A stretch of DNA of 64,000 bases from Tubulanus polymorphus. Its lineage: Eukaryota; Nemertea; Palaeonemertea; Tubulaniformes; Tubulanidae. Below are positions 1 through 64,000 of this stretch, in pieces. The stretch lies in contig NC_134030.1 of assembly GCF_964204645.1 (NCBI RefSeq), forward strand, positions 18,977,110 through 19,041,109, in the 5' to 3' direction. Position numbers and translations under genes: made by a program. Numbering within the stretch: the first letter of the stretch is position 1; each line of letters starts with the position of its first letter. Below the pieces are notes generated by a model that was not told the origin of the DNA, did no database searches, and saw only the letters and a program-made list of their open reading frames with translations.

Positions 1-199
1 AACAAGACAGATAATAGGTGTCGATCGATGACACTTGTTTCAGCTTAATGTGCCCTTGGCACTGAAGCCCAACGCACACAACGAAGGGATACGCGGGATC
101 AAGTGAAAGAAACATGTTTCGATCGATCGATCGATATCTAACAAAAGAATTGTGAAATATGATTTTATACACGTTGCGTTTCTGCGTTACAATGTTTCT

Positions 200-450
200 C
201 AGGGGCGGATCTAGGATTTTCCATGGGGGGGGGGGTGTCCAATGAGAAAAAGGGGCACTTTTTACGAAACCCCGCGTACTCCGGATAATTTTACACAATT
301 TTAGGGGGTTGTTTCGGTCATTTCATGCGTTGAAAAAATATTATTGGTGGAAAACCTTGGTCAAAAAAATTTTGTGGGTGACTTTTTTTAGGGCACTTCA
401 AAGTTGAGGGGGGTCCGGACACCCCGACATCCCCCCTAGATCCGCCCCTG
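200..450. mobile_element. hAT-like MITE with CAGGGGCGGATCTAGG termini
   Basis: Terminal inverted repeats begin CAGGGGCGGATCTAGG at 200 and end CCTAGATCCGCCCCTG at 450. Both sides carry TTTCT (195-199 and 451-455), a plausible target-site duplication. The CAGGGGCGGATC end is widespread among non-autonomous hAT elements. No coding capacity. It sits in intron 4 of the left P450 copy. Confidence 0.8.
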
Positions 451-540
451 TTTCTATGTTACCCTGTGCCGTGTGCGTTGGCCTCAAACTTATGCATGAT
501 TCACGAAGGCTTTCTGTTCTGCATCGGTTGATTTATTTAC

Positions 541-3819
<3,279 letters not shown>

Positions 3820-3873
3820 TTTTTAGATAAAGGTACAGCTACTTTGGGTACAGCTACTTTATCGCCTACACAA

Positions 3874-3881
3874 CTCTATAA
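3874..3881 (-). promoter_or_regulatory. TATA-like box upstream of the left P450 copy
   Basis: On the minus strand TTATAGAG lies about 55 bases before the ATG at 3819. The flanking bases (TTGTGT, GTACCTTT, CTAAAAAATGG) are recognisably shared with the other P450 promoter, where the matching bases read GCAGAGGG and the TATA-like core is absent. The left copy also has a short tandem duplication (CAGCTACTTT twice, 3837-3860) missing from the right copy. The start-site role is inferred. Confidence 0.4.
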
Positions 3882-3899
3882 GAGTCGAACTTAACCGTG

Positions 3900-6860
3900 A
3901 GCACTGCGCGTGATTACGTTTAACCCGCGGATTTGCATGTATTTACATCGGTTTAAATCGAAATAAAATCTAGGTGTTAACAGGTGTGTATTTGTTGAAA
4001 TTTAAATCGGGTATTAAATGATGCTCGCTACATTCGTACTTCGTTACCTATTTTGCGCAAATGTAGAAAATGTTTTTGTACATAGCTGACTAGTACATTG
4101 CCCGCTGCTTTTCGTTAAGATTATTATACAGTAAGTACGTTTCAGAATTACTCTGTTTGTTCATTCTCTAAACCTCCAAAAAGGTTCCACGTCATAATTC
4201 GTTTTAACGTTCAAAAAATCAGTCGTGCTTACCAAACTAAGCGAAAGAACACCCTTCCGCACATCGACTATATACTGTCCTCCCTAATACCGGCCAAAAG
4301 GAAATTCGTGAATTTAACGAAATTTACTCATTGGTCACATTTTTCGCCGATTCTCCTTCGTGATATGCTTCCGAGCTAATTTCAGTCACCGTTTTGAAAA
4401 ATTGCTCCAATACTTTATATATGTATTTTATATTCGGCCTATATTGTAATAACTAGCTCACTCTTATCACGCCTGTTTATGACAGCGTTCTTTGTTGCCC
4501 GTAAAAAGTTCGTTGCGAGCTTTGTGACCGCTTTTTACGGGAGCTGTCTCGTCGAACTTTTTAAAAGTGCATAAAATAAAATCACCATATGTTGTGAAAT
4601 AGAACATTATTTCTATATTCTACGATATTTAGCAATATTTTTCGTAGGTGCTTATAGCGCCGAACTACTGATAATTTGTGAGTTTAAAGACGGTAAAATA
4701 TTAAGTTTACAATCGAATTCGTGGTTGTAACGTCCAGGAAACTTTTGGTTTATATTGTGGCCTTGTATTAGTTACCTATGAAGCCTACAGGTGTAATGTG
4801 AAGTTGTTACTTAAAGGGGAACTGCAGTGAAAAGTCTTTGTATCTATGTGTGTTAGAAACCTTTATAAATACATTTTCACAACAGCAGAAAAACATTTCA
4901 TCTAATACTTTATCAAAAAGAGGGTTTTGTAGAGTGCCTGGCCGCCGCCATTTTCTCCACATAGCAGAGACGATTTTCTCTCGCCTGTGACGTAGTTCGG
5001 TCCACTTCGATACACGTTACTGCTGCTATTCATAGTGTTTTCATCACTTAAAGTCTAATAACAGTTCTAAACTGCAGCATAATGCCACATCAGCAATTAT
5101 TTGGATATGTTTCACACAGTGAGACGATGAATAAAAGTAAAGACCCCACTGGCAGCCCAGCAGGAGTAATTTAGTCCCAATTTTCTGAGATCTTCAATGA
5201 GTGTATCTATTTGTGGAGTGTGTGATGGGCCGGGATACGTCATCAATGTTTTTTCGGATTAGCTTACAACGATGTCATTTCAGATTTCCATTTCGCAGTT
5301 ATTAAACACGTTTTTCCCCCAAAGAAATCCCCCTCAAAACAACCATTCTATTATACCTAAGTATTTAAAAGAGTTTATTCATAATCGATTATCATGATCA
5401 ATTATGCTTTTCATGTGTTGTGAATGTTCTGTCACTCATGGGTGATTGATACGTATGGCATGCTGTACTTCAGCTGCAAAGCAACTATCGTTTCGTTGGT
5501 CAAATGGGAAGAAGTGGCTGTGTACACTACTGGCAATGTTGAATGAAGTTTAAGGAGCCTGGTTGTCAAGTTCGACTTCTAAAGGTGGTTTATGATAATA
5601 GCCAAAATCATTAAGGTATCAAAATCTTAACAGAAAAATTTGCCGGGTCAGTTTCGTAAATTGCAATACAATTTTTACATGTGATAAATCAATTTTTGTA
5701 AAAGTCTGGCCTGTTATTGTAAGCTTAACCACGATTTAGCTTTTTTTCAAGTAATGAACAGGGTAGATAGGCGGCCGGCTTAACTTTTCAGATCAGCAGA
5801 AATGAGAAACGAGATGAGGCGACCGAAAGAACAAGAACGATCAGAGAGTTTTGTAATGATGGTTTATTTATCAAAATCGGTTGAGTGTGGGAACGCAGTA
5901 CTTATAATATACATGCAATTAGAGTCAAATTTAGATACGAGATCTATATAAGCGAATTAAGCCTTTATTATTATCATATCAAAGTGGCTAAGAACTCGAA
6001 GTAGAAAAACAATTACGGCCATCCAGACGTAAGGAAAAATATTGCTGTGATTACAACAGTTAATGAGATACTGAATGGGGATACCGGCTGTCTGTATATA
6101 GGTATGCTTTCCTATGATGGTAAAATGATATTATACGGGCTTATATGATTTGACTTAGTGTTTTAATTCCAAAAGGCTCGTATGTCCTCAGCTTTTCTAT
6201 GCATCTATTCAATATTTTACTGTACATCCATCTACGATGATTCAATTTATCCTGGCCCAAAATCTCGTAATCGTCAACGTTCCCTACTTCATTCTAGAAT
6301 GCATTGCTACCAGGTATCAACATTTTCTTGTGATGAGTGAAAAGTTGAGATGTCTTTGTTTTAATGAGTCCCCAGTTTCGCCAACATAAAGAAATATAAC
6401 ACACATTTTACAGAATTAATTAAGCACAAACCACGTTCCTAGATTTACAATTAGTTCTTAGAGCGTGGTTTTCTATTTTGATATTCCTGCCATTTTTATC
6501 TGAAAATTCAGATACATTTCCCTCGTATAGACAAACCACTGATAGCTTACCCCGAGCCTTTTAACCCTAAACCCCAAACCTTTTGACTGTTTCGATTGAA
6601 CACGAATGAATACAAGGTCGCACAAAGAACTACCCTAGATTCTCATCATAATCCTGACTTGTTAATTTTCATTGAATCTTTTTGACGCGGGCGCATTTGA
6701 CTTGCTTGAGAAATTAGGGTATTTCTTTGTGTGGCCTAATCTTTTAAATATCAGAAACATTCCGCTATTCAAGTTGTTTTTGAAATAAATGCCACAACAG
6801 TATAAGTGAGTGAATGAATTTTAATGAAATGAATCAAACTTGAATTTCGCTCTTTCTTAT
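3900..6860. other. Intergenic stretch between the P450 copies, no gene seen
   Basis: No frame of useful length and no exon with recognisable homology. At 4814-4830 a TTAAAGGGGAACTGCAGTG string resembles the end of a TTAA-targeting MITE, followed by a GCCGCCATTTTC segment (4944-4956); no matching right end was found. Otherwise AT-rich and featureless. Confidence 0.6.
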
Positions 6861-9800
6861 TCATCGTTCACTGATAATTAAATCGTATGGTTTCGACCTG
6901 CAGAAAAACGGGTTGTCTACGAAATTGGAAGACAGCGGTGAATCTTTCACGGGACTGTCGTCCGGGAACCGAATACTGAACTTCTGCATCAGGCCCGTAT
7001 AAAAGAGAAACACGTGTTGTTTGGCGACGCTTTCTCCGATGCACGATCGTCGGCCGCCGCTGAACGGTAACCACGATTTAGGGCGAGCTAACAACTTTCC
7101 ATCTGCGCGAATGAACCGTTCGGGTTTGAACGATTGCGGGTCGTCCCAGACTCTGCTGTCGTAATGGCAAGCGTAGATGTTCCCCCAAACTTGACAATCT
7201 TTAGGAATGTCAAAACCCTCTGAAAATAGACAGAAATTATTCCGAATCGGCATCACATGCTTAGAATGTTAATAGTCAATAGATCCATTTACTATGGACT
7301 TAAAATATCTGATTCTAGATTTGTGTGGGATTTAATGGGTTTAATTTGACTCTTGTCCAAATTCCACAGTTACGTGGGTTCAGTTTCAATTCAACGTATA
7401 TGAAATAGATTCTGGATCCTGTTCCACGGTAATGTAGGTTAGAATAGTCGTTGAATCCAGATTAACAGTTTGTGAAGTTAAACTATCGATTTAGGATTCA
7501 CATTCATAATAATATAATAATAATTTATTTTCTATATATAGCGCTTAGCTAAAAATCATAATCTAAGCGCTTTACATTATAAAAAATATGCAGCATATTT
7601 AAAAACAATCGCACAATTATAGGTAAGAACAATACGATTTTTTAAAAAGGTATTCACAGTTGGTTCAATCTGAGTACATATCCAGCTCCACCGTTTTGAA
7701 AGTTTTAATTCGACTCATCACCTAGTCTCACATGACCCAGTTTTATAGAGGTGGGTTCAATGTGACGCTGAATCCGATGTATGAAGTAATTAGACACTCA
7801 TTGCTTATATATCTTACCTAGTTGTACGTCGCACGCGGCTGTATGTATAGTTAAAGGTCCAACTGGACACAACCTCATCGTTTCAAGCATCACTGCTTCG
7901 CAATAAACCAATTGCTGTTTATCGGCCATTTCCAATTGCCGTGCTCCTGTTGACAAAACATGCAAAAAGGAGAATTAGAAAAAAATGGCTTATCTGAAGT
8001 ATGTATATCATGACTGGCTTTTCATACCGATATGTTCATCAAGTTCGGCGTGAACTTTCTTCTGTGCTTCAGGATATTTCGCCAGGAAATACATGACCCA
8101 GTATATCGATTGACTTGAAGTATCAATCCCAGCTTTAATTAAAAAAAGACAAATTTATGAGCACGTGGCTCCAAATAGAGATAAAACGTGCCTATTTTAT
8201 GCCACAAACAAACCGACAAATCCTTAGTTTAAAAATGGAGTCCGGGTCGTAATGAAACAAATAATGTGATCCAACAACTTTAAGTCATTGACAGTTCCCA
8301 GTTTCAACATGGTGAAGGATAAAACTTCAGTGAGAATAGAGTGCATAATTGTTTATCAAGTTTGTCTACTGAAATCGTGCATTGTACATTTAATGAAAGC
8401 CCTTCTTGAGCTTCCAAACTTTTCATGATTTCACCAGGAAGAAAGTGCGAGCTTAGATACAACATATGGCAGATGGCCATAGCTAGGATCGTGGATATAC
8501 CCGCGTATTATAGGGCGGCGGTAGAGATACAACGATGGTTGTTCGGTAAACGGCAGGACTTTAACTAGATTCGATGCCTATATATGGTCTTCGGTCATAA
8601 ACAAATCGATTATGACGGAATCTACCTGCAAAAATATCGTTGAGGATTTGAACCATATGTCTATCGCTGAAATCATCTGCTAATTTTGGATCATCTTCGC
8701 GAGTTCTTTCTCTGGCCTCTATCAAATAATCTGTGATATCCGTCAGATGTTCTGCACAACAGAAGATAAAGAAAACGCTGAATTCAGTTCGTCAAAAACA
8801 ATTTTGGAATTCGGAATAAAATGCGATGCACATTCATCGCTGTAAGTACCGTAACTGAAATGACAAATGAGGAATTAAAAAAAAAACATTTAAATGGACC
8901 AAATGAGGAAGCCGTTGAAAACTAATCTTTTCAAATCGTTCGATGGAAAAGTAAAGACGGGAATAATCATAAAACGATTGCTAAATATATGTGTTAATTT
9001 ATAATGGCAAATCAATTGAAAACAAAGATGTGAAGAACCATATTCACAGAAAAAAAAACTTCAGCGCTATTTATACTTGGTTAAAAGGTAATATATCTAT
9101 GTCTCTTTCAAGATCCTCGTTATAAAGTTTATCCCATCTGTTTCAAAACGCAATCTTTCTCTCAAACATTAATCCGAAAATTGATTTAGATGCTCGAATC
9201 GCTGTAGATTAACTCTGTTGTAGCCAAATGCAGGCAATAAGAAAACTACGTCGGCCATTTTCAACCACTGGTTCAGAACATGACATAGCCCCATAGGTCG
9301 TCCAACTTTAGCCGACAGTAAGGGTTAGGGATATAACCAACTGAGCAACCGGCCAATGAACTTTTTGTTGTCCACTGGTTAAATCAACGAAATTTTGAGC
9401 AACTGGCCCAGGTAATTAAAAATCGGTCTTACCGGGGTCAAAATTAGCAACGTGTTCGTTAAAATGCTTTCTCAAAAAGTCTTGCATGTAAATAAACTGT
9501 TCGATGATTCTCCTAGTCGACGGTATCTTGTACTTAGTCGGAATATACCTCATTATAGGTATAACGTCTTCTAGTACGCCAGCATTTCCGAATATGTTGG
9601 TCAACTCGTCCAAAGAACGGTATAAATCGTGAAACTCCGGATCATCTGCTTCAAACCTCAAAGAAAGTTTATTGACGTTTAGGAATTTGAATATTCGTGG
9701 GGGGTTGATAGTTCATCGCATCATTTTAACTACATCATTTCTGGGGGATTCATTTCTAGGTACAGTCTGTGCACCAGGGATGTATCATCAAATTATTTCT

Positions 9801-12800
9801 AACGTTCTGTATTGAAATTATGCTCATCGTTTGAATATACAATGGGAAATATATGTATTCAGTTCTAATTTTTGTCTAAATCTGTTACGTATTCTATTTC
9901 AGTTTTCATTACTTTGTCATTTAAAAGCGCGATGAATAAATCAGCAGCTGCTTACTGTTTGTTAAACAACATGTCGCAGATGATGTTGTAAACCATCAGG
10001 TTACATGTCTGTCTCAAATTGAAGGGTTTCTCCAGATTTTTACGAATGACCTCAATACCTTTATCGGTGGCTGATTGAACCTTAGTGCCGGACAGCGCCA
10101 ACGATTTCCTACAATGTTGAAAAGTGGCCGAGTATCAGGCAGGTTTTATTTTCTTCCGGGTGTTATGATAAGCAATCTCTAGAAAACGTAGAGAAATATA
10201 GAGTTTTTGCATTCACATAAAACTCGGTTTGTTCAAAAATGGTTAATGGGCATGATTTAGTTAACGTGAATGAAATGTCCATTTGCTTTTATAACTATTT
10301 TGGTTTATGTAAGCTTATGTGACGTTTTATATATGTAACCACTCCATACACGGGTCGGTGGGGTGCTTTGGAGTGTGACTTAATCATAAGCAAGAAACGG
10401 ATATCAGGTTAGTGCATTGCGTTATTCGACGGCGAAACAATCGTAAAACCAAATCTGTAAACAGTGTTTAGGATCGATGCACCAAGTCACGAGAGAAAGC
10501 AGAAAAAACGTGTTTGCTTCGTGCTTATGCGTGTGCTAAGAACGCTCGTTTTCGCTAAATGTGATGCGCGTGCTCATGCAAAATGCATACGACGCAGAGA
10601 AACGCTGAATTAGTTGAATGAAACATGATTCTTCGATCCATTCTCTCAGTAGTGTACGCAAACAAAAAATATAGTTTCATACATGTTTTTTTTCTGCGTT
10701 TCCATGTGGTGCGTTTTTTATTTACCTGAGCCCGGTTGTGGTAATAGTTCTCATCAACTTCCAAACTAGATCGTGAGGTTGACCGTTCAGAATATCTCGA
10801 CTGCCATCCGTGAAAAAATCAACTACGAACAATTTATAAAATAGTCACGCATTTAAAATCCCATTATGATTTTGTCACTGTATCAGCTTTATCATTTGTA
10901 TCACACTTTTTCGTATTCTATTCCAGCTTAATAACTTCAGAAGAATTTTTTTCTCATTCGATTGTTTGACATTTTTCTATCTTACTCAGGAGTAAGTTTT
11001 CAAAATCGTTCTCCGAGTAAGTAGTTCGGAGAGCTGGGCTTCAGTTACAGCGGACTCCAACATCGTTCCTCTATTTTAACTGTTCGATAAATTGTGTTCG
11101 TTATTATTAAATTGAAGTTTCGTTACTGACCAGCGCTAATAATTCAATGGAAATTACTTAACGTTTAAGAAAATAAGATGCCAAGAGGAGCCGTGTTTAC
11201 CACATTATTATTATTATTGTTATTGTTATTGTTATTGTTATTTTTACTGTTACTGTTACTGTTACTGTTACTGTTACTGTTACTGTTACTGTTACTGTTA
11301 CTGTTACTGTTACTGTTACTGTTACTGTTACTGTTACTATTACTATTACTATTATTATTATTATTATATCTCTTTTGTACACAATTGCACCAATAATGCA
11401 CTATGCACAGGGTTTCAGTGCCTTAATTTTCTAAGTACAGCCTTTCGGCTCGCACTGTATCCCTCGGAACCTACATCATGTATTTATGAAAAAACAATAG
11501 TATCGATTATCAATTATATTGTATGTACGGTTTACGAAAAATAAATATCTATATCTATCTATCTATTCTCTTCTTTTACTTTTGAAATGATAAGATATAT
11601 AAAGTGCCTTACAAACTAGATAAAGTATTTTAAGTTTCATAATGATTGGCATTACAACTGTATGGTCAGTTGAAATTTGAAAAAACTACAGGGACGACGG
11701 AAGGACCGTGTTCGTCGTAGCCAACGAGGGTTAAAGTAAACTTACATTTTCCACAAGTTTGGTTTTATGTTGAAAATAGAAAAATGCTTCGATGAAAAAG
11801 ATGACATCAACATTCTCTTATACCTCTGTTCGTTTTATTACCATGCGTTAGGGACCATAAGGGTGCCTAGACAGAGTGCTATATTGCATGGAAATCCGAG
11901 ATAAGTATAATTGACATTTCAGGAAGTGACCTCAACAACCGGGCAGGTTTTTGGATCAGTTGATTGTTTTTTCATTCGAGCAGCAATTTCGTTCATATAT
12001 TGGAGAAGGGTTTTTTTCAGAAAACGATCGATAGGTTTTGACCCATGGTCAAAGGACGATGCCAGGAAAAAATTTGAACAAAATACAATTTAATGAAAAT
12101 TACTTTCTTCCCGTTACAAGCTCGGAATAGAATACAAAAACATTAATGTCCTCAGCGCACTTTCGTATTCCTTACATAAAATAAATTTAAATATTAAGAT
12201 TCACTGTTTGTCGAATCGTGAACCTAGTCTTAATTAATCAAACTAATCAAAAAAAAAAAATAAAAATAAAATATGCGAAATCTCCTTGCTTTTTAAAATT
12301 CTCAACCCGAAAACAGTTTGTTGTTTCTGCAGTTTCGATTTAATTAAGAATGCTTATGACCTTATTCGACCTGAATCTAATCGAATATACAGCCCGTGGT
12401 CTGGTTCCACAGTTGTGAGTTGGAGTTAACTCAGAGTTAAAGTTAGTTAATTTTCAATGTTTTAACTGTAGTCAAATTTAACTCAGAATTGTGGAACTGG
12501 GTTCAGATTATTCCTACTTTCACGAACTATTCATTGAATTCAATGTTTGTTTCTTTATGTTACTCACACGACCAGGATGTTGGTTTGTTATTGATCGTGT
12601 CCATGTGAACGAACGCTTTTAAAATTGTTTCGGCATTATTCAAAATGATGACATTTTCTGGTTTTCCGTATCCTAAAAAAGTAAAATCAAAGTTTGTTTA
12701 GCTTCGGTTCGGAGGCTGAAGATTAGTTCACGAAAGCACAAACTTTAATTCTTGCTTACCTAATTTGAAATTGAAAATGTCCCCGTATTGTTTAGATAGA

Positions 12801-14043
12801 TTGGTAAAATGCATCCATATCGGACGGCCCACTATATCAAAATCTAAAACAATTGAAAAAAGAAGATCAAAAGTAAAGCAAAACTTCCAGTATCTATTTG
12901 AATGTGTAGTGTTGAGCCAATAGGAGGATGAATTAGAGTTTGCGGGAAGGAAAAGTATTTGTAACTATCATTAGATGTGGTGTAACTCGTTGTTAGCGAG
13001 GTACGCATAGTTAAAAAACATTAGGCCTACCGGTTCTATAAAAGGTAGCGGGTGGGGTAGATTAAGGAATGGAGCTACTGTTACCAAAATTAGTATGATG
13101 ACCTCGCGATTCGCAGGAGTCGTTACCAGCCGACCAGAATCCAGTCGGACCAATCACAGCGCTTGTAACGATTGACATTCGGCTTCTCGTGAATTTTCCG
13201 TTAAATGGACTAAGCGAACATTCTAACCAATAAGGTTGCATTTTCGCAAATTGTTATATCGCGTGAGCTCACTGAACACACCGTATAGGGTCGGGTAGAG
13301 GAGAGGGTGGCGGTATGATTTTGGAATGTGTAGAATCGTCGGATAATGTGAGAATATAAGACTAAGAATTTTGCTCGGGGAGAAGAATAAATCGACGTTT
13401 ATCTAGTAAGAGTAAAATCAATCAATAGCTGAAACCCAATAACATTAAAATAATTACATAGAATGTAGTTTTGAGCGCACTTGAACAGACTCTAGTTTGA
13501 ATTCATTTGAAATCATTATCATTAATGTAAATGTGTTAGTTTATAGGATTTGGAACGTGTTTGAAGGCAAGGCTGGCGGAGGATAGAATAGCCATTTCAC
13601 AAGGCGATTGATACAGAAGATTTGGATCTCACACGTACAGTAATCATTTTTTAATAGTTGAAGATTCGTGGAATAGCCGTGTTTAGAATAAATAACGAGG
13701 CGGGTAGTACTTTAAAGGTTAACTATTTATTTGACGCACGAGCTTTCGCTTCTAATATAGACCCTGAAGCTTCTATACGGTAGTAGCGAAAGCTAGTGCG
13801 TCAAATAAATAGTTAACCTTTAACGTACTACTTGCCTCGTAAACTAATATCTGAAATACATAAATAAAATCGAAGGACTTCGAAATACTGTATGCTAGAT
13901 TATGTTTCAGACTTACCTAACGTGTTGCCGATAAAAGGATAGCCTTTCGGTCCAGGCGGCAGATTGTAGCGTTTACGATTTTTGAAAAACAAACAAATCG
14001 CGGCAATTAAGCCGACGACCAACGCAACAGTTATAGGATCCAT
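6861..14043 (-). CDS. Cytochrome P450 (CYP2-clan-like), complete 10-exon gene
   Basis: Heme-thiolate monooxygenase, expected in the ER membrane; substrate unknown. Exons, minus strand: 13917-14043, 12760-12843, 12568-12672, 10726-10822, 9956-10108, 9433-9656, 8626-8751, 8028-8132, 7818-7946, 6861-7219. They sum to 1509 nt, 502 residues plus stop, the usual P450 length, and every phase closes. Seen: N-terminal anchor and [14 protein letters not shown] hinge; I-helix AGIDTS at about 306-311; ExxR E362-R365 (ETMR); FKPERF at 414-419; heme loop FSGGRRSCIG with ligand Cys443. The I-helix has Ser where TT is more common. The CYP1/CYP17/CYP2-like pattern places it in the CYP2 clan; the exact subfamily cannot be assigned by eye. 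Confidence 0.95.
7505..7600. repeat. ATA-anchored repeat with AGCGCTTAG hairpin
   Basis: A short (ATA)n tract runs into TTTATTTTCTATATATAGCGC, then a small inverted repeat AGCGCTTAG / CTAAGCGCT, then TTTACATTATAAAA. The same order (ATA tract, TTTATTTACTTATAGAGCGC, CACTTCACATTATTAAAA) occurs at 18460-18580, so this is a dispersed element. It lies in intron 9 of the complete P450 gene. Confidence 0.55.
11205..11370. repeat. (ATTGTT)n / (CTGTTA)n compound microsatellite
   Basis: Hexamer-like TTATTG and TACTGT arrays and flanking TTA triplets in intron 3 of the complete P450 gene. Long poly-Leu and Asn-Ser frames across it are artefacts. Confidence 0.95.
12391..12507. mobile_element. Small palindromic element, GGTTCCACAG family
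   Basis: Imperfect inverted repeat. The left end GGTCTGGTTCCACAGTTGTGAG is answered by CTCAGAATTGTGGAACTGGG at the right, with GAGTTAACTC-type repeats inside. Related copies lie at 25661-25760, 33473-33550 and 58733-58812. It is in intron 3 of the complete P450 gene. Confidence 0.6.
13695..13840. mobile_element. Palindromic MITE in P450 intron 1
   Basis: Arms of about 60 bases (13695-13755 and 13781-13840) are inverted copies, from CGAGGCGGGTAGTACTTTAA to its complement, with AGCTTTCGCT at the inner end. A degenerate half copy (AGGCGGATAGTACTTTGC, then ACTTTCGCTACTA) is at 1440-1495 in the left P450 copy. Confidence 0.7.
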
Positions 14044-14989
14044 TTTTTAGACGAAGGTACCGGTACTTTTTCGTCCACACAACCCTCTGCGACGTTCGCA
14101 CTGAACGAATGCGCGCGGTTAATGCAAAGCGAGATAACTTTTAATAATTTTAACTTGCGGATTTGCATATATAAATCATACATATACACATACGTATATA
14201 GACGAACGAAATTTAAAAAAATGCAGATCCCTTGCGTAACCCCAATGCTTGTCGTCCTATTCAACGAAAACATCAATACAGGAATCGACCAGATAACTGG
14301 CTTTTAGGATCAATAAAACCTATTTATGAAATTAAAGGAAGTCCCACAACGCCTGATAATTACAGAGGAATAACTCTATTAAGTTGCCTGGGTAAAGTCT
14401 TCAGGAGTATTATCGATTTCAGGTTCAGTATATTCCTAGAGAGAAAATGGTCTGTTAAACCGAAACCAAGCGGGCTTGCGCAAAGAGCACAGCGGAAACG
14501 ACCATATATTTACCCCGAAAAGTATGATAGATATCTTCTCTGCAAATAAGAAAAACACTATACTGCCCCTTCATAGACTACGAGAAGGCTTTTGACAAAA
14601 TCTGGCGTAAAGCACTATGACAAAAACTGTTAAATACCAATGTAAATGGTAATATGCTAAGAGTCATATGAAATATATTTATATATGCTAATATAAAATC
14701 ATGTGTACAGATGGACGGAAACAAATCTGTTTTTATCGGTTAGGGACAGGGAAACAATAATTGTCATTCAATTCAGGGTAAATATGTGGTCGTTTACGCT
14801 GTGGTTTTAACGGAAGCCCGCTTGGGTTGAAGCCAAAACCTAAAAAAACCAAATACATGATTTATCCCAGTTATTATGTTCTACAAAGTGGCTACCCGTA
14901 CGTGACTGCGTACGCGCATGCGTGAAAGAATAGTGTTAGGGTTAGGTGAGTCTATACATAAATGAACTTTCACAACGCTGTAGCTGTGT

Positions 14990-15062
14990 TCTGTGGCTCA
15001 GTCGGCAAAGCACTGATCTGTCGTGGGATATTTTTCTTTTGATTTCGAATCCCAATATTGCA
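14990..15062 (+). repeat. tRNA-like head of a SINE (A and B boxes)
   Basis: TGGCTCAGTCGG fits the Pol III A box and, about 45 bases on, ATTTCGAATCC fits the B box, the spacing found in tRNAs. The arms do not fold into a convincing cloverleaf, so a tRNA-derived SINE or tRNA relic is more likely than a functional tRNA. It lies inside the decayed retrotransposon. Confidence 0.5.
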
Positions 15063-15347
15063 AGTCAGAGTTCTACCGTATTGCGCATGCGCTAACCTAC
15101 TTACGTACGGCTAGCCTGTGGAGATCACCGTACGGTCACGTACTGGTGTGAGCATCTATCTGCAAAGGGCGTTTTATGGCTAATGAAGACTGCAGTTTGA
15201 ATCTAACGGATAGTGATAACTAACTGAGTTTGGTTGAACTACTATTACGTCTATACGCAGACGATATGCTAATTCTATCAGACGGACTCCAGCACGAATT
15301 GGACACCTTAGTAACATATGGCACACTTTGGATGTTAAAATAAAAAG

Positions 15348-15539
15348 ATTGTTATCTTCCAGAAACGAAAATCGAGAATTAACTCGAGATAACATGCCAT
15401 GAATATGTTATAATTGTCATCTTTACAAGTAAAGCCAGCCTATAAAAGGCTTACAAGACACACATTTTCATACAATTATAACATATTCATGGCATGTTAT
15501 CTCGAGTTAATTCTCGATTTTCGTTTCTGGAAGATAACA

Positions 15540-15543
<4 letters not shown>
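15348..15543. repeat. Inverted duplication next to a (TA)n array
   Basis: Arms of about 70 bases (15348-15418 and 15473-15543) are essentially identical inverted copies, separated by a 54-base loop. The right arm runs straight into the (TA)n array at 15546. Confidence 0.85.

Positions 15544-15545
<2 letters not shown>

Positions 15546-15624
<79 letters not shown>
15546..15624. repeat. (TA)n microsatellite
   Basis: About 39 TA units directly against the inverted duplication at 15348-15543, within the decayed retrotransposon. Confidence 0.97.
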
Positions 15625-15626
<2 letters not shown>

Positions 15627-16220
15627 TGAAATCGTAACATATCGTGAAATCAAACAAACTTTTAACCACTAAGAACTAGAGCCGTTAATTTCCTTATTAC
15701 CGATATCCTATCGTATAACACGTAACAGATTTCGAAGTAGTGAACACAGCCTACCAATTGAAACAGAAAGAAAAATTAACGCGCCCCAAGAAGAACGACT
15801 ATGTAACAAATGCAATGAACCAACCCCAGATAACAATATACTAATTTAACTCGCTAGATTTGTAAATGCTGCTCTCAAGCTACTTAAGTGAATATCATGT
15901 ATACGTATCTGTCATCTCTATTATTGTTCTATTGCACGTGCATTGTTGTCTTCTTGTTTATAAGTTTATCGTAAATTATAGATTTTTATTGTATAAATTC
16001 TTCTATCCTGTATGTACCAATGTTTGGGTTAGAGAGAAATAAACCATTCTATTTCAAAGCGTCATTCACCGGAAAAAGGGTTAAGATCAATCTCAGTCGG
16101 TCAAGTGACATGATTTACTTGTCAAAGTCCGGCTATCATCTGTTAATTTTTGATCGCCTTGTTTATACGGACGCCAACAACCGTAGATCGTCATCGAACA
16201 GCGCCGAAAACATTTACATT

Positions 16221-16520
16221 CTATTTTGACGTCATATTGGCAATATTGCATGTGACACTATAGTTTTGATTCAACCCTAACATCGCTTTCAATTGATTTC
16301 GAAAGCGACGCCTCGAAGCACAGTATATAACGAAGTTGCTAGATGCTACGATCATTCTGACGATATTTTGAAATTGATTCCAGAACTTTGCCGTTAAACC
16401 ACTTCCGATTCTACCGTTAAGAGTTAGAATAAGATTGATTATCACTGCTCGGAAAATGAACATTTTTTTCAATAGATAAAAACATGAAATGAGAACTAAC
16501 GTAACTGTTAAACTACGGTC

Positions 16521-16575
<55 letters not shown>

Positions 16576-17411
16576 TTAGTGGTTTGATTATTTGTTGACA
16601 TAGTTTTTCTCGCTGCTCCTGCGCGTCTCAACGTCAAAATCAATCGGATAGTTATAAGAACCACTATCAACGTCGGGATTATAGTAAAAAATGGCCCCTT
16701 GATAAAAGCCTCGTAGTATCTCAAATATTTATTTTTACCGAACTCAGTAAATCGCTGCGACCATCTGTCGTGTCCAGTGCATGGGTTACGCGTGCGACTA
16801 GCATAGTAGTAGAACACGTTTTTACACTGGTCACAGGCAGAAAATAACCCAACGAAAGTGACGTAGATGTAGCTTTTCTTTCGGGTTATAATTCTCACAG
16901 CTTTCAGAGGCCAACATACGACGATATATCTGTCTATAGCTATCAGCAATGTGATCAGATCACTGATACTTGATGATAGAAGTCGAATGTTTTGGGTGTA
17001 TATATGCATGCGCTTCATAGTCTGGATTATTTCAGCGGTCATGTCCAGCAACAGCGTATGTGCGTAAAGCTTATTCTGAAAATCGAACACAACATAAGAC
17101 AAACAAATAAACAAGTCCGCAACAGCCAAACATCTCAAATAGAATATACTGGTGTTTTTTGAACGTTCTTTACTGAGAATGATAAAAGACATAACATTCG
17201 TGCCGAAGCCAAATATGGCAATGCTGAAAACGACGTAAGTCGTTACCTGTAGTAGAAGATTGACGTGAAACGGTTTGTAATCGGCGTGATGGATGTATTT
17301 ACATCGCGGGTGAGGTTTAAACGCTGTCGTCTCGGTGGTGGTTGTCCGGTCCGATCCGTTGAGGTTGAGAAACCGCGCGCTAACTACGGAATCATTTTCG
17401 GGTGCCATCAT
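16221..17411 (-). CDS. Class A (rhodopsin-type) GPCR, single exon
   Basis: A 396-residue orphan receptor expected at the plasma membrane. Seen: N-terminal tail of about 50 residues with an NGS sequon; seven hydrophobic segments; TM1 with GFGTN; an IDRY form of the DRY motif (AIDRYIVVCWPL) after TM3; a long third intracellular loop; TM7 with SSNFVIY in place of NPxxY; a basic SRRRFRNQLK helix 8. The overall look is that of invertebrate peptide (FMRFamide-receptor-like) GPCRs, but no ligand can be assigned. ICL3 carries a run of about 18 serines from an AGC/CTG microsatellite (16522-16572). A related 3' fragment lies at 38602-38895. The NP loss and repeat are odd, but the frame is fully open. 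Confidence 0.85.
16522..16572. repeat. Coding (CTG)n microsatellite (poly-Ser in GPCR loop 3)
   Basis: Seventeen CTG triplets on the plus strand, read as AGC serine codons on the minus strand, in the third intracellular loop of the GPCR. Confidence 0.95.
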
Positions 17412-18340
17412 TTTAGGCTCACTCGACGTCGAACAGCTACAGTCGATGAAAATAATATTTTGAAACTTCTCAATCTGCGTACCTCATGTAGCAGCTCAGT
17501 CGAAAGCAAGTTGCGCTCTGAGCGAATGACAGTCGACGCCGATAAACGCTGTTAGAGACTATTGAACACGATAATCATCAACGTATGAATTGACGGCGCC
17601 GAGTTTTTTTAAAATGTAGTATGCAACTAACTGAAGCAAAGCTTACCGTATCATTATTGTACGAATTCAGAAACGCAAGAACATGCCGTCATACGGTGCA
17701 ATTTAATATATCTAGCAATGCAGTACGAGATCACGAAAAACTACTAAACGCTGAGGCTTATCTTCACTTCTTTTCAGTCACCGAAATCCAAAAAGTTTGG
17801 ACTTGCTCACGGACTATTTCCCCGTGCATTACGGATCTGCGATGAAACTCTCCTTTCGGCTGAATTTGATCACATCTACAACTCTCTTAAAATGGCTTAT
17901 CCCGATAATATTTTGAAAATCGCTGTTTCCAAGGCTAATCAAACAACTTTCTTTAATTCTAAACTTACGAAGAAACGCAGGAAAATGCCGCCATATGCTG
18001 CAATTTGTTATATATAGCAATTCCGTTACGGAGCGCAGCATAGATGACTTCGATAAAATACAGTCACGCGAGATGACTTTATAAATGACTGTCGTGCGAT
18101 GACTTCAAACTGGAACGACAATGAATGACTTCAAAACAACACGGTACGACATGACTGCGAAGTCAAATAGCGTGGGATGACTTCAACGAATTGGTGTGAG
18201 TTGACTCCAAAATATAACGGCACGAAATGGCTTAGAAACAGAATGACTAGTGATGCCTTCAACAAAATGAGGCGCCATGCGACTTCGAAATAAGATAGGG
18301 AAAATTTTTCTTCATTATTGCAGTGGAACGTCGTTACAAT
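17412..18340. repeat. Non-coding flank with an ancient direct duplication and degenerate GATGACTTCAA repeats
   Basis: Segments 17665-17740 and 17963-18040 are diverged direct copies (shared cores AACGCA, ATGCCGYCATA, GCAATTTRTTATAT, TAGCAAT). From 18040 to 18260, GATGACTTCAA-like phrases recur about every 30-40 bases with variable spacers. No gene recognised. Confidence 0.5.
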
Positions 18341-18342
18341 AT

Positions 18343-18355
18343 AATAATAATAATA

Positions 18356-18391
<36 letters not shown>

Positions 18392-18438
18392 TGGTGATGG
18401 TGATGGTGATGGTGATGGTGATGGTGATGGTGATGGTG

Positions 18439-18513
<75 letters not shown>

Positions 18514-18580
18514 GTAATAATTTATTTACTTATAGAGCGCATTTCTATAAAACATAATCATTGCACTTCACATTATTAAA
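18343..18580. repeat. ATA/ATG microsatellite joined to a dispersed repeat
   Basis: (ATA)n, then (GATGGT)n, then (ATA)n to about 18512, followed by TTTATTTACTTATAGAGCGC and CACTTCACATTATTAAAA, the same junction seen at 7505-7600. Confidence 0.85.
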
Positions 18581-18599
18581 ACAGATAAGACAGGATGCA

Positions 18600-19930
18600 G
18601 ATTTCAACGGACTTCATAGTATAGGGTGGCTTATCGACAATTTTGAGTCATATTGTTACCGGGTGTACAAAATCACGAAAATTGGCCCTGATGTTCATGC
18701 AAACTTATCAGGGGGGCTTGAAAAACCGCTAGTTCGTTGTGCAGCTGCGCGGTACGGAATCAAATGAATTCCTATCTGGGTCGAAATTCTAAATGAATAG
18801 AAAAATAAATCGTTATATCCGAGTTGGTTATAACGAGAATCTATTGTATTCGCATACGCGTTCAAAACAAGAGATAATACACCAGCTGTCCGTAATTACG
18901 ATACCGGTTCAAACAGTTTAATTTCCCGTTTGAAAATGGCTCACATCCGACTTGTTTCGATGTCGGGCGCAGGCATGCAAAAATACCATTCTTGAAACGT
19001 AAGCTAAACCCTTTCATCTCATCAACGCAAAAATGTCATTAGCTTTGGTACGAATTTTGGCTTTACTTAAAAATGATCGAATTTCGTAAAGCTTCCCAAT
19101 AACAGAGCTGTCCCTAGCATTTGAATTCGGACGGGGGGAGGGGGGTTATAATAACAATAACATTTGCAAAAAGGCACTTTTCCAAAATCGCAACTAACGG
19201 CCCTGTACATAACATAGCTCTAGGATTTAACACATGGATCTGTCAGAAATTATGATTTTCACAGGTACTCTGCGAGTCGATTTCATTCTCATATATAATG
19301 ACATCCATTTGTTTCTTTTAAAAGTCAAAATTTAGCGTGAGTTTCACTCTTCCTCTTTTAGATTATTTGTCATTTCTAGTATCTAAATGCTTTGTTTTCC
19401 GTCATCAATTTGTATGTACCATGAGTATTTGTCGTGAAAGATATATTTCATTGACAATAAAGTTTATCATTATTATAGAACAGTGTATCAGTAGTCCATT
19501 ATAGAATGACGAATTTGAATATTTGGGAAATCTCTAGTTAGGTTTATATTATAGGTATACACACGCTATATGTCGGATATGACACGGTAACCCAAGACTG
19601 TCATCAATAATTTCAATTACGTATATTTTCAGCTAAAAGCAAACTCAACATACTTGATAACAGATAATAGGAACTTATGAAAACAGCTGTCGGAGAACTT
19701 AAAGCAACGAGACTCTATAATACCGTAGAACTCTAAGTCACGACGGTAGCTTGTGATGATTTGATTCGCGTGTTTTATTGATAATTGTGAGTAACTAATT
19801 TACAATCTATTATAGATCAACGATCAATTCATCTACATTTCGTCCGAAATGGAAGAAAAAAACTATTACTGAAATCTATAATTACCAAGTTGAGAGACGC
19901 GTTTCTGAATTGAGATGCGTCTCCTGGCTG
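18600..19930. other. Intergenic, no gene seen; two dispersed repeat fragments
   Basis: At 18808-18850 a GTTATAACGAGAATC string resembles the end of a pogo/Tigger-type DNA transposon. At 19148-19182 a segment (ATAACAATAACATTTGC, then AAAAGGCACTTTTCC) recurs in inverse orientation at 33573-33612. The remainder is plain AT-rich DNA. Confidence 0.5.
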
Positions 19931-20265
19931 CAAACTCATTTTTGATTGATTTGAACACTTTATTTTTCAAATATAATTTACAGCATAGTGTACAAAGCAT
20001 AATACAAAATACAGTAAATTAGACCTGGAGGGGCCTGTAGAAACTAAGGAATAGTTTGTATAAAACAGGTCCCTCAAAAGAGAAAAGAAAAAAAGAGAAA
20101 TGCAATAAAGAAAATAATATGCTCACAGTCAACCCTTAACACACAAAATGCAATCAAAGTAAACTATGATAACAGCTTTATTAAGATATAATCATTTAAT
20201 AAGCCAGTTATTTTCTGAAATATCCAAAAAACAATAATTTTAGTTCGAATAACTGTATGATAAAA

Positions 20266-23100
20266 TCAAGCACAAAGTTGCTTTCTATAATTTCTTAGGA
20301 ACAGTTTAGAATTTTCCATGTTTTTTAGATTTTCACTGATGTTATTCCAAAGTAAAGGGCCGGATACTTTTACTGAAAATTTTCTTCTTAGACTATTGAA
20401 AGAAAGTGTTTGTAAATCTTGACGTCGCCGAGTATTGTGACTGTGGATTTGAAAATTTTCGAATGATTTCGGTAATTCGGAGTGGACAGATCTGTAGATA
20501 AAAGTACCTAGCTGAAGTTTATTAATATCTTTGAGCTTGAGGATATTAAAAGCTTTGAAAATAGGGTCAGTGTGCGCCAAATAATAGGAATTAGAAATTA
20601 GCTCTTTTTTGCAATACAATTAATGGCTGAAGTTTATTTTCAAAATTTCGTCCCCAAACTAAGTTACAATACTGGAGGTAAGGATCAATAAGCGACAAAT
20701 AAAGGGTACGAAGAGAACTCACTGGCAGCTTATATCTTACTCTATTTATTATACCAATGCTTCGAGAAACTTTTTTTTCAACTGATTTTATTTGATCGTC
20801 CCAGGTTAGATTTCTGTTTGATCTCTATATTGTTAATTGATATTCTCAAGTTATGTTTCAATAGTTTACCGAACACCATAAATGACGTCTTCTTTACATT
20901 TAATGACAGCTTGTTTGTTTGAAACCAGGTATACAATTTTGATAATTCAATGTTTACTGTACGTGCTAATCTGTCTAAATTAATGTCACTATAAAAGGCA
21001 TTTGTGTCATCGGCAAACAATATAAGTTTTAACACATTAGAAAATTTAATACAGTCGTTTACATATAATAAAAAAAGCAAGGGACCTAAAATTGAGCCTT
21101 GGGGTACTCCAGTTTTAACGGTACATAACGAGGATTTATAATTTTGAATTTGAACAAATTGTTTTCTATTCTTCAAATAGTTTTCAAACCAGTTGTTAGA
21201 GATGCCTCTTATTCCATAAAAACATAATTTTCTTAATAAGATTTCGTGATCAACGGTGTCAAAGGCTTTTGATAAATCTAAGAATACCCCAATAGTTGAT
21301 TTGTTTTCTTCTAAATTTTGTGAAATTTCATCAGTTATCAATGTTAAGGCCATGGCTGTTGAATGGTTCTTTCGAAAGCCGAACTGGTTTGGGTGAATGA
21401 TATGAAACTTGTTACAATATTCGGTTAATCGATTATACACTTATCTTTTCGAGAATTTTAGAAAAGCAAGGCAGTACGGATATCGGTCTGTAATTATCAA
21501 AAGAGTCATTATTGCCAGCTTTATAGAGTGGACGTATTCGCGCTACCTTCAGTTCAGCCGGCACTATACCGGAATTTAAGGTACAGTTAAATATATGAGT
21601 TAGCGGGTATTTTACAGAATCAATTATTTTCTTAACTACTTTTACAGAGAAACCATCAGCACCAGCGCCTTTGCTGGGTGAGAAATCATTTACAATCTGA
21701 CTGATTTCATCAGGGTGGGTCGGGAAAAAGAAAAAGTTTTCATTTACTGGATCTGTCAGATATTCACTGAAGTGGACACCTGTATCTGGTATTTGATTGG
21801 CTAGGTTGCTACCAATATTTACAAAGAAAGAATTAAATTCATTAGCGATATTTTCATAGCCGTTTGCAACGATACCGTTCCTTTTGAAAGAGCAAGGTAA
21901 TCTACACCGATCATTGGAAGATTTTCCAATTAGACTGTTTAAGATATTCCATGATTTTTTCATGTCGGATTTGGCTGCAAGTAATTTAGTCTCATAATAC
22001 TTTTTCTCGGCATATTTGAGTGTACGAGACAAGGTACGTTTGTAATTCAAATAATTGTTCAAATGTGATCTATTACGCAAAGATTTTCTGTACAAGCGAT
22101 TTTTGTGTTTAATACATTTCAATAATCCAGATGATAACCACGGTTTATGTAATTTATTTTCGTTTATTTTACGGGGAGTTGAAAAAGGAAAACATTCATT
22201 ATATAATTCCATGAATTTAGTGTTAAATGCGCTGTATGAGAGTTGCGGGTCTGCATTACTATAGATATCCGACCAATCAGTGGCCCCAGAAGAGCTCTAT
22301 TGAATTTTGAAATGTTACGTTCACAATAGTTTCTGTTCGAAGTAACCTCTTGGTCAATTTTTGGCTCAACGTGATTACAGACAGTAAAAATAGGAAAATG
22401 ATCCGAAATATCGGTACAAATAATACCCGTACTAAACACATGGCGAATATCGTTACAAAAAATATTATCTATAAGCGTCGAGGATGTGGGAGTGATTCTT
22501 GTAGGTTTATCAACTAATGGAATGAACCCAAATGAAGTCATATTTTCTAAATATTTATCAGTTGGTCTGTGGGCGTTAACTTGTAGTAAATCGATATTGA
22601 AATCGCCCATAAGATAGCATACTTTGTCTTCTCTATTAAGTTTCACTAAAAGTGGAATTAATTCATTATTAAAGCCATTTATGCTTTGTCCGGGTGGTCG
22701 ATAGATCAGACCAATTAATTTATTTTTTTCTTTTTCAAGAATCAATTCAATAAATAGACATTCAAAAGTATTTCTATCCTCGGATAGATCTGGTCTAAGT
22801 TTCACATTAAAACTTTCTTTGAAAAATAGGGCCAAACCTCCTCCCTGACAATTTTTTCTACACTTAAAAACACTTTTCATACCTGGGAGATTATACAGCC
22901 TGCCATTATCATGAAGTTCGCTAGTCCAGGTTTCGGTTAACTCGAAAATAGAAAAGTCAGTTTTTAAATTGCTCAAAAAATATGAAAATGTATCAAAATT
23001 TCTGTTACAACTACGAATGTTTAAGCACAGATTGAAAAATGTTCCTTTTCAAACTCTACAATAGAGTTTACATCAAAGTATTGACATTTGTTATAATTAA
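20266..23100 (-). pseudogene. LINE ORF2 (APE endonuclease and reverse transcriptase), frameshifted
   Basis: APE endonuclease motifs ETW, GDFNIDLL and SDHFPI lie at about 22976-22380. RT follows: NYRPISVLP (about 21480), FLDLSKAFDTVDH (about 21270), TGVPQGSILGPLLF (about 21090) and LFADD (about 21010). A C-terminal domain with WGRNF and GPLLWNN ends at 20266. Frames change near 23025, 22200, 21437, 20800 and 20605, so no full polyprotein can be made. FADD in place of YADD is common in CR1/Jockey-type elements and probably not a defect. Confidence 0.85.
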
Positions 23101-23156
23101 AGATGTCGATGATGAATAAGTATAGGGTAGATAATACTCGTTAATAGGTAGCATTA

Positions 23157-24629
23157 TTAGACTGATGTTATCGGTAAATCATCCGGGACTGAAATTCTGT
23201 CCTTTTTGGCTATGTGAACAGTTGGGCTAATATCGGATGATGATGTCTGACTTCTGGTTTGTTTTTTATTCTGATCCGGTGTTAATGCACGAAGAAAGAC
23301 TTGTGTAAGTTCTTTGGCACCATCGATTCCAATATGGATTCCTGACCTATCAGTTGAATCAAATAACGACTGGTTAACTGAAAAATTTGGTTGGAATACC
23401 AAATCATTGTCTATATAGTTCAAATGATTTTCACTGTCACATAGCTTTCGAAGATAGTTATTGATCTTTGAGGAAGTGTCATTGTAGGTTAGCGCGGTCT
23501 TACTTTTTCCTTTACGCGGTAGTATACTAGATACATTAATTTGAGCGCTGGGAAATGTATTTCGAAGGATATTTATCATTTTTGACATATCCAGGATTGT
23601 TTGGTCATGATCGTCTTTGTTTCGAGTCATGTCGTTGGTCCCTAGATGGCAGATTATCGATTTTATTTTCGCATTTTCAATAGACGGGTCCCCTTTCTGG
23701 AGAAGTTTATTTACATCATGGGCCGTTGCACCCGAAACGCTGCACACGTGAACGCTTTCCGGAATATCTGTAAACATCAGGCGAGAGCAGTTCGAGTCAC
23801 CCATAATAATATGTTTCGGGGGCACAATTGTCGAGCTAGCGGTGCGGCTCTCTGCAGGTGACATGTCAGTGACGGTAGACTGAGTATGAGTAGGAGTTTT
23901 AACTGTGGAATGTGATTTGTCCTCACATGATTGATGATCAGTTATGTCGTCGTCAAAATTCAGTCTTTTTTCCAACCCCTGTAATATCGGACATTCTGAT
24001 TTTTTATGCCCTTCCTTACGGCAGTAGAAACATAAAACGCCAGATGGACAATTGGCTGCTAGATGGTCTGGAGATTTACATTTAAAACAGAGTTTGCGAG
24101 TACGCAAGAGACAACGATAATACTGGTGATCCGTTTCACCGCAATACACACACTGCGTTTTATTATTATCGCAGTAAAGTCGGACTTCAAATCTTCCAAA
24201 TTTTGAATTAACTGGAATTATACTTTTCACTTTAAGCAATTTAGCATAAATAGAGCCATTCAAAATATCGGTGTTTTTTATTTTCCCTCTTCTGATACTC
24301 CCATTTATTACCTCACCGTATGTCGATAATTGGGAGGCAATGAACGCATCTGATAATTCAACTGGACGTGCATCTTTAATTGTAACGTTCGTAACATCTT
24401 GTACATCGTCAGCTTTATCAATTTTTAACGTGCGGTCTCTTATGTTCGGTGGATTTTTTATGAAATCCTCAACTGCACTCGTGTCCTTGAACGTAATTCT
24501 ACACTCACCAGTTTTTGTGATTTGAATCGCACGCACTCGAACTGATTTAGATCCCAGGGCTGATAGGATATCACTTTCCGTAATCCTTCCACCATAACAA
24601 ACGACCGTGAGAGGTCTTTTTAGATCCAT
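23157..24629 (-). CDS. LINE ORF1 protein: RRM-like, three CCHC knuckles, SGNH/GDSL esterase-like domain
   Basis: An intact 490-residue nucleic-acid-binding protein of the retrotransposon RNP. Seen: an N-terminal RRM-like fold region (residues about 7-60); three consecutive zinc knuckles of the form C-x2-C-x4-H-x4-C (residues about 158-215: CVYCGETDHQYYRC, CFKCKSPDHLAANC, CFYCRKEGHKKSEC); a Ser/Thr-rich linker; then an SGNH hydrolase-like domain with IIMGDSNCSR (block I), LGTNDMTRN (block III) and SGIHIGIDG (possible block V). The starting ATG lies about 75 bases after the putative element 5' end. The open frame contrasts with the broken ORF2, so the element decayed recently. Confidence 0.88.
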   Translation of the reverse strand: MDLKRPLTVVCYGGRITESDILSALGSKSVRVRAIQITKTGECRITFKDTSAVEDFIKNPPNIRDRTLKIDKADDVQDVTNVTIKDARPVELSDAFIASQLSTYGEVINGSIRRGKIKNTDILNGSIYAKLLKVKSIIPVNSKFGRFEVRLYCDNNKTQCVYCGETDHQYYRCLLRTRKLCFKCKSPDHLAANCPSGVLCFYCRKEGHKKSECPILQGLEKRLNFDDDITDHQSCEDKSHSTVKTPTHTQSTVTDMSPAESRTASSTIVPPKHIIMGDSNCSRLMFTDIPESVHVCSVSGATAHDVNKLLQKGDPSIENAKIKSIICHLGTNDMTRNKDDHDQTILDMSKMINILRNTFPSAQINVSSILPRKGKSKTALTYNDTSSKINNYLRKLCDSENHLNYIDNDLVFQPNFSVNQSLFDSTDRSGIHIGIDGAKELTQVFLRALTPDQNKKQTRSQTSSSDISPTVHIAKKDRISVPDDLPITSV

Positions 24630-24839
24630 GTTTCAACTTGCGGCTAACTGAGAATTGAGGTAAAAATCCAAAAACCATATCAGTGACGGAGAAGCGACTC
24701 CTACACCGCCGCCATTTTGAATAAGAATGAAATTCGAAATAATGTTTTCAAAACCAAGTTTTGCGTAGATTAGATCGACAAGTAAATCGCGTTTTCGTTA
24801 ATACATGGACTCTAAAATCGTTTTAGATTCCATTGTTAA

Positions 24840-25128
24840 CCCTTTCAGTGCGTCTACACCACAGTGCGGTGTATAAATCAGTGACAGATTTTGCAAGTAC
24901 ACCGCAATGCTGTGTATTGATGTAATTAGTAATTGGTAATCATCTCTCTTGAAAAATGGCAGCACCAGTCAAACATAGAAATACTAGAAACTAACGATAC
25001 ACCGCGCCGTGGTGTAGACGCACTATAATAGTGGTATTCCCGTTATTCAACACACAAGGGTGGAATTTTTAAAAATTTTCAAATTATCTCCAGCACTATA
25101 GGCTATTAATTACTCAGCACTGAAAGGG
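24840..25128. mobile_element. piggyBac-like MITE (CCCTTTCAGTGC ends, TTAA target)
   Basis: Ends read CCCTTTCAGTGC at 24840 and GCACTGAAAGGG at 25128. TTAA lies on the left (24836-24839) and TTAC on the right, consistent with a TTAA target site mutated once. A secondary inverted pair GCGTCTACACCACAGTG / GTGGTGTAGACGCAC lies inside (24850-24875, 25008-25023). No ORF. Confidence 0.7.
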
Positions 25129-25129
25129 T

Positions 25130-25800
25130 TACAATCGGTGTTATTTCCAGTCGAGCGGCGACGTGTTTCGACGTTTTTTATGACGCTGTTACGCTTGATA
25201 GTTATCTCGGTTATTGCCAGAATAATCAACAGTAGTTAGTCATATACTAAGCCAGTTATGAATTAACTTATCGACATGGCGAATTAGCGTTAAAATAAAG
25301 AGGTTTGAACTTGCTCGCGAACCTTAACTACGTATATTCATTGGTACATCGCTCATTGAATTCTATATAAGTTTAGAAACGGTGAGTTATGTGCGCGGAG
25401 CATTATTCGAAAGTTTAGGAATCAAATCCAGAAGCACAGGCGGATTTTAGACAACGCGCGTAAATTTCGTTCGGAAATATTACGATTGACCCAAGTAAGC
25501 TTTAAACGTTTTTGAATTCAGTTTTATTTTCGGATTAAGTATTGGCGATTGCGCTCTCCCCGCATAGTGATAAAAATGTGTCGCCAATTTCCATTGGATG
25601 AAAATAGTTACGAAAGATTTTCCAATACAAATGACTAGAGCCCAGATTTGAGATCTGCAGGATCAAGTTCCACAGTTGTGAGTAAATTTGACTCCAGTGT
25701 TAAAAATCATTCAAAATGATTTGATTTTAACTCTAACTCGCTACTGAGGAACCGGACCAGGGTTGTTGTAACATTCGGTGATATTTGATTGATTGACGTA
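25130..25800. other. Non-coding stretch, one small palindromic element
   Basis: No gene seen. 25661-25760 is an imperfect palindrome of the GTTCCACAGTTGTGAG family, ending in ACTCGCTACTGAGGAACCGG. Confidence 0.5.
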
Positions 25801-26215
25801 GAGCGATTGGTAGAGACAGCTGATTGTCTGATGGGGTGCAGGTATGTACAAACTGCAGACTGGCTCATGGGGTATGCAGGGTACAAACAGCAGACTGCTC
25901 GAAAAGGCGTCGCACGAGGGACACAGAAGGCAGATTGTCTGACGGGGTGCAGGGTACAGACAACAGATTGTCTGAGGGGTGCAGGGTACAAACAGCAGAT
26001 TGTCTGAGGGGTGCAGGGTACAGACAACAGATTGTCTGAGGGGGTGCAGGGTGCAGACAGCAGATTGTCTGAGGGGGTGCAGGGTGCAGAGAGCAGATTC
26101 TCTGAGGGGTGCAGGGTACAGACAGCAGATTGTCTGAGGGAGTGCAGGGTACAGCTAGCAGATTGGCTGAGGGGCGTGTGACGGGTTACACAGACAGCAG
26201 ATTGGCTGATGCGTT
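25800..26215. repeat. Minisatellite of about 33-bp units (GCAGATTGTCTGAGGGG)
   Basis: About a dozen imperfect direct repeats with core CAGATTGTCTGAGGGG and GTGCAGGGTACAGACA. The open frames through it encode only repeat translation and are rejected as genes. It ends about 300 bases upstream of the lipoxygenase start. Confidence 0.92.
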
Positions 26216-26524
26216 GCTGGAACAGACAGCAGGGTTCAGTGAAGATAAGCGACAACGCTGTTAATTGTTACTATGCCATTTCATCTACCGGGTTTACTTC
26301 TTCAAACTTTAAAAAAACTGACCGCAGATTGTCCGAGGAGGTTGATACCGACAGTAGTTATCGTATTATTTAGACATTCTACTAAAAGTTAAATATCGCG
26401 GTCTAGTCTAATATCAGTGTTTTAAAAATTCAATCCAGGCTGACAAGAGAAGAAACAAAAGTGCGGTAGTAAGAATTGAATCGCTGAAAAGATAACTAAA
26501 ACCTTAATAAATACGACGATCATT

Positions 26525-29500
26525 ATGGGTCATAACGTATCGACGCTGTGGTCTCCAGTCGTTATAACTGTCAAAACCGGCGACAGAAAAGGCGCCGGAA
26601 CCGACGCAAAGATTAAAATCCGCCTTCACGACAGCGACGGATGGGTCTCACCTGATATTACGTTGGACAACATGTTCAAAGACGATTTTGAACGAAACAA
26701 ATCCGATACTTTCTCGGTCCAAAGAGAGTTTCCCGATTGCGGGCCTTTCACGTAAGTAGGAACGTATTTTCTGTTTGTTTTTTTTTTGTTCAGTGATATG
26801 TTATTTGTCTGAACGACTGCCGGTTTTTGTCTTGGGCACCGAATTTGAATATTCGAATATTTTCAGAGTCGAAAGCCATTGGAGTGCATCAATAGTCCGT
26901 TAGTATACTAGACCGGGGCCAACTAGTCCAAGGGTCCACTAGTGAGCCCATAAGAGACTTGCCTAATAGTGGATCCTCGGATTAGTGGACCTTAAGGCAA
27001 ATGGTTTCCCAGACTATTGGGCTGATTATGGTGCTATTTCCCACGATGCTATTTACGGGCAAAATGATCGTAAATAAGAGTTTCAAAAGTTTTCATACTG
27101 TCGATTCCAGTGTATTACAGTGCCATGCGATGTATTCAATAGGCAATTGATTGCTTTGTTCCTGGAGACATAGCGATAAGTTATAAGTCGTATTACCCAC
27201 GATAGCTCAACCCCTTCTGAACCCCCCGCCGAAACATCCCTTAATCTACATCGATTAAAACCCGCGATATTGAACTAAACTGACTGCGAAACAACAATTA
27301 TTCTAAGCGGGTGACCTTTGCATCGCCAACAGCTGATGTTAGAAAACCAAACGCATTACAATCTGCTGTAATTGGCCTACTAATCAACTGGTTCAGCAAT
27401 TCGGGTCAATAGTGCAATCGCAAATCTATTCGTCACCGATTTGAAAAAAAGAATCTAGACCTTTCTTATCGGCGATTCAATCGAAAGTCTCATCAGCCCT
27501 ACTGGGTAAAGGTTGTTGAACTATCGGTCTAATTATTCTTGAAAAAAGCGCCGCGCTCGACTAAAAAGATAATACTCGCAACCCTTGTATCATGCATGGC
27601 AATAACATCTAGCTCGAGACCACGGGTATCACGGGTATCACGGGTATCACGGGTATCGCGGGTATCGCGGGTATCGCCGTTTTTCAAAAAGATATGTTTC
27701 TTGCTTCGCTGTGGTGCAGGCTATATAGTATGTGACCGAAACATCGAAACATTTCATATCATATACATTTTAACTGTACGACGAGTACAACAAAATGGTT
27801 TTCAACAATACCGTAATTAATTAATTAAAACCGTCATTTCAAAAAGTTCACTGAAATGAATAGTAACATGTGTCAGAAGTGATAGCCAAGAAATTGATTC
27901 TATTCCCTTCATCAAATCAGAAAATTTTACGATGTCAAAGCGCGTTTTCTAAACAAGACAAGATTTTCTAAGATATTCTAGATATTATGACAATAACATT
28001 TTTTTTTGAAAATGTCCACTCGCGTGTTCAGTTTTTAAATTCATCGAAAACGAAATAAGAAATTAATATGAAATACATTCACTTACAAAATAAACGCCAA
28101 ATTCAAAAAATTCTATTTGTTATTTTGAAACGCCAATATTGATGACGTTGTGATCAATATTGACTACGATTACTGGTCATACAGTCTTTGACGTCATCGA
28201 CGCAGATTGATGACGTAGTGCACATCGACGTAGACCGAACCCCTTAAAAAGCGCGTACTATCGTTGTATATAAACATCAACGTTGTTTATACGCCGGCGA
28301 AGAATTTAATTTTCGATTTTATCCATTTCAAGGGCTATAGAGATCATAAGCGATCAATCGGGTCTTATGCCTGATTGGTACGTCGATACAATACACGTAC
28401 TACACAGACGACTAGAAGAAACATTCGTATTTCCCATTTATCGCTGGATCAAAGAGAAGAGATTGTATATATTCCGCTGTTTGGACGTCAGTCTACCGCA
28501 GTTCGACCCGTATCCCGAGCAACGACGGGAAGAGCTGAGACAAAAGCGGGATGTTTACAAATACTGCGAGAAATACCCCGGCGCCCCGGTGCAGGTAAGC
28601 TACGTTTAATTCGATTTTTATCAGGGGCGGGTCTAAGAATCTGGAAAAGGGGCTAATTAGGCTGCAATGAGCTAATTGTGGGGCAAAGAACTGAATTGAA
28701 GTGTTGCCCGTGCACTGACAGCAGCCAACAGGACTCGAACCAGGTTGTTAATCAACACTGCGCATAGATATACAAGTGCAGTGTCAACGACTGATTTTGT
28801 GGTCACTGCGCCGGCCCGGTGTCTACTGGCTGTTAGCTTAAGGGTATTTTTTGCTTTGATTGTCTTTTTTGGTAACTTAAAAAGCTCACACACAGAAATC
28901 ATATATTACATCTTGCCGGAGGCGCGGCGAGGCCTGTATAGGTCAGAAAATCTTCGTAGGGATGTAGTTGAAATCAAATGTTCAGTTTAGAGTTTTCCCG
29001 CGATATCGGAACGACTATTTAAGATATTTCTAAATTGTGGATCGTTGGCCAAAATTAACGACGACATGACTTTGATTTTCCTGCCCCCTCCCCCTTCCTT
29101 TCCCAACTAACGAGTCGACGAGCGATTGATTAATCGTGGATACGTCTTTTTACAGGTTGAAAATTTACCAAAAGACGAGCAGTTCAGCGAAAAACATCAA
29201 GTACGTAATTTATGTTATTTTTATTTCTGTCCACTCCTAGTGAAATCTACAATTGGATACCGGCAACACCAGACGGCGCAACAAAACACTGGGTCATTCA
29301 TAGTGAAAGGCAGTTCATTTCATTATCAATGAAATTTGAACTTGATTTGTAGGTTTCGATATTGGCGTTTTAGAATAACGATTACAGTTATGAATTTGGG
29401 CATTTATTTTGTAACGAAATATATTTCATAACTCTTATTTTATTTTTGATAGAATTTGATAATTTTTGTTGAGAGGATGTGTGCTAGGTCATCAATATAT

Positions 29501-30450
29501 CGAGGTTAGACTGGTTGTCGGTCAATTCAATTCAATTCAATTTTCTATCGTCGACAGTATCAAGGAATATGCTGGTTGTTTCTCAAAGCGTCTTTTGAAC
29601 TTTTGAGTTAGTTTTCTTGTCTATTTTCTTTTAGGTCGATATGATGTACGCTAAATTCAAATTACTGGGAGAAAAATTCGTCTTCAAGATTTTATCACTA
29701 GGAGATTATTGGGATTCGCTGGATCATCTGAGCACTGCTTATCGCGGCAAAAACATGCATACGCCAAAGGTGTTTATTCATATGATCCTCCCTTTGACAA
29801 TTTTACTGCTCCCAGCCCAGTCCCACTCCTTCAGACATCGATGATCGTAGCGTGAATTGTGCACGATCAGTATTTGGAAAAGTGCTGATGAAATCTAATG
29901 TTCGGTATTTGTAATTCATTTTTAAAAAGGAATCCTTCGACACAATGTGAAATGCGGTCAGTTTTGAAAAGTGTACTGATTAAATATCGAGTGTCTGGTG
30001 TTAGTAATTCATTCGCAATTGAAAATATCTCAGATAAAGTACCGGCTACACGTAGAATGTGAATGATCGTTTTTTTTTTAAAGTTAGCAGATGAAATGTC
30101 TAATGTCTGGTATCTGTAGTTCATTTTCAACAAATGAATACTCTGATCACTATATCTAACAATCATTTAGCGTCTATGCTGGACGTTTTTTCGATTAATA
30201 TATTGTGTATCTTCTTGTATTTTTTTAGGCTACGAAATACTGGAAAAACGACGATTCATTTGCGGCGCAGAGACTTATGGGTTCAAACCCAATGCTGATA
30301 AAACTATGCAATTCGATACCAAATAAGTACGTAATATGCTCCCTCTCCCTCTCCCTCTCCCTCTCTCTAATCCTCTCCCTCTCCTTCTCCATCTCCGTCT
30401 CCCTCTCCCTCTCTCTAATCCTCTCCCTCTCCTCCGTCTCCGTCTCCGTC

Positions 30451-30497
<47 letters not shown>

Positions 30498-30546
30498 CTA
30501 CCTCTTCCTCTCTCTAATCCTCTCCCTCTCCTTCTCCGTCTCCGTC

Positions 30547-30587
<41 letters not shown>

Positions 30588-33500
30588 CTCCCTCTACCTC
30601 TTCCTCTACCTCTCCCTCTCCCTCTCCCTCTCCCTCTCCCTCTCACGGTTGTACCTCTATTCTCGTCTAACAGTTTTGCGGTAACCGATGAGATGGTGAC
30701 GCCGATAACTGAAGGTTCGACGATCGCTAAACTTATCAGCGAAAAGAGGCTTTACATCGTCGATCTGAAAATCCTCGAAGACATAAAACCAGCGGATAAA
30801 ACGAGAGTTGTAAGTTACCGATACGAAATGACATCCAGAGAAATATCTAATAATATCATACTAATCAATATTCTATTATTTCCAATGCAAATTGTCTCGG
30901 GAGATGTCCTCTTAATGACACAATACATCTGGATGATAAATTTGTGAAGGGAGCGAGTGCTGATAATATTGTCTAATAGCCTGTGATTGTACTCAATGTC
31001 GGATCAAACATGCCTCAGGCGAAGCTCTGACCATATTTGGAGGCTTTAGTCGGGCTAATCCCTTTCCAGTTGGACCGTGTTCTGACCTTCCCTATTCGGA
31101 AGATAGTTGCGAAGTTAAAATTTCACGTTCAATCGAATTTTGTCAAACAGGCAGTATCTATGGTGGCTGATAAGGGCCATAGCGTAAAATTCCTGGTATG
31201 TAAATGAAAGCGCCAGAACGCCAGAACGCCAAAACGAAAAAAACGTCCAATTTTCTCTAAAAGTTCGTTTTGGCACGCCAAAACAACGAATATTCCGTTT
31301 TGGCGCCCCGCCAAAACGAACTTACATTTTGGCGCCCCCGCCAAAACGAACTTTAAACCACGTAAAATAATTCTATACATACGTAAAATATTTTCATACA
31401 TGCAAATTTATGCAAATTACACACAAGTTCAACGCACCAAATTGAAAAATGATTTTACTGTGGTTGAATGCTTGTTTTGGCGGGGGCGCCAAAACGGAAA
31501 TAACCGCGCCAAAACGAACTTTCAGAGAAAATTGGACGTTTTTCGTTGTTTTGGCGGGGGCGCCAAAACGGAATTTTCTTTGTTTTGGCGCGCCAAAACG
31601 AACTTTCAGAATTGGACGTTTATTTTCGTTTTGGCGTTCTGGCGTTCTGGCGCCCTCATTTACATACCAGGAATTTTACGCTATGGCCCTTATCAGCCAC
31701 CATACAGATTAAATGTGAAACTGTTTTATAGTTGATCGGGCTATCACGTAGATTCTATTTTGCGGTGGATGATGATCACTTGCCCAAAGAGTTAAGGGTT
31801 TAGATCGTTTGATGCAATCGCGGCCAGGAGGTCGTCAGAACGCATACTGGGCCTTTTTCGAAATTATCTGTAGGTTGCGCCCCAGATTTCCGCATTATGG
31901 ATTGGTGCCCGTGGCAGACGCAGCATTTGTAACGATGTTCAAACTGCCCATTTATTTGGCGGGACCGTTCGTGAATTGCTTCTACCCGCGCCCTGCAGTG
32001 AATTCCTAAACACATGTCTAATGTGGACGAGCATGGAAGAGTGGAATATCGTATGGAAACCCAGGCAGCACATATTTGAAACATATTTGATCGATTTATT
32101 CAAGGCATTTATTCATTTTCTGTCAAAACTGACTTACAATCCTGATTTCAAATTTCGAAATTGATTAGAAAGTAATTTCCTCGTTGTAGCTTTGCGCTCC
32201 GATGGCCTTATTTTTTGTAAACAATGGAGGAAAACTGATGCCGCTTGCGATACAACTGTTTCAAACGCCGAGTCCGAACAACCCAGTAAGTAAAAATGAT
32301 CACATTTTACTTTTCTTTCTAACCTTCGAAAAGACGACCCATTGTCGATAGCATCCAAAGATCATTTCTAGTCAACAATTTCCCATTGAAATGAAATAGG
32401 CCCTCTGGTAAAAAGTATTGATGGCATTGCAGTTTCATTGTATGTTAACATCGTCATTTTCCCTGCAGGTCTTCCTGCCAACCGATGGACAATACACTTG
32501 GCTGGCTGCTAAAATGTGGTACAATAATGCTGATTTAGCCTATCACCAGTCGTTGACTCATTTAGGTAAGTTAAAGGACGAACTATGAAACGAAATGTGT
32601 AAATCATTGAATAGGAAATAACGTGATGTTTTGATAATAATCATCCGTCACTTCACGATAAAATGAACTACGAAAAGCCATCTGACCGTACGATGGAACG
32701 GTCTGACGTCGGCCAAAATAAGAATGGTGGATTAAAGCATCAACGAGTTCAGCCGTATAACTTGATTTTCGTTGGCTGATTTTAGAATAGTCTCAACGAA
32801 TCGGCTTAGGTAGCTCTGTATTCACCGTCTCCAGAGTTTCGCCATAGTGTGGAATGTCGACCATCCTCGCTTGCCAGGGTTTGATTACCGCCTGTTGAAG
32901 CTCACTCAATACAAACCCTGGCCAAAATTCACTGACCTATTACACCGACCACGAAATCCTGGGCGGACAGGTTCCCGGTCAGCGCCCACCAGTCTATATA
33001 TCTAGCCAATCAGATGCGTGGTATTCATAGAGAAAACGTCATGTGCCTTAAAACATCCGATTGGCTAGATATATAGACTGGTGGGCGTTGAGCGGGAACC
33101 TGTCCGCCCAAGAAATCGTGGGTGATGTAATAGACCAATAAAGGGTTTGTTGCCAGGGTTTGTGTTGGCGTATATATTGTTTTAAAGTTTTTGAAAACTG
33201 ATATATGTAACATCAGGCAGCATGAAATTCATTCCTAATTAATTGATATATACATATTAATTCTTTTTACTTGAGGTTTCACCCATTTGCTGATGGAGGG
33301 TGCGGCCATTTGTAGTCACAGGAATATATCACCGTCACATCCTGTATTCAAACTATTGGCTCCACATTTTCTAAACATCATGGCCATCAACAGGTAAAAT
33401 AACCAGTATCAGCCTACATTCAACGCCATGTTATCATCAATATAAACCGAAATCGTTAAACAAATAACAAGAGCCCAGGTCCACAGTTCTGAGTATAGAT

Positions 33501-36500
33501 TTGATACAGAGTTAACTTAAATCATCATCGAAAATGAACGTGTTTCAACTCAGAGAAACCTTCGAGAAATTTATGGAAAAGTGCCCTTTTTGCAAATATT
33601 ATTGTTATATCCTATAGAACTGCTCTTTCTGGGACCTCGCCAAATGCTACCATGTCTAACATGAAAGGTCCGCCATTAATCTTTTGTTTCAATCTGTATT
33701 TCAATTTGTATTGAGTTATATTTTGCTTGGTTTATCTCACACAGTTTGGCGTTGGAGAGATTGGTCAGTCCTGGAGGTTGGATTGACAAAACTATGACGT
33801 CTGGAGCTAGCGGTTTATTTGATATCGTCGTCAAAGCGTAAGTTTATCGACTTGGAAATAAGCCTCGAATTATAGAGCTGATGACTTCGGATTTCTTGTG
33901 TAACTTCGTGAACTCTTCCTTCAAGTGTTTCCCATGCTCTTCGGAACAAGACCAGTATAAGATAGAATTAGATGCGCTAGAACGTGGTGTCAGTAGTCCT
34001 CCAGTGGTACTAGACCGAATGATGGAGAGAGACTGGTTAAGATTCATTTAAAAGCCCCTAAACTTAATCGAAAACTTAAACTTAATCCTATACATAGCTT
34101 AGAGCCCTTCCTAGCGTAAAACTAAGTTCTTAGTTGTATAAACATATAGACTTCAAGAACGGTATGGAGCGATATTCGATCGAACTGTTCAATCAAATTC
34201 GCAATTGATAATATCTTAAGGTTTTTTCTTTTTACCATTCTTAAGTTGGAAGGATTGGAGACTCGACTTAGACGGAACGTTACCGAATGAACTGAAAAAT
34301 CGCCAAGTAAGTACACCGACACTGACTAGTCGCACACCGTCGCTTACGATCACCACGCGGTCGAAATAAGTGCATATCTGAAACCGATTGGAATACGCAG
34401 CGAGGCCCGTACCCACATCTAATCACCCGATTGTTTTTTCTTATTAACCAGGTCTACGACTCGAAGTATCTCCCTAACTATCATTATCGTGACGATGCGC
34501 TGTTGTGCTACGACGCCATCGAATCATACGTTACAGAAATCATCGATATTTACTACGGTACGTAAAACGATATGATGCGAAACGATGATATCAAGTACGG
34601 TACCGAGTTCTCCGGTAGATTGAGTCGAGGTGTTCAGTACCTCAAATAACTCTTATCGGCAGTTCATATTATTGAGCGATCTAGTTTTCTAACTACCAAT
34701 TCCGTGTCTCAAACTGCGCATGCGCGTAGGCGCTGTGCATAAAAAATATCAGTGAGATGAAATGGTAGTTAGAAAAGCTCGTTCTCCACATTGACATAAT
34801 ACGCGTATTTATTGCTACAAATATGTAATATCACATTAGTAACTTCTGTCTTCATATCTCACCTTATTGATTGAATTTCTATTTGTGTGTTTTCTGGAAA
34901 TGCTGTGTTTTCTCTCAAAATCCCGTAATACGAGTTCGAGTGTAAAAGCAGCAAAGATTATTGATTTCCCGTTGAATTAATGATAATGATAATGATAATG
35001 GTAATTATAACGATAACGATAACGATTGATAATGATGATGATAATGATAATGATAATAGCAATAGCAATAGCAATAGCAATAGCAATAGCAATAATAATA
35101 ACAACAACAATAACAATAGCAATAATAATTTTATCTCCACAATAAATAACAACTTGTCATATAGAGATATGCGAGAATATACAAATATGAAATATTTTAA
35201 CATAATGTGTTTATAATCGTTTAAATATCATCAGATTGTATCGATACGTTGAAACAAGATGAAGAGATACAGAACTGGGCGTGTGAGTTGTGTAAATCGG
35301 TGGCGGCTGGAGGCTGCGGGATTAAGGTTCGTTTGTAATTCATGTGATGATGTATACTTTACGATGGGCGACTATTTTGGCAATTGGCCAACGATACGTC
35401 GCTTCGTGCCAACAGCAATGTAATATCTAGATACATGACCGATGCACACGGTGAAAAAAAGTGCCGAAATACGAAACGGTAAAATGCGTTTATGAGTTTC
35501 GGTGATTCAGTTTGTTTAACGTTCTAACAAGAAGATTATTTCGAGAAAGAAAAATATTTTTCACCTTGTCACCTCCGAGGCTCTGTAGATTGACGATGAT
35601 GAATTTTTAATGCTGTTTTTGGGCAGAATTTCCGGCGTTAGATCCAAATCTTAAGAGCACTTTAAAAAACCGCTTTCCGTGTGCGCTAGGAAGCTTAACC
35701 ATTTTTTAATCGAACATATTTATTTTATTTTTCATTTACAGGGTGTGCCGGGCGATGGTCGTCTTGAAAACAAAACCGACCTGATATCGATATGCACATC
35801 GATAATATACATGTCAAGCGTGGGCCACGCCGCGGCGAATTTCAATCAGTATGAAGATTATGCGTTTCCCCCGAACTATCCGGCTTGCCTTCACGGTAAA
35901 CCACCTAACAATAAGGTAATATATAGCAAATCTAATGGTAGCTTGTAGATGTATTGGCGTCCCAACCGGTAAAACTCTTTGCGTTCAAATATATTGTCAG
36001 AATACTTCAAATGAAACGGTCATTTTGAGTTATAACGGCAGATTTATCTAAAATACAGCTGTTTTCTCATCTGAATGACTCCGTAGTCACGTTTTTGTAT
36101 TTTCAAAACGTCGCTTGTCCACATCCACTCGTTGTGCCTCTTCAGCGGAATGAAAGGCATTCTTTCTAAAATAAGCATTTTCTGAAGTAGATTAACCGAA
36201 AAAGATACCAGACAAAATTGGCCCTTGGTTCTAGTATATTCCGTGAAAAGATTAACATTCATTTTGTTATAATGCTAAGGAGTAATCCTTCTGGGCCCAG
36301 TTTCACGAAAAAGTTTAAGCCTAAAACGGTTAAGTTTGAATTGTTGTCCTCATTCAAAACATGAAGTAACCAACAGCAATTACACCAAAAATTTGAGTTT
36401 AACTTTTTTTGTGAAACTGAGACCAGATATTAACATTTCACTATGGTTTTTTTACTTATATTAAAATCACTCACGTTTCGTTTTCTTCGTGTAAGTTTAA

Positions 36501-37326
36501 TTTCCCCTCTCTCTCTCCGCTAAAAATAGGACGAGTTGACCGAGCTGGATATCGTTAAGATTATACCGACCAAAGAACAAACTCTCGATACGATGGTCGT
36601 GACGAAAATTCTCAGCAACCGCGCTACGCAGGCGCTGGGGGAATTCGAAGTCACCTACGCCCACGATCCGAAAGCACTGGACGCAATCACAAGGCAAGTA
36701 CTAGTTTTTGTTCGCCAATCTCTCCATTTCCATTTCATCTCAAAATTGGGGCCGCCGGTCTCCTCACATGTTCTCACGGTCTAAACCGATATAATCTATT
36801 AGAATGACATAGACGTAAATATGCCAAATAAGGCTAAAAAATTATACCTCGATTCTTAAGAGCTGAACCGGTCGGCTGGGTCTACCTTATTTAGCGGGGA
36901 GGGGGCAATTTTCAGAAAGTGCCCACTGCATATATTATTACTGATATAAAACTGTCCTTTTTGGGTTTCTCTCTGCCCCCATCAAAATAGATATCATCAT
37001 AAAAAATGATCGATATTTAGAAACAATCTTAAGCATGCAAATATCAAAACTAGTATGCTGATTTAGAAATTGTCTAGGTTCTGTAATTGAAATCGCTTAG
37101 AATATATGTTTGACGTCCTGTATCAAGTTATTGCGTTAGTGAAATATTGCGAAATGTCAGACACGGATTTCTGCACGTATTTCAATTATATTGTGTATTC
37201 TATTTTTTCAGATTCAAGGAGAACCTTAAATCGATCAGCGCAACTATCAAAAACAAGAACTCAACTCGCGAAATGGAATACACGATTTTAGATCCAGCAG
37301 AAATTCCCAATTCTATCAGTATTTAA
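26525..37326 (+). CDS. Animal lipoxygenase (5-LOX-like), complete 16-exon gene
   Basis: Non-heme iron dioxygenase of polyunsaturated fatty acids. Exons: 26525-26751, 28333-28594, 29156-29200, 29635-29769, 30229-30326, 30674-30809, 32190-32285, 32469-32565, 33276-33393, 33745-33837, 34246-34306, 34452-34557, 35235-35326, 35742-35915, 36530-36693, 37212-37326. They sum to 2019 nt, 672 residues plus stop, against about 674 in human 5-LOX. An N-terminal PLAT domain (about 1-115) precedes the catalytic domain. All five iron ligands are visible: His364 and His369 (HLGFTH), His551 and Asn555 (GHAAAN) and the C-terminal Ile672. There is no peroxidase or AOS fusion and no signal peptide. Intron 15 uses a GC donor. 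Regio- and stereospecificity cannot be read safely by eye. Confidence 0.95.
27616..27676. repeat. 9-bp tandem repeat (CGGGTATCA/G)n in LOX intron 1
   Basis: Six to seven units of CGGGTATCA changing to CGGGTATCG in the second half of the array. Confidence 0.95.
28090..28330 (+). repeat. Dispersed repeat, TTATTTTGAAAC..TATTGATGACGT family, copy 1
   Basis: Shares with 40640-40860 and 56390-56540 the ordered phrases TTATTTTGAAAC, AATATTGATGACGT, TGCACATCGA, CAGAACCC or CGAACCCC, AACGCGT-like and TATCAATGTA/TATAAACA. It ends directly before LOX exon 2, so its 3' end abuts the branch-point and acceptor region. Confidence 0.7.
28622..28920. mobile_element. Repeat with hAT-like end and tRNA-like boxes in LOX intron 2
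   Basis: It starts CAGGGGCGGGTCTAAG, like the MITE at 200. Inside, the minus strand carries a B-box-like GGTTCGAGTCC (28731-28741) about 60 bases after an A-box-like GGCGCAGTGACC (28800-28812), as in tRNA-derived SINEs. Boundaries are uncertain and it may be two nested elements. Confidence 0.4.
30337..30650. repeat. CCCTCT/CCCTGT polypyrimidine microsatellite in LOX intron 5
   Basis: About 310 bases of hexamer-like CTCCCT, CCGTCT and CCCTGT blocks with two larger internal duplications of about 110 bases. Arg-Gly and Ser-Leu frames across it are artefacts. It lies between the exon 5 donor and exon 6 acceptor and may act as an extended polypyrimidine tract. Confidence 0.93.
31159..31704. mobile_element. 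Palindromic MITE built of CGCCAAAACGAAC repeats, LOX intron 6
   Basis: TA-flanked termini TGGTGGCTGATAAGGGCCAT at 31161 and its complement at 31702. Both arms continue through GTAAAATTCCTGGTATGTAAAT into arrays of CGCCAAAACGAAC and CGCCAGAACG in opposite orientation. No transposase. Confidence 0.85.
32910..33165. mobile_element. Palindromic MITE, LOX intron 8
   Basis: Arms of about 80 bases or more (32936-33017 and 33053-33135) are inverted copies with about 90 percent identity (core GGGCGGACAGGTTCCCG, CCCACCAGTCTATATATC). Flanking CAAACCCTGGC / GCCAGGGTTTG suggests the arms extend further out. Confidence 0.85.
33473..33650. repeat. Half of a GTCCACAGTTCTGAG palindrome plus a dispersed repeat
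   Basis: 33473-33550 matches one arm of the GGTTCCACAG family without the answering arm. 33573-33612 is the inverse of 19148-19182 (AAAAGGCACTTTTCC and ATAACAATA phrases). In LOX intron 9. Confidence 0.5.
34979..35135. repeat. GATAAT / AGCAAT / AACAAT compound microsatellite, LOX intron 12
   Basis: Successive GATAAT, ATAACG, GATGAT, AATAGC and AATAAC arrays. No coding meaning. Confidence 0.95.
36291..36426. mobile_element. Palindromic element with CTGGGCCCAGTTTCAC ends, LOX intron 14
   Basis: The left CTGGGCCCAGTTTCACGAAA is answered by TTTGTGAAACTGAGACCAG; inner GTTTAAGCCTAAAAC pairs with GAGTTTAAC. Similar to, but distinct from, the element at 39955. Confidence 0.65.
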
Positions 37327-37370
37327 TCACATCCATAACTGTTAAACAATGTTCTTTGAAAGCGCTACAA

Positions 37371-37782
37371 TAGGGAAGTTTCCAGTTTCCAGGCGCCATT
37401 TTGAGGCGGTCCCGCGGGTGCCGCATTGTTGGAAAGATTTTTTAAACTAAAACCTTTAGCGCGATTCACTGTAGTCCATCCCTCTTTTGCTTCAAAAGCT
37501 TAAGTCATCTTTTCGAGGCGCCTTCCTTTAAGTGACGCACATATTTTCTAAACTGTAACTGTATCCGATTGTTGCAGCCGAGAAAAATAAAATAAACACC
37601 ACCAGAAAATAGAAATTGTCACCTTTCTAACGATACATGACTTAAATTTTTGAGGCAAAAGAGGGATGGACTACAATGAATCGCGCTAAAGGTCTTAGTT
37701 TAAAAAATGTGAAAATCTTTCCAACAATGCGGGACCCGTGGGACCACCTCAAAATGGCGCATGGAAACTGGAAACTTCCCTA
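37371..37782. mobile_element. Long-TIR MITE in the lipoxygenase 3' flank
   Basis: Arms of about 145 bases (37371-37515 and 37640-37782), starting TAGGGAAGTTTCCAGTTTCC and ending in its complement, so the TA could be the target site. Inner parts pair through GGACTACA and GAGGCAAAAGAGGGATGG. It starts 45 bases after the LOX stop codon, inside the likely 3' UTR. Confidence 0.88.
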
Positions 37783-37969
37783 TTCATGCTGGTGGTGGAT
37801 TAACGAGAATGTATAGTGCTAGGGGACGAAAGATCTGGCAATATTTTGATTCATAGATAGAAATATTATCATGAATGAATATAATGCCATTGCGTAATTC
37901 GTTTATAGCTTCAATACTTGATTTTACCGAAACTGTATCAGTTGCAAACAATTTTTTTTAGTGTTGTTG

Positions 37970-37975
37970 AATAAA
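37970..37975 (+). terminator. Candidate poly(A) signal AATAAA for the lipoxygenase
   Basis: AATAAA lies about 645 bases after the stop, downstream of the long-TIR MITE. A nearer candidate (AATAAA at 37591 or 37596) lies inside the MITE loop, so the MITE may supply the functional signal. Confidence 0.4.
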
Positions 37976-38601
37976 GATTGAATTGAATTGACTTCTAGTT
38001 TCGATTCAATGCATGCCGTCAATATCGTATCACTCATTGAGTCATCGTGAATATTCGATGTCCTCGTTGATTTAAGTTAAAGAAAATAAATAGCATGTCG
38101 TTTACTGTAACCGGCTGGTTGTTGTTGTATCGGCAGGCTGGCTGGGGAACTAGCATTTACACCAGCGGTACAGGATTCCATCCATCAGGAACAACGAGGC
38201 AGTTAAACCTTATACGTACAATCTTTATTGCATCCCGGAATGAGAATGATTATCATAACTTTACACAGTCTTTATATACAGAATCATGAGTATAATGTGA
38301 GAACTATGTGTCAGACAAGTTGTAGACGTCAGGACTCACAAACTAACCCCTAGTGACACATGTATGAGAGACATTAATTAATTATTGATTTGCGCTGACA
38401 AGAGCTAATTACTATGAAAACATATTGAATAATGTCACATGTTTATTACGATTAAGCATATATTAATACTATATTCATAAGTTATTTGCATTATTAATAT
38501 TATTATTATTATTGTCAAGCATTTCCATGTAGTAAGAGATATGAAAATTATGAACCATTCGATATGAAATTGTAGATATATATGATTATAGAATATGCAA
38601 C

Positions 38602-38895
38602 TTATATCAGGGTGACAATACTAGTGTTCGCGCTTTTTCTTCGATAGAAAACAGCTTTCAGTTGATTCCGAAATCGACGCCTCGAAGTACAATAGATGAT
38701 GAAATTACGAGAGGCTACGATCATTCTGATTAGATTTCGAACTAGGTTCAATATCGAGTACGAGGAGCTTTTACCAATCCGCGTTCCGTTCAGAGCTAGA
38801 ATACAACTGGTGATTGCTGCACTCAGAAAAAAGGCCTTTTCTTTAAATGAAAACATGAAATAAGAACTAACGGTACTGCTTAAGAAGTTTGAATA
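38602..38895 (-). pseudogene. 3' fragment of a class A GPCR related to the one at 16221-17411
   Basis: The minus strand encodes TM6 to helix 8 only. LALNGTRIGK, NLIRMIVASRNFIIY and TSRRRFRNQLKAVF align with LTLNGRIGSG, QNIVRMIVASSNFVIY and ASRRRFRNQLKAML of the intact gene. No TM1-5 sequence lies upstream, where a repeat with GCGCAAAAACGAA phrases (39050-39200) begins about 150 bases away. The frame is open to its stop, but the gene is truncated. Confidence 0.75.
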
Positions 38896-39049
38896 TTCGT
38901 AAAAATAAATTCGTATGGCTATAGCAATAAAAACCGACTCATTCCAAGTGCTAGTCAGGCACATCTTTACGGGTTTTAGCAAAAATGCCGATCCCGGCTT
39001 AAAATCATTTTGAGCATCGATCGAAAAAAATCACCCGTCGGTGACGCAT

Positions 39050-39330
39050 AAACACGGTGGCTGATTGGCGACATGTCAATATTTTTTTCATCATCCTCCA
39101 CGGAAACGGGCAAAAACAATTCAAACTGCGCAAAAACGAAATATTTTGTTCTTGCGCGTTTAAAAAGTTTGTTTTTGCGCGGTAAAAGTTCGTTTTTGTG
39201 CATTTGAGAGACGCAGTGGCCGCGTGGTTTAAGCCGCCGGTCTTAGCCGCCGGTCGTTAATTCTCGTTCAAAATTTACACGCGCTTCCGAACTCAAATGA
39301 TTCGAGGCAAAATTGCAGGAAAAATAAGTA
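39050..39330. repeat. GCGCAAAAACGAA repeat with an adjacent tRNA-like segment
   Basis: GGTGGCTGATTGGCGACATG (39055) followed by several GCGCAAAAACGAA phrases parallels the CGCCAAAACGAAC MITE of LOX intron 6. Next to it, 39209-39285 starts GACGCAGTGGCCGCGTGG, TTTAAG, like the 5' half of a tRNA-Ser/Leu, with only a weak B box (CGTTCAAAATT). This is probably a SINE head or tRNA relic. Confidence 0.4.
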
Positions 39331-39743
39331 TAAAATCACGTCTGAGATGAACTTTTCACATCGTATTTACGTATTCATATTTCGGATAATTTTGCTGACA
39401 ACACGGATTTAATCGTCTGACCGTCTCGGTTCGCGCTACGTGATTAACGCATTCATCAGATGGTAGTAATATTTCACAGGAGTTTGTTTGAATGCGGCGT
39501 CATTGTAATCATCACCCGCGTGACTGTCTCCGCTAATTTCACACGCGTTCGATTCATTTCAATTTTCATTATCTTTTCGTTCTTTGTCTTTTCGTGTCGG
39601 TGTCTCGTTTCATGCGAACATGGTATCTTATTGTATAGACAACGAACGGTCACGATATCCGACGCATAAATAACAGGTATCTTAACTACCGGTTTTCATT
39701 TACGAGTCGCGATCGAGTTGTGCGTCATTTTCATCCGGTTGAG

Positions 39744-45090
<5,347 letters not shown>

Positions 45091-45325
45091 ACGAAAATAT
45101 CTACGAGTGAGATATGGTAAGGTGGCGCCACTGGTGCTTTGGTCGATGACTCTTCGTCAAGATCAAGTTTTGTTAAGTCGCGGTCAGAAGTTGAGCAGCA
45201 TCACTCGACAGAGATTCGCAAAATATTTATTTAGTAGTCTTTAGTCAAATATGGTCATTCACATCTATATACGTATGTATTCAAATATAGATGGTGTACA
45301 TGTGTAATCCCCGGTACATGTGTAA

Positions 45326-45552
45326 TCATACCAGACCCGATCATACCAGACCCGATCGTACCAGACCCGATCGTACCAGACCCGATCGTACCAGACCCGA
45401 TCGTACCAGACCCGATCGTACCAGACCCGATCGTACCAGACCCGATCATACCAGACCCGATCGTACCCGATCCGATCATACCAGACCTGATCGTACCAGA
45501 CCTGATCGTACCAGACCTGATCGTACCAGACCTGATCGTACCACACCCGATG
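45326..45552. repeat. 15-bp minisatellite (GATCGTACCAGACCC)n downstream of the GPCR
   Basis: About 15 units, mostly GATCGTACCAGACCC with CATACC and GACCTG variants. The unit is a multiple of three, which keeps several frames open; these are not genes. Confidence 0.96.
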
Positions 45553-45616
45553 TCTTTGTGTTGTGATTCATTCAAGCAGACTCTCAAAGCAGTTCTATAG
45601 CCTGTTAGCTAAACCG

Positions 45617-45652
45617 ATGAATGAATGAATGAATGAATGAATGAATGAATGT
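45617..45652. repeat. (GAAT)n microsatellite
   Basis: Eight to nine GAAT units. Confidence 0.95.
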
Positions 45653-45659
45653 ATGTATT

Positions 45660-46920
45660 TAGCTTCACTTTAGTCCTCATTTGAAAAAAAGAAATTAAAA
45701 CTAGTCACCCTCGTCACTTTTGGGATTTGGAATAAGACTTTCTATTTTTCACTTTTCTAAAAAGGGAAATAAAACATAAACCTGCCTTGCACGTCAATTT
45801 TCCAAAGAATTTAATGAGAAACAAAGGTACGGTACGTTTTTCTTTGCGTGGGCTAGTAATCTAGTATTCTAATAATATTCAAATACCGATAAATCCATAT
45901 TGACATAATGAGGTGGTCAGATACATAAAATCCACATTGACATATAGATCAAAGTCAAATAGATAAAGTTGTCTCGAGGTAAAAAAGCCTGATTTAGATA
46001 TATTTATAATCATTATAAGGTTGTAATTAAATATAGTAGTCCCCGGTAGTAGTCTGTCAATCAAATATAAAAGAATTAGTAGTATTGTATTCACATACGT
46101 ACGCATGCCTCACCCCCTCTTTAAACTGTATATGTACTTCACATTTCAACTTAACCCCATCCACATTTTTGTGCGCGCGTATTGAAAAACCGTTTAATTG
46201 AAAGACCGATATATTGTGTATCTACAGTTTTCTTGCTGAATTAATAAATATCGTTTTTACTGTTGTACTATTTTTCTTGTCGATTGTGTCGAATGTCTCC
46301 AATCATTTATGAACACTATCGGGTGCCACTACACACAGTATTGCGTACTTAGGATGAAAGTACGACCAGGAGCGGTGTCGTCACTAGACTGATGCAAAGA
46401 CTGCGTTAATTGATTGTCACTAGCTTTAATGAAAAAAATGAAAAAATAAAAATTGTTTAATATAGATGAGTATAGAAAGTACAAAGGTTTCAAAGATAGA
46501 AAATAATATTAATATCTGAACGATAGAAGTACCATCAAAACATATGAATAATAGATATATAAATTCTTTATTACCGGTTTACTATTTAACAATTAATGGG
46601 AATTTTGCTGATTTATCTGTAAATATATATTTTCGATAGGAGAATAATGAATTATTTAATACTACGGACATATTTTGCGATAACATAATATTGTGCAAAA
46701 TAATAACTGAACAATATAGCTGCAAAGCAGCGATAACGGGTTTTCCGCACATCCTCGTTCGTATTCTTGATCTCGTCTGAATACTGTGTCGACGATCGTG
46801 TGTACGCGATGCAGCCAAACCATGCCATAAAGATTGAAGGAAAGTTAGAGTCCTGTTCAACTGTCAAAACGGTTTTATAAAAGGACGGTTGACAAACAGT
46901 CAATGAGGCCTACTTTGAAA
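45660..46920. other. Intergenic, nothing recognised
   Basis: AT-rich DNA without homologous frames. Short frames at 46582-46903 show no domain and no support. Confidence 0.5.
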
Positions 46921-46929
46921 CCATGGATG

Positions 46930-47290
46930 ACTGGACCAGATGGTTATTTTACTCTGGAAAATCGACTCTTAGGCCTCAATTAGTCTTTATGGATTTCAAA
47001 AAAGCATTTGATAAGGTCCAACATCAGCGATTACTAAATAGGCTTTTCGGAAACGATATCAATGATGGGTTGCTTAAATGGCTCAGCAGATTTCTCTGAA
47101 CGAAAACAGGTGGCCGAAATCAACGAAACTGTCTCATCTTGGAATAAATCGGTCTAACTAGTGGAGTCACGCAAGATGTAGTATCCTAAGTCGTCTTCTC
47201 TTCGCTCTCCTGATAGATGATATACACAGAGTAATTCAAAATGTACCGGACGGAGTATATTTCCAAAACGACCTAATTCAAAATGTACCG
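46930..47290 (+). pseudogene. Non-LTR reverse transcriptase fragment
   Basis: The plus strand reads MDFKKAFDKVQHQRLLN (about 46990-47040) and LKWLSRFL (about 47070), then after frame changes LTSGVTQDVVS, LLIDDIHRVIQNVPDG (RT blocks 3 to 5). Stops and shifts throughout. A 40-base direct repeat (TTCAAAATGTACCGGAC, 47236 and 47278) ends it. Confidence 0.7.
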
Positions 47291-47419
47291 GACATAGTAT
47301 ATTTCCAAAACGACATAAACAAGCTGTGTTCCAGTCATGGCCAGACACATGGAAGATAGGCTTCAACCTGAAAGGCATGATATGGATATTGGATAAAGGA
47401 AACCCAGGTTCAGATTATA

Positions 47420-47990
47420 CCTTTGTGTTCGAATAAGAAGATTATTTTGTTCGAATAAAGTATACTTATTATCACGAAAATACTATTTCGCTCCATCAGA
47501 ATTTTGCTCTTTGGAAAGAAAAACGCTTCGATCGAACAGTATATCTGTTCGAACAAAAAACTTAATGTTCCGATGAAAATCTTGTTCGAATGAAAACAAT
47601 TCCGTTTGATGGAACAATACGCTTTTTGTTCAAATGAAAACCTTTCATCGTTCTGACAAAAAATGTGTTCGAATAAAAAGCTATGTTATTGTTGAAGTGA
47701 AAAATTTTTGTCCCGACAAACAATTTTGTCGAGTGAAAACAATTTTGTTTCGAACAAATGTTTGAATGAAAATATTTCTGTTCGATTGAAAAACTTTTTA
47801 CAATGTACTTGTTCGAACGGAAAACTTAACATTCTGACAAGTGAATGATAACGATTCTGTTCGTTCGAACAATTGGTTGTTTGAACGAAAACAACTTTGT
47901 CCTAACGGTTTTTTCAAATTGGTTCAATCGAATGAAATATTATTGGTTCGAAGGAAAAAATTTTTGTTTCAACGAAAAAAGATCTTTCCC
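47420..47990. repeat. Degenerate TTCGAA(T/C)-AAAA minisatellite
   Basis: Some 20 loosely spaced units of the type TTTTGTTCGAATGAAAA, every 22-35 bases, with TCGAA or CGAAC cores. Heavily mutated, no ORF. Confidence 0.7.
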
Positions 47991-47999
47991 GGGATCCGC

Positions 48000-49600
48000 A
48001 GTAACTTAAGTTTTTAGGAATTAATTCTTCATCTTTGCCAATAGAATATGGTTAATAATTGTGATTGATCATTGGAAGTCAGAACCAGTTAATCACTTAT
48101 ACATGCATTTTAATAAATCTGATTCCTCCTTTATAGTGAACTTAGCTTTAACCTAGTAGAGGCTACTAGGCTACGTAGGCCTATGTATCTGCGTAGGCCT
48201 AACATCCGGACGGACTGGTTGAGCAAAAATAATATACATGTATACTTTTAATCGCGCTGTTGTTTTAATTCACCATTAATTAATCATTACTCACACAATC
48301 AGTTAGACATCTGTCAATTCGACACCTGTGATAACCGTTTGTTTTGTAATTAATTGTGTGCTCAAACATGTCTGTCAACTTTTGTAGTATTATATAAAAA
48401 GAATGTAAATCCATGAACAAGCAGTTGAGTTTGACACGAGTCTTGGAGCCTGATACATCTTGCAGGCAAATTCCCAAGCTACTCGATTGAGAATCTAAAG
48501 AATAAAATCGTCTACGTTTAGTGCTGAAAACTACTAGCTTTCTCATTGTTGCATAACCAGGATTTAATCGTAGCTGGAGCTTCCCCGAAAGACGAATTAG
48601 AACAATTAGTTTTGTTAAATTGGTTATTGAAAATCTATTCGTTTCAACGAGATGTACATTCACACAAGTTTTGAAAATTCGATTGAAAATCTTTAAAGTG
48701 AATCGTCTTTGAATGATTTGTGACAAAAACAAATTACGTTATTTATCAGAAAACATGAACATCGTTTAGGGTAGAAATAACATGATGCGTTTCAGAGTCC
48801 AAGTTGAAACTTTTATGTACATACGTTTTGATTATCTACTTAGGGCTAGTAGCCAACCATGTCTTGATTTTGAAGATAGTGGAACTTTTTATTGGAAGCG
48901 GAAATTTTTTTAAAGAAAGATGTTCCACATAGGTCGGGTCGTGGAACTTGAGGAGAACCCGCCTGGACGATTTTTGAAAATGAGATGTAAAGAGAAGCAT
49001 TCTCACACCTTCAAGAATATTTGGGGTGAAAATTGTATGTCTTTCTCCAAAAATGTTGCCTGAAATCAAGTAAGTTTGGAAGCATACGAATATTTTGAAT
49101 ATAAGCAAATGAAAATGTTTTACCAATGAATGAAACTTATGAAATCAATGTTCAAATATTCTTAAGGCGGTCATCTGGGTGGAACTTCGTTGAGTGTTCC
49201 GATTTACCATTCACAATGCCGTATTTTGAACTGTGGAAATAAAGCAATTCAGTGGGAAACTGAGTTAATAAAGACATGGACCTCGCCAGTTTTTTCTGAG
49301 TGTCCATATATAAATACTATAATATACAAATGTGATTGTCACCTAAACAATGCAACGACATTAATAAATATACATATACATAGATTTATCATTACTTTCA
49401 TCATGCATGAAGCATTGATTTACATTTTTCCCAGACAGACACAGGTTGACGGTAAGATTATCTGGACGTTCGGTAGAAGTAAGCCTCTTAAAACCGTATG
49501 AATATCATTGCGCTAAATACGCCCGATTTATCCTCTGTTCATCGACATTCTTTAAAAAACAGGAATGTATTTGACACGCGAGCTTTGAATCTTATCACTC
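48000..49600. other. Intergenic, no supported gene
   Basis: A 150-codon minus-strand frame (48280-48732) shows no domain, signal peptide or repeat signature, and shorter frames are similar. Upstream flank of the small peptide gene. Confidence 0.4.
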
Positions 49601-49607
49601 AACAAAC

Positions 49608-50943
49608 ATGAAGGTTTGTACCACGAATATCAACAGGAATCAGAATTATTAGAACTGTTAGTAAACTGTAGGTCTGTGTTGTATACACATGTTCGAATAT
49701 TGGTCATTTTACAGGTCTTCGTTTTGGTTGTCGAAGTCGTGTTACTCATTTCAGGAGTAGTTTCCACCGAAGGTAAGCGAATTGGACCTTATTTGGATCC
49801 TCGTGATTTTAATTATAAAATGAAAAAAATTAAGTGTATCGAATCCGATATGTACATGTATCTCATAAATAACCAACCAAACTCTCGGTTTTCATTCCAT
49901 TCTTATCGATAATTGGTTATGTTGATAATAACGATAATTAAGCAATTACTAGAAAACGGCGTAATGTCGCGCGTGTCATCGCGATAAATTAAAAGTTAAG
50001 TTTTTCCTTTGAAGAGTGCGAGAGCTAACAAAATTCAAGATTTCCGATTGTGGCAATGAGCGAGAAAGCTGCAGTAAATCATGTACCTATCCATAACTCA
50101 AACCGGGTTTAAAAGGAAATCGCAGGTTATTCGATGTTTGTAGACCGCTAACAGCTGACTGACGCGAGGACTGAGACGTGCATGATTCACTAATGAATGA
50201 ATAGTAAATCGTGATTTTAGAGGAAAATATGTGGTGGTGAAATGGACTAGATGATACTAAAACAAAGTATCATTATCGTCAATTAAATCCTCAGAGGATG
50301 TCATAGGTGACTATAGCGCTCTACACACATCAAATAATGCCCATTTCATTAAACTTGGTCTGGGGTACGTAGGTCACTGAATGATATGATATGATATTGT
50401 GTCGGTGCACTTATTCCCGTCATTTCGTTGTTAGGCCTGAGCGGAACACGGATTAACGGGTTCCGCCCAGACAAAGCCTAATTAGTGCTCATGGTTTTTA
50501 ATTATGTTCATGTTTTGTTTATTGTAAATAGCAGCCATTATGTACAAAAGATACTAACATTTATTAAATCACTGTCAATTCTACTAACCGACTCGAAGAA
50601 TGAACAACACTGTTTATAGTCATACTGATTGCTGCCTCTCGTGTTTGATCTTGGATTATAATTATTTGTGTTACGTTGTGTATCAAAGTCTTACATCGCT
50701 ATAGTACAACGCCCGGTTAAAAACCGTTCTCCAAAACAGTAATCGAGTTGGCACAATTTGAAAACGATACTGTTTTTTTTTTCTATTTCAGAATTATCTT
50801 CTCATAGAACCAAAAGGCGTTTTCCGTGTACGTGCGCTGACGGTAAACGAGGTGTAAGATTCTATGAGGTCGGTTGCGGCAATGGATACCACAAATGTGG
50901 TTATAGATCGTACTATAACCCGACAACTTGTTGCTCCAAATAA
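49608..50943 (+). CDS. Secreted six-cysteine peptide precursor, sea-anemone-toxin/defensin-like
   Basis: Coding exons: 49608-49613 (Met-Lys only), 49715-49772, 50792-50943. Phases close, giving 71 residues. Exon 2 supplies a hydrophobic signal peptide. Exon 3 begins with a short propeptide ending in a Lys-Arg-Arg processing site, then a mature peptide of about 40 residues ending 2 residues after a Cys pair. Cysteine spacing is C-x1-C-x13-C-x6-C-x10-CC. This layout, with Gly-Cys and Gly-Tyr around cysteines 3 and 4, resembles sea-anemone type I/II sodium-channel toxins (Pfam Toxin_4) and the wider defensin-like fold. Toxin versus antimicrobial role cannot be decided. The two-codon first exon uses a GTTTGT donor and is the least certain part. 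Confidence 0.72.
50432..50530 (+). repeat. Dispersed repeat GTTAGGCCTGAGCGGAACACGG, copy 1
   Basis: About 60 bases (GGAACACGGATTAACGGGTT core, CCCAGAC.AAGC, then TTAATTAT..T..ATG) recur at 58370-58470 with about 85 percent identity. In intron 2 of the small peptide gene. Identity unknown. Confidence 0.7.
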
Positions 50944-50981
50944 GGGATCTGTTATGAGTCGATAATTCGACGATTCTAATG

Positions 50982-50987
50982 AATAAA
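50982..50987 (+). terminator. Poly(A) signal AATAAA of the six-cysteine peptide gene
   Basis: Canonical hexamer 39 bases after the stop codon. Confidence 0.6.
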
Positions 50988-50989
50988 GG

Positions 50990-52260
50990 ATATCATTTCA
51001 ATGCAATTGATTATCGGTCTGTTTTTTCGTTGATTTTCCTGGTTGAGATACGTAGTCGCTAAAATATCGAAAGTTTGCTGCTGTTCTAGAATGAAATAAC
51101 CGATGTTCGGTTGGTCTGATACAGCGGGAAACTGTGCCGAGGATTGTTTTGCCCGCGGGTGCGATGGGAAGCCGCCAACGCTATTGTGGCAATCGATGAT
51201 TCCTCATGTTGCAAGCAAATATCCGCCGGGTGTCGCTAGTGTAGATGATAAATCAATCTCGTATATGTACGACGTTCAGAAGCTTTCTCGGTTAATGAAG
51301 ACATAAATCTGAATTGCTACAAGTATCGACATTTTAAAAATCCCTATTCTGCATCGGAATGCAGAGCTTAACTACAAAATGACGTCGATAGGAACTATTG
51401 TTGAATAGTTTATCGTTTCCAAATCATCGAGTTGTTTTCTGTAAGATTGTTAATTCGATTCAATGCACACGAGATTCTGTAGAAAATGTTATTGTTGCAA
51501 CCAGCGTAGTTAGGTTTATATTTTGTAACTGTTTGTACTGCTGCTGCCTGGCAGTAACATATTAAGGTCAGCTAATCATTTAGCAACACGTCAATCTGTG
51601 TTAACTTATTGTTTTTAATAGTGCGTGGATATTTTGGTGGAAAATTATAGACTTTCTAATTTCCAACACGTAGATGACCTTAAAATCGATTAAACAAAAT
51701 CATTTCTTTATCCAAGGTGCATTCCGATAAAGTTCACTTTTGAAAATCGCAAACAATTCCAAAACGCGTAATGTTATTCTTGAATTAGCCCCAAGAATTA
51801 AAAGTCAGCCCTCACTTACTGCTGGTTAAACCCTAAGTACCGGTAGTACTTGGTCTCGATGAGTACGTAGAATGATCCTTAATAATATATATAATAACGG
51901 GCTAGAGAGGGCAGGGGCGTGCGACGGCATGCGAGGACGATCTAACTATGCCATCTCGAGAGTCACGGAGATCACCACGACAGAGGCTATCCTGGTTTCT
52001 CTCGGTGACTGATCGGTGACATAGAAATAGTTTTTATAAACAGGTCTTTGCTGCTGAACGGCACTTCAAAGCAAATCTAGTGATTGTACTCTCCCCTTTG
52101 TACTACATGCACTTTTTCGAATTTAATTTGATGTCCTACTGATCACTCGCGACAATGGCGGATCAGTCCATTACCATCTCCACAGGTAGAGAAAATGTTC
52201 GTCATAATAGAGTTAAATCTTTGTTTTTTAAATTTGATCTACAAATCTCGCACATGATAC
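50990..52260. other. Intergenic, no supported gene
   Basis: A 67-codon frame at 51103-51306 lacks splice support and homology I can recognise. The rest is AT-rich. Confidence 0.4.
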
Positions 52261-52265
52261 CAATA

Positions 52266-55200
52266 CTAAAACCTATGTACTGCATACGAATAATCAGTTG
52301 TTGTATCGTCGGTGGCGCCCCCTAATGCATATTTATCGCAGATATATTCCACAGAAGCGTAAGAATATAGTTGGACGTCATCGTCCACGCGCTCACTGCA
52401 GGTACGATTATTTCCGGCTTCCATATTCATGTACGGCGTGGTATCTTTGCCCTTTCCGGCTTCCATATTCATGTACGGAGTGGTATCTTTGCCCTTTCCG
52501 GCTTCCATATTCATGTATGGAGTGGTATCTTTGCCCTTTCCGGCTTCCATATTCATGTACGGAGTGGTATCTTTGCCCTTTCCGGCTTCCATAATCATAT
52601 ACGGACTTGCAACGTTGCCCTTTACGGCTTCCATATTTATGTATCCAGATGTATTTATGTTGTTATCAGCCTCTGAACTCCCGGCCTCGAAATCCAAACG
52701 CGGATTTGTATCTTTTTTTAAGCTTGTAACATTCGGAATGGTTTGCAGTAATCCGGCCTCGGTATCTGACTCGATGTCGTCGTCCAAAACCTCATAGACT
52801 TCGTCTACCTCCAGCGGTTGCTGCTGATTCGTAGTCGGGGCTGTATCCTCCACGCGACCTTTACCGGACTGTCGTCTGCGTCTGAAAAATGTGTTATTTT
52901 GCGCATGAAAAAAAGGAAAATGCTGATCGTAAAATGAAGCCATTTTTGTAATTCATTGTGTAAGACCTTAATAATGACCGATCGCCTCTAAAGATGAAGA
53001 ACTTCTCCAAAACATCAGCTAACAACTAGGCAATCTCATAGGATCTGCTAACAACTATACTGGTGGCTGCCAAAATTCGAACTCTCTCCCTCTCTACTCG
53101 TTTCCCAACTTAACTACTCTCTCGCTCTACCAAGTTTCAACCACGTGATCTCTCCCTACCAAATTTAGTGTGGTTTCTACAGAATCTGCAACCTCCATCA
53201 ACCACTCTCCGACTAGAAATATATTTCCAACCACCAACACTACATACCAAGTTTCCGAATCATGTTTCTGAATTACTCCCTTAGACTAAGCTATTTACAT
53301 TTCTTGTTTTCTTCGTTAAAACCAACTATTCACATTTAATCATTATTTTTATATGTTATTTGTTTCCCCAGACGTTATTAATATTTATACCATAATTTGA
53401 GTAACCCTAGTCAACTATCAATTGCACGGTTAAAAGAAAATCCCGGATAGTTTGGAATCGGTCCGGGTTAATTAAGTCATCTAGATGTGAACACTCGTAA
53501 ATCTGCCCGGTTTATTCAGCCTCGAACTAAAAGGATTTCTATAAAATTCAGCTGAGTGTATACCTGCATATGATGATAACAACGATGATAATGATGAGGA
53601 GAAAACCGGTCGCTCCACCAGCGATGTAGCCAATCATCGTACCCCAGTCACGAGTGGTCCGGTTACTGCTCTCCGATTCTGTCGGATCGACGCGGTCAGT
53701 CTAAATGAAACGAACAAGTTTCATTATCTTGACATAGCTGTCAGGGAAGATAATATTCGCACTAGTTATGGTTATAACAATTATAAGATAGGCTTGAACC
53801 AAAATGAACGCGTATCATCAATATACTAGACGATTATATAGTTTAAAATACACTTTTGTATCAACCTGAAAGCAGTTTCTTAGTGATTGTGATGTTTTTA
53901 TTTGATTGTGCCACGGATGTAGATATACCATAGGCCTACTTAGATATTTCAAATGAGATTTTGATTATATCTTCAATTCTTACTAACCTCGTATTTCGAG
54001 CCAACTTTTTCTACATTCACCAGCTTGATTCTGAATGATAAAGACAAACTTACACTCGAATCAAATCAAATTTACAGCATACAAATGACAATGCATGACT
54101 GGCGAACGAGCGAATCGAGTGAATGACTTTATTCGTTGCCCAACTTCATAATCATAATTTAATTCTCAGTTATCGACTTAGCAGATAGTAGAATGATAAC
54201 CGAAGTCGATGCCCTATTTCTTAATGCATAATTAGTACGAAGACTCCCTTCTGAGATGCGAGTACTTAATTTCTAACATTTTTAGAGCTAAAATCTAAGA
54301 TTTAAGAGCAGTTTAATCGAGTCCGTGATTAATTTAATGATACGAACGAGGATTGCCAAACAGAAGGGATTTCTCAACAACGTAAAGATCTTTATCTTGC
54401 CCCTGAATATCTGACGTCTCTTTTGACAGTTAATAATGTTAAATGAAATGGACACTGACCCCGATTCAAAGATTGCAGTTTGTGTCCTGTTTGTTGAGGG
54501 ATCTACAAAAGAAAAATAACTAGACAATTACGTTCACTATGGATGGGTTCGATTTCTCTTTGCAATGATTGTTCTTTTTTTTTAGATAAAAGTAACCGAC
54601 TATTCTGTCCTAGAAAAAATACACTGAAAGGAGCTACTGGTACAAATTAGCGCGAAACCAGTGAACTTGTAACTTCTCATCGAGTTTATTTGTTTAGGTA
54701 GCTGAATGTGGGCATATTTCATCTTATATATTTTCTTTTCTAGGGCTGCTTTCTAGTATAAGCTAACTGTTGCTTCAAAGCAGTCCCTCATCTAATATTA
54801 TTATAATTTTAATGTATTTGTTTATCCATTAATTCTGTAAAAATGTTACATGAAAATCAAATCAAATCAAATCAAATCGCATAATTGCATATTACCATTC
54901 GTCGTTATATTAACTCCCGCCGTCGGCCGTACGCTGGCGCCATCTTTATGCGCGAGATGATCTTTGAAACCTACGTTCGAAAATGAGTGAATCAGTTAAC
55001 AATTTTCCTGAGTTCGAACGATAAGCAAACGTCACCAACTCATACTAAAGTCACCGTCTTGGATAGCGCCTCGGTGTGACAATGTCATCCCAAATCAGGC
55101 GTGATACAAGATGGCCGCGTTGATGTGAATTTCAAGTTTAATTTTGACGTACTAGGGGGCGTGACAGTAGGATTAGAAAGTATCTGTACATCACCGCCAT

Positions 55201-56763
55201 ACATCCACCTCTCGTCACAACTGAATGTGTAAACGACTTCGGTTCCATTCACAATTCGCATAAATTCAATCTAAAATGATGCATTCATTAAATATAACAA
55301 TAATGAACTTAAAATGAAATCGTGAACGTCGAGTAATTAGTAAGTTAAATATCTGAAATAAAATGTCAGGGTTTGAACAATGAAAATCAAATCTACGGAA
55401 AGCTATGATTTTGGTTCGTTGCGTTCGCATTTCTTATCAATTCCATCTAAAATGAAGCATTCATTACACAAACAATCAGTGAATAATGAACGTATTCGCG
55501 GAGGCTGAATAATTCGATTGATAGAATTGTGTAAAAATGTTGATAATAATTATCTTATGTTTGGGTTTTCAATGATAAAAATCTGACGTGTGGGATGATC
55601 TATCTCTGGGTTATTATCCTTGTTCAGCTTATTGCTTATTGCTAATCGCATTTAGCTTATTGATACATAGGTTAGCGTGGGTCATGAAATAACGGCGGAT
55701 CCCTCGATGTTTGACTAAATTGGATCGTGTCGAACATACCCCGCTAGAGACCGAAATGTGCCTACCTTTTGTGGTGCCCAAGCTTTGTCATAAATAGAGA
55801 AATAGGATTCCACTTTCAATACGACCTTTTCAGGAATACTTATGTCCTTGGCCCGCAGTAACCACATCTTGTATGTGTTTCTCTTAAACGTGGCATCTTC
55901 CAGATGTATTGTCGTGTTTTCTGTATTTCTGCCGGTCATTTTTATGGAAACATGTCCCGTGAATCCTCCAAAATTCCAGTTTCTAGTGTATGCAACTAAC
56001 GTCCAATTTACTGAAATTCAAATCAGCTATATTTTACCAAAACCTATTATGACGGGACAGCCATTTAAATCTCAATTACTTAGTTGCAGTCCATTCCTAA
56101 AATCATTTCTGAATAAGAAAACTAAAACTAAGTTTATTGACGCCTCGTAAAATAACACATATAATTGCTTAAAATTGTCGATGATAAAAGTTATGATATG
56201 AATTACGTAAAATTAAGGCTCAATAAAGTTTATTTTTGGATTGAAATATTGATAATTGAATTGACTTGACCGGCGACCAGTATTGCCTCGATATATTGAT
56301 AAATTATCTTGTGCATATTTTGAAAAGATACCTCTCAATTTATATTTGATGAATTTCAATAATCATAAAATTATTTGATTACATAACATACGTTAAAATT
56401 CACAATTGATCTTGTTATTTTGAAACACCAAATATTGATGACGTCGTGTACATCCAATCACACAGAACCCCTTGAATAACGCATACTAGGTATCAATGTA
56501 TGTAAACATAATTGTAACGGTTTTTACTGCGTCAAAAAATTTTCCATTTTGAGAGACAAATTGATATATAGAAATATATTCCCCAATAATTATAAACTCT
56601 TTAACTCTGAGCCGTCAAACCATATCTATGATTGCTTTGCGTATTGGATACCTCCGATCAATTTGAAAAATACATTATCGGTCCCGAACTTACCGGGTCT
56701 GCTTCTAGAAGCAGTTATGATTAAAAGCCAGATAAGCAGCCCTGCGCAAACCCTCCTATCCAT
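52266..56763 (-). CDS. Single-pass receptor: PLAT ectodomain, TM helix, tail with six YxxM motifs
   Basis: Exons, minus strand: 56694-56763, 55766-56010, 55153-55270, 54896-54970, 54460-54502, 53988-54030, 53564-53700, 52266-52881. They sum to 1347 nt, 448 residues plus stop, and all seven junctions keep phase. Residues 1-19 are a signal peptide. About 24-140 form a PLAT/LH2 domain of the pancreatic-lipase type (TGHVSIKMTG; final strand FMRIVNGTEVVYTFSC). A Ser/Thr/Asn-rich stalk to 218 has NxT sequons; the TM helix is about 219-243, followed by RRRR. The tail has Tyr-x-x-Met at Y324, 338, 352, 366, 380 and 394, the last four YMNM, plus Y273 (YEVL) and more tyrosines near the C-terminus. YxxM binds PI3K p85 SH2 and YxN binds Grb2 SH2 in known receptors; signalling here is inferred. 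The weakest joins are the exon 3 donor (GTACGT) and exon 5 donor (GTCAGT). Confidence 0.82.
52418..52680. repeat. Coding 42-bp minisatellite (YMNM repeats)
   Basis: Near-identical 42-base units (core CCGGCTTCCATATTCATGTA on the plus strand), four almost perfect and two diverged, each encoding one 14-residue repeat with a YxxM motif. The length keeps frame whatever the copy number. Confidence 0.95.
56390..56540 (+). repeat. Dispersed repeat, TTATTTTGAAAC..TATTGATGACGT family, copy 3
   Basis: Same ordered blocks as 40640-40860 (AATATTGATGACGTCGTG, CACACAGAACCCC, TAGGTATCAATGTATG, TGTAACGGTTTTTAC). It lies in intron 1 of the PLAT receptor, antisense to that gene. Confidence 0.75.
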
Positions 56764-57149
56764 TTCACTAGCGACCAGTCGGTCTCATACAAATTATGCG
56801 CATATATCGCCTGGTAAATTGGCGTTCCTCAATTCACGATTTTACTTCCTCGATTTCTAGTACATTTTATCAACAAGCGAAAATGACAGCTGTATTGTCA
56901 CAATATATAGATATATAATAATTAATGGCACATATAATTGAAATTTCATATCTGCGGGTGTTTTTTTTGTCTCCCCAACATTTTTTTAACTATAGCCGTA
57001 TGTGAATAGCGGTTTGCAGCATCCGGGGACGTGACAAAGGAAATATAGAAATTTGATTTTTTATATGTCGAGGTATACCTTTAATGATTGATAAAATGAT
57101 CTGTTAATGTAAACTACTGAATGTAGTTATATGTATATCGTAGTCGAAT

Positions 57150-57845
57150 CCGGGTCATTATACCTCCGCCCAAAATACCTCCACCCAAATATCCCACACC
57201 CAGAATCCCTCCGCCCAGAATACCCTCCTATGTTTCCAAAATACCTCCAGGCCCTAGATCGAATGGGTTTATGCCTGAAGAACAATCATTAGGAACCTAA
57301 TTTTTTAGAATTTATCCCATCAAAGTTTGAATTTACAGCCACGATATTCAAATAAACCAAAGTTCTGTAGTTTAAAAGTAGTTAATTGAGCAAAACAAAG
57401 TATAATGTTAATTTCAGTGTATTGTTCGAAGATCATTGTTGCAGTTAAATGGAAATGAACTGAATTTAGTGTGTATACCGAAATGTAGTACATTGTTTTC
57501 TTACATTATAATCCCTATCCCTACCTTGTTTGTTCAAATTGGGTCGATTTGTAAATTTCCCAGCCATAACTAATTGGAAGTGAACATTGTCATTAATTGT
57601 TATTCAATTATTATTCAGTAGAGGCTTATATATATACCGTAATACATTATATATGATCCTATACATGCATGTATGATAGTCAATATTGGTGGTACAAATA
57701 CATCTAAATAATAGAATTATAGTATTTCTTTTAATTATGGGTGGAGGTATTTTGGACACATATGAGGGTATTCTGGGTGGAGAGATTCTGGGTGTGGGAT
57801 TTTGGACGGAGGTATTTTGGGCGGAGGTATTATGGGCGTATCCCA
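57150..57845. mobile_element. Fold-back element with TACCTCCGCCCAAAATA repeats
   Basis: The left arm (57155-57250) and right arm (57740-57845) are inverted copies, each made of short CCTCCGCCCAAAATA / CCCACACCCAGAATC units. The 490-base middle is unrelated AT-rich DNA without ORF. Confidence 0.8.
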
Positions 57846-58369
57846 TCGTAGTCTGCATTTCGTTTCTCTTCAATTAGAATATCTCGGGATATCATAAACA
57901 TTTATATTTCAAGCTTCCCTTAATGTCGTCAACATCCGTGAAATTAGCACTTAAATAAACTGGAATTGCAATAGTTTATTACGCATAGTTTAATTAGGAG
58001 ATTTTCAACTCAAACCCGGCAAAAACTATAGCCTATCAGATTGACATACAAGTGTAATTTGGTTAACACTTTCGATACCAAGATATTGATTTCAATGTGA
58101 CTTCCCTTAGTCTTAGGTAAAGATTTCTCTTACTAGAATATTTAGTATTTTCTGTTGTTAAGGTAAAGTGTGTTAAGGTATAGCGTGTAGTGCGGTGTCG
58201 CCCTGCACTGCTTATTGTCCGTATCAATACTTAAATATGCAAATTAGCCTACTTTATATGCCCTCTTATATTGTGTGTCTCTTCTAGAAACGCATCGGGT
58301 AAAAGCAATATTCAACCAACGTAACGATTTTAATGGCTCCAATTTTGAGGATGATCATTAACGATACTG

Positions 58370-58470
58370 TTAGGCTTGAGTGGAACACGGATTAACGGGT
58401 TCCACCCAGACCAAGCTTTTATTAGTAAGCATAGTTTTAATTATATTGATGTCTTAATTATTATGAATAG
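58370..58470 (+). repeat. Dispersed repeat GTTAGGCTTGAGTGGAACACGG, copy 2
   Basis: Partner of 50432-50530, same orientation, in the intergenic space between the PLAT receptor and the GRL101-like pseudogene. Confidence 0.7.
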
Positions 58471-58732
58471 TTACCATATGTGTGTATTAAAGTCTTACAA
58501 TAATCGCCAAGGCATTAGATAATCAAAATATCTTTCGAAGCAATTCGTCAATACTTCAGACTACGATTGGTAAATGTCCCATGGTTTGATCCGTCGACCA
58601 TCATTCCCTCAACAGTCTACTATCAAGACTACTCAGAGTTGTAACACTGACCCAAGATACGATAATTATTTTACTGGCTCAAGCTCTGTTCCACGAATGT
58701 TGAAATTGACTATCTTCTGCCTACCAGACACA

Positions 58733-58812
58733 ATGGTCTAGTCAACAGTTCTGAGTTAAGATTTGACTCATTGAAAATGAACTAACTTACAACTGTGGAA
58801 CTTGATCCATAG
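58733..58812. mobile_element. Small palindrome, CAACAGTTCTGAG family
   Basis: GTCAACAGTTCTGAGTTAAG is answered by CTTACAACTGTGGAAC. A degenerate copy of the GGTTCCACAG family. The surrounding 57850-59550 holds no gene that I can support. Confidence 0.5.
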
Positions 58813-59554
58813 TCTTATGTTTAAGCTGATCTCCGTACCGTGTCGTCAATCGACTTTATCAGGATTTCTTGCTTGGTTTATCTGTTCTTGGAAGTTGTGT
58901 TGACTAGATCAACGTCATCCACGCTTCGAGCTTAATTTTTCACGGGTCATTTGTGACCGAGGGAAAAAGCAACGGTTGAATTAATTAATCAGCTATGCGC
59001 TTTTTAAATGTCCAATGACTCTCAACAAGCCGATTCTATGCACATTGAACAGCTGAACGTGAAGTGTGAAAGGCAATCGTTCGATTCTCTCTACCAACAG
59101 TAAAATGGGTTATTCGTTGTATCATAAGATGGTCTAAGTAATTATCGGTGTACTTTGTTTGTCATACTACTAGCATTAATACTTTAATGAATATGTCAAG
59201 GCAATAGTATGCCAAGTGTTTTTTTTTTTTTTTTACTTTTTATTACTCCGAGTCATATCAATCATGTGACGATAACAGCTTATACGCTCGCTTCGGGTCT
59301 TTAATCAAAGTTGTGACATTTGATATATTTAAGATTGTTAAATCGCTGGACAGATGTGATAAAATCAGATCGAATTAAAAACAATCGTCAGCAGCGTATA
59401 AACATGGTCTAGCATATGGGGTAATCGAGTTTACTGCCTGATGGAACACGGGAGTTTTTCATGTGACTAAGTGGGAAGGGCTTTACACGGACGACATTTA
59501 AATGAACATCTGAGTAAAATGATCAATGTTCTTATTCATCGATGTATGATTGTT

Positions 59555-62500
59555 TCAGCGAGTTCTCCAAGCTCGTTTGCTTCTAGCTCGTATTGATTTC
59601 ATATCGATAGTGAGGATGGTGTAAAGAAGTGGATTCAGTGACGAGTTGATCGGTAGGAAAAGTACCGCCAACCAAGCCGCCACTTGGTTCGGTATCTCGA
59701 CTCGGAATACAGCGCAAAACTGAACGATAATTATCGGTAACCAGCAAAATAGATTACAAAGATTTATCACTAAACTCCTACGTGCCAGAATCAATTCGGT
59801 AGGATCAGCTCTCCCCGAGCCAGACCTGCTTCCAGATACTAGTCTATACATATGTGCATACGTAATTAAAATTGTAGCGAGTACGGCCGAGTTAAACACG
59901 GCAAAAATAGCGAATGAGTATTGCCAGGCGGGGACATCGATGGTTATAAAATTCATAGGTAGACAAACCCCAGTTGCACCGTAAAAATTGTTTCCGAAGT
60001 AAGAAGATGACGATAGCGGTAGCAACGAAATGATAAACAAAATGATCCAACATACACAGCACATGCCGGATACCGAATTCGAAGACATAATTGGGCTTCC
60101 AGAAAATGGGTCGACGATATTCGAGAATCTTTGACGCGTGAGCATGAGGAGAAATGTCAGTGATCCCTCACACGAAATAGTCACTATAATCCCAGCGAGT
60201 CGACACAAAGAACTATCTGTCCAACTTTCAGAATTTAGGAAATAAACACCTTTATAAACATAATCAGCTCCGGCGATCACAAAAAGATAAATCGACATGA
60301 GAAAATCGCAAGTGGCGATATTAATGATGAGGATATCGGAGCAAGTGTTCCTTGATTCAGAGGATGCATTTCGAAATGCTTGAACGCGAAGTAAAATAAC
60401 AAAGCTGTTCGCAAAAAAGCTGAATGATGCGATTGCCCAAATTATTGCCCTAAGAACAGTGTTACCCATCAGGTCGGAACAAGATGAATATTGATCAGCT
60501 TCTGGTTGACACCGTCTAATATTCGGAACCATGCACCAAAATTGGTACGCATCAGAAGCCAAAGAACTCAATAAGGTTAGACTGTCAAAAACGTTTCTTT
60601 CTACGGAGATAACTCTAGAATTTTTGGTTAGATCAAGATTTCTAAGTTTCATCAATCCGAAAAACGTGTTTGGTGAAATATACCTGATTTTGTTGCTGCT
60701 GATATTTAGCGACTCCAAAGCGGATAGACCACTAAATACATTTCCCTCGAGTAACGATAAGAACAGCCCGTGAAGGTCTAGATCACGTATCGACTTTAAC
60801 CCTTAAAAACTGCCTTCTTCTGAATATCTCACTGGATTTCCAAAAAGCAAGAGCGCTTGTAAGCTATACAAACCGGCGAATGTATTCGCGGACAACGTAG
60901 CTAAGCGGTTATATGTAATGTCTAATGTATGTAGATTATACAGGTTTGAAAACGCATTCGTAACAATGTGAGACAAATTGATGTTACGTGATATATTTAA
61001 GAAATGTAGATAGTAGTACGAATAAAAGGTGTAATGATTGATTTCAACTCGGTTTCCTGATAAAATCAGAACTCGAGTTGATGCCGAGAAAAGATCAGTA
61101 ATTTCTCCTAAACCAGCATCATTACAGTCAATTAAATGGCCTTGGCATTCACAACTATTTGGACACGTGACATCACAGAAAGATTCATAATCCGAGTTAT
61201 GTTTACAATTTACAACACCATCACAAACTTCAGATTGAGGTATACATCGGTCTTCCTGACCACATTTGAACATACCAGGACATGATAAAGTCTGACAGGT
61301 TCGCTCGTCTTCTGAATTAGGACAATCGGATCGACCATCGCACACCTGTCCCGTCGGTATACAGTAAGATGCTGGACATTTAACAGTACCAGCTGGACAT
61401 TGGAAATCAGTACAACCTCGTATGTGTTCGAGCCTTCTACATATGGGATGACCTGTTGGCATTCGTTCTAAAATACATCTGTGACGTCTAGAATAACAAT
61501 GAGGAGATTCAAAAGAACATCTTTGTTCATCAGATTTCTTACACGACAATGTTGTGAAATTAGTCATACAGTAGTTCTCTGTAGTGCACTGATTCTCAGG
61601 GTTAACAGTTATATTTGTGTCTATCTCATCTTCTTCGAGGTCCCCACCACAATCTACAACACCATCACGATACAATAGAGAACTGATACATTCACCATTT
61701 ACACACAGAAACCCGTTACATTCATCTGAAGAGCAGCCGATCTCATCGGATTTATCTTTACAATCAACCAGTCCATCACATCGATTTTATTTACCCACAC
61801 ATTGTCTATTTTTGCACTTAAACTGTTCAGTGGAACACATTATGATAGCACGAGTTCTCATCTGATCCGTCAGCGCAATCTCGGACAAAATCGCACAAAT
61901 TACTCACTGATATAACCTGTCCATCTGGACAGTGGAACTGACTCTGTAAGTTTGAACCCGAACAATCGAGTTCATCTTCACCGTGTTGACAGTCGTTTCT
62001 GGTATCACATACGCGATGGCTACTGATACATCTTTGGTCGTTGCATTGAAATTGCCACGATTTACAACCACTTACAGAGCCTAACTCTTTACTAGTTACT
62101 TTATTGGCACAAAGCACAGAATGCGCTACATCTGTGACATTATAGAAATCTGTCACTGACCATTCCACTGATTTGATATATGTTATCTCATCCCTGGTTA
62201 CGATTGGTGTGATAGCGAGAATACCACTATTCGCAGCCTTTGCCAGTATCGCACCATATTGAAATTTGTAATGGAATGTTTGAATCAAATGATCAATTCT
62301 CAATTCATTGGATATCATACCTATGTCACCGCCGATTGTAACACACATTTCCTCAGCTCTCCGAATTGACAATCTCTGAGTATCCCAAGCTGTAAGTATC
62401 TGATAGCAATGTCCTTCTATACCAATCCACCCTCGTAGACACGTTGAGTTACCTACTTCAAATGTCTGAGAATAATGACTCTTGTTTCCCCTCGAAACAT

Positions 62501-62723
62501 TAAATTGCTGATTATTAATAGTTGTGTAGTTATTTGTGTCTGTTTCACAAATAAAAGTCGTGTGAGTCTCCTCGATTTGACACGGGAATCGAACCCAGTT
62601 CGCTGAACCTCGTGGACTATTCAGTATCATCGCCGTACACGGCATATTGACGTCATTTATCGGTTGTGTTCGTAGAGGAGATATCAATCCTTGAATATAT
62701 TCTGGTATCGTTTCGTTTATCAT
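59555..62723 (-). pseudogene. GRL101-like receptor (lectin-like, LDLa, LRR, 7TM), broken
   Basis: Intronless minus-strand reading in three pieces. 62723-61827: degenerate C-type-lectin-like segments (GWIGIEGHCYQILTAWD) and LDLa repeats (CNDQRCISSHRVCD, DCADGSDENSC). 61675-60803: further LDLa repeats with CDG and NSEDERTC, then LRRs (LHTLDITYNRLATLS). 60718-59555: last LRRs and a leucine-rich-repeat-GPCR 7TM ending in NSSLNPLLYTIL. Breaks: a frameshift near 61850, an in-frame TAA at 61787-61789 inside an LDLa repeat, and an in-frame TAA at 60803-60805 inside an LRR, with homology continuing after each. The 5' end is missing and abuts a minisatellite. The family binds peptides or relaxin-like ligands in other species. 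Confidence 0.82.
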
Positions 62724-62734
62724 ATCATTGTGAG

Positions 62735-62930
62735 GGCGATATAGGTGTTGTAATTGTGAGGGCGATATAGGTCTATATCGCCCTCAAAATCACAGCATCT
62801 ATTTCACCCTCACAAACGCAGCATCTATATCGCCATCACAATCGCAGCATCTATATCGCCCTCAAAATCACAATTACATCTATTTCACCCTCACAATTGC
62901 AGCATCTATATCGCCCTCACAATCTGTTTC
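62735..62930. repeat. 26-30-bp minisatellite (CATCTATATCGCCCTCACAAT)n
   Basis: Seven or so imperfect units, with one inverted unit at the left end (62735-62780), directly at the truncated 5' end of the GRL101-like pseudogene. Confidence 0.9.
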
Positions 62931-63122
62931 TGATTGCCGATTGCCGACACAAAAAATGGTCGACAATCAGGTATCTGATTGCCGATTGCCGACCCGAGAA
63001 ATGGTCGACAATCAGGTTTCTGATTGCCGAATGCCGATTGCCGACCCGAACAATGGTCGACAATCAGGTTCCTGATTGCCGATTGCCGATTGCCGACCCG
63101 AGAAATGGTCGACAATCAGGTT
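62930..63122. repeat. 45-55-bp minisatellite with palindromic units (CTGATTGCCG..CGACAATCAG)
   Basis: Four units, each CTGATTGCCGATTGCCGACC, then CGAGAAATGG, then TCGACAATCAGG. Unit ends are inverted repeats of each other, and the GATTGCC subunit is itself repeated two or three times. Confidence 0.92.
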
Positions 63123-63129
63123 TCTCGCG

Positions 63130-64000
63130 GCAATTTGAAACCGAACCACTCCCCTCATTTAAGAAAACCCTGCGCGATGGAACTATTTTGACCTATTCTG
63201 GAGTTGAACTATTGCTCAACTCCAGAACAGGTAAAAGTAGATCTGCGGGTTGGTTCCAATATTTTCAATGAGAAAAGTATCAATACGTAATTAAAAGTAC
63301 TAATCATTGAACCATTCGAACGATACAAATTCTATGTAATTACTGACGCAGAATAATGTATGCTGATCCCAGGCAGAGATCAGCTGATATTAAGCATTGC
63401 GCGCATTAATCTAATTTTGCAAATGAATTTCAATGGGCGTAATTATACTTTTGAAGTGAATGCGTTTTTAATACTGTATGCACGATTTTGAAATACAGTC
63501 GGACCTCACTAAAACGATGATCGTGGAAAATGAACAAAATCATCGTACTAACCTCTTGATAATTTCTAAGACAATTTCATAATAACCTCCATGATTACCT
63601 CATCGGATACCGTATAAACAAGTTTATGAAGATATCATTCTAGAACTATACTGTGTGTTCTGCGTGCGTCGACTACGTCGATTGTGATTCCATTTGTTGC
63701 ACTTAGGCCCTTTTGCATCAACATATTTACACTAACCAACTTTTGAGCAACCGGTCCCAGGTGTTTACATTACTTTATCATTAAGACTCCAAATATGTAG
63801 ATTTTATTGAAATTGTTAATTGTTAATGTTGTGCTTCCGGGCTTGAGTACACTACATGGTCTAAGTAACCGCGCGTTCACAAAATGTTACGATAATTTTT
63901 AGCGCAACAATCAATTCAACCCATTTAATAAAATCATGGTCGACGTTGTCTCATTTGGGTTAACCATATGCCGCAAATCCGTAACGTGGCGGTAATCTCT
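63130..64000. other. Non-coding right edge with two DNA-transposon ends
   Basis: A perfect small hairpin (CTGGAGTTGA / TCAACTCCAG, 63200-63227). At 63497, CAGTCGGACCTCACTAAAAC resembles a pogo/Tigger terminal repeat. At 63740-63763, TTTTGAGCAACCGGTCCCAGG is like the end at 9393-9414 and belongs to another palindromic family. No gene seen. Confidence 0.5.

Follow-up and report, generated by a model that had tools for sequence, protein, structure and literature searches.

The Tubulanus polymorphus gene LOC141907020 looks, from its sequence, like a chimera of two receptor families. In our preferred reading, to which we give a probability of roughly three in five, it encodes a predicted type I single-pass receptor that joins exons 1-4 of a PLAT-headed family to exons 5-8 of a family with YxxM-repeat tails, and the tail recruits PI3K. 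The original prediction had described one gene model with a PLAT domain, a TM helix and a YxxM tail, and that description holds; it had missed both the apparent descent from two families and the existence of some 40 loci with related tails, and its description of the head as 'lipase-type' has to be given up.

We rebuilt the gene as eight exons on the minus strand (56763-52266) of the window, by which we mean the whole 64,000-nucleotide stretch that was analysed. All codon phases close, all seven introns are GT-AG, exons 1-7 end in phases 1,0,1,1,2,0,2, and the 448-amino-acid product is identical at 448/448 residues to the protein that NCBI predicts for LOC141907020 [Tubulanus polymorphus]. This agrees with the eight-exon model proposed earlier, including its placement of a secreted-type N-terminus, a PLAT head, a stalk, a TM helix and a YxxM tail in a single gene (Table 1). 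One hydrophobic segment (residues 218-249) has a Kyte-Doolittle mean above 1.6 when averaged over 19 residues. The N-terminus scores below this cut-off and is predicted to be a signal peptide from its own sequence and from its counterpart in a relative on another contig. We refer to the contig that carries LOC141907020 as C6, and to other contigs of the same genome as C3, C8, C9 and C11.

Table 1. Exons and sequence features of LOC141907020, in positions of the window
Feature	Position	Strand	Remarks
Exon 1: predicted signal peptide MDRRVCAGLLIWLLIITASRSRP, end phase 1	56694..56763	-	counterparts on C8, C11, C3
Exon 2: PLAT domain, first part, residues 24-105, phase 1 to 0	55766..56010	-	
Exon 3: PLAT domain, second part, residues 106-145, phase 0 to 1	55153..55270	-	
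Exon 4: stalk exon, PLAT-receptor family, phase 1 to 1	54896..54970	-	alignment to C8/C3/C11 stalk exons
Intron 4: likeliest site at which the PLAT-receptor and Ig/YxxM halves meet	54503..54895	-	
(AAATC)5 microsatellite inside intron 4	54854-54878		
Exon 5: stalk exon, probably Ig/YxxM family, phase 1 to 2	54460..54502	-	phases and donor as in L059
Exon 6: stalk exon, Ig/YxxM family, phase 2 to 0	53988..54030	-	shuffle-tested alignment to L059
Exon 7: end of stalk and single TM helix (about residues 218-244), phase 0 to 2	53564..53700	-	
Exon 8: cytoplasmic tail and stop codon	52266..52881	-	
Six YxxM units, 14-residue spacing (YINM, YMIM, 4x YMNM)	52392..52643	-	
C-terminal YSYASVEY motif, residues 416-423	52344..52367	-	

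It could be argued that the predicted model wrongly fuses two adjacent genes, one with the PLAT exons and one with the tail exon, since open frames may have led both NCBI and the earlier reader to it. We consider this very improbable. Not only do all the phases close in a model identical to that of NCBI, but a relative was matched by exons 1-4 and another by exons 5-8, and the two sets join in phase 1. No Ig exon was recognised in the locus, where the best match to a paralogue ectodomain outside the TM and tail has an E value of 0.057, and none was found within 25 kb upstream of the LOC141907020 tail.

When residues 24-145 are given alone, the head matches the Pfam PLAT/LH2 family (PF01477) with an E value of 5.6e-6 and 27.5 bits against a gathering score of 23. 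The three related heads that we describe below also pass when given alone (C8, 35.3 bits; C11, 38.3; C3, 39.3; E 2e-8 to 1e-9), so that 4/4 distinct heads of the family lie above the cut-off, and they do so across most of the profile. The match is not reported for the full 448-residue protein, for an extracellular fragment of 218 residues, for a fragment of 226 residues or for exon 2 alone; we infer that this is prefilter behaviour of HMMER, because the three related heads pass clearly. NCBIfam returned no family for the head and the PDB no match by sequence, and an AlphaFold model of the whole protein, built from the single sequence without homologues, had a pLDDT of 38.8, too low to show the fold of the head. 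The head might instead be a beta-sandwich of a different kind, such as a highly diverged Ig domain: the PDB gave no sequence match, the Pfam match is lost in longer fragments, comparison with lipases gives results at the level of chance, and the Ig domain of the paralogue P0011 aligns weakly with exon 2 (27% over 89 amino acids, E 0.057 in a 7.5-kb search). The success of all four heads with Pfam makes this hard to credit, as does the presence of a single Cys in the head, which leaves no Ig-type disulphide within it.

The head is better described as PLAT without further qualification. Against its own shuffles its rank was 29 of 5001 for LPL and 1416 of 5001 for pancreatic lipase-related protein 2 (PLRP2); it was not among the best six with a profile of three lipases, and hhalign gave an E value of 0.12. 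A profile of the four heads listed eight PDB rows at E<=10, none of them significant, of which four were lipoxygenases and none was a lipase.

The PLAT-receptor family was found at five loci in the genome, one each on C6, C8 and C11 and two on C3. Those on C8, C3 (two copies, one of which was read) and C11 share with LOC141907020 the signal peptide, the two-exon PLAT domain and the stalk exon. Counterparts of exon 1 are visible in the reading frames (MDRKVYAGLL.. on C8, MDWRIYAGLL.. on C11, MGKSVYIGLL.. on C3), and exon 1 is 74% identical to the C8 DNA over 77 bases. When exon 4 was aligned to the C8, C3 and C11 stalk exons, none of 2000 shuffles did as well in any of the three cases; those of L059, an Ig-headed gene, gave no such match. 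Over the shared exons the intron phases of the C8 and C3 genes are those of LOC141907020, but beyond them the genes part company: the C8 tail carries IYEP four times and lacks a YxxM array, the C3 tail that was read has the motif ATYSEVSF, and the TM exons of both end in phase 1 where that of LOC141907020 ends in phase 2, the C8 acceptor being a phase-1 site that was chosen as fitting although a phase-0 site scores better. On C11, where the gene was followed as far as 8688000, some 12 kb downstream of the PLAT exons, no convincing TM exon appeared; three frames in that stretch pass the hydrophobicity filter and none resembles the family TM. A match to the C8 tail on C9 was dropped, as its DNA appeared by eye to encode a sushi-type protein. 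The PLAT domain of LOC141907020 has dN/dS values of 0.26, 0.56 and 0.51 against three relatives.

The other half of the protein has quite different relatives. Stalk, TM and tail are common to 15/15 paralogues, the best at 52% over 247 amino acids (E 7e-68), while the head has no paralogue match below E 2.8. At 40 tail loci the nearest head within 8 kb is Ig at 28, a third type at seven, PLAT at one and none at four, and no head was seen at the tail fragment at 11.417 Mb on C11. A predicted structure gives the usual head of the YxxM-tail family an Ig-like fold. LOC141907020 belongs to this family by its stalk, TM and YxxM tail and not by its head, which is PLAT rather than Ig-like or of the third type. 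Ig-headed members (LOC141914491, LOC141910843, LOC141907918 and others, all annotated as 'uncharacterized') have the same stalk, TM, basic juxtamembrane stretch and 14-residue YxxM units; they differ in the head and in having mostly Asp, not Asn, at position +2. A protein-database search with the LOC141907020 head alone found just itself among 24 candidates, and a profile of eight Ig-headed relatives matched T. polymorphus proteins only (18/18, from 4037 candidates); such searches pick up only proteins of similar length that share 5-residue words, and absence outside T. polymorphus is accordingly a weak result.

The point of contact between the two halves can be narrowed to one or two introns. 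Exon 6 aligned with the L059 stalk better than any of 2000 shuffles. Exon 5 aligned weakly with that stalk, 73 of 2000 shuffles doing as well, but it shares its phases and its donor, GTCAGT, with the first stalk exon of L059, and it probably came from the Ig/YxxM family too. The intron phases after the head in L059, the single Ig-headed gene used for this comparison, are 2,0,2. Two receptor genes would have been joined within an intron; intron 4, which is in phase 1, is the likeliest, and intron 5 is possible. The anatomy, the two parentages, the phase signature and constraint on both halves can be read from the sequence itself; the direction of the fusion would follow from parsimony only, within one species.

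The YxxM motifs are at residues 324, 338, 352, 366, 380 and 394, bearing out the six repeats of 14 residues that had been proposed. Five units are full and the sixth keeps YMNMEAG before diverging. TRF reports a 42-bp array at 52411-52643 whose central units are near-identical. None of 20000 shuffles of the tail reached six YxxM; the comparison concerns composition alone, and a tandem repeat would exceed it as a matter of course. A tandem repeat can also grow by slippage without function, and counts of YxxM run from 1 to 19 among the tail exons that were read and the tailed proteins; on this view the tail may be low-complexity sequence that evolves fast and has little part in signalling, the protein serving in adhesion or as a decoy. 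We find this improbable in view of the dN/dS values of 0.37-0.53 obtained when the LOC141907020 tail was compared with 14 tail exons, each from a different one of the 39 other loci, in which the repeats may have been aligned out of register. Among 91 spacer-anchored units Tyr is kept in 61 and the +3 Met in 64, which counts only mildly against such drift, the -1 Pro being just as frequent (64).

A more serious competitor, though in our judgement still an unlikely one, accepts the same chimera but has the tail work mainly through Grb2 or other tyrosines, or as an inhibitor, with PI3K secondary. The tail has 13 tyrosines from residue 273 on, including those of YEVL and YSYASVEY, and the YSYASVEY pattern also matches the paralogues P0002, P0003, P0005, P0007 and P0011. 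Asn occupies position +2 in 5/6 of the LOC141907020 motifs, where the YxxM of the other 19 proteins have Asp in 60/65, and this substitution adds a Grb2 consensus that is absent from most motifs of the family. YMNM does fit both consensus sequences, as had been pointed out by analogy with CD28, whose YMNM is listed for PI3K and GRB2 in an excerpt of PMC9481563. Nevertheless, it is YxxM, mostly without the Grb2 Asn, that recurs family-wide, and the pattern used found no ITIM in LOC141907020. Recruitment of PI3K by a kinase-less predicted receptor is the best reading of this tail, and the YMNM units would perhaps recruit Grb2 as well.

These observations suggest how a PI3K-coupled chimera might operate. 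Exons 1-4, derived from the PLAT-headed family, would supply the signal peptide, the extracellular PLAT domain and a short stalk, and exons 5-8, derived from the family of some 40 tail loci in which Ig-like heads prevail, the rest of the stalk, the TM and the tail. The head may bind a lipid, membrane or protein ligand, of which lipid sensing would be a guess. A Src-type or Syk-type kinase would then phosphorylate the tail, and the SH2 domains of p85, said in an excerpt of PMC6937578 to bind tandem phosphotyrosines 10-30 residues apart, could engage pairs of adjacent pYxxM and so draw PI3K to the membrane, giving a different input but the same output as in the Ig-headed receptors, with Asn at +2 adding the Grb2 consensus. 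The setting is likely to be immune-type or other cell-surface recognition. Our more tentative proposal is that there is a nemertean-lineage PI3K-coupled receptor system of immune type, with dozens of clustered YxxM-array genes whose heads are exchangeable via phase-1 introns, and that the C6 gene is a head swap placing a PLAT lipid or membrane sensor on that output together with Grb2 coupling.

DAP10 is a single-pass, kinase-less protein with a YxxM tail, and CD28 has one YxxM and an Ig head. LOC141907020 resembles both types in being, by sequence, a predicted kinase-less single-pass TM protein with cytoplasmic YxxM, as expected of a PI3K-coupled (CD28/DAP10-like) receptor; its PLAT head sets it apart from the CD28 family, with its Ig V-type ectodomain, and the likeness described here is one of features. 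PLAT/LH2 domains (PF01477) occur also in polycystin-1, where the domain is intracellular, and in lipoxygenases, pancreatic-type lipases and LOXHD1, but among PLAT proteins we know of no single-pass receptor that combines a PLAT head outside the cell with a tyrosine tail. BCAP and IRS are cytosolic adaptors without an ectodomain or TM, both of which LOC141907020 has. Like it, they carry multiple YxxM, which dock p85 according to excerpts of PMC6937578 and PMC9481563. The amphioxus surface receptor FrLRR is attributed, in an excerpt of PMC10199209, to exon shuffling between two genes and works through Grb2; as described there it differs in its folate-receptor and LRR parts, its predicted GPI-anchor and its lack of a tyrosine tail. 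Among the titles listed in searches of open-licence PMC papers, none reports a PLAT/YxxM receptor or an invertebrate Ig protein with a YxxM tail.

If our reading is correct, LOC141907020 is nature's equivalent of the chimeric receptors made by engineering, with one signalling tail reused under unrelated heads, and because both donor families are still present in the same genome, each exon of the swap can be traced. The tails would belong to a multigene receptor family that is uncharacterised as far as we could find, that has up to 19 YxxM per tail read, and that offers both a lead into ribbon-worm recognition systems and a way to examine how p85 responds to the number and spacing of its motifs. 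The 14-residue spacing is kept throughout in 10 of the 14 tail exons read, LOC141907020 included, and in part in the other four.

The gene LOC141907020 of the palaeonemertean Tubulanus polymorphus (window C6:18977110-19041109; assembly 267.8 Mb) was rebuilt from the sequence as eight exons, of which exons 1-7 end in phases 1, 0, 1, 1, 2, 0 and 2. All seven introns are GT-AG and the product has 448 amino acids; every phase closes, as the original prediction had proposed. Among about 5.8 billion proteins searched, an identical one (448/448 residues) is listed as 'uncharacterized protein LOC141907020 [Tubulanus polymorphus]'; this NCBI model was made independently of the original one, yet is itself predicted. 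Pfam matched no kinase domain in the 448-aa protein.

The six YxxM motifs attributed to the tail were recounted at an interval of 14 residues each. Beyond residue 150 the protein matches all 15 of the other T. polymorphus proteins that the same protein search yielded (P0002-P0016); its first 150 residues match none of them below E 2.8. A profile search added four more T. polymorphus proteins and, within the limits of the tool, none from other species. Tail-type matches, collated by hand and merged within 3 kb, fall into 40 loci: 30 on contig C6 (17.49-22.81 Mb), eight on C9 and one each on C11 and C19. In the 8 kb upstream of each tail, the closest head is Ig-like at 28 loci, of a third type at seven and PLAT at one, and four loci have none; all these counts are lower bounds that take pseudogenes together with intact genes. 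Of the 14 tail exons examined, 10 keep the 14-residue interval along their whole length and four along part of it. Counts over 91 spacer-anchored units are Tyr 61, +1 Met 51, +2 Asp 52, +3 Met 64 and, directly preceding the Tyr, Pro 64. One paralogous tail (C6:22814009-22815016) carries 19 YxxM at exactly 14 residues, and a 682-aa open frame of the tail type (C6:22784886-22786865) contains many YxxM-like units.

The usual head was modelled for the Ig-headed paralogue P0010 with 14 relatives, giving a block of pLDDT 76-94 across residues 41-140 (whole-model mean 58.5). Its best solved Foldseek matches are Ig domains (best E 2.8e-5), including B-cell receptor chains (Ig-beta among them), shark VNAR and BTLA; query-normalised TM-scores stay near 0.23, since a long disordered tail forms part of the query.

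The head of LOC141907020 is different. Submitted alone, residues 24-145 match Pfam PLAT (E 5.6e-6, 27.5 bits, cut-off 23), a match that Pfam did not give when the whole protein, either of two longer fragments or just exon 2 was submitted. Related heads occur on C11 (62% identical), C8 (61%) and C3 (37%; a pair of equally scoring loci in opposite orientation), and genome searches with the C3 and C8 heads as queries added no member at E<=1. Since all three relatives pass the Pfam cut-off (E 2.2e-8, 2.6e-9 and 1.2e-9), we accept the predicted PLAT domain in the ectodomain. Against it stands a match of the Ig domain of P0011, another Ig-headed paralogue, to exon 2 (27% over 89 aa, with E 0.057 for a search space of 7.5 kb). 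The head contains one Cys. Its description as lipase-type could not be demonstrated: among itself and 5000 shuffles it ranked 29 against LPL and 1416 against PLRP2, and lipases were absent from the eight PDB rows returned, none significant, by a four-head profile. Those rows include muscarinic receptor chains and TOM22, from E 0.1, and four of lipoxygenase (E 0.39 to 1.1). Lipid-sensing is suggested solely by how PLAT domains behave in other proteins.

For exon 4, the alignments with the stalk exons of the C8, C3 and C11 PLAT-receptor genes each outscored all 2000 shuffles; no such alignment was obtained with those of L059, an Ig-headed YxxM-tail gene. Exon 6 beat 2000 of 2000 shuffles against the second stalk exon of L059; exon 5 is weakly like the first (73/2000 shuffles equally good). 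Because exon 4 resembles the PLAT family and exon 6 resembles L059, the join between the two halves should lie between these exons, most likely in intron 4, where they meet in phase 1. DNA similarity at E<=1e-3 links C8 with exons 1 and 2, C11 with exons 2 and 3, and both L059 and the C9 gene L058 with exons 7 and 8; none was found to the C3 PLAT genes at this threshold. By eye, the signal and Ig exons of L059 end in phase 1 and its post-head exons in 2, 0 and 2, and the donor GTCAGT on its first stalk exon is common to LOC141907020. In the C8 and C3 PLAT genes (C3 phases taken from the best-scoring splice sites), a phase-1 end is shared by the signal exon, the second PLAT exon and the stalk exon; the first PLAT exon would end in phase 0, as the phase-0 start of the second implies. 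Their TM exon also ends in phase 1, unlike that of LOC141907020. For the C8 TM exon a phase-0 acceptor scores higher, the phase-1 acceptor was taken as the one compatible with the stalk, and the gene may contain extra exons. Parsimony points to LOC141907020 as the derived arrangement, since a PLAT head precedes one of 40 tails and the PLAT genes on C8 and C3 carry different ones.

Among these relatives, the C8 gene (tail exon about 15414797-15414273) has a different tyrosine repeat, with four copies around IYEPSGLEPEESD, and its tail has no second copy in the genome at E<=0.1. The C3 loci, at 22.30 Mb (-) and 22.46 Mb (+), about 157 kb apart, would reflect either recent inverted duplication or one locus assembled twice. 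C11:8671641-8675526 holds signal, PLAT and stalk exons, and the sequence onward to 8688000 showed no convincing TM exon; its product is perhaps secreted or the gene broken. Separate from this family, Pfam PLAT exons cluster over 30 kb at C11:8112776-8142935.

Codon comparisons show moderate coding constraint on both halves of LOC141907020. Simple Nei-Gojobori dN/dS, with repeat units possibly out of register, is 0.37-0.53 for the tail against 14 tail exons (those of 39 others that a motif pattern caught in the loci fetched, some being near-identical tandem copies); for the PLAT exons it is 0.26 against C8, 0.56 against C11 and 0.51 against C3.

The +2 residue of YxxM is Asp in 60 of 65 motifs of the other 19 proteins, as opposed to Asn, the Grb2 consensus residue at this position, in five of six here. 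The gene thus changed its head and may also have gained a wider output. A Src- or Syk-type kinase would phosphorylate the tail, which p85 would then bind. p85 is reported to engage tandem phosphotyrosines separated by 10-30 residues (PMC6937578); the interval here is 14. The earlier suggestion that YMNM fits Grb2 besides PI3K holds, CD28 YMNM being listed for both effectors (PMC9481563). On this reading LOC141907020 would work in the same mode as PI3K-coupled receptors of the CD28/DAP10 type, although it is not a member of the CD28 family, its head having no Ig domain. Amphioxus FrLRR, as described in PMC10199209, is a precedent for a receptor built from two genes by exon shuffling; our literature search found no paper on receptors that join PLAT with YxxM. 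LOC141907020 thus combines a known signalling logic with a new head, in a multigene family entered as 'uncharacterized' in the database.

Other frames recognised in the window
Feature	Position	Strand	Basis
Cytochrome P450 exon	6861-7268 (region 6861-9712)	-	Pfam
P450-looking frame	9416-9712	-	by eye; no Pfam match
LINE-type retrotransposon frames (reverse transcriptase, endonuclease, zinc knuckles)	20778-24632	-	by eye, ORF list
PLAT domain of lipoxygenase-type gene (second PLAT-bearing frame of the window)	26480-26755	+	Pfam 3.2e-11; nearest PDB 11R-lipoxygenase
889-aa open frame with secretin-family (7tm_2) domain	42421-45090	+	ORF list, Pfam
LDLa-LRR rhodopsin-type GPCR	59555-62783	-	LDLa, LRR and 7tm_1 Pfam matches in three adjacent frames
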